Below, one piece after another: positions 1 through 64,000 of a stretch of DNA of 64,000 nt (within the stretch, counting starts at the first letter, position 1; each line of letters begins with the position of its first letter). The DNA lies in assembly GCA_021824175.1 (NCBI GenBank), contig JAKALP010000030.1:1-64000 (forward strand). The letters run 5' to 3'. Under the pieces are notes generated by a model. It ran no database searches. It saw nothing but the letters and a program-made list of their open reading frames with translations, and was not told the origin of the DNA. The position numbers were made by a program, and so were the translations under genes. This DNA is from Deltaproteobacteria bacterium (GTDB lineage Bacteria; Desulfobacterota; Desulfobacteria; Desulfobacterales; Desulfosarcinaceae).

Positions 1-118
1 GCCGCTTTATTCGCTTGCGGTTGACCTCATAGCCCATGCGGCGAAGATGATCACGCATACCACGGCTGCCGCAAAATGGCGTTTTTAGGTATTGCTCGTC
101 GATCAGGCGCATGAATTT
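1..118 (-). pseudogene. IS3-family transposase OrfB, fragment running off the window
   Basis: The reverse strand of the first 118 bases translates without a stop into a segment with MRLIDEQYLKTPF followed by GSRGMRDHLRR and YEVNRKR. This is the region just before the DDE catalytic core of IS3-family OrfB proteins. It ends abruptly beside the IS630-like element at 128, so its 5' part is missing here; the rest lies outside the window. The matching C-terminal OrfB piece sits at 689-935 on the same strand but in the wrong order for one intact gene, so the two pieces come either from different copies or from a rearranged one. Confidence 0.7.
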
Positions 119-130
119 CAAGTTCTCATT

Positions 131-538
131 CTAAGTTGCATTCAATTGGATACTTTTAATGATCCAGCTCCATCCAGATAATTTTGTTACAGCTCCTGGG
201 CTGGAAGAAAAAGCAGCACACCCACTGGCAACTTCCTGCTGGACAGCGCTTAGGGTTTCAAACACTCGGTTGGAGCAGTATTTTTCTCTCAACTCGTGCC
301 AAAGAATCTCCACTGGATTTAATTCCGGTGAATAAGGTGGTAGATGAACCAACGATACATTCTGCGGAACCTCCAGCGCCTTGGCTTTGTGGGAGCTTGC
401 GCTATCAAGCGCCATCACAACATGGTGGTCCAGATGAGCGGCACCAATTTGTCCCAGAAAGTGACTCATTTGCTCGGTATTCATCTTCTCGGCCGCCATC
501 CAATGCAATGTCGGCGGTGGACCCCATCGTTTAGACAA
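131..538 (-). pseudogene. IS630-like transposase, C-terminal half (DDE domain)
   Basis: The translation carries the second and third catalytic motifs of IS630/Tc1-type DDE transposases: VMALDSASSHKAKAL (Asp) and HLPPYSPELNPVEILWHELRE (Glu within the SPELNPVE signature). The N-terminal HTH part lies at 935-1331 on the same strand, and the segment between them is not IS630 sequence. The reading frame ends inside the element next to the left inverted repeat. The open reading frame probably has no start of its own. Confidence 0.75.
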
Positions 539-612
539 TTCGAGAACCAGTTAAGCTATAAACCGGCAAGTAATTCGGGGACCACTTCCCCGGGTACGTT
601 AATGCTGAGGGC

Positions 613-649
613 GTGTGCCAGGGGGATCCACAAAATCCCCCTGGCACAC
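613..649. repeat. Perfect 15-bp inverted repeat inside the IS mosaic
   Basis: GTGTGCCAGGGGGAT at 613-627 is followed by a 7-base spacer and its exact complement at 635-649. It lies just beyond the stop of the IS3 OrfB fragment. It could be an IS end, a transcription barrier, or the join between two element ends. No further repeat of it was seen in the window. Confidence 0.7.
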
Positions 650-688
650 ACACGCCAGCACAGAATGCCGTTAATGCTGCGTTCTTTC

Positions 689-935
689 TCATGCTGCCTC
701 GGCAACCGGCAAGCAAGTAGCAAAATAAACCTCATCAGGTGTATGTTCGTCAAGACCTTGATGAGGCCGCTCGCTGTTGTAGAACTCAAACCATTGGCTG
801 AGCCCGGTGCGCAACTGGGCGCCGCCCTCGAATGAGTGCAGATAAATGTGTTGGTGCTTGAGCGTCCACCAGAGCCGCTCAATGAAGATGTTGTCTTGAA
901 CCCGACCTCGACCATCCATGTCTTGCAAGAAGCCG
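689..935 (-). pseudogene. IS3-family transposase OrfB, C-terminal fragment
   Basis: The translation contains the IS3 OrfB integrase-core end: MDGRGRVQDNIFIERLWW (with the catalytic Glu), then FYNSERPHQGLDEHTPDEVY. A stop follows AEAA at 689. Upstream of about 935 the same frame becomes nonsense while another frame continues as IS630 sequence, so the join is near 935. This piece has displaced the middle of the IS630 transposase gene. Confidence 0.75.
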
Positions 936-1331
936 ATATATTGTAGATTTAGGCACCTTGCGCCCAACCGCCTGTTTAAACGCGGCATGTATTGGCGGTA
1001 CAACTAAAACGCCACCTTGGCCAGCTTTTTCGATCCACGGAGCAAGAAATTGTTTTTCTTCATCAACTGACATGAGTTGGTGGTGCCTACCTCCGCGTTT
1101 CTCGCTCGCTTCAACGGGTCGGAACTTGTTGGCGCGGAACTCTCGACGCAATACGCAAACCCTGTTTCGACCCAAGCCAATTATTTCAGAGGTGACGTCC
1201 AGGCCTGCCCCGGTCAAGGCAGGAATTAGTATTGCCTGGCACTGGCGCAGTTGCGATAATGTTTTTGCCTCCGAGGCGGCTGTTTTTGCTGCCTCAATTT
1301 CAGTTGTTTCATGTCGTGCAGTTCGAGCCAT
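935..1331 (-). pseudogene. IS630-like transposase, N-terminal half (HTH domains)
   Basis: The start is ATG at 1331, preceded by GGAGG six bases upstream, which is better than the upstream in-frame start near 1412. The protein has an N-terminal helix-turn-helix region and then a winged-helix-like part ending in KVPKSTIYRLLARHGW, as in IS630-family proteins. The frame then runs into IS3-derived sequence near 935. The C-terminal catalytic half is at 131-538. Confidence 0.7.
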
Positions 1332-1404
1332 GACTACCTCCGCAGTATTGGGGTTAAAAGCATGGCTACAGTATATATAAGTATCATTATGAATGCAACT
1401 TAGA

Positions 1405-1590
1405 ATCAGCAAGCGCTATGAGCAGGGCTCGATCATCATCACCTGCAACCGTGCCTTCAAAGAATGGGCACAAATTTTTAACAACGACAGCACTCTGACA
1501 TCGGCCCTGCTGGACCGTCTGCTGCACCATACCGAAACCATCGTCATCGAAGGCAAAAGCTATCGCATGAAAGAGGTCATCGAAAAGTGA
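1405..1590 (+). pseudogene. istB: IS21-family helper ATPase IstB, C-terminal fragment
   Basis: The translated piece ISKRYEQGSIII, FKEWAQIFNNDSTL, ALLDRLLHHTETIVIEGKSY matches the last third of IstB, the AAA+ helper protein of IS21 transposition. The N-terminal ATPase part is absent because the IS630-like element begins exactly where this frame starts. No istA or istB remainder is visible to the left. A dead fragment. Confidence 0.75.
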
Positions 1591-1939
1591 AAGAGAAAAC
1601 AAACCCAAACCGCCGGCGGTGCTCACACACCCTGGCGGCAATACCTCTAAAAAGGCAGCATTTATAAATCGCCACAATTGCGGATTTTTAGACCGCCGAC
1701 CACAGGGGCTGGGCTTGTAATACCGCACGGCCCTGGATGAGGCCAAACATGGGCCGTATTAGCGGCTCATTTATTGCCGCCCGGTTGGCCATTGCGTTGT
1801 TTAGTCCCGATAGTATGCAGGAACGATGTTGACGCCATTGACAGGGGATTCCGGCGCAAGGTAGCCTGTGGTCCGGTCCGGAATGAAAGATGCGCTGCGG
1901 CATCGCAAAGTCCATCGACGCATATCTGGGGAGGCTGCC
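1591..1939. other. Gap between IS remnants and the diguanylate cyclase gene
   Basis: About 350 bp with no convincing gene. It probably contains the outer end of the broken IS21 element, followed by the leader of the downstream gene. Short GC-rich inverted pieces (CCGCCGGCGG near 1611) are present, but no clear promoter could be assigned. Confidence 0.4.
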
Positions 1940-2815
1940 ATGCGATTCATGGCCAAACAAGTCTATCAATTCTTGGCGGGTCGATCTCAGCCCGTTATTC
2001 TCTTCTTGGGACTGGTGGGAATTGTGCTGATCGGCACCCTCGACTATTTGACCGGTAACGATTTTGAAGTCGATGTCTTTTACGTGTTGCCGTTGTTCTT
2101 TATCACCTGGTTTGCGAGCCGCCGGGCGGCCGTAGCGAGTACCGTGCTGATCACTTTGGTGTGGATGTTCATCGGCAAGGCCACCGGCAAAATCTCCCCG
2201 AGCGTGACCGTCGATATATGGAACGCTTTCATGGAGTTCGCTTTCCTTCTCATCATCACTGTCCTGGGATTTATTGTAAAACACCAGATTTTGAGATTGG
2301 AGGAATTATCCAGAGAAGATTTTCTGACGGGCGCTGCCAACCGGAGATCTTTCTATCAGGTCGCGGAGATGGAAATGAACCGAAGTCAACGATTCGGTTC
2401 ACCATTTTCAGTGGTCTACCTTGATGTCGACAATTTCAAGGCGGTCAACGACACGCTGGGGCACAGCGCCGGTGATCTGCTGTTGTGTGAAGTGGCCGGC
2501 GCCATGCATCAACACATCCGCAAAATTGACACCATCGCGCGCCTGGGGGGAGATGAATTCGCTCTCTTATTTCCAGAGACGGACGCCGGTGGCGCCAGGC
2601 ACATGGTCGAGAAGACAAAAGAGATTCTCATTGAATTGGTCGCCCGGCATGGCTGGCCGATCACCTTCAGCATGGGCGTTGTGACTTTCACGCAACCGCC
2701 AGGCTCCGTGGAAGAGATGCTGTGCTTTGCGGATAAAGTGATGTATTCCGTCAAGCGCCAGGGGAAGAACAGCATCGCGTTCGAATCGTGGCCCGAAGCA
2801 AAGTTAAAATTCTGA
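1940..2815 (+). CDS. Membrane-bound diguanylate cyclase (GGDEF)
   Basis: A 291-residue protein that should make cyclic di-GMP from two GTP at the inner membrane. Residues about 15-115 form three to four hydrophobic segments, with no recognised sensor domain. The GGDEF domain covers about 120-285. The catalytic motif is a perfect GGDEF at 203-207, and an inhibitory I-site RKID lies at 194-197, so product feedback is expected. D162 (LDVDNF) is the metal-binding Asp. The start at 1940 was chosen over an upstream GTG (1868) because GGGGAGG sits six bases before it. The last 12 bases overlap the 3' end of the convergent GcvT-SHMT gene. Confidence 0.9.
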   Translation: MRFMAKQVYQFLAGRSQPVILFLGLVGIVLIGTLDYLTGNDFEVDVFYVLPLFFITWFASRRAAVASTVLITLVWMFIGKATGKISPSVTVDIWNAFMEFAFLLIITVLGFIVKHQILRLEELSREDFLTGAANRRSFYQVAEMEMNRSQRFGSPFSVVYLDVDNFKAVNDTLGHSAGDLLLCEVAGAMHQHIRKIDTIARLGGDEFALLFPETDAGGARHMVEKTKEILIELVARHGWPITFSMGVVTFTQPPGSVEEMLCFADKVMYSVKRQGKNSIAFESWPEAKLKF

Positions 2816-5458
2816 CAGCTTTTGGATCAACCCTTCCAAATCCTTATCCTCGAAGCAAAAGTGCATGCGCAAATAACGCTGCCGCAAGCGAACGACCTCT
2901 TCGCGAACGGTTTTATTCTTCAGGATCACATCGGCCATGAGCTGGGCCACGGTTTGAAACTCTTCTGGCCGCAGGCCGAAGCGGGTCATCTCGGCCGTGC
3001 CCAGGCGCAAGGCCCCGGAGGCGGTAAAGCCCTCTTCTTCAGGGGTTGCCTGGTAGTTGCAGATGATGTGGTTGGCTTCCAGGCGCCGGGCGATGTCAGG
3101 GCCCTGGGCATAGCCGACTTTAACTATTACCTGGTGGGTTTCGGTGAAATCCATGGCTGGATCGCCAGCCACGTCGAGGCCGCACTGCTTCAGGGCCTTG
3201 GCAAAGGCTTTGGCATTGGTCAGGACCTGGCGCTGGTATGGGGCTCTGAAGGCATTCATCTCCATGGCGGCCACCAGCAGGCCCAACAGAGTGCCCAGGT
3301 GATGATTGCTCACGGCGCCGGGAAAGGCGCGGCGTTCGATGGCTTCCCACAAGGAGGCTTGCTGGGGCTCGGCGGGTTCTAAGTTGGCGGCCACCACGCC
3401 GCGCTGGGGGCCGAAGAAAGTTTTGTGGGTCGAGCCGGTGACCAGATCAGCCCCTTCCTTGAACGGTTCCTGAAAAAAGGGGCCGCACAACCCCAGCACG
3501 TGCGCCATGTCGTACATGAGCACGGTCTGCACGCCGATATCATCGATGATGGCGCGCAGTGCGGCCACCGGCTCTTTATGCAGGGTCATGCTCTTGCCCA
3601 GGATGATCAGCTCCGGCCGGAAGCGGTCGATTAGCTCCCGGCAGGCCTCAATATCTATGGCATAGGGATTGTGCCCCAGGGCCGGAAAATTGATCACGGC
3701 CGGTCTTTCCATGACCGGGTCGCGGCTCACGTAGTCGCGCAGGGCGCCCATGGGCTGGGCGCTCAGGTGGCCGCCCTTGATGATGTGGTGGTTCATCACC
3801 ATGCGCAGGCGGCGCTGTTCGCTCTTGCGGTCGGTGCGGTTGTAGTGATCCACCAGGGCGCTGAAGACCACCATGTTGGCCATCTGACCCGAGATGGGGC
3901 GGGTTTCTACTTGGCGGCATCCCAGGTAGAGGCACAGTTGCTCGGCCAGGGCCGCTTCCACCGCGGCGATGAACTCCGTGCCCTGGTAGTAGAAGATTTC
4001 GGCATCGGCCAAAGCCTTGACCCTTTTGTGTTCGGCGTAACGGCCGGACGGGTCGGTGATGGAGAGCAGGCGAACCAGGGCCGAAGGGGTTTGCTCTGAA
4101 GGAATGAGGTTGATGCACTGCTGCTGGCGCCATTGGTGATTATCCAGGGCTTTTTGAACCCACTGACGCGCCTGGGCCACGGCCGCCGGCGCCGCCGCGG
4201 GGGGCGCGGCCAGACTCTCCTGGAAGTTTTTCCAGGTGTAGGCCCGGGCATGGGGTGGGGCCTCGCTGCGAAGCAAATAGGGCATCACGCCGGCTTGCAG
4301 CCGTTTGCCGCGTACGTCGATGACAATGGTGTCGCCTTCCTGGATGCTGCTGTCCAGCAGGGCCAGGGCTATGGCGCGGCGGTTGGAAGTTTCGGTCAGG
4401 CGGGAAGAGAGTCCCTCGCCCTCAATGGCCCAATAGGGCACCATGGTGCCGCTGGTGATCCAGCCCGCCGGCTCATCGTCTTTGAAGACCTGGGCACCGG
4501 CCCGGGCGATGCCTTTATCAAGCATTTCCACCGGCCGGACCAGGCGCGGCAAATCTTCCCAGCGATCAAAGCGGTCGTCCATGAATCCCTTCCAGGCCAG
4601 AAACTGTCGCTGCAGCGGAGTCTTGCCGATGAAATCACCTTTGAGGGGCGAGAAGCTCACGGCAAAGCGGGCCAGGCCAATGGCAAAGACCGGGATGGGT
4701 TGCCCCTGGGGATCGTTGCCCAGTTCATGGCCGTACAAGGGCAGGCCGGCTTCCAGGCGCAGGGTGTCGCGGGCACCCAAGCCGATGGGTTTGGCGCCCA
4801 AATCCAGCAGCCGGTCCCAGACGGCGCCGGCGCGCTCGGCCGGCAGAAACAGCTCGAAGCATAAGGGTTCGCCGGTGTAGCCGGTGCGGGCCAGCCAGAT
4901 CTCGGCCGAAAGGCAGGTCGCCACGCTCAGGGCATTGCGCGCGGGCTCGGGAAGTTGGCCGCGGTCCAGGCATTTTAGAAGTATTTCTTTGGACTGCGGT
5001 CCTTGCAGGCTGAGCATGGCTATATCCATGGTGCGGTCCGTTAGGGTCAGGGAAGGAAAATGAGTTATTTCGGTTTGGAGATGGCGCCAGTCCTTTTCTC
5101 GGTTGGCGGCATTGACCACCAAAAGATAGCGATCGTCATGGAAGCGGTAGAGATAAGCATCATCGATGGCCCCGCCATCGGCGTCGGGGATCAGGGTGTA
5201 TTGACTCTGGCCCTTCTCCAGGGCTGCGGCGTTGTTGCTGAGCACGCGCTGCAGGAAAGGCAGGGCTTCCCGGCCCTGGAGGATGAACCGGCCCATGTGG
5301 GAGACATCGAAGAGCCCGGCCCCGCGGCGGGTATCCAAATGCTCCTGAAGTATTCCGGAAGGATACTGTACCGGCATCTCCCAGCCACCAAAGGGCACCA
5401 TCTGGGCGCCCAGCTTGAGGTGGCCGTCATAGAGGGGGGTGCGAAGCAATGATTCCAT
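2804..5458 (-). CDS. Fusion of GcvT-like aminomethyltransferase and serine hydroxymethyltransferase-like enzyme
   Basis: An 884-residue protein with two folate enzymes in one chain. Residues 1-400 are GcvT-like (glycine cleavage T protein): VPFGGWEMPVQYP, LFDVSHMGR, and GGAIDDAYLYR with the folate-site Asp. A Pro/Ala-rich linker follows at about 400-430. Residues 430-884 are SHMT-like and PLP-dependent: YDMAHVLGL (D650, H653) and GSTHKT with the Schiff-base lysine K679. The substrate loop reads INLIPSEQTPS instead of the usual IELIASEN, so this is a divergent SHMT. The T protein releases methylene-THF from the glycine-derived aminomethyl group and SHMT uses methylene-THF with glycine to form serine, so channelling is plausible. 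GGAGACCTCC precedes the ATG. No gcvH or gcvP is adjacent. Confidence 0.88.
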   Translation of the reverse strand: MESLLRTPLYDGHLKLGAQMVPFGGWEMPVQYPSGILQEHLDTRRGAGLFDVSHMGRFILQGREALPFLQRVLSNNAAALEKGQSQYTLIPDADGGAIDDAYLYRFHDDRYLLVVNAANREKDWRHLQTEITHFPSLTLTDRTMDIAMLSLQGPQSKEILLKCLDRGQLPEPARNALSVATCLSAEIWLARTGYTGEPLCFELFLPAERAGAVWDRLLDLGAKPIGLGARDTLRLEAGLPLYGHELGNDPQGQPIPVFAIGLARFAVSFSPLKGDFIGKTPLQRQFLAWKGFMDDRFDRWEDLPRLVRPVEMLDKGIARAGAQVFKDDEPAGWITSGTMVPYWAIEGEGLSSRLTETSNRRAIALALLDSSIQEGDTIVIDVRGKRLQAGVMPYLLRSEAPPHARAYTWKNFQESLAAPPAAAPAAVAQARQWVQKALDNHQWRQQQCINLIPSEQTPSALVRLLSITDPSGRYAEHKRVKALADAEIFYYQGTEFIAAVEAALAEQLCLYLGCRQVETRPISGQMANMVVFSALVDHYNRTDRKSEQRRLRMVMNHHIIKGGHLSAQPMGALRDYVSRDPVMERPAVINFPALGHNPYAIDIEACRELIDRFRPELIILGKSMTLHKEPVAALRAIIDDIGVQTVLMYDMAHVLGLCGPFFQEPFKEGADLVTGSTHKTFFGPQRGVVAANLEPAEPQQASLWEAIERRAFPGAVSNHHLGTLLGLLVAAMEMNAFRAPYQRQVLTNAKAFAKALKQCGLDVAGDPAMDFTETHQVIVKVGYAQGPDIARRLEANHIICNYQATPEEEGFTASGALRLGTAEMTRFGLRPEEFQTVAQLMADVILKNKTVREEVVRLRQRYLRMHFCFEDKDLEGLIQKLSEF

Positions 5459-5502
5459 GGAGGTCTCCGTTGTGTTTACCTTTGGAAGAAGTGCGAAGGT
5501 TG

Positions 5503-5643
5503 AATAAGTTTTAAGTGTAAAGTATAAAGTTTAAAGTTGAGGCATTCTGTCTGATTGGATTTTTAACTGCCAAGATCGACCATAGTCATTTTTGATATCA
5601 ATGGGAGAATTCCTTAACTTAAAACTTTGAACTTAAAACTTTA
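5503..5643. repeat. AT-rich inverted repeat of AAGTTTTAAGT-like words
   Basis: The left arm (5503-5538) is made of TAAGTTTTAAG/TAAAGTTTAAAG words and the right arm (5612-5643) of their complements (AACTTAAAACTTTGAAC). The spacer is about 70 bp. It lies between the GcvT-SHMT start and the 3' end of the next minus-strand gene. It is one of several low-complexity palindromes at gene boundaries in this window. Confidence 0.65.
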
Positions 5644-5653
5644 ATCTATTTTA

Positions 5654-5965
5654 TTATCCCATCCCTTCAATCGGAAAGAGTTTATCAAAAAGCTCGGCAT
5701 CTTCCACCAGATCAATGCCCGCGCCGGTCAATTCAACATAACAGGAAGCAAAGGGCGGGCAGTTGCTGTCGTGGGAGAGTTCTACCCAGCCCTTTTTCTC
5801 CAGGTAGATGATGTTCCAGTTCAGCTCCGGCGGCTCTGCGCCGCAGATTTCCGCCAGTTGTCGCAGCTCCACCGGCGCCAGCGGCACCTCCTTGAATTGG
5901 GCGTAGAGCTCGCTCAGGATGGCGCGGCGCAGTTTTTTAGCGGATGGTTGTTCTTTGTCTTTCAT
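5654..5965 (-). CDS. Small winged-helix-like protein
   Basis: A 103-residue soluble protein of unknown function. The pattern LAEICGAEPPELNWNIIYLEKKGWVELSHD resembles the recognition helix and wing of small winged-helix proteins: two helices, then a hydrophobic YLEKKGWVEL turn and a charged strand. The basic N-terminus (KDKEQPSAKKLRR) would suit nucleic-acid contact. There is no catalytic motif and no partner gene is obvious. It may regulate the neighbouring GcvT-SHMT gene, which lies downstream on the same strand, but that is a guess. Confidence 0.6.
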   Translation of the reverse strand: MKDKEQPSAKKLRRAILSELYAQFKEVPLAPVELRQLAEICGAEPPELNWNIIYLEKKGWVELSHDSNCPPFASCYVELTGAGIDLVEDAELFDKLFPIEGMG

Positions 5966-5971
5966 CTTTTT

Positions 5972-6232
5972 TCGTTGATACGTTGATTGGTCTATTCGTT
6001 GATTGGTTGATGCGTTGATTGGATTGGGCCAACCAGAACCGCTGGAGCAAGATGAACTACTTCAGGTATCGAGGTGGCCTTCCATCATGCCCGCGCAGGC
6101 GGGCATCCAGCCTGATGGCACCCTAAGAACCTGGATTCCCGCCTTCGCGGGAATGACGTGCCGTGAAACGAAAAACCCCCGACCCGTCAATTATTTCACT
6201 CCTTCACAAATATGATCAATCAATCAACGACA
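5972..6232. repeat. GTTGATTG-type simple palindrome flanking a REP pair
   Basis: Tandem words CGTTGATTGG/TTGATGCG at 5972-6024 are answered by the complementary ATCAATCAATCAACGA at 6214-6232. The space between the arms contains a REP-like pair (6087-6158). The same word family recurs at 27122-27216, 34397-34483 and as a half-copy near 43641-43662. Confidence 0.65.
6087..6158. repeat. REP/BIME-like pair of GC-rich hairpins
   Basis: Hairpin one is TGCCCGC-GCAG-GCGGGCA at 6088-6105 and hairpin two is ATTCCCGC-CTTC-GCGGGAAT at 6134-6153. They are in inverted orientation, with CATCCAG and CTGGAT between them. This type (GCGGGAAT...ATTCCCGC with CTGGAT) is a widespread dispersed intergenic repeat in proteobacteria. 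No REP-associated transposase is in the window. Confidence 0.75.
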
Positions 6233-6233
6233 A

Positions 6234-7076
6234 CTACCGCACCCAGACCAGAATGCCCCGCAACACGCCCCAGGCCAGAGCCAGGGCCGTGGCCGCGGCA
6301 CAAACGCCGGCCATCATTTTATGAGTCGCTGTTTCGCGGCTCTTTTCAATATAGCCCAGAAGCATTCCGATGAGCGCGCCGCTGATCATGCCGCCGACGT
6401 GGGCCCAGTTATTGACCTGGGGCACCATTATCCCAAAGACCAAGACGCCCAGGGCCCAGCCGCCGACCTGCCTGTAAATGGCGTTGCCGAATAGCCCCCC
6501 GCGGTGTTTGCCATAATAGATGGCTGCGCCGATGAGCCCGCACAGGGCCGCGGAAGCCCCGATGGTAATTGGAATGCCGGCGAAATAGGAGAGCAGAAAT
6601 CCAAGTACGCCGCTGCCCGTATAGATGATGAAAAAGCGGTAGGGGCCGTAGAGCTGGGTAACCAGCGGCGCCAGCTGGTAGAAGGCGAGCATGTTGAAAA
6701 GAATATGCATGGCTGAACCGTGCAGGTAGTTGGCGGCCAGCAGGGTCCACCAGCCCGAGGTACGATGCATCAGCCACGTCCCCGTGGCGCCCAATATCGC
6801 CAGGCTTTCCGAATTCGGCGAGAGCAGGCCAAAGGGGTTAAATCCAAATCCGATTCTGCGGGGCACGAGAAGTAAACTGAGCACGTACATGCCGATGTTG
6901 ACATAGAGAATGATTTTGATCAGCTGCTCTCCCGACCCCCAGCCGCGGGTCAGAGGGTTGTTCTTCCAGCGCGAGCCAGGGGCTTGAATCCCGCAAAAGG
7001 GGCAGCGCGGCTCATCGATGCTGATCAACTTGCGGCAATTGGGGCAGATGATGGAGTTGCGGACAGGGCGGTTCAA
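6234..7076 (-). CDS. Rhomboid intramembrane serine protease with N-terminal zinc ribbon
   Basis: A 280-residue protein that should cleave membrane-spanning substrates within the bilayer. Residues 11-28 form a zinc ribbon (CPNCRKL...CPFCG). Six or more hydrophobic segments follow from about 55 to 275. The catalytic Ser is S175 in GASAALCG and the His is H226 in NWAHVGG, both in the expected helices. HGSAMHILFNM carries the conserved HxxxHxxxN of rhomboids. The natural substrate is unknown. A zinc ribbon on a rhomboid is known from other bacteria but its role is not clear. Confidence 0.88.
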   Translation of the reverse strand: MNRPVRNSIICPNCRKLISIDEPRCPFCGIQAPGSRWKNNPLTRGWGSGEQLIKIILYVNIGMYVLSLLLVPRRIGFGFNPFGLLSPNSESLAILGATGTWLMHRTSGWWTLLAANYLHGSAMHILFNMLAFYQLAPLVTQLYGPYRFFIIYTGSGVLGFLLSYFAGIPITIGASAALCGLIGAAIYYGKHRGGLFGNAIYRQVGGWALGVLVFGIMVPQVNNWAHVGGMISGALIGMLLGYIEKSRETATHKMMAGVCAAATALALAWGVLRGILVWVR

Positions 7077-7143
7077 AATTGCTTCTCTCCTTAGAGTTCA
7101 GTTCCGGAAGATGCTTTTCGGATTATCGCAATCAAAAGTAAAA

Positions 7144-7206
7144 ACCACAGAGAACACAGAGAAACAGCATGGGAGAGCTCTCTGTGCTCTCGGTGTTCTC
7201 TGTGGT
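7144..7206. repeat. ACCACAGAG-type palindrome
   Basis: The left arm (ACCACAGAGAACACAGAGAA, 7144-7163) pairs with the right arm (7180-7206, CTCTGTG...TTCTCTGTGGT). It lies between two minus-strand genes. A second copy of this family is at 20937-21016. Confidence 0.75.
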
Positions 7207-7222
7207 AAAATCATCTTTACTC

Positions 7223-8179
7223 CTAATCCCATAGCACCGGATTGTCATCCAGATGATCGGTGACCTTTCGGCCGATGCGGTCCATGGCCGCTACGTCGTC
7301 CGCCGAAAGCTTGATCTCGGCCGCGGCCGCGTTTTGCACCGCCTGTTCGGCGTTGCGCGCGCCGGCAATGGCGCAGCAGTTGGGTTGGGCCAGGACCCAG
7401 GCCAGGGCCAGCTGGCCGAGGGTGATATTATACTTGGTGGCGATGGGCCGCAGCTCGTTTAAGGCTTGTTGCACGCGGTCCATGTTTTCGGGCTTGAACA
7501 AGCGGTTGCCCGCACGGTGATCGCCCTTGGCAAACTGGTGGCCCGGACCGAACTTGCCGGTGAGCAGCCCCTGGGCCATGGGCGAGTAGGCCAGGATGGT
7601 CATCTTCTGTTGCCGGCAGTAGGGCAGAACCTCTTTTTCCACCGCCCGCCAAAAAAGAGAGTAGGGCGGCTGCACGCTTTCGATGGGACCGTACTGCCGG
7701 GCCTCTTCCAATTGCTGGCGGTTGAAGTTGGACACCCCGATGGCGCGGATCTTCCCTTGGGTTTTGAGCTCCACCAGGGCGCGCATGGTCTCTTCCAGCG
7801 GCACCATGGGCTGGCCGAAACTGCCCGGCGGCCAATGAATCTGGTAGAGGTCGATGCGGTCGGTATTGAGATATTTCAGGGAGCGATTGCAGGCGCTGAT
7901 GACCTGGTTGTATTTGAGGTGGTTGGCGAAGACCTTGGTGGCCAGCACCACCTTGTCGCGCACGCCGGCCAGGGCCTGGCCCACGATTTTTTCCGAATGG
8001 CCGTTGCCGTAGACCTCGGCGGTGTCAAAGGCCGTGATGCCGGCATCCATGGCCGCGCGCATGGCGCGCTCGGTTTGCTGATCGTCAATATCGGCCCACA
8101 TGGCTTTGCCGGCCTGCCAGGTGCCCATGACTATGGCGGAAAGCGTGATGCCGCTTTGGCCCAATGGTATTTGCTGCAT
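7223..8179 (-). CDS. Aldo/keto reductase
   Basis: A 318-residue NADPH-dependent oxidoreductase of the AKR superfamily, cytoplasmic. The catalytic tetrad can be seen: Asp and Tyr in FDTAEVYGNG, Lys in LATKVF, His in LYQIHWP. IGVSNF and the C-terminal cofactor loop (AIAGARNAEQ) are typical. The start was set at 8179 because AAGGAGG lies six bases upstream; a TTG at 8197 would add six residues that are really the ribosome binding site. The substrate cannot be told from sequence. Single gene with a palindrome downstream. Confidence 0.9.
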   Translation of the reverse strand: MQQIPLGQSGITLSAIVMGTWQAGKAMWADIDDQQTERAMRAAMDAGITAFDTAEVYGNGHSEKIVGQALAGVRDKVVLATKVFANHLKYNQVISACNRSLKYLNTDRIDLYQIHWPPGSFGQPMVPLEETMRALVELKTQGKIRAIGVSNFNRQQLEEARQYGPIESVQPPYSLFWRAVEKEVLPYCRQQKMTILAYSPMAQGLLTGKFGPGHQFAKGDHRAGNRLFKPENMDRVQQALNELRPIATKYNITLGQLALAWVLAQPNCCAIAGARNAEQAVQNAAAAEIKLSADDVAAMDRIGRKVTDHLDDNPVLWD

Positions 8180-8385
8180 GGCTGCCTCCTTGGTCAAATA
8201 TTTGGATGGCTTGCATATTCCATGGCCGCCAATGTAACACAGATGTTTGGCGATTGCATCCCCCAGCCGCTAATGGCATACTACTCTTACTTTTTTAAAG
8301 CGGATGAGGGCGAAATTCTTTCCGGTTTTAATCCGCCGGCACTCAGCCTCGCGAAAGATAGGAATAAAAAGGGAGATCGCGTCAT

Positions 8386-8748
8386 ATGAAACATCTGGCC
8401 GTTATGATCGCTGCCATGGCCTGCTTGACCGGCTGCGGCCATTATATGAAAGATCCAAGCCCGCAATTGGTGGAAACCCAGCCCCAGTTGGTGACCGCCT
8501 GCACCATGCTCGGGACCATTTCTGAGACGCCGAATGCCGACTACATTTCCTCTTATTTGGCACAGCGCGAAATGGTGAACAAAGTGCGTGGACGGGCAGG
8601 CCAGTTGGGCGCCACCCATATTGTCTGGCTGCATCAAACCCCTTACGGCGCAGCGGCCCAGGCCTATCGCTGTCCGGCGAGCGCAGCGGGCGCGCCGGAC
8701 CAGGAATCGATCCAAGCCTCCCCTCCGACGGATAAAACTTCTAAATAA
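8386..8748 (+). CDS. Small lipoprotein, DUF4156-like
   Basis: A 120-residue predicted lipoprotein: a short signal peptide ending in LTGC gives the lipidated Cys. The body has a Cys near TACTMLG, the GATHIVWL strand, and an AQAYRC end, the pattern of the DUF4156 family, with a hydrophilic tail. Function unknown. GGGAG precedes the ATG. It is followed 11 bases later by the DHA2 exporter on the same strand, so the two may be co-transcribed. Confidence 0.7.
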   Translation: MKHLAVMIAAMACLTGCGHYMKDPSPQLVETQPQLVTACTMLGTISETPNADYISSYLAQREMVNKVRGRAGQLGATHIVWLHQTPYGAAAQAYRCPASAAGAPDQESIQASPPTDKTSK

Positions 8749-8759
8749 CCAAACCAGCC

Positions 8760-10181
8760 ATGAGACTAGACTACAAATGGGTGGCGTTAAGTGTCACGAC
8801 CGTGGGCACGCTCATGGCCGGCATCGACACCCGCATCATTATTGTTGGTCTTCCCAGTGTGGCCCGGGCCCTGGGCGCCGATGTGGAGTCCATTGTGTGG
8901 GTCAGCCAGTCCTACCTGCTGGCCAGCACGGTGGGACTTCTGCTGATCGGCCGCATCACCGATGTGGTGGGCCGGGTGAAGATCTATAACCTGGGATTTG
9001 CCGTGTTCACCATCGGCTCGGCCCTGGCCTCCATCTCCAATAGCGCCAACCAGTTGATCGCTTCCAGGGTGATTCAAGGCACCGGGGCGGCCATGCTGAT
9101 CACCAACAGCGCCGCCATCTTGACCGACGCAACGCCGCCCAAACAGTTGGGCACCATCCTGGGGATCAATCAAATCGCGTTCCGGGTCGGGTCCGTGTCC
9201 GGCTTGACCCTTTCTGGTTTGATCATCAGTCTCTATGGCTGGCGGGCGCTCTTTTATCTGAACCTGCCCATCGGTATCTTCGGCACCTTGTGGGCCCACT
9301 GGCGCTTGCGGGAGATTGCGACCAAGGACGTGCAGAAGAAGATGGACTGGCTCGGCTTCGGCACCTTCACCGGCGGCTTGACCCTGGTGCTGCTGGCGAT
9401 TTCACTGTTGAGTTATGGGGCTGCGGAAGTCTTGCCGGGTTTTGTCATGCTCTCGGCTGGTCTTGTGTTGCTCGCCTGTTTCGTGTGGGTGGAAGTTCGA
9501 ACCCCGGCCCCGCTGCTGGACCTGCATCTTTTCAAAATCCGGGAGTTTGCCGCCGGCAATATCGCCCAACTGCTCAATGCCTTGGCCTGGCTCGGCGTTA
9601 TTCTGATCGTCTCCTTTTACATGCAAATCGTGCTGGACTACACCCCGATCAAAACCGGCATGGCCCTGCTGCCGCTGGAAGGCGCATTTGTGATCTGCGG
9701 CCCGTTGAGCGGCGTGCTGTCGGACAAGTACGGCCCGCGACTGTTTGCCACTCTTGGTTTGACCATCTCCAGCGTGGCCTTTTTCTGGTTCTCTACTTTG
9801 AACATCAACACCACCTATGCGGACATGATCATCCCCCTGGCCTTGCTCGGGGTCGGCAACGGGATGTTTGTTTCGCCCAATATCAGCGCCATCATGCGGT
9901 CGGTGCCCGCCCATCGGCGCGGCGTGGCTTCCGGTTTCCGCACCACCATGTTCAATGTGGGCGGCACGGCCAGCGCCGGTCTGGCCATCCTGCTGGTCAC
10001 CACGGCCATTCCCCACGCGCTCTTTTCAGACCTGTTGCGCAGTGCGAACCCCGCGGCCCTGGGCCCATTGCCCGATCAGGAGTTTATCCATGGCTTCAAG
10101 ATCGCGGCCTTTGTCTTCGCCTGGATCAATACCGCGGCGATTATCCCTTCATTGCTGCGCGAGTCGGACAGAAAAGGCTGA
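8760..10181 (+). CDS. Multidrug efflux MFS transporter, DHA2-like
   Basis: A 473-residue inner-membrane protein with about 14 hydrophobic segments, as in the DHA2 (EmrB/QacA) drug:H+ antiporter branch. Signatures are MAGIDTRIIIVGLPSVARAL in helix 1 (motif D1 position, with Asp), GRITDVVGR between helices 2 and 3 (motif A), and RVIQGTGAAML (motif B). No partner EmrA/TolC gene is next to it. No ribosome binding site of note, and the gap to the lipoprotein gene is 11 bases. The next gene (helicase) starts 12 bases after its stop. Confidence 0.88.
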   Translation: MRLDYKWVALSVTTVGTLMAGIDTRIIIVGLPSVARALGADVESIVWVSQSYLLASTVGLLLIGRITDVVGRVKIYNLGFAVFTIGSALASISNSANQLIASRVIQGTGAAMLITNSAAILTDATPPKQLGTILGINQIAFRVGSVSGLTLSGLIISLYGWRALFYLNLPIGIFGTLWAHWRLREIATKDVQKKMDWLGFGTFTGGLTLVLLAISLLSYGAAEVLPGFVMLSAGLVLLACFVWVEVRTPAPLLDLHLFKIREFAAGNIAQLLNALAWLGVILIVSFYMQIVLDYTPIKTGMALLPLEGAFVICGPLSGVLSDKYGPRLFATLGLTISSVAFFWFSTLNINTTYADMIIPLALLGVGNGMFVSPNISAIMRSVPAHRRGVASGFRTTMFNVGGTASAGLAILLVTTAIPHALFSDLLRSANPAALGPLPDQEFIHGFKIAAFVFAWINTAAIIPSLLRESDRKG

Positions 10182-10193
10182 AACCAACCCATC

Positions 10194-12587
10194 ATGCCGG
10201 AAAACGCCGTTTCCAAGACCGAATTCAAAATCTCAGTGCGCGATCTGGTGGAGCACGTTCTGCGCGGGGGTGATCTGCGTTTTGATTTCATGAGCAGCAT
10301 GAGCGCCGTGGCCGGCATCCGCGCCCATCAGCGTCTGCAAGCCCAGCGGCCGGCCGGTTACCAGGCCGAAGTAGCGGTAAATTTGGTATTGGAGTATTCC
10401 GATTTTGCGCTGGTTATCGGCGGCCGAATGGACGGCGTTCTGCGCGAAGAAGACCGCACCATCATCGAAGAGATTAAAACCACCCAGAGGCCCTTGGAAG
10501 AAGTGGAAGCCGCGCCCTCCGTGGTGCATTGGGGGCAGGCGCAGTGCTATGCCTACATGTATGCCCTGGAGGAGAAGTTGTCCCAGGTGGAGGTCCGGCT
10601 GACCTATATCCATCTGGAAAGCAGCCGGATTCTGGAGCTGGAACGGTCGCTGAGCATGGATCAGTTAACCGTGTTCTTCAATGATCTGGTGGCGCGCTAC
10701 CTCCAGTGGATCGAGTGGTTGTCCCAATGGAACCGTTTGCGGGATCAAAGCATTGAGCGGCTCGCTTTTCCCTTTGAGCACTATCGTCCCGGCCAGCGAG
10801 AGTTGGCCGTGGAAGTATTCCGGACCATCCGCGACGGCCAGCAGATATTGGTTCAGGCCGCCACGGGGATCGGCAAAACCATGGCCATTCTTTATCCGGC
10901 TATTAAGGCTTTGGGCCAGGGCTTGACGCCCAAGGTGATCTTTTTGACCGCGCGCACCACGGGCCGTCTGGCCGCTGAAGCAGCCCTGGCGGCCCTGGGG
11001 CGCAAAGGCATGCGGTTGAAGTGGGTCACTTTGACGGCCAAGGAGAAGATCTGCTTTTCGCCCGGCAGCGCCTGCACCCCGGATGAATGTCCTTTTGCCA
11101 AAGGCTATTTTGACCGGCTCAACTCGGCCTTGGCCGCTCTGTTTGAAAATGACGCCCTGAACCGGGAAGTAATCGAACGAATCGCGCGCGAGCATCAGGT
11201 CTGCCCTTTTGAATTTTCCTTAGAAGCGGTTTCGTGGGCCGACGGCGTGATCTGCGATTACAATTATGCTTTTGATCCCAACGTGATGTTGAAACGGCTG
11301 TTCGGCGAAGAGGCTGAGCACCACGCGGTGTTGGTGGACGAGGCCCATAACCTGGTGGACCGTGCCCGGGATATGTACTCGGCCCAGCTGGCTAAGCAGC
11401 CGATCCAAGCCTTGCGCCAAAAGTTGAAAGCCCAGATGCCGGGGCTCTACCGCAAATTGGGGCCGGTCCATACCTGGATGGCCGCCTTGCGAAAGCGATG
11501 CCTGGAGGCGGGGGCCGCGCTGATAGAAAAGGAAGTGCCGGAGGACCTGGTAGAAAAGCTGCGGGCCTTTCTGATGGCAGCCGAACTGTGGCTGCGACAA
11601 AATCTGCGCACCGAATTTCGGGAAGATCTGGTCCAGTTCTATTTTGATGGTCTGCGGTTTATCAAGGTGTCCGAACAGTTTGGCCCCCATTACGTTGTCA
11701 TCGCCGAAGCCGATGGCAAAGACGCGCGCATCAAGCTGTTCTGCATGGACCCTTCCCAACATCTGGCCGCATGCTGGCAAAACTGCCGCGCCGCCGTGCT
11801 TTTTTCAGCTACCCTGACGCCGGCCCAATACTTCCGGTCCATTTTGGGCTGCCATGCGGATGCCCGCCGGCTCGATCTGGCTTCGCCCTTCTCTCCGGCC
11901 AATCTGGGGGTATTTGCGGCCTTGCGAATTTCAACCCTTTACCGTCAGCGCCAAACCTCCTGCCAGGCGGTCAGCGAGGCCATTGGCCGGGTTGTGTCGC
12001 AACGCCTGGGCAATTATCTCCTCTTCTTTCCTTCCTATGAATATATGGCCTTGGTCCATGAACAGTTCATTCAGGAGCATGGTGATATACAGGTCCTGAT
12101 GCAAACTCCAGAAATGAGCGAAGCCGATCGGGAGGAGTTCCTGGGGCACTTTCGTGAAGAGATCACCCATACTGTGGCGGGGTTCGTGGTAATGGGCGGG
12201 ATTTTTGGCGAAGGCATTGATTTGAGGGGTGAGCGGCTCAGCGGAGCAGTCGTGGTCGGCGTGGGGTTGCCCGGGATCGGGCCCGAACGGGAATTGATCC
12301 GGGAGTACTACGACCGTCAATTCCAGTGCGGGTTTGAATTCGCTTATCAATACCCTGGTATCAATCGCGTGCTGCAGGCGGCGGGGCGGGTGATTCGTTC
12401 GGAGACGGACCGGGGCGTGCTGCTGCTCATTGATCAGCGCTATGGCCAGTATCGCTACCGGTCCCTGCTGCCCGCCGAGTGGCGGATGCTTCCCATGAGA
12501 GATAAAGCCGAGTTCCAGCGGCAACTGGCGGCCTTCTGGAATGAAAACACATCACCCCTCCTGCCCGTTTCCGGCAGAAATTGTTGA
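10194..12587 (+). CDS. PD-(D/E)XK nuclease fused to an XPD/DinG-type iron-sulfur helicase
   Basis: A 797-residue DNA-processing enzyme. Residues about 1-180 are a RecB/Cas4-like nuclease: D80 (GGRMDG), E93-x-K95 (IEEIKTT) and the QAQCYAY motif near 115. Residues about 190-780 are a superfamily 2 5'-to-3' helicase: Walker A QAATGIGKT (221-229), four FeS cysteines at 287, 294, 299 and 337, DEAH box VDEAH (381-385), and C-terminal motifs GIFGEGIDLRG and QAAGRVIRSETDRG. Expected to unwind and trim DNA in repair, with the nuclease acting on the displaced strand. Not part of a Cas cluster: no cas genes or repeats are nearby. Confidence 0.88.
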   Translation: MPENAVSKTEFKISVRDLVEHVLRGGDLRFDFMSSMSAVAGIRAHQRLQAQRPAGYQAEVAVNLVLEYSDFALVIGGRMDGVLREEDRTIIEEIKTTQRPLEEVEAAPSVVHWGQAQCYAYMYALEEKLSQVEVRLTYIHLESSRILELERSLSMDQLTVFFNDLVARYLQWIEWLSQWNRLRDQSIERLAFPFEHYRPGQRELAVEVFRTIRDGQQILVQAATGIGKTMAILYPAIKALGQGLTPKVIFLTARTTGRLAAEAALAALGRKGMRLKWVTLTAKEKICFSPGSACTPDECPFAKGYFDRLNSALAALFENDALNREVIERIAREHQVCPFEFSLEAVSWADGVICDYNYAFDPNVMLKRLFGEEAEHHAVLVDEAHNLVDRARDMYSAQLAKQPIQALRQKLKAQMPGLYRKLGPVHTWMAALRKRCLEAGAALIEKEVPEDLVEKLRAFLMAAELWLRQNLRTEFREDLVQFYFDGLRFIKVSEQFGPHYVVIAEADGKDARIKLFCMDPSQHLAACWQNCRAAVLFSATLTPAQYFRSILGCHADARRLDLASPFSPANLGVFAALRISTLYRQRQTSCQAVSEAIGRVVSQRLGNYLLFFPSYEYMALVHEQFIQEHGDIQVLMQTPEMSEADREEFLGHFREEITHTVAGFVVMGGIFGEGIDLRGERLSGAVVVGVGLPGIGPERELIREYYDRQFQCGFEFAYQYPGINRVLQAAGRVIRSETDRGVLLLIDQRYGQYRYRSLLPAEWRMLPMRDKAEFQRQLAAFWNENTSPLLPVSGRNC

Positions 12588-12652
12588 ACTGGTGGTGGGG
12601 GTCAAGAAGCGAAGCCTAATTCAAAAGGAAGTGAAACTGCACAATGTGGTGT

Positions 12653-12829
12653 TCAAGAGCCGATGCCGCTCAGGCAATATTGACGCCAGGCACACCCCAA
12701 TTGGTCGCAATCGGCAATGCCGCGGCGGAAGCAATCCGTGCTCCCTTCGGTCCGCTGCAGGCTGCGGATCATGGCGGTAACGTCCACATAGCGTTTGTTT
12801 AGATCGGAACGCTCAGTCGTACTGGACAT
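12653..12829 (-). CDS. Very small Cys-containing protein
   Basis: A 58-residue protein ending ...EGSTDCFRRGIADCDQLGCAWRQYCL..., with four Cys in the spacing C-x7-C-x4-C-x5-C, which suggests a small metal-binding or disulfide fold. The start is ATG at 12829. A GGAGG lies about 20 bases upstream, farther than usual, so the start is not certain. A longer frame back to 13096 exists, but the upstream part has no protein-like pattern. No function assigned; small proteins with this CF...C..C.W..YC layout are remembered from other Desulfobacterota. Confidence 0.55.
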   Translation of the reverse strand: MSSTTERSDLNKRYVDVTAMIRSLQRTEGSTDCFRRGIADCDQLGCAWRQYCLSGIGS

Positions 12830-13058
12830 GCAAGGCGCGGATCGTAATGATCCTCCTTCCTTCCCAAGTATTCCTGGATCTAGTTTTAGTTGGTTGCCCA
12901 TTGTTGAAGTCCAATCCATCATATGCTTTTTATCTCTCAAGCAAGGTGGTGGGCAATTGCTGATTGCCCGGTTAAAGGGTTGAAAAGCAGAAATTGGGAG
13001 ATTCCAATTGTTTGGGAGAAAATCCCAGGTGTGTCGGGATATCCCCCCCAGATACAAT

Positions 13059-13103
13059 AGGAGGCTCTTCGGCACAGCCGAGGCCTCCTTGATCACTTTT
13101 TTT
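13059..13103. terminator. GC-rich hairpin, possible terminator
   Basis: AGGAGGCTCTTCGGC (13059-13073), ACA loop, GCCGAGGCCTCCT (13077-13089): a strong stem. On the plus strand a run of T follows at 13097-13103, eight bases after the stem. It lies between two minus-strand small genes, so it may instead end transcription of the one at 13128-13328, although the U-tract in that direction is weak. Confidence 0.4.
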
Positions 13104-13127
13104 CAGAACCACCAAAGAGAAATCAAA

Positions 13128-13328
13128 TCAGCAAGCATTCAACGCGCTGGCAAAGGGGGATGCGATCTGGAAGCGGCTTTCCTCTGAGAAATCAACGGCC
13201 GTGTAGACGCTGTTCTCCCGGCGCGCCAGTTGCAGCCCCTGGATGTTCTGGATCATTTGGCAGGTCTTTAAACATTCGTCTTTGGGATAGTTTCTTTTGC
13301 TGCAAGTTTTACACGGAGAGGAAATCAT
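13128..13328 (-). CDS. Small Cys-rich protein with CxxC-type motif
   Basis: A 66-residue protein. The N-terminus CKTCSKRNYPKDECLKTC has paired Cys (C-x2-C, then C-x3-C), suggesting a zinc or FeS knuckle. The rest (IQGLQLARRENSVYTAVDF) looks helical. AAGGAG sits seven bases before the ATG, which supports real translation. The function is unknown. It is similar in style to the 58-residue protein at 12653-12829; both are on the minus strand, separated by a hairpin. Confidence 0.65.
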   Translation of the reverse strand: MISSPCKTCSKRNYPKDECLKTCQMIQNIQGLQLARRENSVYTAVDFSEESRFQIASPFASALNAC

Positions 13329-13721
13329 GGGAAGCTCCTTTCGGCGTTAATGGGTAAGTGCCTAATAACAAAGAAAATAAATAAATTCCCATTGTGTGAT
13401 GGCTTAATATACAGAAAATAAAAGAGCCATGTCTATGAGCCCTGGGGTTCATTTTTGCTGGGGTGGGTCGGGAGTTTGGGGGATTATCCCGGCTGGGGTG
13501 TCGATAGGAGGCCCATGGGTGAGGCCCAATTGGGCGATGCTAACGATTTGCCAATTAGTATTCTGCACGTACGCGTACTCGTACGCGTACTCGTACTCGA
13601 AAGAATAAACATCGGAAGAAGATGGAAGTCATTCGGCAAGATTTCAAGCTCTGTAAGCCTCTTGAGCCTTTTCCTCAAATGGTTTGCGGTTTGCGGCGGT
13701 TTTTCGCGCTATCTGCTGCTC
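13329..13721. other. Gap with a half-copy of the GTACGC/GTACTC repeat
   Basis: About 390 bp without a gene. At 13568-13600 there are five to six tandem hexamers of the GTACGC/GTACTC type, ending in TCGA. This is one arm only; no complementary arm follows, unlike the three hairpin copies at 33390, 40914 and 42240. Confidence 0.7.
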
Positions 13722-16700
13722 TCATGCACCGGGCAGGCTCCGGGTTCTGTTCAACCAGTAATCCATCCCCATGTCCTGGAACAGAGCCGCGGCCTTATTC
13801 AGATTTTCCTTGGCCGTCTTCTGGTCATCGGAAATCAGGTTGAATTCTCCGAGGTACATGTACCCTTTGGCCATCCAGGGTTTCATGCCCAGTTTGCTGA
13901 GCGTCATCAAGCCGGTAGCAATCAGGGATTTCGCTTTGTTCGCCTGCGGCGGCCTGCTTTTGCCGAGGACCCTTCCAAGCCCGACCAAGGCCAGTCCTTC
14001 GACCCCCTGCTCGCTATTCTTGCGGGAAAGCCGCAAGGCTTCTTCCATGGAGCCGGCGGCGTTTGGCAAATCCTCCAGCTCCAGGTAGATACCCCCGATC
14101 ATCCATCGACACCAGGAGAGATATAGTTCTATACCGGTCTTGAGATAGATTTGAAGTCCTTCTTGGGCCAGTTCGAGGCTGGTATCGCGATTTCCGAGGA
14201 AGAGGTTTAGATGCCCTAGTAAACATGAGGCCAGGGCCACGCCCAACGGCCATTGGGATTCCATGAAGCAGGGGATACAGGCTTCAAGGTGCTGCTTGGC
14301 TTGGGCGTAACTGCCTTTTGTGTAGAGCAGCCAGCCGAAGTTGAAGCGGGTGGCCCCCAAGGTGGCCTGGTGATTGATCTTGAGCGCGTTGTCCAGTGCT
14401 TTGACCAGGCAAGCTTCGCCATTCACAAAATTCCCCAAATGGCCATGGGCCGCTCCCAAGGCGCCCCCAATATAGGAGTAAGGGTTCAGGGTGATGGAGA
14501 AGAAGTCCGTTTGCCGGCCGGATTCTTCAATGCGCGCGATGATCTCGGGCATGGCGGCAACGATCTTGTGGTATTGGCTGGTCGCTGAGTAGGAGGTGCA
14601 CACGGTGACGCTAAGGGGGGCCAGCAATTCAATATCCCGTGTCCTGCGCGCCTCCTCCAATCCTTCTTCGGTGTACCCGATGGCCTTGATATGGTCGCCG
14701 ATATGGGACTGATGGGTGCCCATCAAGGCATAAAAGCTGGCCAGGCCGCGGGTGTCGCCCAGCTCCTTTGCCAGTGCTGTTCCCAGTTGCAGGAATGGAA
14801 GGGCATCCTCCGGAAATCCCAACAGGGTCATGGGGACCCTCATCAGCTGGATGACTTCGATCAGCTCGGTCTTCTTCGCGACGCTATCAGGCAGTTTTTT
14901 GAGCAGGTCCGCGGCTTGTTTGTAGAAACCGAATGCTTCCCACATGGCGTGGTTCCGCGCGGCTTTTTTTCCGGCGTACTTTAAATAGCGGCTGGCCTTG
15001 TCGATTACTTCGCCCTTGGTGTAATGGTAGGCCAGCATTTCATAGTATTCTTCCAGGTTATCAGCGTAGAGCGTTTCAATGGCCGCGCCGATACTCCGGT
15101 GGATTTCCTTTTTTCTATTGGACAGCAGGCTGTTGTAAGTGACCTCCACCGTCAAGGCATGCTTGAAGACAAATTCCAGCTCGGGAAAGAGATTTTTTTC
15201 GTAAATCAACTCCAGGCCCTGCAGATTCAAAAGATGGGATTTTATATCGGTTTGCATTTCACTGACCGCCTGAAGAACGCGGAAAGTAAATTCTCTTCCG
15301 ATCACGGATGCCAATTGGATGATTCTCTTGACCTTCTCTTCAAGCCGGTCGATACGCGCCGCAATGATGCCATGAATGGTATCCGGGATGTGAAGGCCAA
15401 TATCCTTGCGGCTCAGTATATAACGGTGGTCCTGCTGTTGAATGATGCCGTTTTCGATCAGGGCATGGGTCAGTTCCTCCACAAAAAGGGGGTTGCCGGC
15501 CGAACGTTGAATGATCACATCATAGATTTCCGGCGCCACCTGGGCCCCTTCGAGGATGGCATCTATCAGGGCCGTACTGGATTTGCGGGTGAGCTGATTG
15601 ACTCCAATGCGGCTGAAATAGGATCGGCTGGCCCATGGGTGCGTATACTCCGGGCGATGAAGCAGAATTAACATGACCTTGACGTTGGTCAGCCAACCGA
15701 TAAAGTAATCGATAAACTCTTCGGAAGCTTTGTCGATCCAATGCAGATCCTCGATGGCGATGATCAATGGTTTTTCATGGCTAACCGTGACGAGCAGATC
15801 TCTCAGGGCCTCGAAGATCCGTTCCCTTCGTTGCCTGGATTCTAGTTTCAGATAGGCTTCATCCTCGACGGGCAGCGAAAGCAGATCCAGAAGCGGTGAA
15901 AGCAATTCCTGGGTTTTCCCATGGAGCAGCATGATTTGTTGTTGGACCCGCTTTTGAATCGCGATTTCACGCTCGCCTTCGCCGATTTCGAAATAGGATT
16001 TCAGGATATCCAGGATGGGCAAGTAGGGCATGGCGCTGCCGAAGTGCACGCAGCGACCTTCCAGATAACCGGATTCTCCCAGGGGCAGCCGGTTTCTGAA
16101 TTCATGAAGCAATCTCGACTTCCCGACGCCCGCTTCGCCCACTACTCCCACGACCTGGCCCGCGCCGTCTTTGACCCTGGCAAAGATCTCCATCAGCTCG
16201 GCCAGTGAGTAGGTTCGGCCCACAAAACTGGTCAACCCTTTTTTGGCGGAGGCCTCGATGTCGGTGGCCACAGGGCCGGCTTTGACCAACTCGAAGATTT
16301 CCTGCGGCGCCTCGACGCCTTTGACCGCCACGCGGCCCAGAGCTTCGAAGTGGAAGTAATTCTTTACCAACCGATAGGTGTCTTTTGAGACCACAATGCT
16401 CCCGGGCATGGCCAGGTTCTCGAAGCGGTTGGCGAGATTCACCGTACTGCTCACGGCAGTGTAATCCTTGCGCAGATCGTCGCCGATGGCACCGACGATC
16501 ACCGGCCCTGAGTTCAGGCCGATGCGTATTTTGAAATCCACGCCGTAATTCCGCCGAACATCCTCTTCATAAGCCGCCATCGCCTTTTGAATGCCCAGCG
16601 CGGCGTGGCAGGCTCTTTGGGCGTGGTCCTCGTGGGCCACGGGCGCGCCGAAGAGCGCCATGACCCCATCGCCCATGAATTGGTTGATCGTTCCCTCCCA

Positions 16701-17087
16701 GCGGTGAATTTCCTCCATGAGCAGTTTGAAGCATTGATCCATGATCCAGTGAACTTCTTCTGGATCGAGTTTTTCGAAAAGACGCGTGGAGTTGGCCACA
16801 TCCGCGAACATGACCGTCACTGGTTTGCGTTCGCCTTCGATGGCGCCGGGTTTCGCCAGATAGGTTTCGGCCAGGAACTTGGGGGTGTAGGGCGGACGCT
16901 GGCTGGCGGATGTCGTGGCGGGCGCCTCCTCGCTGTCCCGCAGGTTGCGTCCGCATTCATTGCAGAATTTACTTTCGGCGGGATTGGCTTTCCGGCAGTG
17001 CGGACAGGCGAGTTCCAGTCTGGCGCCGCACTCGCTGCAATATTTGGCGCCTTCGGGATTCTGAAACCGGCACTTGCGGCATTGCAT
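13722..17087 (-). CDS. Class III nucleotide cyclase-like / AAA ATPase / TPR signalling protein
   Basis: A 1121-residue multidomain protein. Residues 1-46 hold two zinc ribbons (CRKC..CSEC, CPHC..CNEC). Residues 85-270 are a class III adenylyl/guanylyl cyclase homology domain with both metal-binding Asp (D96 in FADVANS, D140 in FMGDGVMALFGAP) and the N-x2-N-R end (NLANR, to 221). Where most relatives read GD(T/V), this one has SST at 213-215, so the base-recognising Asp is a Ser. Residues 290-700 are a STAND/AAA ATPase with Walker A GEAGVGKS (317-324) and IIAIEDLHWID. About 700-1110 are TPR-like helices. Probably a large cytoplasmic signal integrator; cyclase activity and nucleotide specificity are open. 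Confidence 0.85.
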   Translation of the reverse strand: MQCRKCRFQNPEGAKYCSECGARLELACPHCRKANPAESKFCNECGRNLRDSEEAPATTSASQRPPYTPKFLAETYLAKPGAIEGERKPVTVMFADVANSTRLFEKLDPEEVHWIMDQCFKLLMEEIHRWEGTINQFMGDGVMALFGAPVAHEDHAQRACHAALGIQKAMAAYEEDVRRNYGVDFKIRIGLNSGPVIVGAIGDDLRKDYTAVSSTVNLANRFENLAMPGSIVVSKDTYRLVKNYFHFEALGRVAVKGVEAPQEIFELVKAGPVATDIEASAKKGLTSFVGRTYSLAELMEIFARVKDGAGQVVGVVGEAGVGKSRLLHEFRNRLPLGESGYLEGRCVHFGSAMPYLPILDILKSYFEIGEGEREIAIQKRVQQQIMLLHGKTQELLSPLLDLLSLPVEDEAYLKLESRQRRERIFEALRDLLVTVSHEKPLIIAIEDLHWIDKASEEFIDYFIGWLTNVKVMLILLHRPEYTHPWASRSYFSRIGVNQLTRKSSTALIDAILEGAQVAPEIYDVIIQRSAGNPLFVEELTHALIENGIIQQQDHRYILSRKDIGLHIPDTIHGIIAARIDRLEEKVKRIIQLASVIGREFTFRVLQAVSEMQTDIKSHLLNLQGLELIYEKNLFPELEFVFKHALTVEVTYNSLLSNRKKEIHRSIGAAIETLYADNLEEYYEMLAYHYTKGEVIDKASRYLKYAGKKAARNHAMWEAFGFYKQAADLLKKLPDSVAKKTELIEVIQLMRVPMTLLGFPEDALPFLQLGTALAKELGDTRGLASFYALMGTHQSHIGDHIKAIGYTEEGLEEARRTRDIELLAPLSVTVCTSYSATSQYHKIVAAMPEIIARIEESGRQTDFFSITLNPYSYIGGALGAAHGHLGNFVNGEACLVKALDNALKINHQATLGATRFNFGWLLYTKGSYAQAKQHLEACIPCFMESQWPLGVALASCLLGHLNLFLGNRDTSLELAQEGLQIYLKTGIELYLSWCRWMIGGIYLELEDLPNAAGSMEEALRLSRKNSEQGVEGLALVGLGRVLGKSRPPQANKAKSLIATGLMTLSKLGMKPWMAKGYMYLGEFNLISDDQKTAKENLNKAAALFQDMGMDYWLNRTRSLPGA

Positions 17088-17382
17088 CGGCTACCTCGTT
17101 GGCTCGACCATCAGCGATTAAATCGGTTTCAACGATACTTTCAATTCCCTGCTCTCAGTCTCGGACATAGTCAATATTAGGAATGCGACTATCGTTCAAG
17201 CAGGCGGTATGCTTAATGTTTATTGGCTTATATACACAGGAAAGGGGGTTAATGAAAGTGCTTTCAAGCCATCTCATCAATCCAGAATGGGGGCTGCGGG
17301 TTGATCTTGGTCTGGGGCCGCGGGGCGCCTTGCGAACAAAACCCTGTGTTCGTCGGGCAACGACACGGCTGGTCTTCGGGGC
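17088..17382. other. Gap between potassium and cyclase genes
   Basis: About 295 bp between the 3' end of the potassium regulator (minus) and the start of the cyclase (minus), so it holds the cyclase promoter. An AAGCCATCTCA word at 17268-17278 matches the outer end of the palindromic element described at 58123-58303, without a visible partner arm. No gene found. Confidence 0.5.
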
Positions 17383-18039
17383 TTACTTCAGGGCCCTGAT
17401 TTTGCGAATATCGGCGGATTTGCCCAGCATGACCAGTATATCGCTGTCCTTGATGACGAAATCGGCCGGTGGGACCAAAACAAAATTCTCCGGCACCAGC
17501 TCCTTGATGGCGATGATGTGGACATTGTACTTGGCGCGCAGATTGAGCTCTCGCAGACTGCGGCCAATGAAATCACGGGGCGGGTCCACCTGGACCAGAT
17601 CGAAATCTTCGGCCAGGGGAATAAAATCCAGTACATTGGGGCGCGACAGGTTGCTCGATACCCTCAGCGCCATGTCGCGTTCCGGATGAATGATCTCCGT
17701 GGCGCCGACCTTCTTGAGAATCTTGGCATGATCTTCATCCAGGGCTTTGACAAGAATTTTCTTCACGCCGATCTCATTTAAATAGAGGCAAATGAGAATG
17801 CTGACGCTGATTTTGGTTCCGGTGGAGACCACTACGCCATTCATGTGCTCCAAACCCAAAGATTTGAGCGCTTCCTTGTCCGTGGCGTCCATGACGATCG
17901 CCTCGGTGCAATATGGGTCAATGGCCTGGACCCTGCTTTTATCATCGTCTATGGCCAGTACTTCATTACCATCTTCGAAGAGCGCTTTGGCCGTGTGAAA
18001 TCCAAAATTGCCCAAGCCAATGACCGCAAATTTCTTCAT
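17383..18039 (-). CDS. Potassium uptake regulatory subunit (TrkA/KtrA, RCK domains)
   Basis: A 218-residue cytoplasmic gating protein. The RCK_N Rossmann domain begins at residue 4 (FAVIGLGNFGFHTAKAL, GxGxxG) and ends near 135; D30-D32 (IDDD) would bind the ribose of NAD(H)/ATP. The RCK_C domain covers about 140-218. It lies 21 bases after the TrkH-like gene on the same strand, so the two form a classic KtrAB/TrkAH operon. It would open or close the channel-like subunit in response to nucleotides. Confidence 0.9.
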   Translation of the reverse strand: MKKFAVIGLGNFGFHTAKALFEDGNEVLAIDDDKSRVQAIDPYCTEAIVMDATDKEALKSLGLEHMNGVVVSTGTKISVSILICLYLNEIGVKKILVKALDEDHAKILKKVGATEIIHPERDMALRVSSNLSRPNVLDFIPLAEDFDLVQVDPPRDFIGRSLRELNLRAKYNVHIIAIKELVPENFVLVPPADFVIKDSDILVMLGKSADIRKIRALK

Positions 18040-18060
18040 GATTAATCTCCCGATACTCTT

Positions 18061-19434
18061 CTATCCGATCATCATATTCTCTTCGGCGTACTCTTTGCGT
18101 CGGCCTGCTCCGTCGCCCACGACAATATAGGAAAAGGTGAGCACGCCCACGCGACCCACCAGCATGGTCAGAATAATCCACGATTTGCTCCAGGCGCCCA
18201 GCAAGGGCGTTACCCCCATGGAGAGGCCCACGGTGCCAAAGGCCGATACGGTCTCAAACAGATAGGGGAGAAACATGCGATGGGGCCCGGGAGTAGTAAT
18301 TGCGCCCGTGGTCTCTCCCGCCAGCAGCATGAAGGTCACCAGGGCGACAATGGTCGTCGCTAACAGGATCAGGGCCGTGCCCCGGTAAAGCGTCTCGGTG
18401 GGAATACTCTTTTTGAACATGTTGACCCGTTGCTGGCGGGTCAACCGGCTATAGGCAAAAGCGGTCAGCAAAGCCAGGGTGGTGGTTTTGACGCCGCCGC
18501 CGCAAGAACCCGGTGAAGCACCGAAGAACATCAGGAAAATCATTACAGCCAGGGAGGCGTCATGCAAGGAGGCGATGTCGATGGTGTTGAACCCGGCCGT
18601 GCGGCAGGTGATGGACTGAAATAAGGCATCCAGGGCAAAACCAGAGAAGAATCCAGGCTCAGCATGGGTTGGGTATTCCAACATGGCCAGTAGCAGGGCA
18701 CCGCCAACAATCAGTATCAGAGTGGTCCAGAGGACGGCCTTGGTATGAATGGAAAGCTTTTTGCGGGTGGTGCGCCGGCTGGTCCACGACTGGATTTCAT
18801 ACAATACGGGAAACCCGATGCCGCCAACGATGATCAGGGTTGCTACCGTGCCGACCACGCCGGCATGGTCACTGTAGCGCATCAGGTTCTCCGGGAAGAG
18901 TGAAAAACCGGCGTTGCAAAAGGCGCTGATGGAGTGAAAAAGTGCATAGTAGACCGCTTTGAAAAACGGGAACTCTTCGAACCAGAAGAGAGCCAACAGG
19001 ATCGCGCCGATACACTCGATGCCCAGGGTGACGAAGATGATGTTTTTAACCAGATCGATGATGTCCTTGCGCGGCGTATGGGCAAATGTATCCTGCATGG
19101 CCATGCGCTGGCGGATGGAGATGCTTTTGCCGATCCAGCGAAAGAGGGCGACCGAAATGGTCGTGACCCCCAGTCCACCGATCTGGATCAGCAAAAGAAT
19201 GACCCCTTGACCGAAAAGAGTGAAAAAGGTGCCGGTGTCCACCACGGTCAGGCCGGTCACGCAAACAGCGGAGGTGGCAGTAAAGAGAGCATTGATAAAA
19301 GTGATGGGTTCGTTTTTCGTGGACAGGGGGAGCATCAGCAGCAGGGTGCCCAGGAAAATCACCGAAAGGAAGCTGATCAATACCAATACGGCTGGGTGGA
19401 GTTTGAGCAATTTGTTTTTAGGGGAGCTTCTCAT
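18061..19434 (-). CDS. Potassium transporter, TrkH/KtrB family
   Basis: A 457-residue integral membrane protein with eight or more hydrophobic segments in the four-repeat M1-P-M2 architecture. Selectivity-filter-like glycines are visible in SAVCVTGLTVVDTG, SAFCNAGFSLF, TCRTAGFNTID and SAFGTVGLSMG. It takes up K+ (possibly Na+-coupled) with the RCK protein encoded just downstream. The promoter is likely in the 19435-19696 gap, shared with the divergent DUF362-like gene. Confidence 0.92.
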   Translation of the reverse strand: MRSSPKNKLLKLHPAVLVLISFLSVIFLGTLLLMLPLSTKNEPITFINALFTATSAVCVTGLTVVDTGTFFTLFGQGVILLLIQIGGLGVTTISVALFRWIGKSISIRQRMAMQDTFAHTPRKDIIDLVKNIIFVTLGIECIGAILLALFWFEEFPFFKAVYYALFHSISAFCNAGFSLFPENLMRYSDHAGVVGTVATLIIVGGIGFPVLYEIQSWTSRRTTRKKLSIHTKAVLWTTLILIVGGALLLAMLEYPTHAEPGFFSGFALDALFQSITCRTAGFNTIDIASLHDASLAVMIFLMFFGASPGSCGGGVKTTTLALLTAFAYSRLTRQQRVNMFKKSIPTETLYRGTALILLATTIVALVTFMLLAGETTGAITTPGPHRMFLPYLFETVSAFGTVGLSMGVTPLLGAWSKSWIILTMLVGRVGVLTFSYIVVGDGAGRRKEYAEENMMIG

Positions 19435-19696
19435 GGGATCATTTGACTTTATTCAAGTAAGGGCAACGTAGCGCGTTTTTCCTCATGATGCAAGGTGCCG
19501 CAATGAGCGATTGACTTATCCAGCATGAATTGACATACTTGCGAGGCTTATTTGTCCCCCCAACAATGATCCATCGTTTTCCGTATCCTTTCATAGATCC
19601 ATAACTTTTTGGCGGTGCCGGGTAATTCAGAACCTCGGAGCGCGGCAAGATGGTTTGCCGTGGTCCCCTTAGTCAACCAAGGGAGGGAGAAACATC

Positions 19697-20827
19697 ATGA
19701 AGAAAGAAGATCGTCAAGAAATCAAGATCGAGCGCCGGGAATTTTTGATCAGGTCATTGCAGATTGGATGCGGCGGCATTGCCGGGCTGTCGCTGTCCGC
19801 TATGTTGCCGGGCTGTGACGGCGGCAGCTCTTCGAGCAGCTCCACAAGCTCGTCGAGCAGTTCAACCACCAGCTCTTCCAGCGGCGGATGTAACCCAAGT
19901 TCTAATTGTGCGGGCACCAGTGTGCGTTCCGGGTACCGGCCGGTGGTCAGCAGCGCCTGGATCAAGAAGGGAACTCACGAGAGCAGCTACAACCTTTATA
20001 AATCCATGGTGGAAGCAGCCACCGATTTCTCGTGGCTGGCTAAAAACGATAGAGTTTTAATAAAGCTGGCCTTGAACTCGGCCAATGCTTTCCCCGCCAC
20101 GACCGACCCGTGGTCCCTGGGCTGCATGCTTGATCTTTTGAAAGAAAAGGGGGCGGGCACCATTTTAGTGGGGGATCAGTCGGGGATCTATCAGAGCAAC
20201 AGCACCCAGACCTGTATGAATAACAGTGGGTTGATGAGCGTCATCAATGCCAAAGGGGCCACACCGGTCTATTTTGAAAACGGCGGTTTTTTTACGGCCT
20301 CGGCCGCCAACTGGTCCGGCAGCGTGAGCATTACCAACTATGTCAATCAGGTGGACCACATTATTTATCTGCCGCGCATTGCCACTCATTCCCTGGCCGA
20401 TAAGACCTTCAGTCTCAAGATCGCGGTGGGTTTCTTAAATTCCAGCAGCCGCAGAACCATGCACAGCGGCACCATCACCAATCTCTACCCGAGCATTAAC
20501 GACATTGCCAATATCAAAAGCCGTTTCCGTTTGAGCGTCACCTCGGCGCGTAAAGTAATGACCACGGGCGGCCCAGACAGCGGCACCATCGTGGAGCCGG
20601 ATCAAGGACTGATATTTGCTTCTTCCGACCTGCTGGCCGCCGACATCATGGCCGGCGCGTTTCTGGAAGTGGTCAAGGGAACAACCAACGACATTTACTG
20701 CCACCAAGCCGTGCAAAGTTATGTGGCCAGAAACGGTAACATTGAAAAACTCATTTGGGACAGCCTCAACACCCATCCGGACAGCACGGTCACCAATGCC
20801 TTGATCAGTTCGCTGAAGAAGGTATAG
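19697..20827 (+). CDS. Secreted DUF362-like protein with Tat-type leader and Ser-rich linker
   Basis: A 376-residue exported protein. The leader has RREFLIRS and a hydrophobic stretch (IAGLSLSAML), a Tat-like signal followed by a Cys (LPGC) that could be lipidated. Next is a run of about 25 mostly Ser/Thr residues, a flexible tether. The remaining 300 residues follow a DUF362 pattern (VLIKLALNSANAFPATTDPWSLGCMLDLLKEKG; VGDQSG) and lack ferredoxin-type Cys clusters. Role unknown; Tat export hints at a protein folded before export. GGGAGGGAG precedes the ATG. A strong terminator follows at 20860. Confidence 0.72.
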   Translation: MKKEDRQEIKIERREFLIRSLQIGCGGIAGLSLSAMLPGCDGGSSSSSSTSSSSSSTTSSSSGGCNPSSNCAGTSVRSGYRPVVSSAWIKKGTHESSYNLYKSMVEAATDFSWLAKNDRVLIKLALNSANAFPATTDPWSLGCMLDLLKEKGAGTILVGDQSGIYQSNSTQTCMNNSGLMSVINAKGATPVYFENGGFFTASAANWSGSVSITNYVNQVDHIIYLPRIATHSLADKTFSLKIAVGFLNSSSRRTMHSGTITNLYPSINDIANIKSRFRLSVTSARKVMTTGGPDSGTIVEPDQGLIFASSDLLAADIMAGAFLEVVKGTTNDIYCHQAVQSYVARNGNIEKLIWDSLNTHPDSTVTNALISSLKKV

Positions 20828-20859
20828 GAATTTGTAGAAGCACATTATAGCAATAAGAA

Positions 20860-20881
20860 GGCGGGCGCGGCCCGCCTTTTT
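20860..20881 (+). terminator. Rho-independent terminator
   Basis: GGCGGGC, loop GCG, GCCCGCC, then five T (20877-20881). It lies 33 bases after the stop of the DUF362-like gene and matches the standard intrinsic terminator pattern. Confidence 0.85.
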
Positions 20882-20936
20882 ACTTCACGTTCTGGATTAA
20901 ACTTTCGATGATGTATCGCCGTGCTCGACAATATAA

Positions 20937-21016
20937 AACCATAGAGGGCGCAGAGGACACAGAGATCCACCTTGTGTGAATGTCGGATCTCTGTGCTCGT
21001 GGTGGCCTCTGTGGTT
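20937..21016. repeat. CACAGAG-type palindrome, second copy
   Basis: The left arm (20937-20968, ACCATAGAGGGCGCAGAGG...) and right arm (20985-21016, ...GGTGGCCTCTGTGGTT) are complementary with a few mismatches. Same word family as 7144-7206. Confidence 0.7.
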
Positions 21017-21047
21017 AAAAGAAGGGACCATATCTCTGAGGCTGCTT

Positions 21048-21194
21048 AGAAGCGGTTTCAAAACCTCCCCTCGAGCTCAAATCCTTTGTTGTGCCGAAAG
21101 GTTCAATCCTCAAAATACTCCATGTATTCCTGCGGTTGAACCTTTCGGCCCGTCGCGGCCTTGAGCCCGATTGAAGGTTTTGAAACCATTTCTA
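21048..21194. repeat. Large palindromic element, copy A (core on minus strand)
   Basis: Arms 21048-21065 (TAGAAGCGGTTTCAAAACC) and 21176-21194 pair almost perfectly; inner arms around GCCGAAAGGTTCAA (21092-21105) and TTGAACCTTTCGGC pair too. The centre, read on the minus strand, is CCGCAGGAATAC, four bases, AGTATTTTGAGGATT. The right arm includes the stop codon of the FAD oxidoreductase gene. See copies B (40113), C (52742) and D (58123). Confidence 0.8.
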
Positions 21195-22337
21195 GAATGC
21201 GAGCAAGGGATAGTATTCGTCAAAATACTCCAGCGCGGCATTGATCCATTTGCCGAAGATATCCAGTTGATCGCTTGATGCATTGACGATGTCGAAATCG
21301 CGCCGCAAAGACGTCAGCCCGTGTCGCCACTGCTGTTGATACGATTCCAGATACTGGCGAAAATCGTTGCCCTGAATACACTCGACGGCGCTTTGGCCGG
21401 CCGCTTGTCCCGTGGTGGCGGCATAATAAGTGCTACAATTGCTCAAGTAGGCCGGACTGTCAAAGCCCATGGCCGCGCCGCCAATCAGCAGGCCTGGGCG
21501 GCAGAGATCCTGGAAAACACCAAAACCATCGATTTCATGCACATGGATGCTGGCCTGATGCAAACCGGTGTCACCGAGCAGTTCGCGTGCGACGGTATGG
21601 TTTGAAAACAGATCAAGAAACTTCTGCTTTGCTTCCGCCGGGCTGTTATCGGCAAATTGCCCTTCGCAGCATACCGTGTGGCCGAAGGCGTGCACAATGT
21701 AGAAGTCAAAGGTACCTTTTTGATAGAATTCCCAGGATTTGTCTTTTAGCCGATGAACCAGCCCATGGTCTCCGTTGTCGAGGGTGGCGATGACTTTTAC
21801 TTTTTTTTGGAACTTCACTACCTTGGCGGGCCATGCTCGGCAACGATCGAACCCAAAGGATTTGGCACCGCCTAAACCGCCACAAAAGATACATAACGTT
21901 GCGGAGATTTCTTCACCCGAGTCCAATTGCAAGCCAGTGACGCGCTGTCCATCATCAATCAGGCGGGCCGCTTGAGTTGAATAGCGCAAAGATATGTTGG
22001 GGATTTTTTGAATCCGTTGGTGCAACGCTTCAATAAAAGCATCGCTTCTCAAATAGACAAACCAAGCCGACTCATCCGGATAGGCAAAGTCAAAAGCAAT
22101 CTTGCGGCCGGTGATATTTACAAATCCTTTGGTCACCGTGGCCCCGAAGGGCACCTGCAAATTTAAAGATTTAAAATCCCTGTACATCATGTAGACCGCA
22201 AATGGGTCCGAGCCCATCTCCAAGAGGCTTTTTTGTTCTATCAGAAGAACATTCGCACCGGATCTGGCCGCCGCGGCGGCAGCAAATGTGCCGCTGATGC
22301 CGGCGCCGATCACCACGATATCATAGCAGGTATCCAT
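21192..22337 (-). CDS. FAD-dependent oxidoreductase, geranylgeranyl reductase/FixC-like
   Basis: A 381-residue flavoprotein. The N-terminal Rossmann motif is VIGAGISGTFAAAAAARSG, followed by an acidic residue at the end of strand 2 (LLIEQKS). The second FAD-contact region is LLIGGAAMGFDSPAYLS, as in the geranylgeranyl-reductase/FixC group. The start was set at 22337 because AAGGAG lies six bases upstream; a GTG at 22355 overlaps that site. The substrate is not evident. Monocistronic here, with a large palindrome at its end. Confidence 0.78.
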   Translation of the reverse strand: MDTCYDIVVIGAGISGTFAAAAAARSGANVLLIEQKSLLEMGSDPFAVYMMYRDFKSLNLQVPFGATVTKGFVNITGRKIAFDFAYPDESAWFVYLRSDAFIEALHQRIQKIPNISLRYSTQAARLIDDGQRVTGLQLDSGEEISATLCIFCGGLGGAKSFGFDRCRAWPAKVVKFQKKVKVIATLDNGDHGLVHRLKDKSWEFYQKGTFDFYIVHAFGHTVCCEGQFADNSPAEAKQKFLDLFSNHTVARELLGDTGLHQASIHVHEIDGFGVFQDLCRPGLLIGGAAMGFDSPAYLSNCSTYYAATTGQAAGQSAVECIQGNDFRQYLESYQQQWRHGLTSLRRDFDIVNASSDQLDIFGKWINAALEYFDEYYPLLAF

Positions 22338-22699
22338 AGGGAGCTCCTTCCACACAACACAACTTGAGCGCGTTAAGGCGAATATCGCTCTTGTTCCTGG
22401 GGGGTAGTATTAATTTGATGGGGCGCCCTTTGCAGGACTATCCGCAGGGACCGCCGCCTGGGTGGAGCAATCGTCACGCGTAAGAGGGCAAGGGAAACAA
22501 CTGAAGACGCGCTTAACTTTGTTACACTGAATGGATGGAGCGGATCAGCGGCCTCCCCATTAGCATAGGGTAAGATGGGAAGCAATAGATAACATTTGTT
22601 AAAATTGTAACTATTTAATAAACAGGACTTAATATTAAGCCACATTATTACGTATTGATATTACGCTAATAATCAACAAATTTTAAAAAATTGGGTCGA
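22338..22699. other. Divergent intergenic region, AT-rich in its second half
   Basis: About 360 bp between the divergent FAD oxidoreductase and MarR genes. The second half is AT-rich, with short palindromes such as CTTAATATTAAG near 22629. A minus-strand frame at 22373-22645 has no protein-like pattern and is not called. Confidence 0.5.
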
Positions 22700-22730
22700 T
22701 TGACAAGCAAAAATTAATAAGATAATCTTA
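22700..22730 (+). promoter_or_regulatory. Promoter with overlapping palindromic operator of marR
   Basis: TTGACA at 22700-22705, a 17-base spacer, then TAATCT at 22723-22728. The -10 lies inside a perfect palindrome TAAGAT-A-ATCTTA (22718-22730), the size and symmetry of a MarR-family operator, so self-repression is likely. The expected transcript start is close to the ATG at 22736, so the mRNA may be leaderless; no ribosome binding site is visible before that ATG. Confidence 0.6.
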
Positions 22731-22735
22731 ACAAT

Positions 22736-23224
22736 ATGACACCGCCTGATACCACCATCGAACCGGCTATGGACACCGCCAGTCAACTCCATCTGAGCGC
22801 CCTTCGACTTTTCCGGGTGATGAGAGCCATGCGGCCCGCCCAAGGCCTTGGTTCCGCCAGGATGAGCGTGCTTGGGCGACTCTATAAGGGCGGCGTGGCC
22901 ACAGCGACCGATTTATCCAATTTTCTGCGCATCCAGCCACAATCCGTTACCCGGCTGCTCGCTGATCTAGAGCGCCAAAAGCTGATTACGCGGCGGCCCA
23001 ATGATGCCGATCGTCGTCAAACTTTGATCGAGATCACGGCGGACGGCGTGAGCGAACTGACCGAAGAAATTCGCCATCAACGCCTTGTACTGGCTCGCGC
23101 CATGGCAGAGGCACTCTCCCCGGTGGAGCAAGAGATTCTCAGGCTCGCGGCAATCTTGATCGATCGGCTGGCCGTTGCCGCCGAAGCAGGAATAATCGCC
23201 GACCCGGAGGGAGGAAAGCAATAG
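22736..23224 (+). CDS. MarR-family transcriptional regulator
   Basis: A 162-residue winged-helix repressor. The wHTH region is about residues 50-110: TATDLSNFLRIQPQSVTRLLADLERQKLITR and then the wing PNDADRRQTLIEIT (the conserved D-x-R-x-R of MarR). Flanking helices would form the dimer interface. It lies 55 bases before a DHA2 exporter on the same strand, the common arrangement where a MarR protein represses its own efflux pump until a toxic ligand binds. See the palindrome at its promoter. Confidence 0.9.
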   Translation: MTPPDTTIEPAMDTASQLHLSALRLFRVMRAMRPAQGLGSARMSVLGRLYKGGVATATDLSNFLRIQPQSVTRLLADLERQKLITRRPNDADRRQTLIEITADGVSELTEEIRHQRLVLARAMAEALSPVEQEILRLAAILIDRLAVAAEAGIIADPEGGKQ

Positions 23225-23279
23225 AAGTATTAAGTGAGATGGCATGTAATACTTCAACCCACCAACGAGCACGACTACT

Positions 23280-24929
23280 ATGAAAATCGGCATGAAAATG
23301 GAATCAGCGGATACCCCAGCTCAAGCAGCGGGCCTATCAACATTGCCACGGCAAAAGAAACTCATGACCATGGCCGGCGTGTTCATGGCCATGTTTCTCT
23401 CCTCTCTGGATCACACCATTGTCGGCACGGCCATGCCGCGCATCATGGCGGATTTGGGCGGTTTTGGTCAATACACCTTGATTTCGTCCGTCTATATCGT
23501 GGCTTCCGCCATTGTCATGCCCATCACGGGCCGATTGACCGATATGTACGGCCGCAAGCCGTTTTACGTCGGGGGGTTGATCATCTTCATCGCTTCATCA
23601 GTGGGTTGCGGATTTAGCCACACGCTCGCGCAGATGGTGATTTGGCGAGCCATCAAAGGGCTCGGGGGCGGCATCATGATGGCCACCGGCTTTACGGTGA
23701 TCGGCGACCTTTTCCCGCCGGCCAGGCGCGGCCGCTACATCGGCATTGGCAGCGCCCTCTTTGGCTTGGCCGCGGTGGTCGGCCCGATTTTAGGCGGTAT
23801 TATTACAGATCGGTTCTCCTGGCCCTGGGTCTTTTTCATCAATGTCCCCTTGGGGGTAGTGGTCGTCATTTTATTTTTGATCTATTTCCCGTATATGCGT
23901 CCGGATTCAAAGCCGCACCGCATCGATTTTGCAGGCATCATTACCCTGATTTTAACGGTGCTCTCCTTCATGCTGGCCCTGGCCTGGGGAGGCGGCAGAT
24001 ATCCCTGGTTTTCAGTCCAGATAGCGGTGGTCATGGGTTTCAGTTTGGCGATGCTGGCCATTTTTATATGGATCGAGTGGCATTGCCAGGAGCCGATCCT
24101 TCCGCTGTCGCTCTTTGGAAACTCCATCGTCGTGCTTTGCCTGGCCATTATTTTTCTCAGCGGCTTTGGCATGTACGGCAGCGTGATTTTTATTCCGTTG
24201 TTTTTTCAGGGTGTGCTCGGCGTAACTGCCACCACCAGCGGCAGCATTCTCACGCCCATGATGCTGGGCGTCATCGGCGGAAGTTTTATCTCCGGCAATC
24301 TCATGTCCCGGGCCGGCGGCCACTACAAAAGACAGGGCTATGCGGGCATCGCCGTAATGGCGCTGGGCATGTGGCTGCTTTCCAGAATGGATGCCGGCAC
24401 CAGCACCACGCACGGTCTGATCAATGTCGCGCTGGCCGGCTTTGGCCTTGGCATCACACTGCCGCTCTACACCATCGCATTGCAAAATGCCGTTCCGTAC
24501 GGCCTGCTAGGAGTGGCGACTTCTTCCGCACCGTTCTTTCGCTTATTGGGAGGGGCTTGCGGTTTGGCTATTTTTGGTGCGGTCATGCGTCATCGTTTTG
24601 CTCTGGAGCTCAGGAGCGGGCTTTCAGAATCGTTGAAGGCCGCCTTGCCCCAGGACTTGTTGCTGAATATGGCCAACAACCCCCAGGTGCTGGTTGATCC
24701 GGAACGCCAGAAACAACTTGAAGTGGCTTTAACCCAGGCCGCTTCCCAGGTTGCCGGGGCCGACTTGTTCCAGCAACTGCTGCAAAGTTTACGGCATTGC
24801 CTGGAAGCTGCACTGTCGCGCACCTTCTTCGTGGCGCTCATTACGGTTGTTATTGCCTTGGTCTGCCATCTGTTTCTCAAAGAAATACCTCTGCGGGCGC
24901 GGCATACGCCCTCGGATATGGTGGGCTGA
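23280..24929 (+). CDS. Multidrug efflux MFS transporter, DHA2/EmrB-like
   Basis: A 549-residue inner-membrane drug:proton antiporter with 14 predicted helices. Helix 1 carries SSLDHTIVGTAMPRI (the D-x-T-x-V-x-x-A-x-P motif of DHA2), motif A is GRLTDMYGRKP, and motif C-like glycines are in LFGLAAVVGPILGG. A long periplasmic loop precedes the last helix (residues about 440-515). Co-oriented with the MarR gene. Several Met near the N-terminus leave the start uncertain; the first ATG was kept, with no strong ribosome binding site. Confidence 0.9.
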   Translation: MKIGMKMESADTPAQAAGLSTLPRQKKLMTMAGVFMAMFLSSLDHTIVGTAMPRIMADLGGFGQYTLISSVYIVASAIVMPITGRLTDMYGRKPFYVGGLIIFIASSVGCGFSHTLAQMVIWRAIKGLGGGIMMATGFTVIGDLFPPARRGRYIGIGSALFGLAAVVGPILGGIITDRFSWPWVFFINVPLGVVVVILFLIYFPYMRPDSKPHRIDFAGIITLILTVLSFMLALAWGGGRYPWFSVQIAVVMGFSLAMLAIFIWIEWHCQEPILPLSLFGNSIVVLCLAIIFLSGFGMYGSVIFIPLFFQGVLGVTATTSGSILTPMMLGVIGGSFISGNLMSRAGGHYKRQGYAGIAVMALGMWLLSRMDAGTSTTHGLINVALAGFGLGITLPLYTIALQNAVPYGLLGVATSSAPFFRLLGGACGLAIFGAVMRHRFALELRSGLSESLKAALPQDLLLNMANNPQVLVDPERQKQLEVALTQAASQVAGADLFQQLLQSLRHCLEAALSRTFFVALITVVIALVCHLFLKEIPLRARHTPSDMVG

Positions 24930-24959
24930 GGCCGGCCTGCTTTCTTCTTCTATTCCTCT

Positions 24960-25745
24960 CTACCATTGCACCTTGAGCCGCCGCGCCAGATCGGATTCCT
25001 GGATCAGGCTCAAGGTGTCGAGGAACAGGGGCCAAAAGCTGCCTGGCCCTTGGCAGCGTTCGGCCGCCATTTCACCCGCCACGCCCATGAGCGCCATGGC
25101 ATGGGCCGCGGCTTTAAGGGGCGAGTCATTGACGGCCGCAAAGGCGCCGGTTACGGCCGACGCCGTGCATCCCATGCCCGTCACCCGCGCCATGAGGGGA
25201 TGGCCATTGGCTACCCGCACGGCTTTATCGCCTTGTACTATCAAATCCACCGGCCCGCTGACCGACACCACGGCGCCCGTGGCGCGGGAGAGTTCCGTCG
25301 CCTCATTTTCGATTTGATCGGGCCGCAAAAGGCTATCGACCCCCTTGCCGCCGGAGCCGGCGTGCAACAACGCATGAATCTCCGAAGCATTGCCCCGGAT
25401 GATGCTGGGCCGTGCGTTTTGAATCAGCTCCTGGGCCGCGCGCGAGCGCAGGCGGGTGGCACCGCACCCCACCGGATCAAAGACCAGCGGAACTCCGTTT
25501 TTCTTTGCGGCCCTGCCGGCCAGCAGCATGGCTTCCACCCATGGCGGACTCAAGGTGCCGATGTTGATGACCAGAGCGCCGGCCACGGCCGCCAGTTCTT
25601 CTACTTCTTCCACGGCATGGGCCATCACCGGCGAGGCTCCGACCGCCAGCAGCGCGTTGGCGGTCGTATTCATCACCACATAATTGGTGATGTTATGAAC
25701 AAGGGGTGACTTCTCTCTAATGGTAACGATATCCTGCCACGGCAT
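24960..25745 (-). CDS. thiM: Hydroxyethylthiazole kinase
   Basis: A 261-residue salvage enzyme that phosphorylates 4-methyl-5-(2-hydroxyethyl)thiazole with ATP for thiamine synthesis. Signatures are PLVHNITNYVVMN near the N-terminus, VFDPVGCGAT, and GMGCTASAVTGAF with the conserved catalytic-site Cys. The start at 25745 has AGGAG seven bases upstream; ten upstream residues in the longer frame are not needed. No other thi genes are adjacent and the leader shows no TPP riboswitch consensus. The upstream gene on the same strand is a nucleoside transporter. Confidence 0.93.
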   Translation of the reverse strand: MPWQDIVTIREKSPLVHNITNYVVMNTTANALLAVGASPVMAHAVEEVEELAAVAGALVINIGTLSPPWVEAMLLAGRAAKKNGVPLVFDPVGCGATRLRSRAAQELIQNARPSIIRGNASEIHALLHAGSGGKGVDSLLRPDQIENEATELSRATGAVVSVSGPVDLIVQGDKAVRVANGHPLMARVTGMGCTASAVTGAFAAVNDSPLKAAAHAMALMGVAGEMAAERCQGPGSFWPLFLDTLSLIQESDLARRLKVQW

Positions 25746-25862
25746 AACAATCTCCTGGTTGCGGGTTTGAAGCAAATGGAAGCGAAGGGAAGAAAAGTGC
25801 TCGATAGCGGAGCGCAGGGATCGTATATTTTTGCTGATGTGAACACGCTAAACCGGCACACC

Positions 25863-27110
25863 TTACACCCCGATCAAGCCCACTACCGCGCCGGTCATAC
25901 TGGTGGCCAGGGTGCCGGAGACCACCGAGCGCAGCCCCAGGTTCACGATTTCTGCGCGCCGCTCGGGTGCCATGGTGCCCATGCCGCCAATCATGATGCC
26001 CAGTGATCCGGGGTTGGCAAAGCCGCACATGGCGTAGACCATGATCACCACGCTGCGCGGGCTTAAAGTATTGGGCGGCAGTCGGCTCAAATCCAGGTAG
26101 GCCACAAACTCGTTGAGCACGGTCTTGGTGGCCATCAGCGCGCCGGCGGCCGGTGCTTCGGACCAGGGCACGCCCATCAACCAGACCAGGGGCGCGCAAA
26201 TGATACCGAAAAGACGCTGCAGTGAGACAGGGCGGCTGTTCCATTGGGGCAGCAATCCAAGGATGATGTTGACCAGGTGGACCAAGGCCACCAGCACCAC
26301 CAGCATGGCCACGATATTAATGAGCAGTTGCACCCCCTGGAGCGTACCCTGGGTGATGGCGTCCATGCTGTTGTGGGCCTTTTCGGGAGCATTCAACCCC
26401 CCTCCGGTTAAAGCCTTGCTTTCCGGGATCATGATTTTGGCCATAAGAACCGAAGCCGGGGCGCTGATGAGAGAAGCGGTCAGGATGTGCCCCATGGCGC
26501 CGGGCAGGGCGGTTTCCAGGATGGAGGCATATAACACCATCACCGTGCCGGCGATGGTGGCCATGCCGGCGCTCATCACGCTGAGCATTTCACTGCGGGT
26601 TAACTGCCGCAAATAGGGCCGGATCACGAGCGGTGCTTCCACCATGCCCACGAAGATATTGGCGGCCACGGAGAGCCCCTCGGCGCCGCCGATGCCTAAG
26701 GTTTTGGTCAGGCACCAGGCAAAGCTTTTGACAATCAGGGGAAGAATTCGCCAGTAGAACAACAAGGAGGACAATGCGCTGATCACCAGAACCAAGGGCA
26801 AGGCCCGGAATGCCAGAATGAAGAGATTGCCCGGTGCACTGGCTTCAAAGGGCAGCGGCCCGCCCCCCAGATACCCGAATACCATGCTGGTGCCGGCGGC
26901 CGTGGATTGCTCCAGGGCCAGTACCACTCGATTGAGGGCCTCGAAGAACTGCTGGAACACAGGCACCTTGAGCAGTACAAGGGCAATGGCAATCTGGGCC
27001 AGGATGGCGATGACCGCCAGTTTAACCGGAAATCGGCGCTTGTTTTCGCTCATGACCCAAGCCAGGGCCGTGATAGCCAACAAGCCGGCGATGCTTTGGA
27101 GACGCTCCAT
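25863..27110 (-). CDS. Concentrative nucleoside transporter (CNT/NupC family)
   Basis: A 415-residue membrane protein with about ten hydrophobic segments, importing nucleosides with H+ or Na+. The family motif is EGLSVAANIFVGMVEAPLVI, with nucleoside- and ion-contact residues in the re-entrant loop, and the second half-motif is MCGFANPGSLGIMIGG near the C-terminus. The thiM gene lies 117 bases downstream on the same strand. Its specificity cannot be read. Confidence 0.9.
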   Translation of the reverse strand: MERLQSIAGLLAITALAWVMSENKRRFPVKLAVIAILAQIAIALVLLKVPVFQQFFEALNRVVLALEQSTAAGTSMVFGYLGGGPLPFEASAPGNLFILAFRALPLVLVISALSSLLFYWRILPLIVKSFAWCLTKTLGIGGAEGLSVAANIFVGMVEAPLVIRPYLRQLTRSEMLSVMSAGMATIAGTVMVLYASILETALPGAMGHILTASLISAPASVLMAKIMIPESKALTGGGLNAPEKAHNSMDAITQGTLQGVQLLINIVAMLVVLVALVHLVNIILGLLPQWNSRPVSLQRLFGIICAPLVWLMGVPWSEAPAAGALMATKTVLNEFVAYLDLSRLPPNTLSPRSVVIMVYAMCGFANPGSLGIMIGGMGTMAPERRAEIVNLGLRSVVSGTLATSMTGAVVGLIGV

Positions 27111-27121
27111 CTATGTCCTTT

Positions 27122-27216
27122 TGGTTTATTGGTGGATAGGTTGAGTCGTTTACTTCAGGGATCGAGGGGTAGCGCTCCTACCAATCAACCAATCAACAAA
27201 TAAACGAATCAACCCA
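27122..27216. repeat. GTTGATTG-type palindrome
   Basis: The left arm (27122-27152, TGGTTTATTGGTGGATAGG...) is complementary to the right arm (27182-27216, CAATCAACCAATCAACAAAT...) with mismatches. It lies between two minus-strand genes. Same word family as 5972-6232 and 34397-34483. Confidence 0.7.
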
Positions 27217-27217
27217 A

Positions 27218-27472
27218 TTACGCCATGCTCTCATCAATCAAAGTTTGCGCCAGTCTAAGGTCGTAGGCTCGTTTGGTATCAAAACCGCCTTTATACATGG
27301 CTTGGGCCTGCTCAATGGCCCCATAGGGCACCCAGCCGTGGGAATCCCACATATGGGGATCATCCTGATTCCAAATCCTGAATTCAATATCCGTAGGACC
27401 GCGCCGGACATACATGCGCACGCGCTTGTTGGTGGGGAATGGGAAGTAGTATAATCCGCGATCGTCTTTCAT
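27218..27472 (-). CDS. Small conserved-looking protein
   Basis: An 84-residue soluble protein rich in Tyr, Trp and Arg (GLYYFPFPTNKRVRMYVRR; IWNQDDPHMWDSHGWVPYGAI). AAGGAAG precedes the ATG. It ends 27218 and its start is 13 bases after the CutA stop on the same strand, so it is the last gene of a three-gene unit (28181 to 27218). No family recognised. The pattern suggests a compact beta fold. Confidence 0.65.
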   Translation of the reverse strand: MKDDRGLYYFPFPTNKRVRMYVRRGPTDIEFRIWNQDDPHMWDSHGWVPYGAIEQAQAMYKGGFDTKRAYDLRLAQTLIDESMA

Positions 27473-27485
27473 TCATTCTTCCTTT

Positions 27486-27821
27486 TTACTTCAGATTTTT
27501 AGTTCTGTCTTTCACCTGCGCTCCGATCCACTCCAAAAACGCCGGATTGCCGCCAACAATAGGCAAGCTGACAATGCACGGGCATTCGTAACTATGCTTG
27601 GCTTTGATGGCCGCCATGAGCGCCGCCGCTTTGTCCCCGGTAGTTTTGGCGATGAGCACCGCTTCCTGATCATCCTGAAATTCATCATTCCAGAAGTACA
27701 TGGAGTTCATCTGATCCAAAATATTCACACACGCCGCCAGCCGCGACTGCACTACCTCGCGGCCGATGGCTCTGGCTTCCTCTTTGTTTTTCGTAGTCAC
27801 ATAAATTAGAAAAGTATTCAT
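27486..27821 (-). CDS. cutA: Divalent-cation tolerance protein CutA
   Basis: A 111-residue member of the CutA1 family, which forms very stable PII-like trimers. Signatures are YVTTKNKEEARAIGREVVQSRLAACVNI at residues 7-34, then IAKTTGDKAAALMAAIKAKHSYECPCIVSLPI. Associated in E. coli with copper tolerance, although its molecular role is unsettled. Second gene of the three-gene unit; the upstream gene ends three bases before it. Confidence 0.92.
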   Translation of the reverse strand: MNTFLIYVTTKNKEEARAIGREVVQSRLAACVNILDQMNSMYFWNDEFQDDQEAVLIAKTTGDKAAALMAAIKAKHSYECPCIVSLPIVGGNPAFLEWIGAQVKDRTKNLK

Positions 27822-27824
27822 TGT

Positions 27825-28181
27825 CTACACCAGCCCCTTTTCCACTAAAAAAGTCATAGACTTCTGACCAATGCGGTTGACCTGGGACAAGGCATGGGTG
27901 AGATGGAAGTCAGCTTCGTGACCTACCCCCGAATCCACCATCACTCTGGCATTGTTGAGATGGCGCTCCACCTCCAGCCAAATCGGATCACCCGATGCCT
28001 GGCGGGCCACCTGAACCTCGTTGCCGAGCATGGCGATGAGGGCCTGCAACAACCGCAAGCCGCCCTGCATTTCGGGATTGGGCATATTCTGAAGAATATG
28101 GGCGCACTGGGTGCACCAAATCAATCCGCTTTTAACCTTTTCACTCTGGGAAAAAGAGATGATGGCTTGTCTGGTTTCCAT
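27825..28181 (-). CDS. Uncharacterised helical protein upstream of cutA
   Basis: A 118-residue, mostly alpha-helical, soluble protein with two Cys in IWCTQCAHIL and a helix-rich body (GGLRLLQALIAMLGNEVQVARQA; FHLTHALSQVNRIGQKSMTFLVEKG). No family recognised. It is the first gene of a tight unit with CutA (3-base gap), which suggests a shared role, possibly metal-related, but no metal site is obvious beyond the CxxC. Confidence 0.6.
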   Translation of the reverse strand: METRQAIISFSQSEKVKSGLIWCTQCAHILQNMPNPEMQGGLRLLQALIAMLGNEVQVARQASGDPIWLEVERHLNNARVMVDSGVGHEADFHLTHALSQVNRIGQKSMTFLVEKGLV

Positions 28182-28598
28182 GGCAGTTCACTTTCAGTGG
28201 CGGCCCTTCCAAAAAGGGGGGCCTGGATTGGCGTTACAATCGTTTCAACGGCTGTGGCTTGGCCGCAACGCTTTGCGCTTGCTCACCTCGACATTGATGC
28301 AACGGCCGAATTGCACGCACCGTCAAGAATGTCTGGGGCTGGCTGCGACACAAGTGGCACTTAAATTCTCATAAATTTAGCGTCAAGTAAAGCGCGGGCA
28401 CCTGCCGAGTTAGGGTAACCTCAATTGGAAATAAGCAGCCTATATCAAGATTGAGTTCTTGTTTATTTTTTCCCTTTATTTCGAAATCCTTTCATGGCAG
28501 AGTGTGGCCGATTCTGCTTCGGATTTGGATATTGGACATTTTCATCGCACTGTTGGTCCGCTTCGGATGAACCACTGTTGGACGGAGAGTTCAATACA
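28182..28598. other. Divergent gap before the sensor kinase
   Basis: About 415 bp. Between 28310 and 28388 one plus-strand frame reads TVKNVWGWLRHKWHL... to a stop; it may be the tail of a lost gene but is too short to assign. The gap should hold promoters for the cutA unit and for the two-component pair. Confidence 0.4.
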
Positions 28599-30272
28599 AT
28601 GGGCGCTCGCACCGCCATAGATCCAACCACTCCCTGGGGCCGACTGCAAACTCTTTTGCAAAGGGGGCCCGCCGCTGCCAGCACCTTGAGCCCGGACGCC
28701 CACTCCCTATCGGCCGTGATTGAAGAAAATGGTCGCCTGTTCAACACCATGGTGGATGCCTTTGACGGCCTGATCTATATCTGTTCAACCGATTTCCGCA
28801 TTGAATATCTCAACCGGCGCATGATCGATCATTTCGGCGGCGATGCCACCGGCCAGCTGTGTTACCAGGCCTTCGGCCGTACGGCCGTCTGCCCCTGGTG
28901 CAACCACCAGCGGGTGTTCAACGGGGAGACCTTGCGCTGGGAAGCCATCAGCCCCAGGGATGGGCGCTGGTATCATGTCACCAATGCCCCCATCCGCCAC
29001 GCGGACGGAACGCTGTCCAAATACACCCTGATGGTGGATATTCACGATCGCAAGAAAAACGAAGAAGAACTGTTGCGGCATCGCGATCACCTGGAAGAGT
29101 TGGTGCGGGCCCGCACGGTCGAGCTTACGTTTAGCAATACGCAGTTGCGCAATGAAATCCAGGAGCGTATCGAAATCGAAAAAGCCCTGCGCCAAAGCGA
29201 GGCCAAGTACCGCGATCTGGTCCAGAACGCCAACAGCATCATCATCCGCTTTGACACCCAGGGCCGTATTACTTTTTTTAATGAATACGCCCAGCACTTC
29301 TTTGGTTTTTCGGAAGGGGAAATATTGGGCCACACCATGATCGATACCATTTTGCCCACGGTGCGCAGCAATGGTCGCAGCATCATGGGTGAAATCGAAG
29401 ACTTCATGCGCGGACCGGAGCGGTTTGAGATCAACGAGCTGGAGAACATGCGGCGCAATGGCGAGCGCGTCTGGGTCACCTGGACCAACCGGCCCATCCT
29501 GGATGCGCAGGGCAATGTGACGGAGTTTTTGTGGGTGGGCGTGGATGTCACCGAACGGCGTCAGACCCGGCGTCAGATCAAAACCTTGACCCATGAGCTG
29601 ATCAAGGCCCAGGAGAATGAACGCTACCGTATCGCCCGGGATCTGCACGATCACATCGCCCAGGATTTATCTTCCCTGAAGATTCGCCTGCAAACCCTGT
29701 TCGGTGCCTGTACTACTTTGGGTGAAGAGTCGCGCCAGCAGATCAACGATGTCATCAACATCTTGCAGCGCTCCATCTCCGACGTCCGCAATCTGGCCTA
29801 TGATTTGCGGCCGCCGGGTCTGGATCAGCTCGGTCTGGTGCGCACCCTTTTTGTTTATTGTGAAGACTTCGCCCAAACCAACAATCTCAAGATCGATTTC
29901 ATTGCCGCTGGCCTCGATGATCTGATTCTGGACGAAGATATTCAAATCAATATCTACCGCCTGATTCAAGAAGCATTGCATAATGTCAAAAAGCACGCCC
30001 AAGCCAAAGGAGTTACCATCCGGCTCGTGACCTCTTCTCCCAATCTGATTTTGCGCATCATTGATGATGGCAAAGGGTTTGACGCTTCCCGTTGGCGGGC
30101 CAAGGCCTACAAGGAGAAGCGCATGGGCCTGCAAAGCATGGTGGAGCGGGTCGGCCTGCTGGGCGGTACCATCGATATCCGTGCCCATGACCAAAAGGGG
30201 ACCGGCATCTTTATTTCCATTCCCATCAAGGAGCAGCTCCGTGAACGAGAAGAGGCGCATCCTGATCATTGA
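28599..30272 (+). CDS. PAS-PAS sensor histidine kinase (HisKA_3, NarL/DegS type)
   Basis: A 557-residue cytoplasmic kinase. PAS 1 covers about 40-150 and contains C88, C98 and C101 (LCYQAFGRTAVCPWC), a Cys trio that could hold a metal or respond to redox. A coiled coil links it to PAS 2 (200-320). The dimerisation and phosphate-acceptor segment is ENERYRIARDLHDH with H350, and the HATPase domain has QEALHNVKKHA and DDGKGF. The start at 28599 has GGAG 11 bases upstream; the longer frame upstream (28494) looks untranslated. No transmembrane helix, so the signal is internal. It overlaps the regulator gene by 32 bases. Confidence 0.87.
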   Translation: MGARTAIDPTTPWGRLQTLLQRGPAAASTLSPDAHSLSAVIEENGRLFNTMVDAFDGLIYICSTDFRIEYLNRRMIDHFGGDATGQLCYQAFGRTAVCPWCNHQRVFNGETLRWEAISPRDGRWYHVTNAPIRHADGTLSKYTLMVDIHDRKKNEEELLRHRDHLEELVRARTVELTFSNTQLRNEIQERIEIEKALRQSEAKYRDLVQNANSIIIRFDTQGRITFFNEYAQHFFGFSEGEILGHTMIDTILPTVRSNGRSIMGEIEDFMRGPERFEINELENMRRNGERVWVTWTNRPILDAQGNVTEFLWVGVDVTERRQTRRQIKTLTHELIKAQENERYRIARDLHDHIAQDLSSLKIRLQTLFGACTTLGEESRQQINDVINILQRSISDVRNLAYDLRPPGLDQLGLVRTLFVYCEDFAQTNNLKIDFIAAGLDDLILDEDIQINIYRLIQEALHNVKKHAQAKGVTIRLVTSSPNLILRIIDDGKGFDASRWRAKAYKEKRMGLQSMVERVGLLGGTIDIRAHDQKGTGIFISIPIKEQLREREEAHPDH

Positions 30273-30915
30273 TGATCATCCCTTGTTTCGCGAAGGGATC
30301 AAATCCATCATCGCGCGTATCGGACGCTACGAAGTCATCGATGAGGCCGGCACCGGCCGGGAAGGATTTGAAAAAGCCGGTCAAATGAAGCCGGATGTGG
30401 TGCTGCTGGATATCTCCTTGCCCGATGAATCGGGCATGGAAGTGGCGCGCAAGATCCGGCACCATTTGCCCCGCACCCACATTATGATCCTGAGCATGCA
30501 CTCCAAGATCGACTATATCGTGGAAGCATTTCAATCCGGCGCCACCGGGTATGTGGTCAAGGAATCGGCCGCTGAGCGGCTGGCCCAGGCCCTGGATGCC
30601 GTGGCCTCGGGAGAGTATTTCCTGGACAGCTCCATTTCACAGGAAGTAATCGCCAAGTTGATGCAATCACCAGTGAAGGAGGCCAAAGTCAGCGATGCCG
30701 GTTACGGCAAGCTTACCTCCCGCGAGCAGGAGATCATGCGCATGCTGGCCGAAGGGGCCTCCAAGGGCCAGATTGCCGACCGCCTCTGTATCAGCATCAA
30801 GACCGTAGAAAACCACCGCGCCAACATCATGCGCAAACTCGACATCCACAGCGCCATGGAGCTGGTGCGTTACGCGGCCCGGCTGGGTTTGATCGACGTG
30901 GACCTGTGGAAGTAG
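30241..30915 (+). CDS. NarL/FixJ-family response regulator
   Basis: A 224-residue DNA-binding regulator. The receiver domain has acidic pocket D11-D12 (IIDDHPLF), phosphoacceptor D57 (VVLLDISLPD) and a Lys in GYVVKES. The LuxR-type HTH covers about 155-215 (LTSREQEIMRMLAEGASKGQIADRL; KTVENHRANIMRKLDIHS). The start is GTG at 30241 with AAGGAG seven bases before it, inside the kinase gene, so translation is coupled. It is the partner of the PAS kinase. The target genes are unknown. Confidence 0.9.
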   Translation: MNEKRRILIIDDHPLFREGIKSIIARIGRYEVIDEAGTGREGFEKAGQMKPDVVLLDISLPDESGMEVARKIRHHLPRTHIMILSMHSKIDYIVEAFQSGATGYVVKESAAERLAQALDAVASGEYFLDSSISQEVIAKLMQSPVKEAKVSDAGYGKLTSREQEIMRMLAEGASKGQIADRLCISIKTVENHRANIMRKLDIHSAMELVRYAARLGLIDVDLWK

Positions 30916-30920
30916 TCTGA

Positions 30921-30974
30921 ACGTCATCTCAAATAAGATTTCTGGCTCGAAATTCTTCTTTTGGGATGGTTCGT
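30921..30974. repeat. Degenerate palindrome with CATCTCAAA end
   Basis: GAACGTCATCTCAAATAAGATTT pairs loosely with AAATTCTTCTTTTGGGATGGTTC. It resembles the outer arms of the large palindromes at 58123 and 48390 but has no central core. It sits between convergent genes, so it may act as a bidirectional terminator. Confidence 0.5.
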
Positions 30975-30984
30975 CACCCTGCCG

Positions 30985-33219
30985 CTAACCTTTGCTGTTG
31001 ATCAGAACCAGGCCGCACGTGGTGTTGTGAGCGATTTGCAGCACCATCTCGCCAAAGATTTTCCGGCGGCGCCCCTGACGCTGCAAGCCCAGGATAAGCA
31101 GATCAACCTCGGCCGCCAGGCGGATGATCTCTTCGGCCGGCCGTTTGCTGCGCTTGACCACAATTCTGGCGCCGGCCGCCCGCTCATCTTCCGCCAATTG
31201 CCTCAGCCAGTTCTGCGCGCGCGGCAGCGCTTCCTCCTGCGCATCTTCCCGCAGAACCAGAAGAAAAGTGATCTCTTCGATGCCCAGGTGCCGCATGCTG
31301 CCCAATAGCCGCGCCCGCAACAAGTCTTGCTGGCCTCGGCCGCCCACTGGAACCAGGACGCGCTTAATTTTAGACAGGTTCCCAACGCTGTTGGCGCGCA
31401 GTACCACCACATCCGAATCGACCTGGCTCATCAGTCTTTCCAGGTTCTGCAGGGCAGCCTTCTGCTCCAGATCGCTGAGCCCGATCAACAGGCTTTCACA
31501 ACGATAATTGCGGGCCACCCGGATAATCTCCAGCCACGCATGGGGAGCTACGGTGATCAGCGCTTCAGGTTTGAGTCCGGCCACAAAAGAAGCGTTCAGG
31601 GCGTCTCTCAGTACGTGTTGGGAATTATCGAGCTGCGGCAGTGGTCTGCCCTGTTTCCAATCTTGAGGCGGACTAACCACCGACAACAGCAATACTCTAC
31701 CAATGGATGGCGGCGCCATGGCAGTGGCCAGGGTGACCATAAACGCCGCGTTGGCCGGATTGGCGATGGGCACGAGCACCAGCGGACTGCGGCCGCGCAA
31801 AAGCATGAGCTGCGGGTCCACGGCCGCGTTGGAGGCATCCACGATGCGCGCCCGCCGGGCGAAGAACACAAGATAGAGCGCCAGTCCAGCGCCCAGCCAG
31901 AGTGCGCCGACCAAGCCGGCCGACGGCACCTGTAAACCCTGAAAAACGGCCAGGCCGAGACAAGTCAGACCTCCGACGATTTGGACAGCCGGAAACCAGG
32001 GCGCCTTAAACGGCAAAGCACCAGCCCCGACCCGCATGCGGGCCAGAATGGCGGTCCAGTGGGTCAGGGCGAAGGAGACCAGGAAGATCAGGCTGGCGGC
32101 CGCGCCCGCGGCGGCAATATCTGGAATGACCAGCAGGATGGCCAACACCATCATCAGGGTCATCACAATCGCGTGGACCGGGGTATGGCGGGCCTCGCTG
32201 ATACGGCCGATGATCCGCGGCAGGGCCCGATCGGCGGCCATGCTCAAGGCAACCCGCGAGGCGGCCATAAGATTGGCGCGCAGGGCCGATAACATGGCTA
32301 GGACGGCGGCGACCACCACCAGCCAGTAACCGAAAGGCCCCAGGTAGTTTCGAACCGCCACGGCCACCACCGTATCGGGCCGTTCCAGGCTCATGGCGGC
32401 AATATTCTGGCCGGACGGCACGCCGACCGTTGCGACCACCAAGAGGAGCGGGAGATAGATCACCAGAGCGATGCCCAACGAGAACAGCATCCCGCCGGGA
32501 ATATTGCGCCGCGGGTCCTTGACTTCACCGGCCATGGCCGCAATCAGGTCGAAACCCTGCAGGGCAATGAAAGTATATCCCATGGCTTTGATCACCCCCG
32601 TCATGCCATGTGGGAAGAAGGGGCTAAGGCGGCCGCTCAGCTCATAGGCCGGACGCCGCAAGAAAACCAGAAGGCCCCCGCCGATGATCACCAGAAAAAC
32701 GATCACCTTACCCCAGGTGGCCCACTGGCCGCCGCTCGTGCTCTTGCGGATAAGCGACAGGCTGTATCCAACAGTGGCTGCTCCGGCGAGCAAAAGGACA
32801 CTCGGCCGCGCGGTTAAAGAGAAAACGGCATGCACATGGATCAACTGGAGGAGGCGTTCCAGACCGGCGGACGCAAAGGCCGCAAATCCAAGGGCATAGA
32901 GAACGCTCGCCACTACCGAGGCAAACCAGACCACCCAGCCCACCATGAAGGCTGCCGGCGCCGAGAGCACTTTTTTGGAAAAGGCATAGGTGCCGCCGGA
33001 CTCGGGAAAGGCCGAGCCCATCTCCGCATAACTCAGGGCAGTCAGAACAGCGATGGCCCCGTTGGCCGCAAAGGCCAGAATGGCGCTTGGGCCGGCGGCA
33101 ATAAAGGCGGAGCCTGCCAGAGCCAGAATCCCGCCGCCGACAATGGCGCCCACGCCGATACCGGTCGCGCCGGATAGTCCCATGGTGCGGCTCAATTGAG
33201 TGTGATCGGATTCAGGCAT
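30985..33219 (-). CDS. APC-family amino acid permease fused to two UspA domains
   Basis: A 744-residue membrane protein. Residues about 10-450 form 12 transmembrane segments of the amino acid-polyamine-organocation type (GLSGATGIGVGAIVGGGI at helix 1; SALRANLMAASRVALSMAADRALP). Two cytoplasmic universal-stress (USP) domains follow, about 480-605 and 615-744; the second has VLVPVGG and ILGLQRQGRRRKIFGEMVLQIAHNTTCGLVLI, an ATP-binding-like pattern. The USP part may gate transport by nucleotide or stress state. The substrate is unknown. Confidence 0.88.
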   Translation of the reverse strand: MPESDHTQLSRTMGLSGATGIGVGAIVGGGILALAGSAFIAAGPSAILAFAANGAIAVLTALSYAEMGSAFPESGGTYAFSKKVLSAPAAFMVGWVVWFASVVASVLYALGFAAFASAGLERLLQLIHVHAVFSLTARPSVLLLAGAATVGYSLSLIRKSTSGGQWATWGKVIVFLVIIGGGLLVFLRRPAYELSGRLSPFFPHGMTGVIKAMGYTFIALQGFDLIAAMAGEVKDPRRNIPGGMLFSLGIALVIYLPLLLVVATVGVPSGQNIAAMSLERPDTVVAVAVRNYLGPFGYWLVVVAAVLAMLSALRANLMAASRVALSMAADRALPRIIGRISEARHTPVHAIVMTLMMVLAILLVIPDIAAAGAAASLIFLVSFALTHWTAILARMRVGAGALPFKAPWFPAVQIVGGLTCLGLAVFQGLQVPSAGLVGALWLGAGLALYLVFFARRARIVDASNAAVDPQLMLLRGRSPLVLVPIANPANAAFMVTLATAMAPPSIGRVLLLSVVSPPQDWKQGRPLPQLDNSQHVLRDALNASFVAGLKPEALITVAPHAWLEIIRVARNYRCESLLIGLSDLEQKAALQNLERLMSQVDSDVVVLRANSVGNLSKIKRVLVPVGGRGQQDLLRARLLGSMRHLGIEEITFLLVLREDAQEEALPRAQNWLRQLAEDERAAGARIVVKRSKRPAEEIIRLAAEVDLLILGLQRQGRRRKIFGEMVLQIAHNTTCGLVLINSKG

Positions 33220-33355
33220 TCTGCCTCCCCATTATACTTTGTGGCTCTTTGGCGCGCGGCAAAAACCGAAGCCTTTACCAAAGTGCATGGAAGTGGCTCA
33301 TTGCCGCGAGCCTATCTTTAAATTCGTCTTTTGCCAAGGTGAACAGCGCCGGTGT

Positions 33356-33506
33356 GTGTGAGTCGCGACTGTTGCATCGCACCGGTATTCGTACTCGTAC
33401 TCGTACGCGTACTCGAAAAACTTTTAAAATCATTCGAGTACGAGTACGCGTACGAGTACGAGTACGATTTTGGAAAACACCGGTGTGCAACACTCTTAAC
33501 TCACAC
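33356..33506. repeat. GTACGC/GTACTC hexamer hairpin, copy 1
   Basis: The left arm 33390-33416 and right arm 33434-33467 are built of GTACTC/GTACGC hexamers and are exact complements. The loop is AAAAACTTTTAAAATCATT. Outer arms extend the hairpin: GTTGCATCGCACCGG (33371-33385) with CCGGTGTGCAAC (33480-33491), and GTGTGAG (33356) with CTCACAC (33500). It lies in a 420-bp gap between divergent genes and upstream of the chaperone cluster. No gene in the gap. Confidence 0.85.
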
Positions 33507-33639
33507 TCCTTGGCGGTGAGCCGATGTACACCCGATCCAATCCATGCTAAGAGGAATTTTTTTGTTTCAACGGGGCCATCCGCCCTAGGCCCAGCCTAAC
33601 GGACGTAGAAAACCTTTTTGATAGTGAAAGGAGCCGCTC

Positions 33640-34398
33640 GTGACTCAAACCGCCAAACCCACCGCCCGGCCAATGATATTCCGGGTTTTTAGTTTTGCGC
33701 TGCTGGCCTGCCTCCTTGTGGATGGCGCGGCCTATTGGATGCTGCGGATAATCTCTCAGCGCATCGGCGCCATCGTCGTCAACCCGCCGCCCGCTGCCGC
33801 GGTCACCGAGCTCAATGAGTGGGTCCAACACTTGGCGGGTCTGTTCTGGCCCTATTTTGTGCCGGCATCCGTGGTCTTGTTTGCGTTGATTGCTCTATTA
33901 ACCATACTTACATTGCGGCGGCTGCCGGCCGGCTCCGCGCCGCCCAAAGCCACTAAGGCACCGGTTCAGACCGCCGAAGAGATCAAGGCCGAATTGGAGC
34001 AGCAGATGTTGGAGACCCACCAACGGCTCTATCTGCACCTGATCGCGGTGCTGCAAAAAGAAGGCCGCCTGCTCGATTTCTTCTCCGAAGATCTGGCGCA
34101 ATACGACGATGCTCAGATCGGCGCGGCCGTGCGCAATATTCAGGAGAATTGCAAAAAAGTACTTCAGAATCATGTGGCGCCCCAGGCCGTGCTCAAGCAG
34201 AACGAAGGCGAAGAGATTATGGTGGAGAAGGATTTTGACCCCAACTTGATCAAGCTGGTGGGCAATGTGACCGGCAAACCGCCGTTTAAAGGGGTAGTAC
34301 AACACCGCGGTTGGCGCGCGCGCAAGCTGGAGCTGCCCACTTTTCCCGGCCGCCAGGCACCGGATATTATTGCGCCGGCCGAGGTGGAGGTTAAGTGA
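33640..34398 (+). CDS. DUF2760 membrane protein of the Hsp70 cluster
   Basis: A 252-residue protein with two N-terminal hydrophobic helices (about 12-35 and 65-92) and a cytoplasmic domain of about 150 residues. The C-terminal pattern KVLQNHVAPQAVL, EGEEIMVEKDFDPNLIKLVG and GVVQHRGWRARKLELP is typical of DUF2760. This domain is remembered as a neighbour of paired Hsp70-like genes in other proteobacteria; its action is unknown. It is the first gene of the cluster. It may anchor the chaperones at the membrane. Confidence 0.8.
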   Translation: MTQTAKPTARPMIFRVFSFALLACLLVDGAAYWMLRIISQRIGAIVVNPPPAAAVTELNEWVQHLAGLFWPYFVPASVVLFALIALLTILTLRRLPAGSAPPKATKAPVQTAEEIKAELEQQMLETHQRLYLHLIAVLQKEGRLLDFFSEDLAQYDDAQIGAAVRNIQENCKKVLQNHVAPQAVLKQNEGEEIMVEKDFDPNLIKLVGNVTGKPPFKGVVQHRGWRARKLELPTFPGRQAPDIIAPAEVEVK

Positions 34399-34483
34399 GT
34401 CGTTATTCGTTGAGTCGTTGAGTCGTTGATTGTTTGAATGGTTGCGCAGTGGCCCAACGAATCAACGAATAACGAATCAACGA
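34397..34483. repeat. GTTGATTCG-type palindrome inside the Hsp70 cluster
   Basis: The left arm (34397-34431, repeated GAGTCGTT/GATTCGTT words) pairs with the right arm (34455-34483, AACGAATCAACGAATAACG...). It separates the DUF2760 gene from the first Hsp70 gene, both on the plus strand, ending 17 bases before that start codon; it could attenuate read-through or stabilise one of the two mRNAs. Confidence 0.75.
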
Positions 34484-34499
34484 AAAAAGGAACTACCCC

Positions 34500-36314
34500 A
34501 TGAGTTCACCCCCATACATCATCGGCATCGATCTCGGCACCACCAACAGTGTCGTGGCCTATGTGGCGGCCGACACGCCGCGCGTGGAAGAGGCCCAAAT
34601 TCAGCTTTTTGAAATTCCCCAACTGGTGGACGCTGGCGTGGTGGCGGCGCGCCCCATCCTGCCTTCCTTTGTGCTGATGCCGCCCGAGCCGGGTACCCCG
34701 TCGGAAGATATGGCGTTGCCCTGGGACCCCGCGCCACCCTACGCCGTGGGTGAATATGCCCAGCGCCGGGGCCAGGAAGTGCCGCGGCGAGTGATTGCTT
34801 CATCCAAATCGTGGTTGTGCAACACCTTGGTGGACCGCAAGGCGCGCATTCTGCCCTGGGAGAGTGCGTCACCGGGCCAAGGGCAAACCGGCGTCAAACT
34901 CTCTCCGGTGGAGGCTTCGGCCGCTATTTTGAGGCACATCCGCCAGGCCTGGAATCATGTCATGGCCCGCGCCGATGCGGGCGTGGACGAACGTCTGGCC
35001 ATGGAGAATCAACGCATCTATCTCACCGTGCCGGCCTCATTTGACCCCGTGGCGCGCGAATTGACCGTGGCCGCGGCCCAGATGGCCGGTCTGCCCCAGG
35101 TGACCCTGCTGGAAGAGCCCCAGGCCGCTTTTTATGCCTGGCTTGCCCGGCAGGCCGAGCACTGGCGCCAGGCCGTGTCGCCGGGGGATCTGATTCTGGT
35201 GTGCGATGTGGGCGGCGGCACCACTGATTTCAGTCTGATCAAAGTCGGTGAAGACCAGGGAAATCTGGCTCTGGAGCGCATTGCCGTGGGCAATCATCTG
35301 CTGGTGGGCGGCAACAACATGGACCTGACCCTGGCGTATGCCCTGGCCCAGCAATTGGCCCAGGCCGGCACCAAGCTGGATGCCTGGCAGATGAACAGCC
35401 TGTGGCATGCCTGCCGCGGTGCCAAGGAAAAGATCCTTAACGACCCGGACTGCAAGGGCGTCCCGGTGGCCGTGTTGGGCCGCGGCAGTCGGCTGATTGG
35501 CGGCACCATCTCCACCGAATTGACGCGCGCCGCCGTGGAACGGGTGCTCAACGAAGGCTTCTGGCCGAGTTGTGAGCGCGATGAGCTTCCCAAGACCTCC
35601 CGGCGCAGCGGCATTCAGGAGTTTGGTCTGGCCTTTGAGGCTGAACCGGCCATTACCCGCCACCTGGCCGCTTTTTTGAACCGCAGCGGTCAAGGCGGGG
35701 CAGCCGTCATGCCCACGGCCGTGCTGTTCAACGGCGGGGTAATGAAATCGGCGCTCTTCCGGGAGCAGGTGTTGTCGATTCTGAATCGGTGGTCATCTGA
35801 AACCCCGGTTCGGGAAATTCAAGGTGCTGATTATGATCTGGCCGTGGCCCGCGGCGCGGCCTGCTTCGGCCTGGCCTGCCAGGGCAAAGGGGTGCGCATT
35901 CGCAGCGGTCTGGGCCGATCGTATTACATCGGCATCGCGGCCGCCATGCCGGCCGTGCCGGGCATGCCGGCCCCCACCAAGGCGCTGTGCGTGGCGGCCT
36001 TTGGCATGGAAGAGGGCAGTACGGCCGCCATTGCCGACCGGGAGTTCGTGCTGCTGGTGGGCCAGCCGGTGATCTTTGATTTTCTGGGGTCCACCACGCG
36101 CCAGGAAGATGCGGTGGGCCTTGTGGTTGAAGATTGGGAGGGCCAGATCCAGCCCATCACCACCCTGGAGACAGTACTGGAAGGCCAGGCCGGCCAGACC
36201 ATTCCCGTCACCCTGGAGCTGAAGGTCACCGAAGTGGGCACCCTGGAAGTATGGTGCGTGGCCAAGGAAGACCAGCGCCGCTGGAAACTGGAGTGGAATG
36301 TGCGGGAGCAGTAA
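34500..36314 (+). CDS. Hsp70-family chaperone-like protein, short form
   Basis: A 604-residue actin-fold ATPase. Phosphate-1 motif IDLGTTNSVVAY at 10-21, phosphate-2 motif LVCDVGGGTTDFSLI, and the adenosine region VLFNGGVMKS. An insert in the ATPase domain (residues 60-130) and a short C-terminal part of about 100 residues without the usual DnaK lid set it apart from DnaK. No dnaJ or grpE is adjacent. It likely acts with the longer Hsp70 encoded 2.7 kb downstream and with DUF2760. Client unknown. Confidence 0.88.
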   Translation: MSSPPYIIGIDLGTTNSVVAYVAADTPRVEEAQIQLFEIPQLVDAGVVAARPILPSFVLMPPEPGTPSEDMALPWDPAPPYAVGEYAQRRGQEVPRRVIASSKSWLCNTLVDRKARILPWESASPGQGQTGVKLSPVEASAAILRHIRQAWNHVMARADAGVDERLAMENQRIYLTVPASFDPVARELTVAAAQMAGLPQVTLLEEPQAAFYAWLARQAEHWRQAVSPGDLILVCDVGGGTTDFSLIKVGEDQGNLALERIAVGNHLLVGGNNMDLTLAYALAQQLAQAGTKLDAWQMNSLWHACRGAKEKILNDPDCKGVPVAVLGRGSRLIGGTISTELTRAAVERVLNEGFWPSCERDELPKTSRRSGIQEFGLAFEAEPAITRHLAAFLNRSGQGGAAVMPTAVLFNGGVMKSALFREQVLSILNRWSSETPVREIQGADYDLAVARGAACFGLACQGKGVRIRSGLGRSYYIGIAAAMPAVPGMPAPTKALCVAAFGMEEGSTAAIADREFVLLVGQPVIFDFLGSTTRQEDAVGLVVEDWEGQIQPITTLETVLEGQAGQTIPVTLELKVTEVGTLEVWCVAKEDQRRWKLEWNVREQ

Positions 36315-36350
36315 GCTAATTTCCGCTGGATTTTCGGAGGTCGGGTCATC

Positions 36351-37187
36351 ATGAAATACGCCAAATACCACGCCCTGGGCAATGACTACCTTGTGATCCG
36401 GCCGGAAGATGTGCAGGGGCAATTGGCGCCGGAAACCATCCGGCGGATCTGCCATCGCAATTATGGCGTGGGCTCCGACGGTATCCTGCTGGGACCGCTA
36501 AAGAGCACCTCCAGTGATTTCGGCTTGAAGATCTTCAACCCCGACGGCAGTGAAGCTGAAAAGAGCGGCAATGGGTTGCGGATCTTTGCGCGATTTTTAT
36601 GGGATGCGGGCGCGATTACGAGCGCCCCGTTTACGGTTGAAACCCTGGGGGGAGAAGTATTGTGCGAAGTCGCCCCCAGCGGAAGAAGTGTCAAGGTGGA
36701 GATGGGCGAGGTGCGCTTTGACAGTGCTTCCATTCCAGTAAAGGGACCGGCCCGGGAAGTACTGAACGAAGAGATGGAGATTGAGGGCCGCCGTTTGAAG
36801 TTCTGCGCGGCCACAGTGGGCAATCCCCATTGCGTGATCTTGTCGGAAACCCCAACGCCGGAAGTGGCCCGGCATTATGGCCCCAAGATAGAGACGGATG
36901 CCCGTTTCCCCAACCGCACCAATGTGCAGTTCATGGAAGTATTGGACCGCGACAATATCCGCATCGAGATCTGGGAACGGGGCGCCGGTTATACCCTGGC
37001 TTCGGGCAGCAGCAGCACGGCCGCGGCGGCCGTGGCGTTCAGGCTGGGCTTATGCCGAGCGGCCATCGCCGTCCACATGCCCGGCGGCATACTACGCATC
37101 GAGTTCAAGAACGGCTTTTTCGCCACCATGACCGGTCCGGTCACCAAGGTGTGCGAAGGGAGTATGGCCGGGGAGATGTTTGAGTAA
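36351..37187 (+). CDS. DapF-like isomerase-fold protein lacking both catalytic cysteines
   Basis: A 278-residue protein with the diaminopimelate epimerase fold (two lobes): KYHALGNDYLVI at the N-terminus, NPDGSEAEKSGNGLR, VGNPHCVI, and EIWERGAGYTLASG. In DapF the two active-site residues are Cys in GNGxRCF and ACGTG; here they are I78 (GNGLRIFA) and S218 (YTLASGS). Proton exchange by a Cys pair is therefore not possible as in E. coli. It may be a divergent isomerase or a non-catalytic member. Encoded between two Hsp70 genes on the same strand (36-base and 48-base gaps). Confidence 0.8.
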   Translation: MKYAKYHALGNDYLVIRPEDVQGQLAPETIRRICHRNYGVGSDGILLGPLKSTSSDFGLKIFNPDGSEAEKSGNGLRIFARFLWDAGAITSAPFTVETLGGEVLCEVAPSGRSVKVEMGEVRFDSASIPVKGPAREVLNEEMEIEGRRLKFCAATVGNPHCVILSETPTPEVARHYGPKIETDARFPNRTNVQFMEVLDRDNIRIEIWERGAGYTLASGSSSTAAAAVAFRLGLCRAAIAVHMPGGILRIEFKNGFFATMTGPVTKVCEGSMAGEMFE

Positions 37188-37235
37188 CAGTTGAACGTAA
37201 ACCATCTGGTTTGATTTTTGATATTACCCTTCTGA

Positions 37236-40091
37236 ATGCATATTGCCATGAAAGACCCGAAGAATTCTACCACAACGGAACCCTCCGCCGACCTTGGCGG
37301 TCGGCGCTTCATTATCGGCATTGACCTGGGCACCACCAATTCGGCCGTGGCCTACGTGGATCTGGCCGCACCCGCCCAGTCCCAGAATATCCAGCTCTTT
37401 GAAGTGCCCCAATTGACCGCCGCCGGCGTGTTCCAGCGCTTGCCGGTGCTGCCGTCTTTTCTCTACATCCCCGGCGAATTCGATATTGACCTGGCCGCCA
37501 CGCGCCATCCCTGGGCCAAACCCGAAGATGCCTTCGTGGGCTCCTGGGCCCGGGACCAGGGCGCCCAAGTACCGGGCCGGCTGGTATCGTCGGCCAAAAG
37601 CTGGCTGTGCCACTCCAAGGTGGATCGCCAGGCCCGCATTCTGCCGTGGGGCGCGCCCGAAGAAGTCTACAAACTCTCCCCGGTCCAGGCCAGCGCCGCA
37701 TACCTGGAGCATATCCGCAAAGCCTGGAATCACAGCCGCGGCGATGAAGAAGAACTCTTTCTCGAAAATCAGAGCGTGGTGCTCACCGTGCCGGCCTCCT
37801 TTGATGAAGTGGCCCGGGAACTGACGCTGGCCGCGGCCAGGTTGGCCGGTTACCGCCATGTGACCCTGCTGGAAGAACCCCTGGCCGCTTTTTACAGCTG
37901 GCTGGCCCGCCACGAACGCCAGTGGGATGCCTATGTGCAGCCGGGCCAGTTGATTTTAATCTGCGATGTGGGCGGCGGCACCACCGACTTTACTCTGGTG
38001 ACCCTCACGGCCGTGGCGGGCGGCAGCCCGCGTTTCGACCGTATCGCTGTCGGGGATCATCTGCTGCTGGGCGGCGACAACATGGATCTGGCGCTGGCCC
38101 GGCTGGTGGAAACCCAATGGCGCGGCCAGCAGCGCTCGGGGTTGGACACCAATCGCTGGAAGGCCTTGAGCCACCAGTGCCGTCAAGCCAAAGAGCGAGT
38201 GCTTTCGGGCCAGACGGATACGCAGCGCGTGACCCTCATGGGCGCGGGCAGCCGCCTGATCGCCGGCACCCTGAGCGCGGATCTCAACCGCACGATTATC
38301 GAGCAGACCATTCTGGAAGGATTTTTTCCATTGATTGATGCGGACCGGCAAGCGCCGGCGGCCCAGCGCCCGGCCATCGCCGAATTCGGGCTGCCCTATG
38401 AGTCGGAACCGGCCGTCACCCGCCATCTGATGCGCTTTCTGGAGCGCCACCGCCAGGATGTGACCGAGATCATCGGCCAGCCGGACCCCATGCCCGATCT
38501 GGTGCTGTTTAACGGCGGCGCCCTCAAGCCCGAGAGCCTGCAGCAGCGCATCATCGACGCGGTCTGCCGCTGGTTCAAAACCGCGTCCCCGCGGCGTCCC
38601 GGCAAGCTGGAAAACCCACACCACGATCTGGCCGTGGCCCTGGGCGCGGCCTATTACGGGCTGGTCAAAACCGGCCAAGGGGTGCGGGTGGGCAGCGGCA
38701 GCCCGCGCAGCTACTATCTGGGCGTGGCGGCTGGAACGGCCGAACCTGCGAATCTGCCCCAGGCCATCTGCCTGGTGGAGCGCGGCCTGGATGAGGGCAG
38801 CGCCATCCAGCCTGGAGAACAACGGTTTGAAGTCCTGGCCAATCAACCCGTGCGTTTCGAGCTTTTCAGTTCCAGTTTCCGCAGCCGGGACCGCATGGGG
38901 CAACTGGTGACCATCGATGATTCCTTCATCCCGTTGCCGCCGCTGCAAACCGTGATCCAGTACGGTAAGAAAGGAAGTAAAACCAGTCTGCCGGTGCGCA
39001 TCGAAGCCGAGTATACGGAATTGGGCACACTGTCGCTCTGGTGCCGCTCCCTGGTCAGCGACCATCGCTGGCAGCTGCAATTCCAGTTGCGCGACAGCGG
39101 AACGGCCGCGGCCGTGCGCGAAGAGATTGTGCTGGAAGACCGGGTGGTGGAGGCGGCCCGCCAGGCCCTGTTGGCCGCCTTTGGCAGTAAAGATCAAAAC
39201 CAGTTGAACGCGGTGGTGAAGAATATCAGTGCGGCCGTGGATCTGCCCCGCGAGCAATGGCCCCTGCGCCTGCTGCGCAACCTGGGCGATCTGCTGCTGG
39301 CCAATACCGACTTTCGGTCCCAGAGTGCGGCCCATGAGGCGCGCTGGATGAACCTCACCGGCTTTTGCCTGCGCCCAGGCTTTGGCGATGCCCTGGACGC
39401 CGAGCGCGTCAAACAAGTGTGGAAGCTGCAAAACCAAGGGGCGGTGCACGCCAATCAACCCCAGGTTCAGATCGAGTGGTGGATCATGTGGCGGCGATTG
39501 GCCGGCGGCCTCACGCCGGGGCAGCAGCGCCAGCTCAGTCAGGAGTGGAGCCGCTTGCTGCAGCCCAAGAAAGGCAAGGCCATCCGGCTGCCCCAGCAGC
39601 ATCAATTGGAGTTGTGGATGGCGGTGGCCAATCTGGAGCGGCTCTATGTCAAAGATAAAATCCAATGGGGCCGTCTGCTGCTGTCCCAGCTCAATCCGAA
39701 TCAGGCCAAGCATCAACTGCTGTGGTCCCTGGCGCGCATCGGGGCCCGTGAATTGCTTTATGGCTCCAATGACCGGGTGGTTGCGCCCCAAGAGGTCGTG
39801 CGCTGGATCGAAGAACTGCTCAAGGGCAAATGGCCCCAACCCAAAATGGCGGCCGCAGCCCTGGCCCAGCTTGCCCGCAAAACCGGCGACCGCACGCGGG
39901 ATGTGGAGGCCGGCGTGCGAAGCCGTATCCTCGAATGGATGGCGCCTTTGGATGGCGTTGGCGATCTACGCCGTTATCTTGAAGAAGTAGTCCCTATTGC
40001 CCAGCGGGAAGAACAAGATCTTTTTGGTGAATCACTGCCGGTGGGGCTTGTTTTGCACGGGCAGGCGGCCGAGGATGAGAAGGATTCATAG
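37236..40091 (+). CDS. Hsp70-family protein with long C-terminal extension (DUF3731-like)
   Basis: A 951-residue protein. Residues about 25-400 are an Hsp70 ATPase domain (FIIGIDLGTTNSAVAYVDL; LILICDVGGGTTDFTLV; LVLFNGGALKPE). Beyond about 600 it carries a helical extension of about 340 residues with repeated W and L patterns (WIMWRRLAGGLTPGQQRQLSQEW) that resembles DUF3731. It is a paralogue of the 604-residue Hsp70 upstream; their ATPase domains share the insert with SSAKSWLC/SSKSWLCN. Two in-frame ATGs lie at 37236 and 37248, and the ribosome binding site is weak. Last gene of the cluster. Confidence 0.87.
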   Translation: MHIAMKDPKNSTTTEPSADLGGRRFIIGIDLGTTNSAVAYVDLAAPAQSQNIQLFEVPQLTAAGVFQRLPVLPSFLYIPGEFDIDLAATRHPWAKPEDAFVGSWARDQGAQVPGRLVSSAKSWLCHSKVDRQARILPWGAPEEVYKLSPVQASAAYLEHIRKAWNHSRGDEEELFLENQSVVLTVPASFDEVARELTLAAARLAGYRHVTLLEEPLAAFYSWLARHERQWDAYVQPGQLILICDVGGGTTDFTLVTLTAVAGGSPRFDRIAVGDHLLLGGDNMDLALARLVETQWRGQQRSGLDTNRWKALSHQCRQAKERVLSGQTDTQRVTLMGAGSRLIAGTLSADLNRTIIEQTILEGFFPLIDADRQAPAAQRPAIAEFGLPYESEPAVTRHLMRFLERHRQDVTEIIGQPDPMPDLVLFNGGALKPESLQQRIIDAVCRWFKTASPRRPGKLENPHHDLAVALGAAYYGLVKTGQGVRVGSGSPRSYYLGVAAGTAEPANLPQAICLVERGLDEGSAIQPGEQRFEVLANQPVRFELFSSSFRSRDRMGQLVTIDDSFIPLPPLQTVIQYGKKGSKTSLPVRIEAEYTELGTLSLWCRSLVSDHRWQLQFQLRDSGTAAAVREEIVLEDRVVEAARQALLAAFGSKDQNQLNAVVKNISAAVDLPREQWPLRLLRNLGDLLLANTDFRSQSAAHEARWMNLTGFCLRPGFGDALDAERVKQVWKLQNQGAVHANQPQVQIEWWIMWRRLAGGLTPGQQRQLSQEWSRLLQPKKGKAIRLPQQHQLELWMAVANLERLYVKDKIQWGRLLLSQLNPNQAKHQLLWSLARIGARELLYGSNDRVVAPQEVVRWIEELLKGKWPQPKMAAAALAQLARKTGDRTRDVEAGVRSRILEWMAPLDGVGDLRRYLEEVVPIAQREEQDLFGESLPVGLVLHGQAAEDEKDS

Positions 40092-40112
40092 AAGCCATCT
40101 CAAAACCGCCAC

Positions 40113-40261
40113 TATAGTGCTTGAACGAAAACCCCATATTTTTCCAAGTTCAAGGCGGAGGCAAAATTTTAACCGCAGGAATACACGTAGTATTTCGAGG
40201 ATTAAAATTTTGCCCCAACGCAGAAATTGGGAAAATAGGGGATTTTCGTTCAAGCACTATA
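40113..40261. repeat. Large palindromic element, copy B
   Basis: Outer arms of about 35 bp (40114-40148 with 40227-40261; TATAGTGCTTGAACGAAAA) pair with four mismatches. Inner arms GGCAAAATTTTAA and TTAAAATTTTGCC flank the core CCGCAGGAATAC, CACGT, AGTATTTCGAGGATT (40173-40203). A trace of the usual outer end AAGCCATCTCAAAA is at 40093, just after the Hsp70 stop. It lies between convergent genes. Confidence 0.85.
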
Positions 40262-40267
40262 CAGCCT

Positions 40268-40675
40268 TCATTTCAATCCATTCTGATTGAAACAATCCGA
40301 GTAGGCCTTGTCAGTGCCCAGGATATGGTTGATCAGCCAATCGCTGAGAAATTGCAGGACCTGAATCGTCAGCCGTAACTGGCCGCCCGTGGAGCCGCTT
40401 TCAAATTCCGACACCTTTTGAATAAAGAACAGGTGTTCCTTTTTATGGTTCTGTGCTTCAGGGTATCCGAACTGTTTAAAATAATTCTCTTCGGTCTTGA
40501 AATGGACTTCGGCGTAGCTTTTAAGACCGCGTAGAATCAATTGAATCACATCGTCGCCTTTGCCCTGTCTGATGGCATCGGTCAGGGCGTTGATCATTTC
40601 AATCATCTTTTGATGCTGCTGGTCGATCTCGGCGACCCTTACGCTCAGTTTGTCACTCCATTGAATCAGGGCCAT
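40268..40675 (-). CDS. Bacteriohemerythrin
   Basis: A 135-residue four-helix bundle that binds O2 at a di-iron site. Ligands are readable: His in EIDQQHQKM, His and Glu in VHFKTEENYF, two His in HKKEH, and His/Asp in NHILGTDKAY. The start at 40675 has AAGGA six bases upstream; the frame extends 30 codons further up without a protein-like pattern. In anaerobes such proteins sense or buffer O2. Single gene. Confidence 0.92.
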   Translation of the reverse strand: MALIQWSDKLSVRVAEIDQQHQKMIEMINALTDAIRQGKGDDVIQLILRGLKSYAEVHFKTEENYFKQFGYPEAQNHKKEHLFFIQKVSEFESGSTGGQLRLTIQVLQFLSDWLINHILGTDKAYSDCFNQNGLK

Positions 40676-41150
40676 TTTTTGATCCTTTACTGCGGATGAA
40701 TCATCGAATTTCCTTCGTGGTCGCTCAATGCAACCATTCTCATCATGGACTGCCGCCTGGAGCAAGGCAACTTTGTGGCTCAGATGTCGTCAAAGGTTTG
40801 GCAGGAAGAGGAAGTATATTGCTTGTACCACTGCAACCCGGTTGAATCAAGCCGGGCCATTGGCTGGGTGTGAGTCATAACGGTTCCATGAAGTATGAGG
40901 TCTCCCCCATATCGTACACGTACTCGTACGCGTACTCGTACTCGAATGATTAAAAAAGTTTTTCGAGTACGCGTACGAGTACGAGTTCGACCTGCGTGAA
41001 AGCCACATCATGTCCACTCCGGACGCTCCTATTGAAGTTCTCTCTATCGATACCTCCCGAACATAGAGATTAACACTTTTACTTTGGTTATATAGCCATC
41101 TATAGAGCACTCTTGGCGAGTTCCATTAATAATCATTAAAGGTAGTTGCA
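40676..41150. other. Divergent gap with the GTACGC hairpin, copy 2
   Basis: About 475 bp between the hemerythrin and DoxX/MauE-like genes. The hairpin at 40914-40991 fills its centre. A 70-codon frame at 40745-40957 reads through the repeat (YTYSYAYSYS) and is not considered a gene. Confidence 0.55.
40914..40991. repeat. GTACGC/GTACTC hexamer hairpin, copy 2
   Basis: The left arm 40914-40946 (GTACAC, GTACTC, GTACGC, GTACTC, GTACTC) pairs with the right arm 40965-40991. The loop on the complementary strand reads AAAAACTTTTTTAATCATT, the same as copy 1 with two changes. The element is therefore inverted relative to copy 1. Confidence 0.85.
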
Positions 41151-41690
41151 TTGAGGCGGACTGTTCAGGCATCTATGGGCTCATACCGGGTGTTCGGCCA
41201 TCCTCTCACCACAAAGCCTCAAACCGTGGGGCAGTGGGCTTACTGCCTGGCCCGCATCATTCTGGCACTGATCTTCATCGGGTCGGCGGTGACCAAGCTG
41301 CTGGCCCCCAAATCCTTTGTTCTGATCATTGAAGCCTACGGCCTTATCCCTGAAGGATGGATATGGCCCGCGGGCCTTGCCCTGACGCTGGCTGAATTGC
41401 TGGCCGGCGTGGGCCTGCTCTTGGACACCCGCTGGTCTTTGAATGTTATTACCGGGTTGCTGCTGCTGTTCATGGGGATCTTAAGCTATGGTGTGTGGCT
41501 GGGGCTGGATGTGGATTGCGGCTGTTTTGGCCCCCATGATCCCGAAGGTGAAGCGTTTCATGGTCTGAAGCCGGCTTTGCTGCGCGATGCACTGATGCTG
41601 GCCGCCATTGGTTTTTTGTATTTTTGGCGCCGCCGACGGCGGCTGCTTTATCATCAATCCCAAATAATGGAGGTCAATCAAAATGCGTAA
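41151..41690 (+). CDS. DoxX/MauE-family membrane protein
   Basis: A 179-residue inner-membrane protein with four hydrophobic helices (about 30-50, 70-92, 98-118, 138-155). VDCGCFGP between helices 3 and 4 carries a Cys pair typical of MauE-type proteins, thought to move reducing equivalents across the membrane. The start is uncertain: TTG at 41151 with AAAGG upstream, or ATG at 41175 (8 residues shorter) with a weaker site. It overlaps the rhodanese gene by 8 bases. The pair may move or oxidise sulfur or thiols at the periplasmic side. Confidence 0.75.
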   Translation: MRRTVQASMGSYRVFGHPLTTKPQTVGQWAYCLARIILALIFIGSAVTKLLAPKSFVLIIEAYGLIPEGWIWPAGLALTLAELLAGVGLLLDTRWSLNVITGLLLLFMGILSYGVWLGLDVDCGCFGPHDPEGEAFHGLKPALLRDALMLAAIGFLYFWRRRRRLLYHQSQIMEVNQNA

Positions 41691-42198
41691 GAGTCTGGTG
41701 TTGATGCTGGCGGTGATGATGGTATTGGGTCTGGCCGGAAATCTTTTGGCCAAGGATAAATTCGAGCAAGAGGTGGAGACCGAAGCATCGGCCGTCAAGC
41801 TGGCGCGCGACGTGAAGGCCGGCGGGTACAACCTCGTGACCACCGAAGAGCTGAAAAAGTGGATCGATGAAAAGAAAGATATGATCATCATCGACACCAT
41901 GCCCTATGAAGACAGCTACAAAAAAGGCCATGTGCCGGGGGCCAAGCAGTTTCTCTTCCCCATTGCCGACATGAACGAGTGGGACGCCAAGGAGACCGCC
42001 GGCAAGACCAAGGAAGATTTCATGGCGTTGCTGGGAGCCGACAAAAACAAAACCATCGTGATTTACTGCGGCTTTACCAAATGCACCCGCAGCCATAATG
42101 GCGCGGCCTGGGCGGTCAAGCTGGGCTATACCAATGTCTACCGTCAACCGGGCGGGATTTTTGCCTGGAAAGGCGCGGGCTATCCGGTGGAGAAGTAA
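41683..42198 (+). CDS. Periplasmic rhodanese-like protein
   Basis: A 171-residue protein with a signal peptide (residues 1-23, LMLAVMMVLGLAGNLLA). A single rhodanese domain covers about 50-170, with active-site Cys in VIYCGFTKCTRS and the conserved DTMPYEDSYKKGHVPGA segment. It carries sulfur or transfers sulfane sulfur in the periplasm. It is coupled to the DoxX/MauE gene (8-base overlap). Confidence 0.88.
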   Translation: MRKSLVLMLAVMMVLGLAGNLLAKDKFEQEVETEASAVKLARDVKAGGYNLVTTEELKKWIDEKKDMIIIDTMPYEDSYKKGHVPGAKQFLFPIADMNEWDAKETAGKTKEDFMALLGADKNKTIVIYCGFTKCTRSHNGAAWAVKLGYTNVYRQPGGIFAWKGAGYPVEK

Positions 42199-42239
42199 AT
42201 GGAACGGTCATTACTTCGGAATCGTCGATGAAGGTTTAG

Positions 42240-42331
42240 ATCGTATTCGTACCCGGCGCAGCGGTATTTGTACTCTAATGAATTTACCAAATCATTTCGA
42301 GTACGAGTACGCGTACGAGTACGAGTACGAT
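42240..42331. repeat. GTACGC/GTACTC hexamer hairpin, copy 3 (left arm decayed)
   Basis: The right arm 42298-42331 (GTACGAGTACGCGTACGAGT...) is intact. The left arm 42241-42275 keeps only GTATTCGTAC, GTATTTGTACTC. The loop AATGAATTTACCAAATCATT keeps the AATCATT of copies 1 and 2. It lies between the rhodanese and selD genes. Confidence 0.8.
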
Positions 42332-42411
42332 TCGCTTTTTAGGTCATGACAAATGCGACCCAATCATGACCTCCTTGTAAAAAGATAGCGGAATGTTTAA
42401 GGTAGCCAGCC

Positions 42412-43473
42412 ATGAACCTCAAGCATCTATTTCAAAAACCGACCCTGCAGAGTCTATCCAAAACCTGCGGTTGAGCGGCCAAAATCGACCCGGTCGGGCT
42501 CGGTGAACTGCTGGCAGGCCTGAGCCCGGCCAATGATCCCAATTTGTTGATGGGGTATAAAACCAACGATGATGCCGGGGTCTATCGTCTCTCCGACGAT
42601 CTGGCCATTGTGGTGACGGCCGATTTCATCACCCCGCCGGTCAATGACCCATTTCAGTTTGGCCAGATCGCGGCGGCCAACGCCCTGAGCGATGTCTATG
42701 CCATGGGCGGCGCGCCCAAGGTGTGCCTCAATCTGGTCTGTTTTCCCTCCAAGCTCTTGCCCATGGAGCACCTGCACCAGATCGTGGCCGGCGCCGTGAG
42801 CAAAATCACCGAGGCTGGAGCAGTGCTGGCTGGCGGCCACTCGGTAGAGGACAGCGAGCCCAAATTCGGTCTATCGGTGGTGGGGCTGGTGCACCCCCAA
42901 CGCTTCTGGGCCAACGGCGGCGCGCGCCCCGGCGATGTGCTGGTGCTGACCAAACCCTTGGGCAGCGGCGTGCTCTTCAATGCCAATCTAAAAAACTGGG
43001 TGTCCGCGCCGGCCATGCAGGCCTGTATCGCAGCGTTGATCACCTTGAACAAGGGCGCCGCCGAGGCTATGCAAGGCTTTGAAATCCATGCCGCCACCGA
43101 TATCACCGGCTTTGGCTTGGCCGGGCATGCGCTGGAGATGGCCAAGGCGTCGGACGCCACACTTCAAATCGATGTGGCCGCCCTGCCCATCATGGATCAG
43201 GCCCTGGAGATGTACCGCAAAGGCGTCACCACTGGCACCAATGCGTTCAACCAGCAATTGGTGGCCAAGCACACCCGCCTGGAGGGCCAATATCCCCAAT
43301 GGCACCAGCAGATCCTATTTGATCCCCAAACCAGCGGCGGCCTTTTGGTGGCTCTGCCCGCGGCCCAGAGCGACGCCCTGGTCAAGGCCCTGAAAGCCGT
43401 TCCCACCCCCGCCGCCAACATCATTGGACGCGTACGGCCCTTTGAAGATCCCCACTATTTACAATTCCGGTAA
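42412..43473 (+). CDS. selD: Selenide, water dikinase with in-frame UGA (selenocysteine)
   Basis: A 353-residue selenophosphate synthetase that makes monoselenophosphate from selenide and ATP, the Se donor for Sec-tRNA. The true N-terminus is ATG 42412; codon 21 is TGA (42472-42474) in KTCG-U-AAKIDPVGLGELL, the place where other SelD proteins have the active-site Cys or Sec. The remainder reads on in the same frame to 43473: GYKTNDDAGVYRL, AIVVTADFITPP, LAGGHSVEDSEPKFGLSV. Frames that start after the TGA give a truncated protein. A bacterial SECIS hairpin should lie just after the UGA (42475 on; GAGC...GCTC arms are visible). No selA, selB or selC in the window. Confidence 0.9.
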
Positions 43474-43544
43474 ACATGCCATAGTTAATGGGAACCAGGG
43501 TGATTTGATCCGACTGCTCTAGAGCGAATGCCAATTTGTCTACT

Positions 43545-43600
43545 ATGAAGTTCATGAAGGGCATGAAGATTAATTTTTCTTCCTTCATGTTCTTCATGCG
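43545..43600. repeat. ATGAAG-type simple palindrome
   Basis: ATGAAGTTCATGAAGGGCATGAAG (43545-43568) pairs with CTTCCTTCATGTTCTTCATG (43579-43598). The repeat unit is ATGAAG-like. It lies between selD and the next gene. Words of the GTTGATTG-type occur at 43641-43662 (CCAATCAACTAATCAAC). Confidence 0.65.
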
Positions 43601-43694
43601 CTTGGTGATGAATCGTTTGTATTCCATTGGGTTTTCCTTTGACCAATCAACTAATCAACCTCTATACCTTTATCGAAATACAGGAGGCACAAAT

Positions 43695-45125
43695 ATGACC
43701 CAACCCCTTCAGCGCAGACTGGGCCGCACCGGGCGCATGGTCACCACCCTTGGACTGGGAGGGCAGGCCTCTTTGCAGTGGACGGCCCAGGGCCTTGATC
43801 CGGTGGAAATTATCAAAAAGGCCCATGCCCTGGGCATCAATTATATGGATACTTCCAATGTGTATGGCCCGAGTCAGAAGTACTATGGCCAGGCCTTTCG
43901 CCAATTGGGGCTGACACCCGGAGCCGGGAATTATAATGCCCAGGCGCGGGCCAACCTTTTTCTGGCCGGCAAAACCCACATCCGCACCGCCCGCTGTCCC
44001 AAGGGGGCCCGCTTTCGCTCCAATTGGAGTGATGGCATGAGCGACGGCTTTGGTGCGGTCACGGCCGTGGATGATGTGCGCCGCGCCTTGAGCCTGATGT
44101 TTGGTGACGGTCTGGGGGCTTATCCCGAAGGCGCCTACCTGGACAGCATTCAAATGCACAACATCAATACCATGGAAGAGATTGATATGCTCTTCGAGGG
44201 TTTTGATGACCCCACTGCGGATCGGCCCTGGATGGGCGCCCTGGCCGCCATGCTGGACCTGCGGGAAGGCACCAACCGCACCGGGTGCAATCCAAAGAAG
44301 GAGAAATTGGTGCGGCACATCGGCCTTAGCGGCCACTGGAACTCGGCGGCTTTGATGTACGCCATCCAAAGAGATGAGCGGCGCATCCTGGACACCTTGT
44401 TGGTGGCCATCAACGCCAGCGACGGTCAATATATGGCCCATCGGCACAATGCCATTGCCGCGGCCGCCGCGGCCGGCATGGGCATCGTGGGCATGAAGGT
44501 TTTTGCCGATGCGGCTTACTACCATAAGGCCCCGGTGTTTTCGAACAGCCCCAAGGATGTTTATTACAATGTGGGATCATCAGATCTGCCCAGTGATGAG
44601 TTGATTCGCTACGCACTATCCATTGACGGTGTCAGTACCCTGATCATCGGCATCGGCCACATCGACGATGATCCGGCCAAATGCCAGTTGAGCGCCAATC
44701 TCGCGGCGGCCCAGCTTGCAGCCCCATTGAGCGAAGAACAGATGGCGGCTGTCGAGGGCCGGGTCAACGCGGCGGGCAAGCACAGCGCCAACGCCTATTT
44801 TCAGCGGCCGGCCATGGGGCTCACCCCGCCGCGCAATGTGGGCGTTGAATCGGATTCTTCCATGCCGGTCTTCGGCCGCGTGGCCCTGCGGATAAGCTGG
44901 GATTGCGCCTATGCCGGTGCATCGGCCATTGATAATTATGTGGTGTTGCGCGACGATCAGGAGGTGGGCCGGGTGGCCCATCGGCCCCAGATCAGCCGGG
45001 CGCGCTTTTACTTCGATGACGTGTTTAAGGCTGGAACCCCGGCCGGATCATACAGCTATGTGGTCCGGACCGTGGACAAGGCCGGCAACAGCGCGGATAG
45101 CATTTGCCTGAAGGCCGTGCCTTAG
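43695..45125 (+). CDS. Aldo/keto reductase with C-terminal fibronectin-III-like domain
   Basis: A 476-residue protein. Residues about 1-380 are an AKR-type TIM barrel: TLGLGGQASLQW, MDTSNVYGPSQKYYG (Asp, Tyr), LAGKTH (Lys), IQMHNINT (His), VNAS and GMGIVGMKVF, then IIGIGHIDD. About 390-476 look like a fibronectin type III fold (VALRISWDCAYAGASAIDNYVVLR; YSYVVRTVDKAGNSADS). No signal peptide, so the FnIII part is probably cytoplasmic. The start at 43695 has CAGGAGG nine bases upstream; longer frames start in the repeat before it. The substrate is unknown. Confidence 0.8.
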   Translation: MTQPLQRRLGRTGRMVTTLGLGGQASLQWTAQGLDPVEIIKKAHALGINYMDTSNVYGPSQKYYGQAFRQLGLTPGAGNYNAQARANLFLAGKTHIRTARCPKGARFRSNWSDGMSDGFGAVTAVDDVRRALSLMFGDGLGAYPEGAYLDSIQMHNINTMEEIDMLFEGFDDPTADRPWMGALAAMLDLREGTNRTGCNPKKEKLVRHIGLSGHWNSAALMYAIQRDERRILDTLLVAINASDGQYMAHRHNAIAAAAAAGMGIVGMKVFADAAYYHKAPVFSNSPKDVYYNVGSSDLPSDELIRYALSIDGVSTLIIGIGHIDDDPAKCQLSANLAAAQLAAPLSEEQMAAVEGRVNAAGKHSANAYFQRPAMGLTPPRNVGVESDSSMPVFGRVALRISWDCAYAGASAIDNYVVLRDDQEVGRVAHRPQISRARFYFDDVFKAGTPAGSYSYVVRTVDKAGNSADSICLKAVP

Positions 45126-45170
45126 CGCCCTCGGGCGTAATATGGTTACATATTGTTGGGGCAAGGTTTA

Positions 45171-45233
45171 TCAGTGTCATCGGTGTTATCCGTGGTAAAA
45201 AATGACCACGGATATCACGGATGACACGGATGG
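45171..45233. repeat. CACGGAT-type palindrome
   Basis: TCAGTGTCATCGGTGTTATCCG (45171-45192) and its complement-like partner CGGATATCACGGATGACAC (45209-45227) with ACCACGG/CCGTGGT at the loop. Same style as the other word-repeat palindromes. Confidence 0.7.
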
Positions 45234-45311
45234 CTGCAAGACCGTAGTGGTTGCGGTTTTTCGCTACCATAGGCCCCCCGTGTTGTCTTTGATGATGATA
45301 AATTAAGCCAA

Positions 45312-45334
45312 ATACTTTTTTGAAATGGCTTGTA
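45312..45334. repeat. Single outer arm of the large palindrome family
   Basis: ACTTTTTTGAAATGGCTTGTA resembles the right outer arm of the element at 58123-58303 (TTTTTTGAGATGGCTTG). No left arm or core is nearby. It lies immediately upstream of the WYL regulator's ribosome binding site. Confidence 0.55.
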
Positions 45335-45347
45335 CAAAAGGAGCACC

Positions 45348-46343
45348 ATGGCCCGCGGCGACCAACTCAGCCGGCAGTGGAAGATCATCCAAAGTCTTAT
45401 TTCTTCTGCCCAGGGGCTTTCGGCCACCGAACTGGCCCAGGAACTGGAGTGCCATAAACGCACCATCTATCGCGATCTGGAAGCATTGCAGGCCGCCGGT
45501 TTCCCGCTGGTCAATGAGACCCAGGTGGAGGGGCGCACCCGCTGGTCCATCCTTAATGCGCCCCGTCACCAGATGCCCCTGCCGCTGAATCTGACCGAGT
45601 TGATGGCCTTATACTTCAGCCGCAATATGCTCAAAATACTTCAGGGCACCGTCATCCACGATGCCCTGGACACCTTGTTTGAAAAAGTCAAAGCCACTCT
45701 GCCACCCGGATATGTCGGCTATCTGGATCGCTTGAGCCAGACATTGGAGGTGGGCGTCAAAGCCCACAAGCCCTATCAGCAATTTCAACAAACCCTGGAG
45801 CACGTGCAGCAGGCGATTCAAGCCCAGCGCCTGATCGAGATCGATTACTACAGCATGCGCCGCAATACCCTAACCCACCGCCGGGTGGCGCCCTACAAAC
45901 TGTGGTTCTACGAAGAGACCTTTTATCTTATCGGTTATTGCGAGCTGCGCCGGGAGATCCGGCTATTTGCCGTAGAGCGCATCGAGCGCTTGGAGACTTT
46001 GGAAGAACACTTCACGTCGCCCGAAGGCTTTGATGCCAATGAATTCATGCAAGCCAGTTTCGGCGTCTTCCGGGGAGAAACAGTGGAAGTCCGCATTCAC
46101 TTTTCCTCCGCCGTGGCAGGATATATCCAGGAAAAGATCTGGCACCCCACCCAATCATTGGAGCTTCAGCCGGATGGCGGGTTGGTATTTACAGCGCAGG
46201 TGGCCGGCATCGAGGAGATCAAATACTGGATTCTGAAATGGGGCGCCCAAGCCGAGGTTCTGGCGCCTGAAGCATTGCGCCGTTCAGTGGCGGCGGAAGT
46301 CAAGCGGATGGCGGCTTGTTATGTGGAGGTGGAGAAGTCATGA
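45348..46343 (+). CDS. WYL-domain transcriptional regulator
   Basis: A 331-residue cytoplasmic regulator. The N-terminal HTH (about 5-65) reads LSATELAQELECHKRTIYRDLEALQAAG. The WYL domain is about 140-220 (LIEIDYYSMRRNTLTHRRVAPYKLWFYEETFYLIGYC, the WYL signature being LWFYEETFYLIGY), followed by the WCX C-terminal part (VEVRIHFSSAVAGYIQEKIWHP). WYL proteins bind nucleic acid or nucleotide ligands and control stress and defence genes. AAAGGAGCACC precedes ATG 45348. Its stop codon overlaps the antitoxin start (ATGA). Confidence 0.9.
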   Translation: MARGDQLSRQWKIIQSLISSAQGLSATELAQELECHKRTIYRDLEALQAAGFPLVNETQVEGRTRWSILNAPRHQMPLPLNLTELMALYFSRNMLKILQGTVIHDALDTLFEKVKATLPPGYVGYLDRLSQTLEVGVKAHKPYQQFQQTLEHVQQAIQAQRLIEIDYYSMRRNTLTHRRVAPYKLWFYEETFYLIGYCELRREIRLFAVERIERLETLEEHFTSPEGFDANEFMQASFGVFRGETVEVRIHFSSAVAGYIQEKIWHPTQSLELQPDGGLVFTAQVAGIEEIKYWILKWGAQAEVLAPEALRRSVAAEVKRMAACYVEVEKS

Positions 46344-46582
46344 AGGCAACAGCTACCCGGCTTAGACTTAAAACCAAAGAGCTGCTGGATATGATCAGCC
46401 GAGGCGAGGAAGTAATCATTACGTACCGTGGCAAAGCATGCGCTAAATTAATCCCCTATCGTGCAGAAAAGGGACGACCATCAAAGCACAAGTTATTCGG
46501 CATCTGGAAAGACAATGAAATGGTGTCAAACGTAGAGCGCTATGTCCGCGATTTGCGAAAAGGCAAGTACGGCAAGGGGTAG
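46340..46582 (+). CDS. Phd/YefM-family antitoxin, without an adjacent toxin
   Basis: An 80-residue DNA-binding antitoxin. Pattern TATRLRLKTKELLDMISRGEEVIITYRGKACAKLIPY is the Phd/YefM fold, and the basic/acidic tail (IWKDNEMVSNVERYVRDLRKG) would wrap a PIN or Doc toxin. It begins in the ATGA overlap with the WYL gene, so translation is coupled. No PIN, RelE or Doc gene follows: the next 140 bases hold no frame with such motifs. It is either an orphan, or the WYL protein is the partner. Confidence 0.85.
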   Translation: MKATATRLRLKTKELLDMISRGEEVIITYRGKACAKLIPYRAEKGRPSKHKLFGIWKDNEMVSNVERYVRDLRKGKYGKG

Positions 46583-46724
46583 GGGGCATTTTATGCACTA
46601 TATCCTTGCGCGGAGATTTCTAATTGAGCACAGTGGTGTTTGCTTCATTGGCGCGCGGAGCGCACCCTACAATGGATGCCAGCCTGCTTAGGCATGCCGG
46701 AAGAAAACACCGAGGCCCGAATTA

Positions 46725-48284
46725 TTATAGCTGCGACTCAATGGGCCAAATACTCATAAAGCCAATGCCAAAACGGCGCCAAAAACCGGTGTGCGGTTCG
46801 TGGGTGAAGACCGTCGGTTGGCCGTTTTCATAGCCGTGCCACAACAGTTGCTCCACGCCGTTCTCATCTTTTTTCAGTTCCAGTCTAAAGGCGCCCTTAT
46901 TAATATTTTCATCAAATCCCTCGGCCATTTTTTCAGCGATGGCCGGTACGGTGAGCACCACGCCGATCTCGGTATTTTGCAACACCGACCGGGGATCAAG
47001 ATTCAGCGAGCCGATGAATACCTGTTTGCGGTCAAAGACAAAGGATTTGGCGTGCAGGCTGGCTTTGGAGGAGCCGCCATGGCCCTTTTTCTCCTTGCGC
47101 TCTTCGCGGGTCAGGGTTTTGTTCAGCTCATAAAGTTCCACCCCGCCGCGCAGCAGATCTTTGCGGTATTTTTGATATCCCGAATGCACCAGGCCCACAT
47201 CGTTGGAAGCCAGGGAGTTGGTCAATATCTTCACCCGCACGCCGCGCCGGGCCAACCCGGTTAAAAAGGCTGTGCCCTCCTTGCCGGGCACAAAATAGGG
47301 GGAGAAGATGACCAGTTCCTTTTGAATTCCTTCCCAGTATGGTTTGAGCATGGGTGAAAGATGAAACTGAGTCTCTTCAAAATCGTGTAAAACCTTTTCC
47401 GGTTGATCAAAGACAATGCGCCCCTCGCCCCAATTCATCGGTAGCTGCTTTTTGCGCAGGTCATTGGCGAGCGTCGAATTTTTTAAGGCTTGGATATAAT
47501 TTGAGCTCTCCTGTTGGGCTACAAATTGCGCCAGTTCGCGACGCAATTCATTGGCACTTTCATCGCTCAGCGGTTCTCCCTTGTAAAGCACCGATACGGG
47601 ATAGGCCAACTCGCTGTTCCAGTAGCGGTCAAACACCGACGAAACCTCCTGGGCCACCGGCCCGATGCACATCACATCCAGATCGGCAAAGGATAGATCC
47701 GGGTCAGCGTCAAAGTATTCGTTGCCGATATTGCGGCCGCCCAGAATGGTGATCTGGTTATCCGCGGTAAAGCTTTTATTATGCATGCGGCGCGTCACCG
47801 ATCCCATGCGGGTCACAAATTGGGAAGTGCGTCCTGCTTCGCGGCTAAAGGGGTTGAAAATGCGCACCTCAATATTCGGGTGGCGGTCCAGGGCCGCCGC
47901 GCCCATGTCGCGACCGGCCAAATCCATGTCATCCACCAGCAGGCGAACTCGCACGCCCCGGTCCGCGGCTTTGATCAACAGGTCGGTGAACAGGTGGCCC
48001 ACCAGGTCGTCATGGTAAAGGTAGTATTGCACATCGAGGCTGCGCTCGGCGCCATGGGCCAATACGGCCCGCGCCACGAAGGCATCCAGGCCGTTGGACA
48101 GGAGATGAAATCCCGATTGACCAGGGTGGGCGGCTTTTTGAGCGGAAACATTTTGGCCAAGGGCGGTGTTGTCCGTGTCTGTCAGGGCTTGGGAAACCGG
48201 CCGCTCGAAACCGGTGGGTATGGTGGCGCAGGATAGAAGAACCGCGGCCAAAGCCATCGCGATGTAGAAATGCCGGCGGTGCAT
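46725..48284 (-). CDS. Phospholipase D-like lipoprotein (cardiolipin synthase-type)
   Basis: A 519-residue protein with a lipoprotein signal (MALAAVLLSC, Cys as lipid site), so it probably faces the periplasm. Two HKD motifs: RMHNKSFTADNQITILGGRN and SLHAKSFVFDRKQVFIGSLNLD. It is close to the PLD-domain group that includes cardiolipin synthase C and YmdC, so it could make or remodel phospholipids. Single gene. Confidence 0.88.
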   Translation of the reverse strand: MHRRHFYIAMALAAVLLSCATIPTGFERPVSQALTDTDNTALGQNVSAQKAAHPGQSGFHLLSNGLDAFVARAVLAHGAERSLDVQYYLYHDDLVGHLFTDLLIKAADRGVRVRLLVDDMDLAGRDMGAAALDRHPNIEVRIFNPFSREAGRTSQFVTRMGSVTRRMHNKSFTADNQITILGGRNIGNEYFDADPDLSFADLDVMCIGPVAQEVSSVFDRYWNSELAYPVSVLYKGEPLSDESANELRRELAQFVAQQESSNYIQALKNSTLANDLRKKQLPMNWGEGRIVFDQPEKVLHDFEETQFHLSPMLKPYWEGIQKELVIFSPYFVPGKEGTAFLTGLARRGVRVKILTNSLASNDVGLVHSGYQKYRKDLLRGGVELYELNKTLTREERKEKKGHGGSSKASLHAKSFVFDRKQVFIGSLNLDPRSVLQNTEIGVVLTVPAIAEKMAEGFDENINKGAFRLELKKDENGVEQLLWHGYENGQPTVFTHEPHTGFWRRFGIGFMSIWPIESQL

Positions 48285-48389
48285 GATCCCTCCTTGTCCT
48301 TATTGATTGCAATTATTCAAGCATCCAGAAGCTGGATGTCAGAGTTCAGATATTAATACATGCCTTTGGGCTCGCGGGCAATACTTCGG

Positions 48390-48444
48390 CAAGCCATCTC
48401 AAAAAAGCCTTTTGGCCCAAAATTCTTTTTTTGAGAGGGCTTGT
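48390..48444. repeat. Short palindrome with the CAAGCCATCTCAAAA end
   Basis: CAAGCCATCTCAAAAAAG (48390-48407) pairs with CTTTTTTTGAGAGGGCTTG (48425-48443), with a loop of about 17 bases. It has the outer arms of copy D without the central core. It lies between divergent genes, about 100 bp upstream of the aminotransferase gene. Confidence 0.75.
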
Positions 48445-48541
48445 AAAGTCGGGTTTCGCAAGGATTGGAAAATTAGCCTCGGATATACTATAACGAACCG
48501 GACCTTTGTAAAAGAATGCACCGGATGAACAGGATCTTGCC

Positions 48542-49684
48542 ATGCCGCTTCAATCCAAACTTCCAGATGTAGGAATCACCATCTTCACCGTAATGTCCAA
48601 ACTGGCCGCTGAGCATGGAGCCATCAACCTGTCCCAGGGGTTTCCGGACTTCGATGCCCATGCGGACCTCATCGACCTGGTGGCCCGCTACATGCGCGAG
48701 GGCAAGAACCAGTACGCCCCCATGCAGGGGGTGGCTCTGTTGCGCCAGCGCATTGCTGAAAAAGTCCAATCCATATATGGCGCCACGGTGGATGCCGAAA
48801 AAGAGATCACCGTGACGGCCGGCGCCACCGAGGCGCTCTATGCCGCCATCACGTCCGTGGTGCGTCCCGGTGACGACGTGATTGTGGTGGAGCCGGCCTA
48901 TGACGCCTATGTGCCCGCCATCCAGCTCAACGGCGGCCGGCCGCTTTATGTGCCGTTGAGGTTTCCCGGATATGAGATGGATTGGGATCGGCTGGCCGAC
49001 ACCTTGACCGACCATACCCGGCTGATCATCCTGAACTCGCCCCACAATCCCACGGGCAAAGTGTGGCGACCCGAGGAGCTGGAGGCCCTGGCGCGGATCA
49101 CTTCAGGCCGCGAGCTGTTCATTCTCAGCGACGAGGTGTACGAACACATTGTCTTTGACGGCCAACCCCACCAGAGCATGCTGCGCCATCCGGAGCTGGC
49201 CGCCAAAAGCTTCGTGGTCAGCTCCTTTGGCAAGACCTATCACACCACCGGATGGAAGATCGGCTACTGCGTGGCGCCGGCGGCCTTGACCGTGGAGTTT
49301 CAGAAGATCCACCAGTTTCTGACCTTTACGGCCAACACCCCCATTCAGATGGCCTATGCCAATTTCATGCAGCGCAGCGAGCACTACCAGCAGCTCGCCG
49401 GTTTTTATCAGTCCAAGCGCGATCTTTTCCTGGAGCTGATGAAACCCTCGCGTTTCAAGGCGCTGCCCTGCGCCGGCACCTATTTTCAGATGATGGATTA
49501 CTCGGCCATCAGCCACGAGCCGGATACGACTTTTGCCCGGCGCCTGACCACCCAGCACGGCGTGGCCGCCATACCGCCCTCGGTCTTCTACCATGATGGC
49601 GCCGACCACCGGGTGGTGCGATTTTGCTTTGCCAAGCAGGATCAAACCTTGATTCAGGCCGCGGAGAGATTATGCCGGATTTAA
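48542..49684 (+). CDS. PLP-dependent aminotransferase (methionine/glutamine type, YbdL-like)
   Basis: A 380-residue fold-type I aminotransferase. NLSQGFPDFDAHADL and GATEALYAAI are near the N-terminus, NSPHNPTGK carries the Asn and Pro of the PLP site, SDEVYEHIVFDG the Asp and Tyr, SSFGKTYHTTGWKIGY the Schiff-base Lys, and the final Arg is in RFCFAK. Close in pattern to YbdL/KAT/GTK enzymes that transaminate 4-methylthio-2-oxobutanoate or phenylpyruvate with glutamine. The omega-amidase gene overlaps its last 13 bases, matching the known glutamine transaminase/omega-amidase pairing of methionine salvage. Confidence 0.9.
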   Translation: MPLQSKLPDVGITIFTVMSKLAAEHGAINLSQGFPDFDAHADLIDLVARYMREGKNQYAPMQGVALLRQRIAEKVQSIYGATVDAEKEITVTAGATEALYAAITSVVRPGDDVIVVEPAYDAYVPAIQLNGGRPLYVPLRFPGYEMDWDRLADTLTDHTRLIILNSPHNPTGKVWRPEELEALARITSGRELFILSDEVYEHIVFDGQPHQSMLRHPELAAKSFVVSSFGKTYHTTGWKIGYCVAPAALTVEFQKIHQFLTFTANTPIQMAYANFMQRSEHYQQLAGFYQSKRDLFLELMKPSRFKALPCAGTYFQMMDYSAISHEPDTTFARRLTTQHGVAAIPPSVFYHDGADHRVVRFCFAKQDQTLIQAAERLCRI

Positions 49685-50475
49685 CCGTCAGCTTGATCCA
49701 AAGCGATCTGGCCTGGGAAGATATCGAGGCCAATCTGGCGATGTTTGACGCCAAGCTCGATACCATCGAAGCGGCCGTGGATCTTATTCTTCTGCCGGAG
49801 ATGTTCTCCACTGGCTTCAGCATGAACGCCGCCCGGCTGGCCGAACCCATGAACGGCAAAGCCGTGGCCTGGCTGCAAGCCCAGGCGGTTCAGAAGAAAA
49901 CCCACATCGCGGGCAGTCTGATGATCCAGGACAACGGACGATTTTATAACCGTCTGATCTGGGCCCGGCCGGACGGCACTCTGGCGACCTACGATAAAAA
50001 GCATCTCTTCGGCTACGCGGGCGAAGACAAGATATACACCGCCGGCACCACCCATTTGACCATGGAAGTAAAGGGCTGGCGCATCCGTCCGTTCATTTGC
50101 TACGATCTGCGCTTTCCCATTTGGACCCGCAATTTGAATCTGGCCTATGATCTGGCCATCTTCGTGGCCAATTGGCCGGCCCGCCGATCCGCCCATTGGC
50201 GAACACTGCTTAAGGCCCGGGCCATTGAAAACCAGGCCTATGTGATCGGCGTCAATCGGGTGGGAAAAGATGGCGCCGGTTTAGATCATGACGGTCACTC
50301 GGCGGTGATTTCGCCTATGGGCGAAGTATTATTTGAAGAAGCGCAAAAAGAGACCATTCATACGGTAGTTTTATATCGCGACCCGCTGGACGACTATCGC
50401 TCGCAGTTTCCAGCGTGGCGGGACGCGGACAGGGAGATGTTGACCATTGGGGAGAAGTCAATCACTCAATCATAA
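49672..50475 (+). CDS. Omega-amidase-like carbon-nitrogen hydrolase
   Basis: A 267-residue nitrilase-fold enzyme with the Glu-Lys-Cys triad: E43 (LPEMFSTGF), K109 (YDKKHLFGY), C143 (FICYDLRFP). YafV/Nit2-like: it hydrolyses 2-oxoglutaramate or 2-oxosuccinamate to the dicarboxylate and ammonia, pulling the paired transaminase forward. The start at 49672 has GGAGAG upstream and lies in the last codons of the aminotransferase gene. Translation is coupled. Confidence 0.88.
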   Translation: MPDLTVSLIQSDLAWEDIEANLAMFDAKLDTIEAAVDLILLPEMFSTGFSMNAARLAEPMNGKAVAWLQAQAVQKKTHIAGSLMIQDNGRFYNRLIWARPDGTLATYDKKHLFGYAGEDKIYTAGTTHLTMEVKGWRIRPFICYDLRFPIWTRNLNLAYDLAIFVANWPARRSAHWRTLLKARAIENQAYVIGVNRVGKDGAGLDHDGHSAVISPMGEVLFEEAQKETIHTVVLYRDPLDDYRSQFPAWRDADREMLTIGEKSITQS

Positions 50476-50582
50476 TAAATCGATGGACGAGATAGGGAAG
50501 ATCGTACATCGAACATCAAATGCTTAACGTCGAATATCCAACAAGGTACGCTCATGGCGTGCGTTTTAAAGGAGGCCCCCCC

Positions 50583-52049
50583 ATGAAACTAAAGAACGGT
50601 GCTGAGTATATTGAAAGTTTGCGCCAGATTCATCCCAGGATTTACTACAAAGGCCAGGCCATTGAAGATGTCACCCGTCACCCGGCCACCGCGCCCCATG
50701 TGCGGGCCGCGGCCATGACGTATGCTTTGGCGGCCAAGGCGCAGTATAAAGAATTGGCCACGGCGGTCTCCCACCTCACCGGCCGCACCATCAGCCGCTT
50801 CACCCATGTGCACCAGAGCATTGAAGATCTGATCAAGAAAATCAAACTGCTGCGTGTGCTGGGGCAGAAAACCGGCACCTGCTTTCAACGCTGCGTGGGC
50901 TTTGACGGCATCAACTCGGTTTACTCCGTGGCCTATGAGATCGACGCCCAGAACGGCACCGACTACCTGGAGCGCTTTAAACGCTGGCTGATCCATATTC
51001 AGGACGAGAACAAGATGGTGGTGGGCGCCATGACCGATCCCAAGGGCGACCGCTCCAAAGGGCCGGCCCAGCAGGCCGACCCCGATCAGTTTGTGCATGT
51101 GGTCCAGCGGCGGCCCGATGGGGTGGTGATCCGCGGGGCCAAGCTGCACATGACCGGCGCGGTCAACTCCCACGAGATTCTGCTGATGCCCACCACGGCG
51201 CTGGATGAGACGGCCAAGGACTATGCCATTGTGGGCGCCATTCCCATTGACGCGCCCGGCGTGACCTTGATCTTCGGCCGCCAGGCCGGCGACGACCGCC
51301 GGGACCAGTTGGAGCGCATCGATGTGGGCAAGCCCCGCTTTGGCGCCGTGGGCGGCGAGGCCGTGATCGCCTTCGAAGATGTCTTCATCCCCAACGAGCG
51401 CATCTTTTTAAACGGCGAAACAGCCTTTACCAGCCCCTTGGTCTACCGTTTCGCGGCCCATCACCGGGCCAACTACGGGGCCTGCAAAACCGGCTTGATG
51501 GATGTGCTCACCGGCGCGGTCAGCTATCTGGCCCACATCCAGGGCGCGGCCAAGGGCTCCCACGTCAAGGACAAGATCACCGAGATGATCCATCTGAGCG
51601 AGACACTTTACAGCTCATCGGTGGCCTGCTCGGCCGAGGGGCGGCCCACCCCCTCGGGCGCCTATCTGGTGGACACCATGCTGGCCAATGTGTGCAAGCA
51701 AAATGTCACCCGCTTTCACTTCGAGGTGGCCCGTCTGGCCGTGGATATCGCCGGCGGCTTTATCGCGACCCTACCCAGCGAATACGACCTGGAGAGTGAA
51801 ACCGTGGGCCATCTGGTCAAGAAGTACTTCAGCGGGGTGGCCGGCATTCCGGTCAGGGAGCGTATTAAGATCGGGCGCCTCATCGAGGCCATGACCGGCG
51901 GCACCGCCATGGTGGAGTCCATGCACGGCGCGGGCTCGCCCCAGGCCCAGCGCATCATGATCCTGCGCGAAGGCAAACTCGAAGAGAAGATGAAACTGGC
52001 CAAAGCATTGGCCGGTATTCCCCAGAAGTCAAAAAGGAAGAAGTCATGA
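50583..52049 (+). CDS. 4-hydroxybutyryl-CoA dehydratase/4-HPA 3-hydroxylase family (AbfD-like)
   Basis: A 488-residue FAD and [4Fe-4S] enzyme of the acyl-CoA dehydrogenase superfamily. Cluster ligands as in AbfD of Clostridium are present with the same spacing: C100, C104 (TCFQRC), H294 and C301 ([12 protein letters not shown]). It would catalyse 4-hydroxybutyryl-CoA to crotonyl-CoA (with vinylacetyl-CoA isomerase activity). AGGAGG precedes ATG 50583; the frame upstream is not coding. No CoA transferase is adjacent, so the substrate is not certain. Coupled to yjbQ by an ATGA overlap. Confidence 0.88.
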
Positions 52050-52462
52050 AAAGCCATCGGCAGGAACTATGGTTTGAGGTGCCCACCCGCCGGGCCTTTA
52101 TCAATATCACGCCCCAGGTGGAGGCGTGTTTGCAGACCAGCGGCGTCAAGGAGGGGCTGGTGCTGGTCAATGCCATGCACATTACGGCCTCGGTATTCAT
52201 CAATGATGACGAAAAGGGCTTGCACCACGATTATGAGGTGTGGCTGGAGCGTCTGGCGCCCCATGCCCCGGTTTCCCAATACCGCCACAACGTGGGCGAA
52301 GACAATGCCGATGCCCACATGAAGCGCCAGATCATGGGCCGCGAGGTGGTGGTGGCCATTACCGAGGGCAAGCTGGACCTGGGGCCATGGGAGCAGATTT
52401 TTTACGGCGAGTTTGATGGTCGCCGTCGCAAGAGGGTGCTGGTGAAGATAATTGGCGAATAG
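52046..52462 (+). CDS. YjbQ-family protein (secondary thiamine-phosphate synthase-like)
   Basis: A 138-residue member of the UPF0047/YjbQ family. Conserved core: [30 protein letters not shown], and [20 protein letters not shown] with His residues of the active site, then [15 protein letters not shown]. Some members show weak thiamine-phosphate synthase activity; the true role is unknown. Its ATG overlaps the stop of the AbfD-like gene (ATGA), an unexpected pairing. Confidence 0.85.
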
Positions 52463-52741
52463 TATTTCACGACATCTTTATCTAAGGACTCCCTGATTCG
52501 GCCCTAAGCTTTTTTAACGCGGCTTGAAATTTAGTATTGACATCCCTCTACTCATGCGTCATATTGCGCGCCTCAAAGTTGGTCTGGAAGTTTCTCCTTC
52601 GGCGGTTCTAAGGAGTTAGCATTTATACCGGCATAACGGTGTTATAGTTTCCCTCTGGGGCTTCAACTAAGAGCAGCATATAGATAACAGGCTTCACTGG
52701 AGATATGGATCTTCAGTCTGCTGCTTTTTTATGTATTAGTT
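52463..52741. other. Gap upstream of palindrome copy C
   Basis: About 280 bp with no gene. AGCAGCAT...CTGCTGCTTTTTT (52672-52730) is a weak hairpin with a T-run, possibly the terminator of the AbfD/YjbQ unit or the end of a small RNA. Confidence 0.35.
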
Positions 52742-52889
52742 TGTACAAGATATTTCAAAATAAAGATTTTTGGGTAAAATCGAGGCGCCGGCAAATTTTA
52801 AACCGGAGACATACTAAAGTATTTCGAGGATTTAAAATTTGTCTTCAACAAAGAGTTTGGGCCAAAAGATTATTTTGAGATAGCTTGTA
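52742..52889. repeat. Large palindromic element, copy C
   Basis: Outer arms ACAAGATATTTCAAAATAA (52745-52763) and its partner TTATTTTGAGATAGCTTGT (52870-52888). Inner arms CAAATTTTA and AAAATTTG flank the core CCGGAGACATAC, TAA, AGTATTTCGAGGATT (52803-52833). It differs from copies A, B and D at one core base (CCGG versus CCGC). Confidence 0.85.
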
Positions 52890-52914
52890 GGCGGTTCAAA
52901 GAGAGTAAGAAGAG

Positions 52915-53199
52915 ATGAAAAAGGCATTTTTAATTTTAGTGGTAGGAGTGTGTGCCGTGGTGGTGCCCCAATTCAATAGGGGCGGATATTCCGGTTTTGC
53001 GCCCTCGGAATCGGCGGCATACGCCGACTATTTGGGCGCAACTCTGTCTGATTTAAGGTTGGAACGCGTGAACGCCAACACCAATATCGTTTCACCCTTG
53101 AAAAAAGATCATACCGCGTCGTTGCCCGAACCCGCCGTTATGATGATCTTCGGCTTTGGCTTGATGGGTTTGGCTTCCCTTAAGCGTAGATTCAAATAG
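52915..53199 (+). CDS. Small PEP-CTERM protein
   Basis: A 94-residue exported protein. Residues 1-18 are a hydrophobic signal (FLILVVGVCAVVV). The C-terminus reads LPEPAVMMIFGFGLMGLASLKRRFK: PEP-like motif, transmembrane helix and basic end, the PEP-CTERM sorting signal cut by exosortase (EpsH/XrtA). The mature part is only about 50 residues, so it may be a cell-surface or biofilm matrix peptide. No exosortase gene in the window. AAGAAGAGATG is a weak start site. Confidence 0.8.
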   Translation: MKKAFLILVVGVCAVVVPQFNRGGYSGFAPSESAAYADYLGATLSDLRLERVNANTNIVSPLKKDHTASLPEPAVMMIFGFGLMGLASLKRRFK

Positions 53200-53200
53200 T

Positions 53201-54682
53201 CTACTTCTTCACGCCGCTATCCGCCCATTGGGCCAAGGGATTGTCAAAATCAAATCCAAAAAGCCTTGGGTTTTCTCCAATGACCGCAGCGGAAACGATG
53301 GAAAAGACATAATCGTAGGTCTGCTCCGGAACCTTGCCGCCATATTTGGCGATGAGTTCCCAGAAGTTTCTTTCGCGCGGATTCTGTGGCATTTTCTGCA
53401 GCAACGGCACTACATTTTGTTCGCCCCAGTTGTAGGAGGCCATCACCAGCAATCCCGAGGCTTGGGCGTCGGTGGTGTAGATATCCCTCAAATAACGGGC
53501 GGCCGCCAAGGTTGAGCGACCGAAATGGTGCCGGTCATCCAGGGGGTCTTGTTTGGCTTCATCCACCAGGGGGCCGGGGCGCAAGCCGTATTTGGTGGCG
53601 GTGGCGGGTATAAACTGCCACATGCCCTTGGCAATACCGAAGCGCGTGGGCGGGCCCACGGCATTGACGCTCATATTGCTTTCCTGCAAAGCCAGATAGA
53701 AAAATTGCGCCGGCAGGCCATGTTCTACCAGGGTGTCGGCAATGGTCTGGACATAGCCGTTCTTCTGGGCGCGCTGGACGGCATTCTTTAATCGATCGGT
53801 AGACTTCCAACGGTTGATATACTCCTGCACCTTGCGAGTGAAGGCATCCGGCATGGTGATCTCGCATTCGCCGAAAACGCGCGCGATTTTCATTACCAGG
53901 CGCTGTTCTTCGCTCAATCCCTTGTCATAGACGTTCAGCGTGTCGGTGAACTGGTTGTAGCTTTCTTCCATCTCCTTTTGGTTCTGTTTAAATTGCTCGA
54001 TGCGGGCCTCGGTTTGCAGCGACTGGTGCTGCTCGGTCTCCTTGATTAACTGCGCCAGCTGGACCTCCAGGGTCTTCATCTTGTAGAAGATCTCGGCCGC
54101 CAGAAGACGCTGCTTGGCCTGCTGGCTGTGGCGGTAAAAGGCATAGCCGGCGCTGACGGCCAGCAGGAGGACTACCAAACCGATCACCGCGTAGTAAAAT
54201 CTTTTTTGTTTTTTCTGTACTTCGGCATAGGCGCGGCGCACCATCATGGTGTGCTCGCCGGCCGGGCCGTCGCTGTCGCCAAAGTAGTGGGATTTATAAT
54301 GGGCCAGATCTTCGGCGCGGGTGGATCGATGTTGGGGCAGGGCAGGGATCTCCACCTCGAACTGGAGGGCCGGCCCGGAATCCCCCAGACGTCCGCTAAC
54401 CCGGCCTTGAAGGGGATGGCGCCAGACCCGCAAGCCTTCCACGAAAATGCCGTTGGCGCTTTCAAGGTCTTCGAGCCACCACTGGTCTGCTTCCCAAACC
54501 ACCCGGCAGTGGGCCCGGCTGACGACATTGTCTTTGATTTGGATGTTGCATTTGGATCCCCGGCCGATAATGGCCTCTTCCGTGACCATGTATTCTTTCT
54601 GGTCCGAGTCGCCCGAAAGGATAGTAATCTTCACCGGCGGGCGGTTGACCTTAATGGTCTGGGATGCGGTCGGTGGTTGCAT
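53201..54682 (-). CDS. FHA domain-transmembrane-lytic transglycosylase fusion
   Basis: A 493-residue protein. The FHA domain, about 20-108, has R41 (IIGRGSKC), S55-R56 and H58 (VVSRAHC) and N77 (ANGIF), so it should bind phosphothreonine in the cytoplasm. One transmembrane helix (about 164-183) follows a basic stretch, then a periplasmic coiled coil (190-260). An SLT/MltE-like lysozyme-fold domain lies at about 325-445, with catalytic E334 in ALQESNMS, GMWQFIPATATKYG, and ASYNWGEQNV. It may cleave peptidoglycan in response to Ser/Thr kinase signals; no kinase is in the window. Confidence 0.88.
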   Translation of the reverse strand: MQPPTASQTIKVNRPPVKITILSGDSDQKEYMVTEEAIIGRGSKCNIQIKDNVVSRAHCRVVWEADQWWLEDLESANGIFVEGLRVWRHPLQGRVSGRLGDSGPALQFEVEIPALPQHRSTRAEDLAHYKSHYFGDSDGPAGEHTMMVRRAYAEVQKKQKRFYYAVIGLVVLLLAVSAGYAFYRHSQQAKQRLLAAEIFYKMKTLEVQLAQLIKETEQHQSLQTEARIEQFKQNQKEMEESYNQFTDTLNVYDKGLSEEQRLVMKIARVFGECEITMPDAFTRKVQEYINRWKSTDRLKNAVQRAQKNGYVQTIADTLVEHGLPAQFFYLALQESNMSVNAVGPPTRFGIAKGMWQFIPATATKYGLRPGPLVDEAKQDPLDDRHHFGRSTLAAARYLRDIYTTDAQASGLLVMASYNWGEQNVVPLLQKMPQNPRERNFWELIAKYGGKVPEQTYDYVFSIVSAAVIGENPRLFGFDFDNPLAQWADSGVKK

Positions 54683-54855
54683 GACGCTTCAGCCGGCAGG
54701 GGCCAATGGGAGGTCATTGGCCAAAAATTTGCAAATTGTGGATGATTTGGGTCCCCATGACATGGGTTGCTGAATATCATGATTGGGGGCCGGTTTCAAA
54801 TGAAGCTATGAATCTCTCCTTGATTTCCATCACCGGATGGTGTTGATTGCGCGCC

Positions 54856-55740
54856 ATGAAAATTCTCATGCTGGTCAATCCGCGCGCGGGGCGTAAAAAA
54901 GGTGAGCGGGTGGCCCAAAAGGCCCGCGCGGCATTTCAAAGCCAGGGTGTGGAAATGGTCTGCTGCTGTTCCGAGCAGGCCGGACAGCTTTCCGAGTTGG
55001 CCGAGCGGGAAGTCAATGGGGATTGGGACGGCATCGTGGCCCTGGGGGGCGACGGCACCTTGTTCGAAGTGATCAACGGCATGATGCGCGGCAACCCTGA
55101 GCTGCCCATCCCTTTGGGGGTTCTGCCCGTGGGATCGGGCAACTCCTTCAGCCGCGATCTGGATATCAAAAGCCATGATCATGCCATTGCCAAAATCATC
55201 GCCGGCCACACCCGTGGCGTGGATCTGGGCCGATGCACCTGCGACCATTCCGCTTTCCATTTCATCAATATTCTTGGATTCGGCTTTGTCTCCGATGTGG
55301 CCTTGATTGCCTCAGCCCATAAGCGCTGGGGGGATTTGAGCTATCTGATTGGGGTGTTTCAGATGGTCCGACGGCTTCAATCCTACCCCTTGGAAGTGGA
55401 GATTGACGGGCGCCAGTTTCAACGGGACAATGTGTTTGTCGAGATTTGCAATTCTACCAAGACCGGCGGCACCATGCACATGGCACCCCAGGCCAGGATC
55501 GACGACGGCTTGCTCGACGTGGTGTTGCTCAACCGCATTACGCGCTTGCGGGTGATTACTTCGCTGCCCAAATTGTACAAGGGGACCCACCTGCAACTGC
55601 CCGAGGTCGAAACCTTCACCGGCCGCCGGATGAGCTTCCGACCGGCGCGCTCCAAGGTGCTGACCCCGGACGGTGAAATCCTGGGCCGCACGCCCATTCA
55701 GGTGTCGGTGCTGCCGGGCAAGCTGCGGATTTTTGGGTAG
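54856..55740 (+). CDS. Diacylglycerol/lipid kinase-like protein (DagK/YegS family)
   Basis: A 294-residue cytoplasmic kinase of the NAD-kinase/DAGK superfamily. Motifs: MLVNPRAGRKKG, ALGGDGTLFEVINGMM (GGDGT), LPVGSGNSFSRDL, and a C-terminal beta domain. It phosphorylates diacylglycerol, sphingoid bases or other lipids; the substrate is not fixed by motif. ATG 54856 is preferred over a TTG nine bases earlier. It is divergent from the FHA-transglycosylase gene, with 173 bp between them. Confidence 0.85.
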   Translation: MKILMLVNPRAGRKKGERVAQKARAAFQSQGVEMVCCCSEQAGQLSELAEREVNGDWDGIVALGGDGTLFEVINGMMRGNPELPIPLGVLPVGSGNSFSRDLDIKSHDHAIAKIIAGHTRGVDLGRCTCDHSAFHFINILGFGFVSDVALIASAHKRWGDLSYLIGVFQMVRRLQSYPLEVEIDGRQFQRDNVFVEICNSTKTGGTMHMAPQARIDDGLLDVVLLNRITRLRVITSLPKLYKGTHLQLPEVETFTGRRMSFRPARSKVLTPDGEILGRTPIQVSVLPGKLRIFG

Positions 55741-55761
55741 GGGGTTTGGCGAGGGTGGAGC

Positions 55762-56006
55762 GAGGGACAAAGGGACTTAGGGGCTAAGGGACTGAGGGAA
55801 AAGGCACAGAGGGAAAAGGCACAGAGGGGCAGAGGCACTGAGGCACAAAGGAAGGCATAAAGGGACTGAGGGACAAAGGGACTGAGAGAAAAGCAAAAGG
55901 GGCTGAAGTGCAAAGGGGCAGAGGCACAGAGGTGCAAAGAAAGAATATTCGCCTCTGTGCCTCTGCCCCTTTGTGCCTTAGAACCTTTGTGCCTTTGCAC
56001 CTCAAA
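55762..56006. repeat. Dense low-complexity palindrome (AGGGACTGAGGG/GGCACAGAG words)
   Basis: Tandem words AGGGACTGAGGGACAAAG and AAGGCACAGAGG fill 55762-55940, answered by complementary CTCTGTGCCTCTGCCCC, TTTGTGCCTT and TTTGCACCTC from 55951 to 56003. The turn lies at about AATATTC (55943). It lies between convergent genes. Confidence 0.8.
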
Positions 56007-56046
56007 GACCAGGCGTTTTCATTATCGCCAACGCAAGGCGTTGACT

Positions 56047-57840
56047 CTAAACCGCCTCACACATCTTCTGCGGCAGGCAGGTGCGTTCGATCTCTTCCTT
56101 GAGTTTTTTTAAATCCTCCAGAAAACGCTCGCGATGTTCTTCAATGGCTTGTTTGGCCAGGTTGCGGTAGTACTCAATGCCGTTGAGCAAAGAACCTTTG
56201 AAGGTCTCAAAGTAGGCTTGGGGCCGGTTGGAGAGCTGATAGGAGAATTTCCGGATCTCTTCTCTCAGGAAGTCCAGGTTCAGCCGCATCTCCTCGATGA
56301 ACATGTGCGGGCGTTCGCTGTTGACCAGCAGGCATAGGCGGCCGTAGATATGGCCGACCATTTCGTCCAGTGAGAAAATGCGGTTGAAGTAACGAATATT
56401 CGGGCCGCAACACACCGCGGGCTTGGCCTTTGGGTCGTCGTGCTGCACCCGGCTGATGGTGCCGCCCAGGTCGTGGCAAATGCAGGATTTGGCCAGAATA
56501 TCTTCACGCCGCAGCGCTTCGTCTTCCGTGGGCAGTGCTTCCTTGGCCAACTGCTGCAACTTTTTGGAGATGTACTCGCGGGAGGCGATGCAGACCGGTT
56601 TTTCCGTGAATTCGGTATTAAAAGAGAGATAGCCTTTGACGCAGGGGCTTCCCGGTTTGCCCATCTGGATCCGCAAGCGCCGGGTCTCTTCGCTGGCCGA
56701 AGTGCGCAGGTTCCAGAACGGCACGCCCACGGGGGAGCTGTTGCTCAGGTAGATATCTTCCGGTTTGGCGGAGCAGAGCTTTTTCAGGTGCTCCGGATCA
56801 ACGGTGGTGACTTCGGGCACCAGCATGAAGGGCGTGCCCCAGCCCGTGCCGTCGAGGCTGAAGTATTGGAGCAGAAAACGGTCTTCGCCCGCCGTGCCGA
56901 TGCCGCCCTGTACCGTGATGCGGGTGTAGGGCGCGGCCGGCGGCACGGGGCGTCCCATTTCCCCCAGGGTCTTGGCATAGATTTTATATAAGGCTTCGGC
57001 CAGGGCCTCGCGGTTGAGCTTGAACTCTTCCAGCACCGGCCCGAGCAGGTTGCATTCATTGGCAAAGGCATGGCCGCCGCAGTTGAGGCCCGATTCGATC
57101 CGGAATTCGGAAACCCACAGGCCGCGCTTGGCCAGGAATTTGCCCTGGATCAGGGCCGAGCGGTAATCGCTCACTTTAATGATCAGTTTTTTCTTGGCGC
57201 TTCCATGCTGATCGTGGAAGAAATCATCAAAGGTCGCGGCATAACTGTAAAGGCGCGGATTAAAACCGGCCGAAAACACCATGGCGGAACTCAAATCACT
57301 CAGGGCAAACCCCCGCAGGGCCGCCATGCCGTCGGCATATTCGGGAGGCAGCTTGGTGCTGTTTTCGTAGTTGTCCGCATCGAGTTTGGTCATGATGTTG
57401 ACATCAATGCTGCCGGCCGTCACTTTTTCGCGCAGCTCATCTTGCAGCCGTTGCTTCTCTTCTTCATCAGCCGTCGCCAGCATTTGCGCGTAGCGCGCCT
57501 TGAGGGGCGATTGAGGCAGAAGTTCAAAATAGCGCGTGAGGTCACTATCGTTGGTGAACGGCGCTTCCTTGAGGGCTTGCATCTGGATCGCCACCAGTTC
57601 GCCCACCAGATTTAGATAGGCCGTGATGCGCCGGGCCCGGGCGTCAGGTTGCCCGGATGAAATGGGCTCGTAGGGCCGAGCGTTTTGGGCGCAGTGAAAT
57701 TTGCGTGAATTTTCAATGATGACATCATCCACCAGTGAAATGACCGATGAAATGCCATAACGCGCCACCCGCAACGGTGTGTCCAGCGTGAAGCCTGTGC
57801 CCATGACAGGGATATGGAAGGTGTGGGGATGTGATTGCAT
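56047..57840 (-). CDS. Large uncharacterised protein with nitronate-monooxygenase-like motif
   Basis: A 597-residue soluble protein; I do not recognise the family with confidence. The middle segment TRITVQGGIGTAGEDRFLLQYF and DGTGWGTPFMLVPE resembles the FMN-binding loop of nitronate monooxygenase-type TIM barrels. Conserved-looking Cys-bearing patches: SGLNCGGHAFANECN, KSCICHDLGG, AVCCGPNIRYF. The N-terminus (FHIPVMGTGFTLDTPLRVARYGI) also suits a barrel. The start at 57840 has GGAGAAG upstream; a longer frame adds 32 weak residues. A coiled coil ends the protein. It may be a redox enzyme with metal-binding Cys; function unknown. Confidence 0.7.
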   Translation of the reverse strand: MQSHPHTFHIPVMGTGFTLDTPLRVARYGISSVISLVDDVIIENSRKFHCAQNARPYEPISSGQPDARARRITAYLNLVGELVAIQMQALKEAPFTNDSDLTRYFELLPQSPLKARYAQMLATADEEEKQRLQDELREKVTAGSIDVNIMTKLDADNYENSTKLPPEYADGMAALRGFALSDLSSAMVFSAGFNPRLYSYAATFDDFFHDQHGSAKKKLIIKVSDYRSALIQGKFLAKRGLWVSEFRIESGLNCGGHAFANECNLLGPVLEEFKLNREALAEALYKIYAKTLGEMGRPVPPAAPYTRITVQGGIGTAGEDRFLLQYFSLDGTGWGTPFMLVPEVTTVDPEHLKKLCSAKPEDIYLSNSSPVGVPFWNLRTSASEETRRLRIQMGKPGSPCVKGYLSFNTEFTEKPVCIASREYISKKLQQLAKEALPTEDEALRREDILAKSCICHDLGGTISRVQHDDPKAKPAVCCGPNIRYFNRIFSLDEMVGHIYGRLCLLVNSERPHMFIEEMRLNLDFLREEIRKFSYQLSNRPQAYFETFKGSLLNGIEYYRNLAKQAIEEHRERFLEDLKKLKEEIERTCLPQKMCEAV

Positions 57841-58122
57841 GGTTTCTTCTCCGAACCGAATTTTGGCTTTGCCGAATTTTGGCTTTGATTGATTGTAACG
57901 CTCGGGGGGCTGCTTCGATGAACCGTATGGCTGCAATGCTTTTTTCTACCTTAAATACGAAAGCAAAGATCTTCAATAAATATTTCTTTTTTTAGTGAAA
58001 ACCCTCTGGCCATCCATAAGGAGAAACCCTGAAAAGCGTTTTGGTTTGTGATTATTTTACCTTCCAATAAAATTTTACGGTGCATTTTGGATTCGACCAC
58101 CTGCTTGGGTACCGTTTGTACC
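57841..58122. other. Gap upstream of palindrome copy D
   Basis: About 280 bp, AT-rich in places (58055-58090). No gene or clear promoter consensus seen. It lies in front of the large uncharacterised protein (minus) and should carry its promoter. Confidence 0.4.
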
Positions 58123-58303
58123 TGCAAGCCATCTCAAAAAAAGGATTTTGGTTCAAAATCTCCCGCTAAAAATCATCGGGATAAAGCTTTGGAGGCAAAT
58201 TTTAAACCGCAGACATACTAAAGTATTTCGAGGATTTAAAATTTGCCTCCAATCCCGCCTCAGTTCGGCGGGAGGCCAAAAGACTTTTTTGAGATGGCTT
58301 GCA
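58123..58303. repeat. Large palindromic element, copy D
   Basis: Outer arms TGCAAGCCATCTCAAAAAAA (58123-58142) and TTTTTTGAGATGGCTTGCA (58285-58303). Middle and inner arms GGAGGCAAATTTTAAA and TTTAAAATTTGCCTCC flank the core CCGCAGACATAC, TAA, AGTATTTCGAGGATT (58207-58237). The best-preserved copy: it has both the conserved outer end and the core. Confidence 0.9.
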
Positions 58304-58394
58304 CTCCCGCGATGAGGATATCGGCCCATGGCAGGGATAGTTGAGGCCCATTTTGAAAGCGACCTGATCTGGTGATGCCGCCACCTCCGCCCCG

Positions 58395-59027
58395 TCACTT
58401 GGTAAAAGGATTGTACCTCTGCTCATCGGCCACCGTAGAAGAGGGCCGATCGCCATAATCATGGCCCGGCCACACAATGGTGTCGCCAGGCAAGGTGTAG
58501 ATCTTGCTTTTAATAGCGGTCACCAGTTGCCGAGCATTGCCGCCGGGCAGGTCGCTGCGCCCTACCGCGCCCACGAACAGGGTGTCCCCCGTAAACACAT
58601 GGCCTGGCGCGTACAGACAGATGCCGCCCGGCGTGTGCCCAGGGGTATGCAAAACTGCCAAGGTCAGTGCGCCGACCTGAATTTTATCTCCATCGGCCAA
58701 CAGGGTTTGGGCCGCGGGCGAACCTTTGCCGCCCAGCATGCGGGCAAAGGCCCGGCTGGTGATTTTGCCCAGCGCCGCCGCATCAGCTTCATGAATGCAG
58801 ACCCGCGCGCCGGTCAGGCGAACCACCTCGGCATTGCCGGCCGTGTGGTCGGCATGGTGATGGGTGTTGATCACATGGGTGACCTGGTAACCGGCCTTCT
58901 GGGCGATTTGGAGTACGCGCGGCACCTCAAAGGCCGGGTCGATCAGGGCGGCCCGCCCGCTGATCTCATCGCCGATGAGGTAGCAGAAGGTGTCCATCCG
59001 GTTGAGCAGGATCTGTTCAATCTTCAT
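58395..59027 (-). CDS. Metallo-beta-lactamase-fold hydrolase (glyoxalase II-like)
   Basis: A 210-residue cytoplasmic hydrolase with a di-metal site: THHHADHTAGN (HxHxDH), HTPGHTPGGICLY, FTGDTLFVGAVGRSDLPGG, and PGHDYG near the end. The pattern matches the glyoxalase II/persulfide dioxygenase group of short MBL proteins, but the substrate is not assigned. The start at 59027 is preceded by GTGAGG. The frame extends eight residues further upstream. Confidence 0.88.
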   Translation of the reverse strand: MKIEQILLNRMDTFCYLIGDEISGRAALIDPAFEVPRVLQIAQKAGYQVTHVINTHHHADHTAGNAEVVRLTGARVCIHEADAAALGKITSRAFARMLGGKGSPAAQTLLADGDKIQVGALTLAVLHTPGHTPGGICLYAPGHVFTGDTLFVGAVGRSDLPGGNARQLVTAIKSKIYTLPGDTIVWPGHDYGDRPSSTVADEQRYNPFTK

Positions 59028-59318
59028 GACCTCACCGCGGCTCCATGGCACACAAGTTTACAAAACAAAAATTCGGCGCATATTGCCGGAAACAGAGCCT
59101 CAGGTCAAGGAACTATTCCAAATTGACATTGCACCCATTTCCAGGCATCGTGGCCCGGCAGCCGTCAGCCGGCCCCGATTAAAGGGCCTATCCTACACAA
59201 CAATTTTTTGACATGGCTGGTAGTTTAATTGCCCCGGGCGCCTGGCTTTACGCTTTCTATTCCCGCGGAGCAAAGATCGGGGTGAGGGGGCTCAACCCCG
59301 TTGTACAGGTTCACCATC

Positions 59319-61802
59319 ATGCCCGTTCCATGGCCTCGCTGGCAATATTTGGAAAATCACACCTTCGTGCGCCCATTGATTCCCATCACCGTGGCGCTGA
59401 TGCTGGGCATCGGTCTGGGGCTTGTCTGGCCGGGCTGCCTGGCAACGGCACTGGCCGTGGTTTTGGCTTTAAGCAGCGTAATGCTTCTGGCCATCGCCAA
59501 GCGGCGCCGATTGCTCGTCGCGCCGCTGCTCTTTTTCGTGGCGATCGGCTATCTTTCAATTCAACCCTGGCTGCGCCGCCAGTGGCCAAGCGAAGATATC
59601 AGCCATTATACGGACCAGGGCCAATGGCAGGTCAGCGGCGCCGTGGTCCAAACCCCCGAACGATCCCCTGGGCAAATTCGATTTATTCTGGAGGTCCATA
59701 CCCTCACCCAGGACCAGCGCCATCTCCCTGTCCACGGCAAAATCACCCTCACCGTCAGGGGCGAGACAGACCTGGGCCGGGGTGATGAGATCACGGTCAA
59801 CGGCCACCTGCGCGATATCCACGGCTTTTGCAACCCCGGCGGTTTTGATTACGAACGCTATCTGGCCCTGCAGGGCATCCACGCCCGGCTCTATGCCCAG
59901 GGCGACGAGATTCAGCTCACCAGTCATGCCGGTGGCTGGCTCTCCGGCATGGATCGCCTGCGGCGCCAGGTGGAAGGCCGCATGACCATCGCTCTGCAAA
60001 ACCATCCGCCCGCCAGCGCCCAAGTGCTCAGCGCCCTGACCGTGGGATTGCGCGACAGCCTCCCCGATACTCTCAATGACGCTTACAGCCGCGCCGGCGT
60101 CATGCATCTGCTCTCCATCTCCGGCCTGCACATCGGCATGGTGGCCACGGCGGCCTTTGCCCTGCTCAACCTCGTGCTGGTGTGGATTCCCTTCCTGCGC
60201 CAGCGTGCCTGGGTGCGCAAAACCGCTGCCCTGCTGAGCCTGTTGCCGGTCCTGAGTTACGGGCTGCTGGCTGGGATGTCGCCCGCCACCCAGCGCTCCC
60301 TGATCATGGTGAGCGCCTATTTGATGACCTTCTGGATCGGCCGCAACCATGACTGGCTCAATGCCCTGGCCGTGGCCGCCCTCGTTGTCCTGACCATCCA
60401 TCCGCCGGCGTTGATGGATGTCTCCTTTCAACTCTCTTTCGGCGCCGTGCTGGCCATCCTGCTGGGCATGCGCGCCATGCCGATTCTGGCGCCCGTGGCC
60501 GGCGAATCCTTCCGGCGGCGTTGGACCCGGCGCCTGGCCGCCTCGGTGGGAGTATCGGTGTTCGCCACCCTGGGCACCGCCCCCCTGGTCCTCACTTACT
60601 TTAACCAGATCTCCTGGATCGGCTTGCTGACCAATCTGGTGGTGGTGCCGCTCACCGGCATTTTAGTGGTGCCCGCCGGTCTTTTGGGCATTGCCCTGCT
60701 GCCGGTCGGCGAGCTGCCGGCCCATGCCTGCTGGCAGGCCGCGGCCTGGGGCGTGGATTTCATGAATGGGTTCATCCAGCAATTGGCCCAGTGGCCCTAT
60801 GGAGTCTTCATTGGGCTGGCCCCCAGTTGGATCGAGACCATCCTCAGCTACTTCTTGATGACGACTTTGCTTCTCTACCGGCGCCCCAAACTCTTCCGGG
60901 TCGGGCTGACCCTGGTGCTGGTGGCCGCGGCCGCCGACACCCTCTACTGGGTCCAGCGCCGCTTCGACCATGGGCACATGATCGTCACCGCCGTGGACAT
61001 AGGGCAGGGCAGCGCCAATATCCTGCAACTGCCCGGCGGATACACGGCCGTAGTCGACGGCGGCGGCTTCGGCGACAACTCTTCCTTTGACGTGGGCAAA
61101 AATGTACTGGCCCCGCTGCTGTGGCGCAACAAGATCCGCACCATCGATTTGATGATCCTGACCCACCCCAACAGCGATCATCTGAACGGATTGCTTTTCA
61201 TCGTGAAGCATTTCAAGGTGGGCCGCATCTGGAGCAACCACGAACCCGAAGAGAGCCAAGGCTACAACCAATGGCTGCAAACCATCAGCCAGAAAAATCT
61301 ATTGCATGAACCCTTCGAATCGATGGTCAAAAAAGAAGTTCTGGGTGAAGTGACCTTTGAGATCCTGGGGCCGCCCCAAGATTTTAAATCGCTGCGCCCC
61401 CAGGAGCCCTGGCGTGATCTCAATAATGATTCGCTGGTGACGAAGGTCTCCTGGAAAGAGATCTCTTTTCTCTTCACCGGCGACATCACGGCCCCGGCCG
61501 AAGCCGATCTGCTCCAGCGCCACACCGCCCAAGAACTGCAAAGTACTTTTCTGTTCGTCCCCCACCACGGCAGCAAAAGTTCTTCGACCCCAAACTTTCT
61601 AAGCGCCGTCCAACCCAGGGAAGCCCTCATCTCCGCCGGCTGGAAGAACCGTTTCCACTTCCCCCACCCCAAAGTACTCCACTACCTGCAAGACGCCGGC
61701 GCCCGCCTCTGGCGCACCGACCAGTGCGGCGCCATCCAGATTACTACTGATGGCCGTGACTACCACATCGAAACTTGCCGCGAACCAGGTCGGACCCCGT
61801 AA
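59319..61802 (+). CDS. comEC: ComEC/Rec2-family DNA-uptake channel
   Basis: An 827-residue inner-membrane protein. An N-terminal domain (about 30-200) has a DUF4131/OB-type part (GRGDEITVNGHLRDI; NPGGFDYERYLALQGIHARLY), then the competence domain helices (about 220-560, with MHLLSISGLHIGMV and AGMSPATQRSLIMV), and a C-terminal metallo-beta-lactamase-like domain (AVDIGQGSANILQLPG; LTHPNSDHLNGL; FVPHHGSKSSSTPNFL). It would conduct one DNA strand into the cytoplasm; the lactamase domain may degrade the other. Natural transformation in this organism is not shown. ATG 59319 has a weak start site; an in-frame TTG lies at 59301. Confidence 0.9.
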   Translation: MPVPWPRWQYLENHTFVRPLIPITVALMLGIGLGLVWPGCLATALAVVLALSSVMLLAIAKRRRLLVAPLLFFVAIGYLSIQPWLRRQWPSEDISHYTDQGQWQVSGAVVQTPERSPGQIRFILEVHTLTQDQRHLPVHGKITLTVRGETDLGRGDEITVNGHLRDIHGFCNPGGFDYERYLALQGIHARLYAQGDEIQLTSHAGGWLSGMDRLRRQVEGRMTIALQNHPPASAQVLSALTVGLRDSLPDTLNDAYSRAGVMHLLSISGLHIGMVATAAFALLNLVLVWIPFLRQRAWVRKTAALLSLLPVLSYGLLAGMSPATQRSLIMVSAYLMTFWIGRNHDWLNALAVAALVVLTIHPPALMDVSFQLSFGAVLAILLGMRAMPILAPVAGESFRRRWTRRLAASVGVSVFATLGTAPLVLTYFNQISWIGLLTNLVVVPLTGILVVPAGLLGIALLPVGELPAHACWQAAAWGVDFMNGFIQQLAQWPYGVFIGLAPSWIETILSYFLMTTLLLYRRPKLFRVGLTLVLVAAAADTLYWVQRRFDHGHMIVTAVDIGQGSANILQLPGGYTAVVDGGGFGDNSSFDVGKNVLAPLLWRNKIRTIDLMILTHPNSDHLNGLLFIVKHFKVGRIWSNHEPEESQGYNQWLQTISQKNLLHEPFESMVKKEVLGEVTFEILGPPQDFKSLRPQEPWRDLNNDSLVTKVSWKEISFLFTGDITAPAEADLLQRHTAQELQSTFLFVPHHGSKSSSTPNFLSAVQPREALISAGWKNRFHFPHPKVLHYLQDAGARLWRTDQCGAIQITTDGRDYHIETCREPGRTP

Positions 61803-62099
61803 CGCCTGGAAAAAAATTCTTCTTGCATTTTACTTACAACTCACATGTAAGCAGCAACGACTAAAAGTCCCACGCATTCCAATTTTAACGAACACAGCGT
61901 AAAGCTTTCGAAGCAATGCGGCTGATGGATATCACCCTTGAATTCATCAATATGCTCCGTACCGGCCGTGTTTTATCGCCACTACGAATCGTGCGCAGCC
62001 CACGGATGGAGCAAGCCGCCCGGGATAGGCGGCGGATAATGCCCAACCTGACCTCAATGAATCAAAATTAAAAAGGAACCAGACCATAGAGGAACCCCC
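61803..62099. other. Gap before the beta-helix protein
   Basis: About 297 bp with no gene. It must contain the promoter of the beta-helix protein. GAGGAA lies about eight bases before its first ATG. Confidence 0.5.
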
Positions 62100-64000
62100 A
62101 TGCCAACCACCCCAACGAGGCCAAACCCCATGACACCCAAAAAGAAAATGCGTCGTCACGCGCCCATAACTCTCCTGCTGCTCCTCGCCTGGCTCTGCTT
62201 TCCAGCCGGCCTGCGCGCCGCCACCAACGTCAGCGGCACCATCTCCGCCAACACCACCTGGACCCTGGCCAACAGCCCCTACATCGTCACCAGCAGCGTC
62301 ACGGTTCTGGGCTCAACCAGCGCCGGCGCCACCCTGACCATCGAACCGGGCGTGGTGGTCAAATTCAATTCGGGCTGTTCAATCAACATCGGCGCTTCCT
62401 CCGGCAACCCCGGCGCCCTCATCGCCCAAGGCACCTCGGCCAACCCCATTACCTTCACTTCCAACCAGACCACGCCCACAGCCGGGTATTGGAACACCAT
62501 CATGTTCAATAACACTACCAATGATGCCACAACCGTGCTCGATTATTGCACCATCCAATATGCCGGCTACAACAATTCAGGCGCCTTATGGGTCTATCAA
62601 GCCGCGCCCACTATCCGCAACATCACCATTGCCAACAGCAGCAGCTATGGCGTCAATACCTACGCCAGCAGCCCCATTATCAACGGCTGCCAGTTCAACG
62701 CCAACGGCAACTACGATCTCTACTACACCGGCACCCTTGGCGGCTCGATCACCAACTGCACCATCCGCAATGGCATCTCCCTTCAAGGTACCGGCAGCAT
62801 AAGCTTTGCGGGCAACTCCCTCATTCAAAACAACACCTATCCCATCAAAGCCTATGCCGACAATGTGGGCGCCATCGTCAATGGGTGCACCTTTACCAAT
62901 GTAAACAGTACAAGCTACCTGGATATTACCAGCGGCAATTTGACCAAGGATGCCACCTGGACCGCCGCCATACCCTATGTCGTCCGCAACAGCATGATCG
63001 TACAAGGCACCGATGGCGCGGATGGCATCACCACCTTGCGCATCGCTGCCGGCGCCAAACTCAAATTCTGCTCCGGGCAGTATTTGCAGGTTGGCGCCAA
63101 CTCGGGGGCCCCAGGCGCCTTAATGGCCGAAGGCACCCCCAACGCCCCCATTGTTTTTACTTCCAACCAGTCGACGCCGGCCCCTGGCGATTGGTATGGA
63201 ATTAAGTTTTGGAATACCACGGCGGATGCCTTGAGCTTTTTGCAATATTGCACCATTGAATATGCGGGACTTCAAGGCGGCACGGTTTGGATTGACAGCG
63301 CGGCGCCCGCCCTGGATCACTGCGAAATCAGAAATGGTAAAAACTATGATCTTTACTACTCCGGCGCAACCATCGGCGGCTCGGTCGAAAACTGCACCAT
63401 CAACCGCGGCATCAATCTCCAAGTCAATGGCCAGGTCCGATTCACGGACAACACGATTAACTACAACGATAGTTGTCCGATTATTGCCAACGCCGACCAA
63501 GTGGGCGGCATCGTTAATGGGGCCACCTTCATCAATGTGGATGCCGGAAGTAATATACAAGTCACTCAAGGAAGCATCACAAAAGACGCGGTTTGGAAGG
63601 CCGGTATTTCCTACGTTATCCCCGCCAGTATCATCATCCAGGGCACTGACGGCGACGACGGCGTGACTACCCTGACCCTTTCCGCCGGCGCCATACTCAA
63701 GTTCGGCGCTGGTCTATATTTGCAAATTGGCGCTGCCTCGGGCGCCCCCGGCGCCTTGCGGGCCGAAGGCTCTGCCGGGGCGCCGATCCTCTTTACTTCC
63801 AGCAAGACGACTCCCGTGGCCGGCGATTGGTATGGCCTGCGTTTTTTGAATACCACAGCGGATGCCACCACCCTGCTGCAGAACTGCCGCGTGCAATATG
63901 CCGGGTTTGCAGGATATGGCGCGCAGTGCTCCGTGCTGGTCGACAATTCAGCGCCGGCCATCCGCAACTGCATCTTTGACACCGGGCTTGGCTACGACCT
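62100..64000 (+). CDS. Secreted right-handed beta-helix repeat protein, partial (3' end outside window)
   Basis: At least 633 residues are open to the window edge with no stop. The start is ATG 62100 (a second at 62130 is in frame). A signal peptide (APITLLLLLAWLCFPAGLRA) ends near residue 40. At least three long tandem repeats of about 220 residues follow: each begins with a strand such as LTIEPGVVVKF, TLRIAAGAKLKF or TLTLSAGAILKF, then ASSGNPGALIAQGTSANPITFTSNQ-like segments (GAPGALMAEGTPNAPIVFTSNQ) and YCTIQYAG/YCTIEYAG/NCRVQYAG rungs. It probably folds as a pectate-lyase-like solenoid on the cell surface or outside. No catalytic triad is visible, so an adhesive or matrix role fits. Confidence 0.82.
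   Translation, partial: MPTTPTRPNPMTPKKKMRRHAPITLLLLLAWLCFPAGLRAATNVSGTISANTTWTLANSPYIVTSSVTVLGSTSAGATLTIEPGVVVKFNSGCSINIGASSGNPGALIAQGTSANPITFTSNQTTPTAGYWNTIMFNNTTNDATTVLDYCTIQYAGYNNSGALWVYQAAPTIRNITIANSSSYGVNTYASSPIINGCQFNANGNYDLYYTGTLGGSITNCTIRNGISLQGTGSISFAGNSLIQNNTYPIKAYADNVGAIVNGCTFTNVNSTSYLDITSGNLTKDATWTAAIPYVVRNSMIVQGTDGADGITTLRIAAGAKLKFCSGQYLQVGANSGAPGALMAEGTPNAPIVFTSNQSTPAPGDWYGIKFWNTTADALSFLQYCTIEYAGLQGGTVWIDSAAPALDHCEIRNGKNYDLYYSGATIGGSVENCTINRGINLQVNGQVRFTDNTINYNDSCPIIANADQVGGIVNGATFINVDAGSNIQVTQGSITKDAVWKAGISYVIPASIIIQGTDGDDGVTTLTLSAGAILKFGAGLYLQIGAASGAPGALRAEGSAGAPILFTSSKTTPVAGDWYGLRFLNTTADATTLLQNCRVQYAGFAGYGAQCSVLVDNSAPAIRNCIFDTGLGYD

Follow-up and report, generated by a model that had tools for sequence, protein, structure and literature searches.

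Genomic hairpins that look like mobile elements with borrowed insertion-sequence ends are probably preserved for their fold

Dozens of hairpins dispersed through a desulfobacterial genome resemble, as far as their sequences tell, mobile elements with ends borrowed from known insertion sequences (ISs). What evolution preserves in them is probably the fold itself, the core of which is shared with bacteria of another phylum. The family is real, widespread and structured, and it is a MITE by kind, unusual among MITEs because its conserved part is the fold. We consider it reasonably probable that these elements are a superfamily of MITEs mobilised by ISs, and that the unit they inherit is a single folded strand (of RNA or of single-stranded DNA, ssDNA), probably bound by protein.

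Four hairpins of the window belong to a dispersed family

In the 64,000-nucleotide stretch of DNA analysed here (the window), the four full copies described by an earlier sequence-only reading were all found, a few bases from where it had placed them, and each is a long hairpin (Table 1). The core search pattern, RMATACN{3,5}GTATTTYGAGGA, had 57 matches in the 6,074,036 bases (6.07 Mb) of the genome and none in a reversed-read control; the core is therefore not confined to the four window loci. Compensation between the arms, also claimed earlier, held in a covariation test on 96 copies, in which 25 of 35 pairs covary. The description as a MITE with a common core and compensating arms, present in many genomic copies, was thus right, and neither of the outcomes that it had named as contrary to it, a lack of further copies or arms without compensation, is what we found. 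As an interpretation it was supported in part, since it lacked the lineages of ends and duplications, the strand-specific structure and the relatives in Clostridia.

Several details needed amendment. In the 52746 copy, the centre has CCGGAG where CCGCAG had been given. The outer end said to be kept by two copies is intact at both ends of the 58125 copy (AAGCCATCTCAAAA), but the 52746 copy has AAGATATTTCAAAA and AAGCTATCTCAAAA in its place. Among the coreless or half sites proposed, 48390-48443 and, in degenerate form, 30921-30974 were confirmed and 45312-45334 proved to be a single end, but 17268-17278 is a weak 11-bp match.

Table 1. Hairpin elements and element parts in the window.
Feature	Position	Strand	Details
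Type B element (feature under study)	58125..58301	+	177 nt; ends CAAGCCATCTCAAAA..TTTTGAGATGGCTTG; flanks TG, CA; 58.0 bits for the centre
Core ACATACTAAAGTATTTCGAGGA of the 58125 copy	58213..58234	+	core pattern match
Nested hairpin TCCCGCTAAAAATCATCGGGA, left arm of the 58125 copy	58161..58181		
Nested hairpin TCCCGCCTCAGTTCGGCGGGA, right arm of the 58125 copy	58253..58273		
Type B element	52746..52887	+	142 nt; TA on both sides; 95 bits
Type A element	40117..40257	+	141 nt; ends GTGCTTGAACGAAAA; TATA on both sides; 127 bits
Single type B end GAAGCCATCTCAAAA	40091..40105	+	adjoins the type A element; lies where ORF 37236-40091 ends
Type E element	21049..21192	- (core strand)	144 nt; + strand ends GAAGCGGTTTCAAAA / TTTTGAAACCATTTC; TA on both sides; 103.7 bits
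Coreless 54-bp hairpin with type B ends	48390..48443		
Degenerate coreless 54-bp hairpin with type B-like ends	30921..30974		
Single type B end (half copy)	45312..45334	-	

Between their end patterns, uninterrupted elements measure 138-145 nt, mostly 140-142 nt; they have terminal inverted repeats and no transposase gene. An end type was assigned on both sides in 118 of 164 copies, leaving 46 unassigned. Setting the limits of elements by free extension of the pairing was dropped in favour of end patterns, as it ran into random flanks in most copies.

Extra small hairpins lie in the arms of the 58125 copy and of L002, L006, L009-L011, L023, L024, L032, L042 and L046. Most are TCCCGC..GCGGGA-like, with CGACACA..TGTGTCG in L009 and L011, as if a second palindrome family targeted the elements. 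Coreless elements of 36-54 bp with type B or D ends were also seen, at 48390-48443 in the window and at G065:C11:229-264, G065:C73:1054-1089 and G080:C28:11223-11259; with little beyond their two ends, these would be either deletion products of the hairpins or minimal mobile units.

The interior is conserved as a fold on one strand

The alignment used for structural analysis holds 96 copies drawn from 125 usable ones, with nested, odd and near-duplicate copies left out; a first, strict copy filter (39 kept) was replaced by this wider one. From the outside in, the functional strand of an element consists of a terminal inverted repeat of ~15 bp, a stem that varies, the outer of two internal loops, 20-22 nt of further stem, the core loop and a tip formed by a capped ATAC-N3-5-GTAT; the core GAGG is followed by an unpaired A. 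The commonest form of the outer loop is C-AA-G opposite C-GCM-G and that of the core loop C-GCA-G opposite C-GA-G; in these forms both loops are one motif, three bases opposite two, facing opposite ways. Across the 96 copies, the 5' strand of the core loop is CGCAG in 45, CGGAG in 22 and CACAG in 20, while the outer loop has CAAG (68 copies) or CGCG (16) on its 5' strand and CGCAG (30), CGCCG (24) or CAAAG (22) on its 3' strand. This variation counts against our best reading, in that the two loops resemble each other without being identical. Reading them as k-turns was rejected because of a misfit in register.

The distance between the loops is about two helical turns or one: among 136 distinct copies it is 20-24 nt in 111, 10-12 nt in 23 and 13-14 nt in 2. 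All 96 desulfobacterial copies have 20-22 nt; the 40 distinct Clostridia copies have 21-24 nt (15 copies), 10-12 nt (23) or 13-14 nt (2). Such spacing suggests that one protein or dimer may contact the two loops from the same side of the helix.

Selection on the interior is structural and strand-specific. In the 96-copy alignment 95.0% of cells pair, and for 25 of the 35 pairs at least one copy has both bases changed; such two-sided changes occupy 484 cells, compared with 138 on average after shuffling and 54-169 when the partners are slid. Mismatches in the stem are G-U in 329 cells and A-C in 31, and when the three pairs in which G-U is the modal state are set aside the counts are 155 and 31 (21 of the 32 remaining pairs lean to G-U, one leans to A-C and the rest tie), whereas the terminal 15-bp repeats have 54 G-U and 37 A-C (p=0.09); none of these pairing and mismatch counts takes account of relatedness between copies. 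Double-stranded DNA or copy correction would be symmetric and the interior is not, so we read the interior as one folded strand and the ends as double-stranded DNA.

Ends and target duplications differ between lineages

Type D ends (GAGACCTTTG[AC]AAAA) are accompanied by a 5-bp target duplication (31 copies; 88% identity versus 32% in shuffles), type A ends (GTGCNTGANCGAAAA) by a 6-bp duplication, often TANNTA (38 copies; 67% versus 54%), and type F ends (GAGCCAGTTTC-like) by a 4-bp duplication (9 copies; 78% versus 35%). Target-site duplication, one mark of a MITE, is therefore seen above shuffle level for types D, A and F. Types B and C gave no signal in the same shuffle test, and type E, with three copies only, lay outside it; B/E ends (GAAGCCATCTCAAAA and variants) are mostly flanked by TA dinucleotides.

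A second mark, an autonomous partner with matching ends, was found for B/E only (L206, L207, L216-L218 and L224). These partners are IS5-type ISs of ~0.84-0.95 kb with B/E-like ends; they lie in G028 (L206, L207), the congener G002 (L218, L224), G030 (L216) and G031 (L217). PF13340 occurs in L206 and L207, the latter also containing PF01609, and L216-L218 and L224 were found via PF13340. TA flanks L206, L207, L217 and L218; L216 lies between two AA dinucleotides, and L224 has a degenerate left end. These two-ORF ISs of relatives (PF13340, or DUF4096, with PF01609 in L207) thus share B/E-like ends with the elements and, in the four cases named, TA flanks, but differ from them in possessing transposase ORFs, and neither L206 nor L207 has a core.

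The sequence-only reading had noted no clearly matching transposase in the window. PF13340, the only family searched in this respect, is indeed absent from the window's whole genome, but ISs with matching ends exist in relatives, the congener included, and PF13340 is present in 7 of the 31 genomes searched. The window's genome has one PF01609 match, at a locus with other inverted repeats. No complete IS was found for types A, C, D or F or for the Clostridia or Saprospiraceae ends, no transposase-sized element was seen for any end type at the loci examined, and none was present at type D ends in eight genomes among the matches listed. One form of the type D end, GAGACCTTTGCAAAA, equals the end of ISNme1 (IS5 family) as printed in the available text of PMC4596501; descent from the IS5 family is thus indicated for B/E by ISs in genomes and for D by the printed ISNme1 end alone.

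In a tree of 94 interiors, in which columns are few and 59 of the 91 inner branches open, end type changes 6 times against a minimum of 4 and an average of 51 in shuffles. End types therefore track interior lineages, and changes of end or partner appear to be rare, a point that weighs against the reading we favour.

The family extends to relatives and beyond the order

A covariance model, R1, was built from the 96 aligned copies. It matched 59 of 79 genomes including the window's own, that is, 58 of 78 relatives, and across 10 congeners the number of matches ranged from 1 to at least 45 per genome. In a GTDB contig collection the core pattern occurred in at least 114 stretches, mostly from MAGs titled Desulfobacterales, Desulfobacteraceae or Deltaproteobacteria; its relatives and the contig titles point to Desulfobacterales as the order of the window's genome. 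A plasmid search with one window copy and one Clostridia copy returned no match. Rfam 15 gave no match above the gathering threshold in the window or in 15 Clostridia and Saprospiraceae loci; matches below threshold, in 5 loci, were mostly to microRNA precursors. Our literature search, outside which subscription papers fell, found no description of this core or hairpin family.

R1 was also run over the whole of twenty genomes from other groups in which the core pattern occurs, and it matched 35 sites in G083 (a Clostridia MAG from goat rectum), 26 in G087 (a Clostridia MAG) and 4 in G090 (a Saprospiraceae MAG). The remaining 17 of these 20 pattern-bearing genomes had no R1 match, so the core pattern alone is no proof of membership. 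The 40 distinct copies from G083 and G087 have CAAGG in 35 cases, ACGNNG in 36 and TCGAG or TTGAG in 31, all parts outside the search pattern, with changes on both sides in 28 of 35 pairs, and Clostridia mismatches number 82 G-U against 19 A-C; since R1 chose these copies and alignment to R1 places their loops, this support is partly circular. The end in G087 is GTAAAC[AG]CTGA; six of eight loci tried fit it, all 170 nt long, and the 4-bp duplication is identical in four of the six. In G090 the four copies are flanked by TA sites, measure 161 nt and differ in their tip. A viral scan gave 103 stretches, of which 80 were made into loci, and R1 matched 2 of the 80 (L419:2112-2229 and L429:10826-10943; 45.4 bits each); both have GGGCTTG..CAAGCCC ends adjoining TA, so phages may carry the family.

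Some Clostridia copies lie close together. At L368 (G083:C82), positions 2014-2419 hold four Clostridia cores in tandem, ~108 bp apart, and other paired copies occur in contigs C5, C17, C68 and C85 of G083. At L061, also in a Clostridia genome, copies lie at 3576-3858 and 5627-5909 within 283-nt stretches that are 88% identical, beside similar ORFs of 533 and 535 aa; these were duplicated along with a gene, not by transposition.

A model for the inherited fold and its alternatives

In the reading we favour, IS transposases would move the elements in trans through the ~15-bp terminal inverted repeats, duplicating the target, and what the family would inherit is the interior, in which one particular strand folds into a hairpin whose two like loops face opposite ways about one or two turns apart. 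The strand would be active in single-stranded form, either as transcribed RNA or as ssDNA at the replication fork or in transposition. A predicted dimeric or two-site protein would bind both loops on one helix face, and such binding could help the element to persist and spread whichever transposase serves it. This would explain how the fold outlives changes of end type and why it is shared between phyla. The acting strand may well be an RNA transcript, to which we give slightly less than an even chance, and ssDNA is a possible candidate; RNA is slightly preferred because of the preference for G-U.

MITE interiors are usually regarded as passive. In this family it is the interior that is conserved; its fold is strand-specific and appears to obey a phase rule, and ends and duplications vary by lineage. 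It is a tentative extension of the model, and one that we hold with some doubt, that the family is a cross-phylum selfish hairpin, in which an inherited strand-specific fold with phased like loops and a predicted dimeric protein has outlived its transposase partners, the ends serving as adaptors and the fold as the replicator. The family thereby offers a system in which to ask if, across phyla, the selfish unit of a transposable element can be a fold that codes for nothing.

Orientation relative to replication bears on a somewhat unlikely alternative, that the folded strand works as ssDNA during replication or transposition, or that only one of the replication strands tolerates it. Replication arms were set from GC skew in 20 sampled 20-kb stretches per genome in six genomes. 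Orientation tracks the arms in G029 (G-rich arc 5+/24-, C-rich arc 41+/17-; p=2.8e-6) and G028 (3+/26- and 24+/18-; p=5.8e-5), while long ORFs do not match the arcs in either (p=0.20 in G029, p=0.50 in G028), and the functional strand is the more stable as ssDNA in 92 of 95 uninterrupted elements. Four of the six genomes (G028, G029, G022 and G023) belong to one genus, and some copies may have come to both G028 and G029 from a common ancestor; the biases in these two are therefore not fully independent. There was no clear bias in the other four genomes, two of them of the same genus (G022, 11/13 and 20/10, p=0.17; G023, G079 and G077, p=0.73, 0.62 and 1). Rotation tests for G028, G022 and G077 gave 0.045, 0.096 and 0.016, the copies listed for orientation being 71 of 87, 54 of 61 and 24 of 41 in these genomes. 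In some insertion sequences the transposase contacts the replication machinery, and contact of this kind would yield an equal bias with no function of the hairpin.

We think it unlikely that the elements are host-selected structured RNAs (regulators, mRNA stabilisers or processing sites) in 3' or 5' UTRs that happen to be mobile. The strand-specific fold with its G-U preference would suit such a role, 112 of 124 copies lie outside called ORFs, and bcr1-3 of Bacillus cereus, themselves MITE-like, are often in UTRs or operon gaps according to the accessible text of PMC3446304. By greedy ORF calling, however, 38 of the 124 copies are codirectional with genes and 29 antisense, with no clear link to the direction of transcription; 30 are convergent, 12 divergent, 12 inside ORFs and 3 at edges. 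The varying match counts among congeners are a mobile-DNA pattern. Nor was the transcription-terminating role in convergent gaps, raised by the sequence-only reading, borne out: the stretches of the four window copies, scanned for a stem followed by a T-run, had no terminator-like site, which sets aside the intrinsic terminator class.

Less likely still are ordinary MITEs with a functionless interior, in which quasipalindrome correction (template switching at inverted repeats) keeps the arms paired and recent spread keeps the core. The MITE kind itself is supported by the duplications and by the ISs with matching ends, arm correction predicts pairing with variable sequence, and the near balance of G-U and A-C in the terminal repeats fits a strand-neutral process. 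Correction would, however, erase internal loops and bulges and would not favour G-U in the interior, and like loops recur in Clostridia, mostly at one- or two-turn spacing.

It is very improbable that the elements are repetitive extragenic palindromes mobilised by Y1 (RAYT-type) transposases, for although the genome has 7 Y1_Tnp matches and some arms hold REP-like small hairpins, the class consists of 20-40 bp palindromes beside a Y1 gene and these elements are ~140 nt long with target duplications and DDE insertion-sequence ends, the surroundings of the 7 Y1 genes showing no core and just scattered two-mismatch end matches. An integron attC site comprises integrase-bound boxes and recombination in cassettes; the target duplications argue against this reading.

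Comparison with described repeats

The nearest described kind are bcr1-type repeats, compared here by description. Like our elements, bcr1 of the B. cereus group (one of the group A repeats bcr1-bcr3) is dispersed and MITE-like, and the accessible portions of the sources give it a predicted conserved structure and an average of 39 copies per strain (PMC3446304, PMC6542083, PMC2267715). Those of PMC6542083 describe it from the B. cereus group only and tie it to TTTAT motifs. Unlike bcr1, the elements studied here have several end types and duplication lengths and occur in several bacterial groups; they fall outside the bcr1 class, because the A, D and F duplications vary in sequence and length and the hosts are Desulfobacterales-type MAGs, Clostridia and Saprospiraceae.

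Among IS5-family MITEs, BrickBuilt of Porphyromonas gingivalis and ATR of Neisseria meningitidis are likewise non-autonomous, and the BrickBuilt ends (GAGACCTTTGCA), like those of ISNme1, resemble type D, in the available text of PMC4596501. As described there, BrickBuilt has a minisatellite and irregular duplications, whereas type D has a regular 5-bp duplication, and that description includes no conserved folded core for BrickBuilt or ATR, which our elements possess. The MITEs of Thiomargarita nelsonii are large dispersed hairpins ending in TATAG direct repeats; one sits in a dsrA group I intron, and the accessible part of the source likens them to Correia elements (PMC4853749), a comparison that we make by description only.

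Other repeats in the window

Besides the hairpin family, the window contains a second dispersed family built of CGTAC/GTACTCG steps in direct and inverted orientation (13568-13621, 33384-33473, 40906-40990 and 42294-42335), with 85-nt arms at 33389 and 40906 that are 93% complementary. A degenerate AAAGGCACAGAGGGA-like tandem repeat at 55754-55988, with an inverted copy at 55952-55988, overlaps ORF 55698-56000. The adjoining ORFs 34500-36314 and 37236-40091 share repeats reading CDVGGGTTDF, which we take to be an Hsp70-like motif. Finally, a GTTGATTGGT-type repeat forms an inverted pair at 5982-6011 and 27184-27213 that is 90% complementary.
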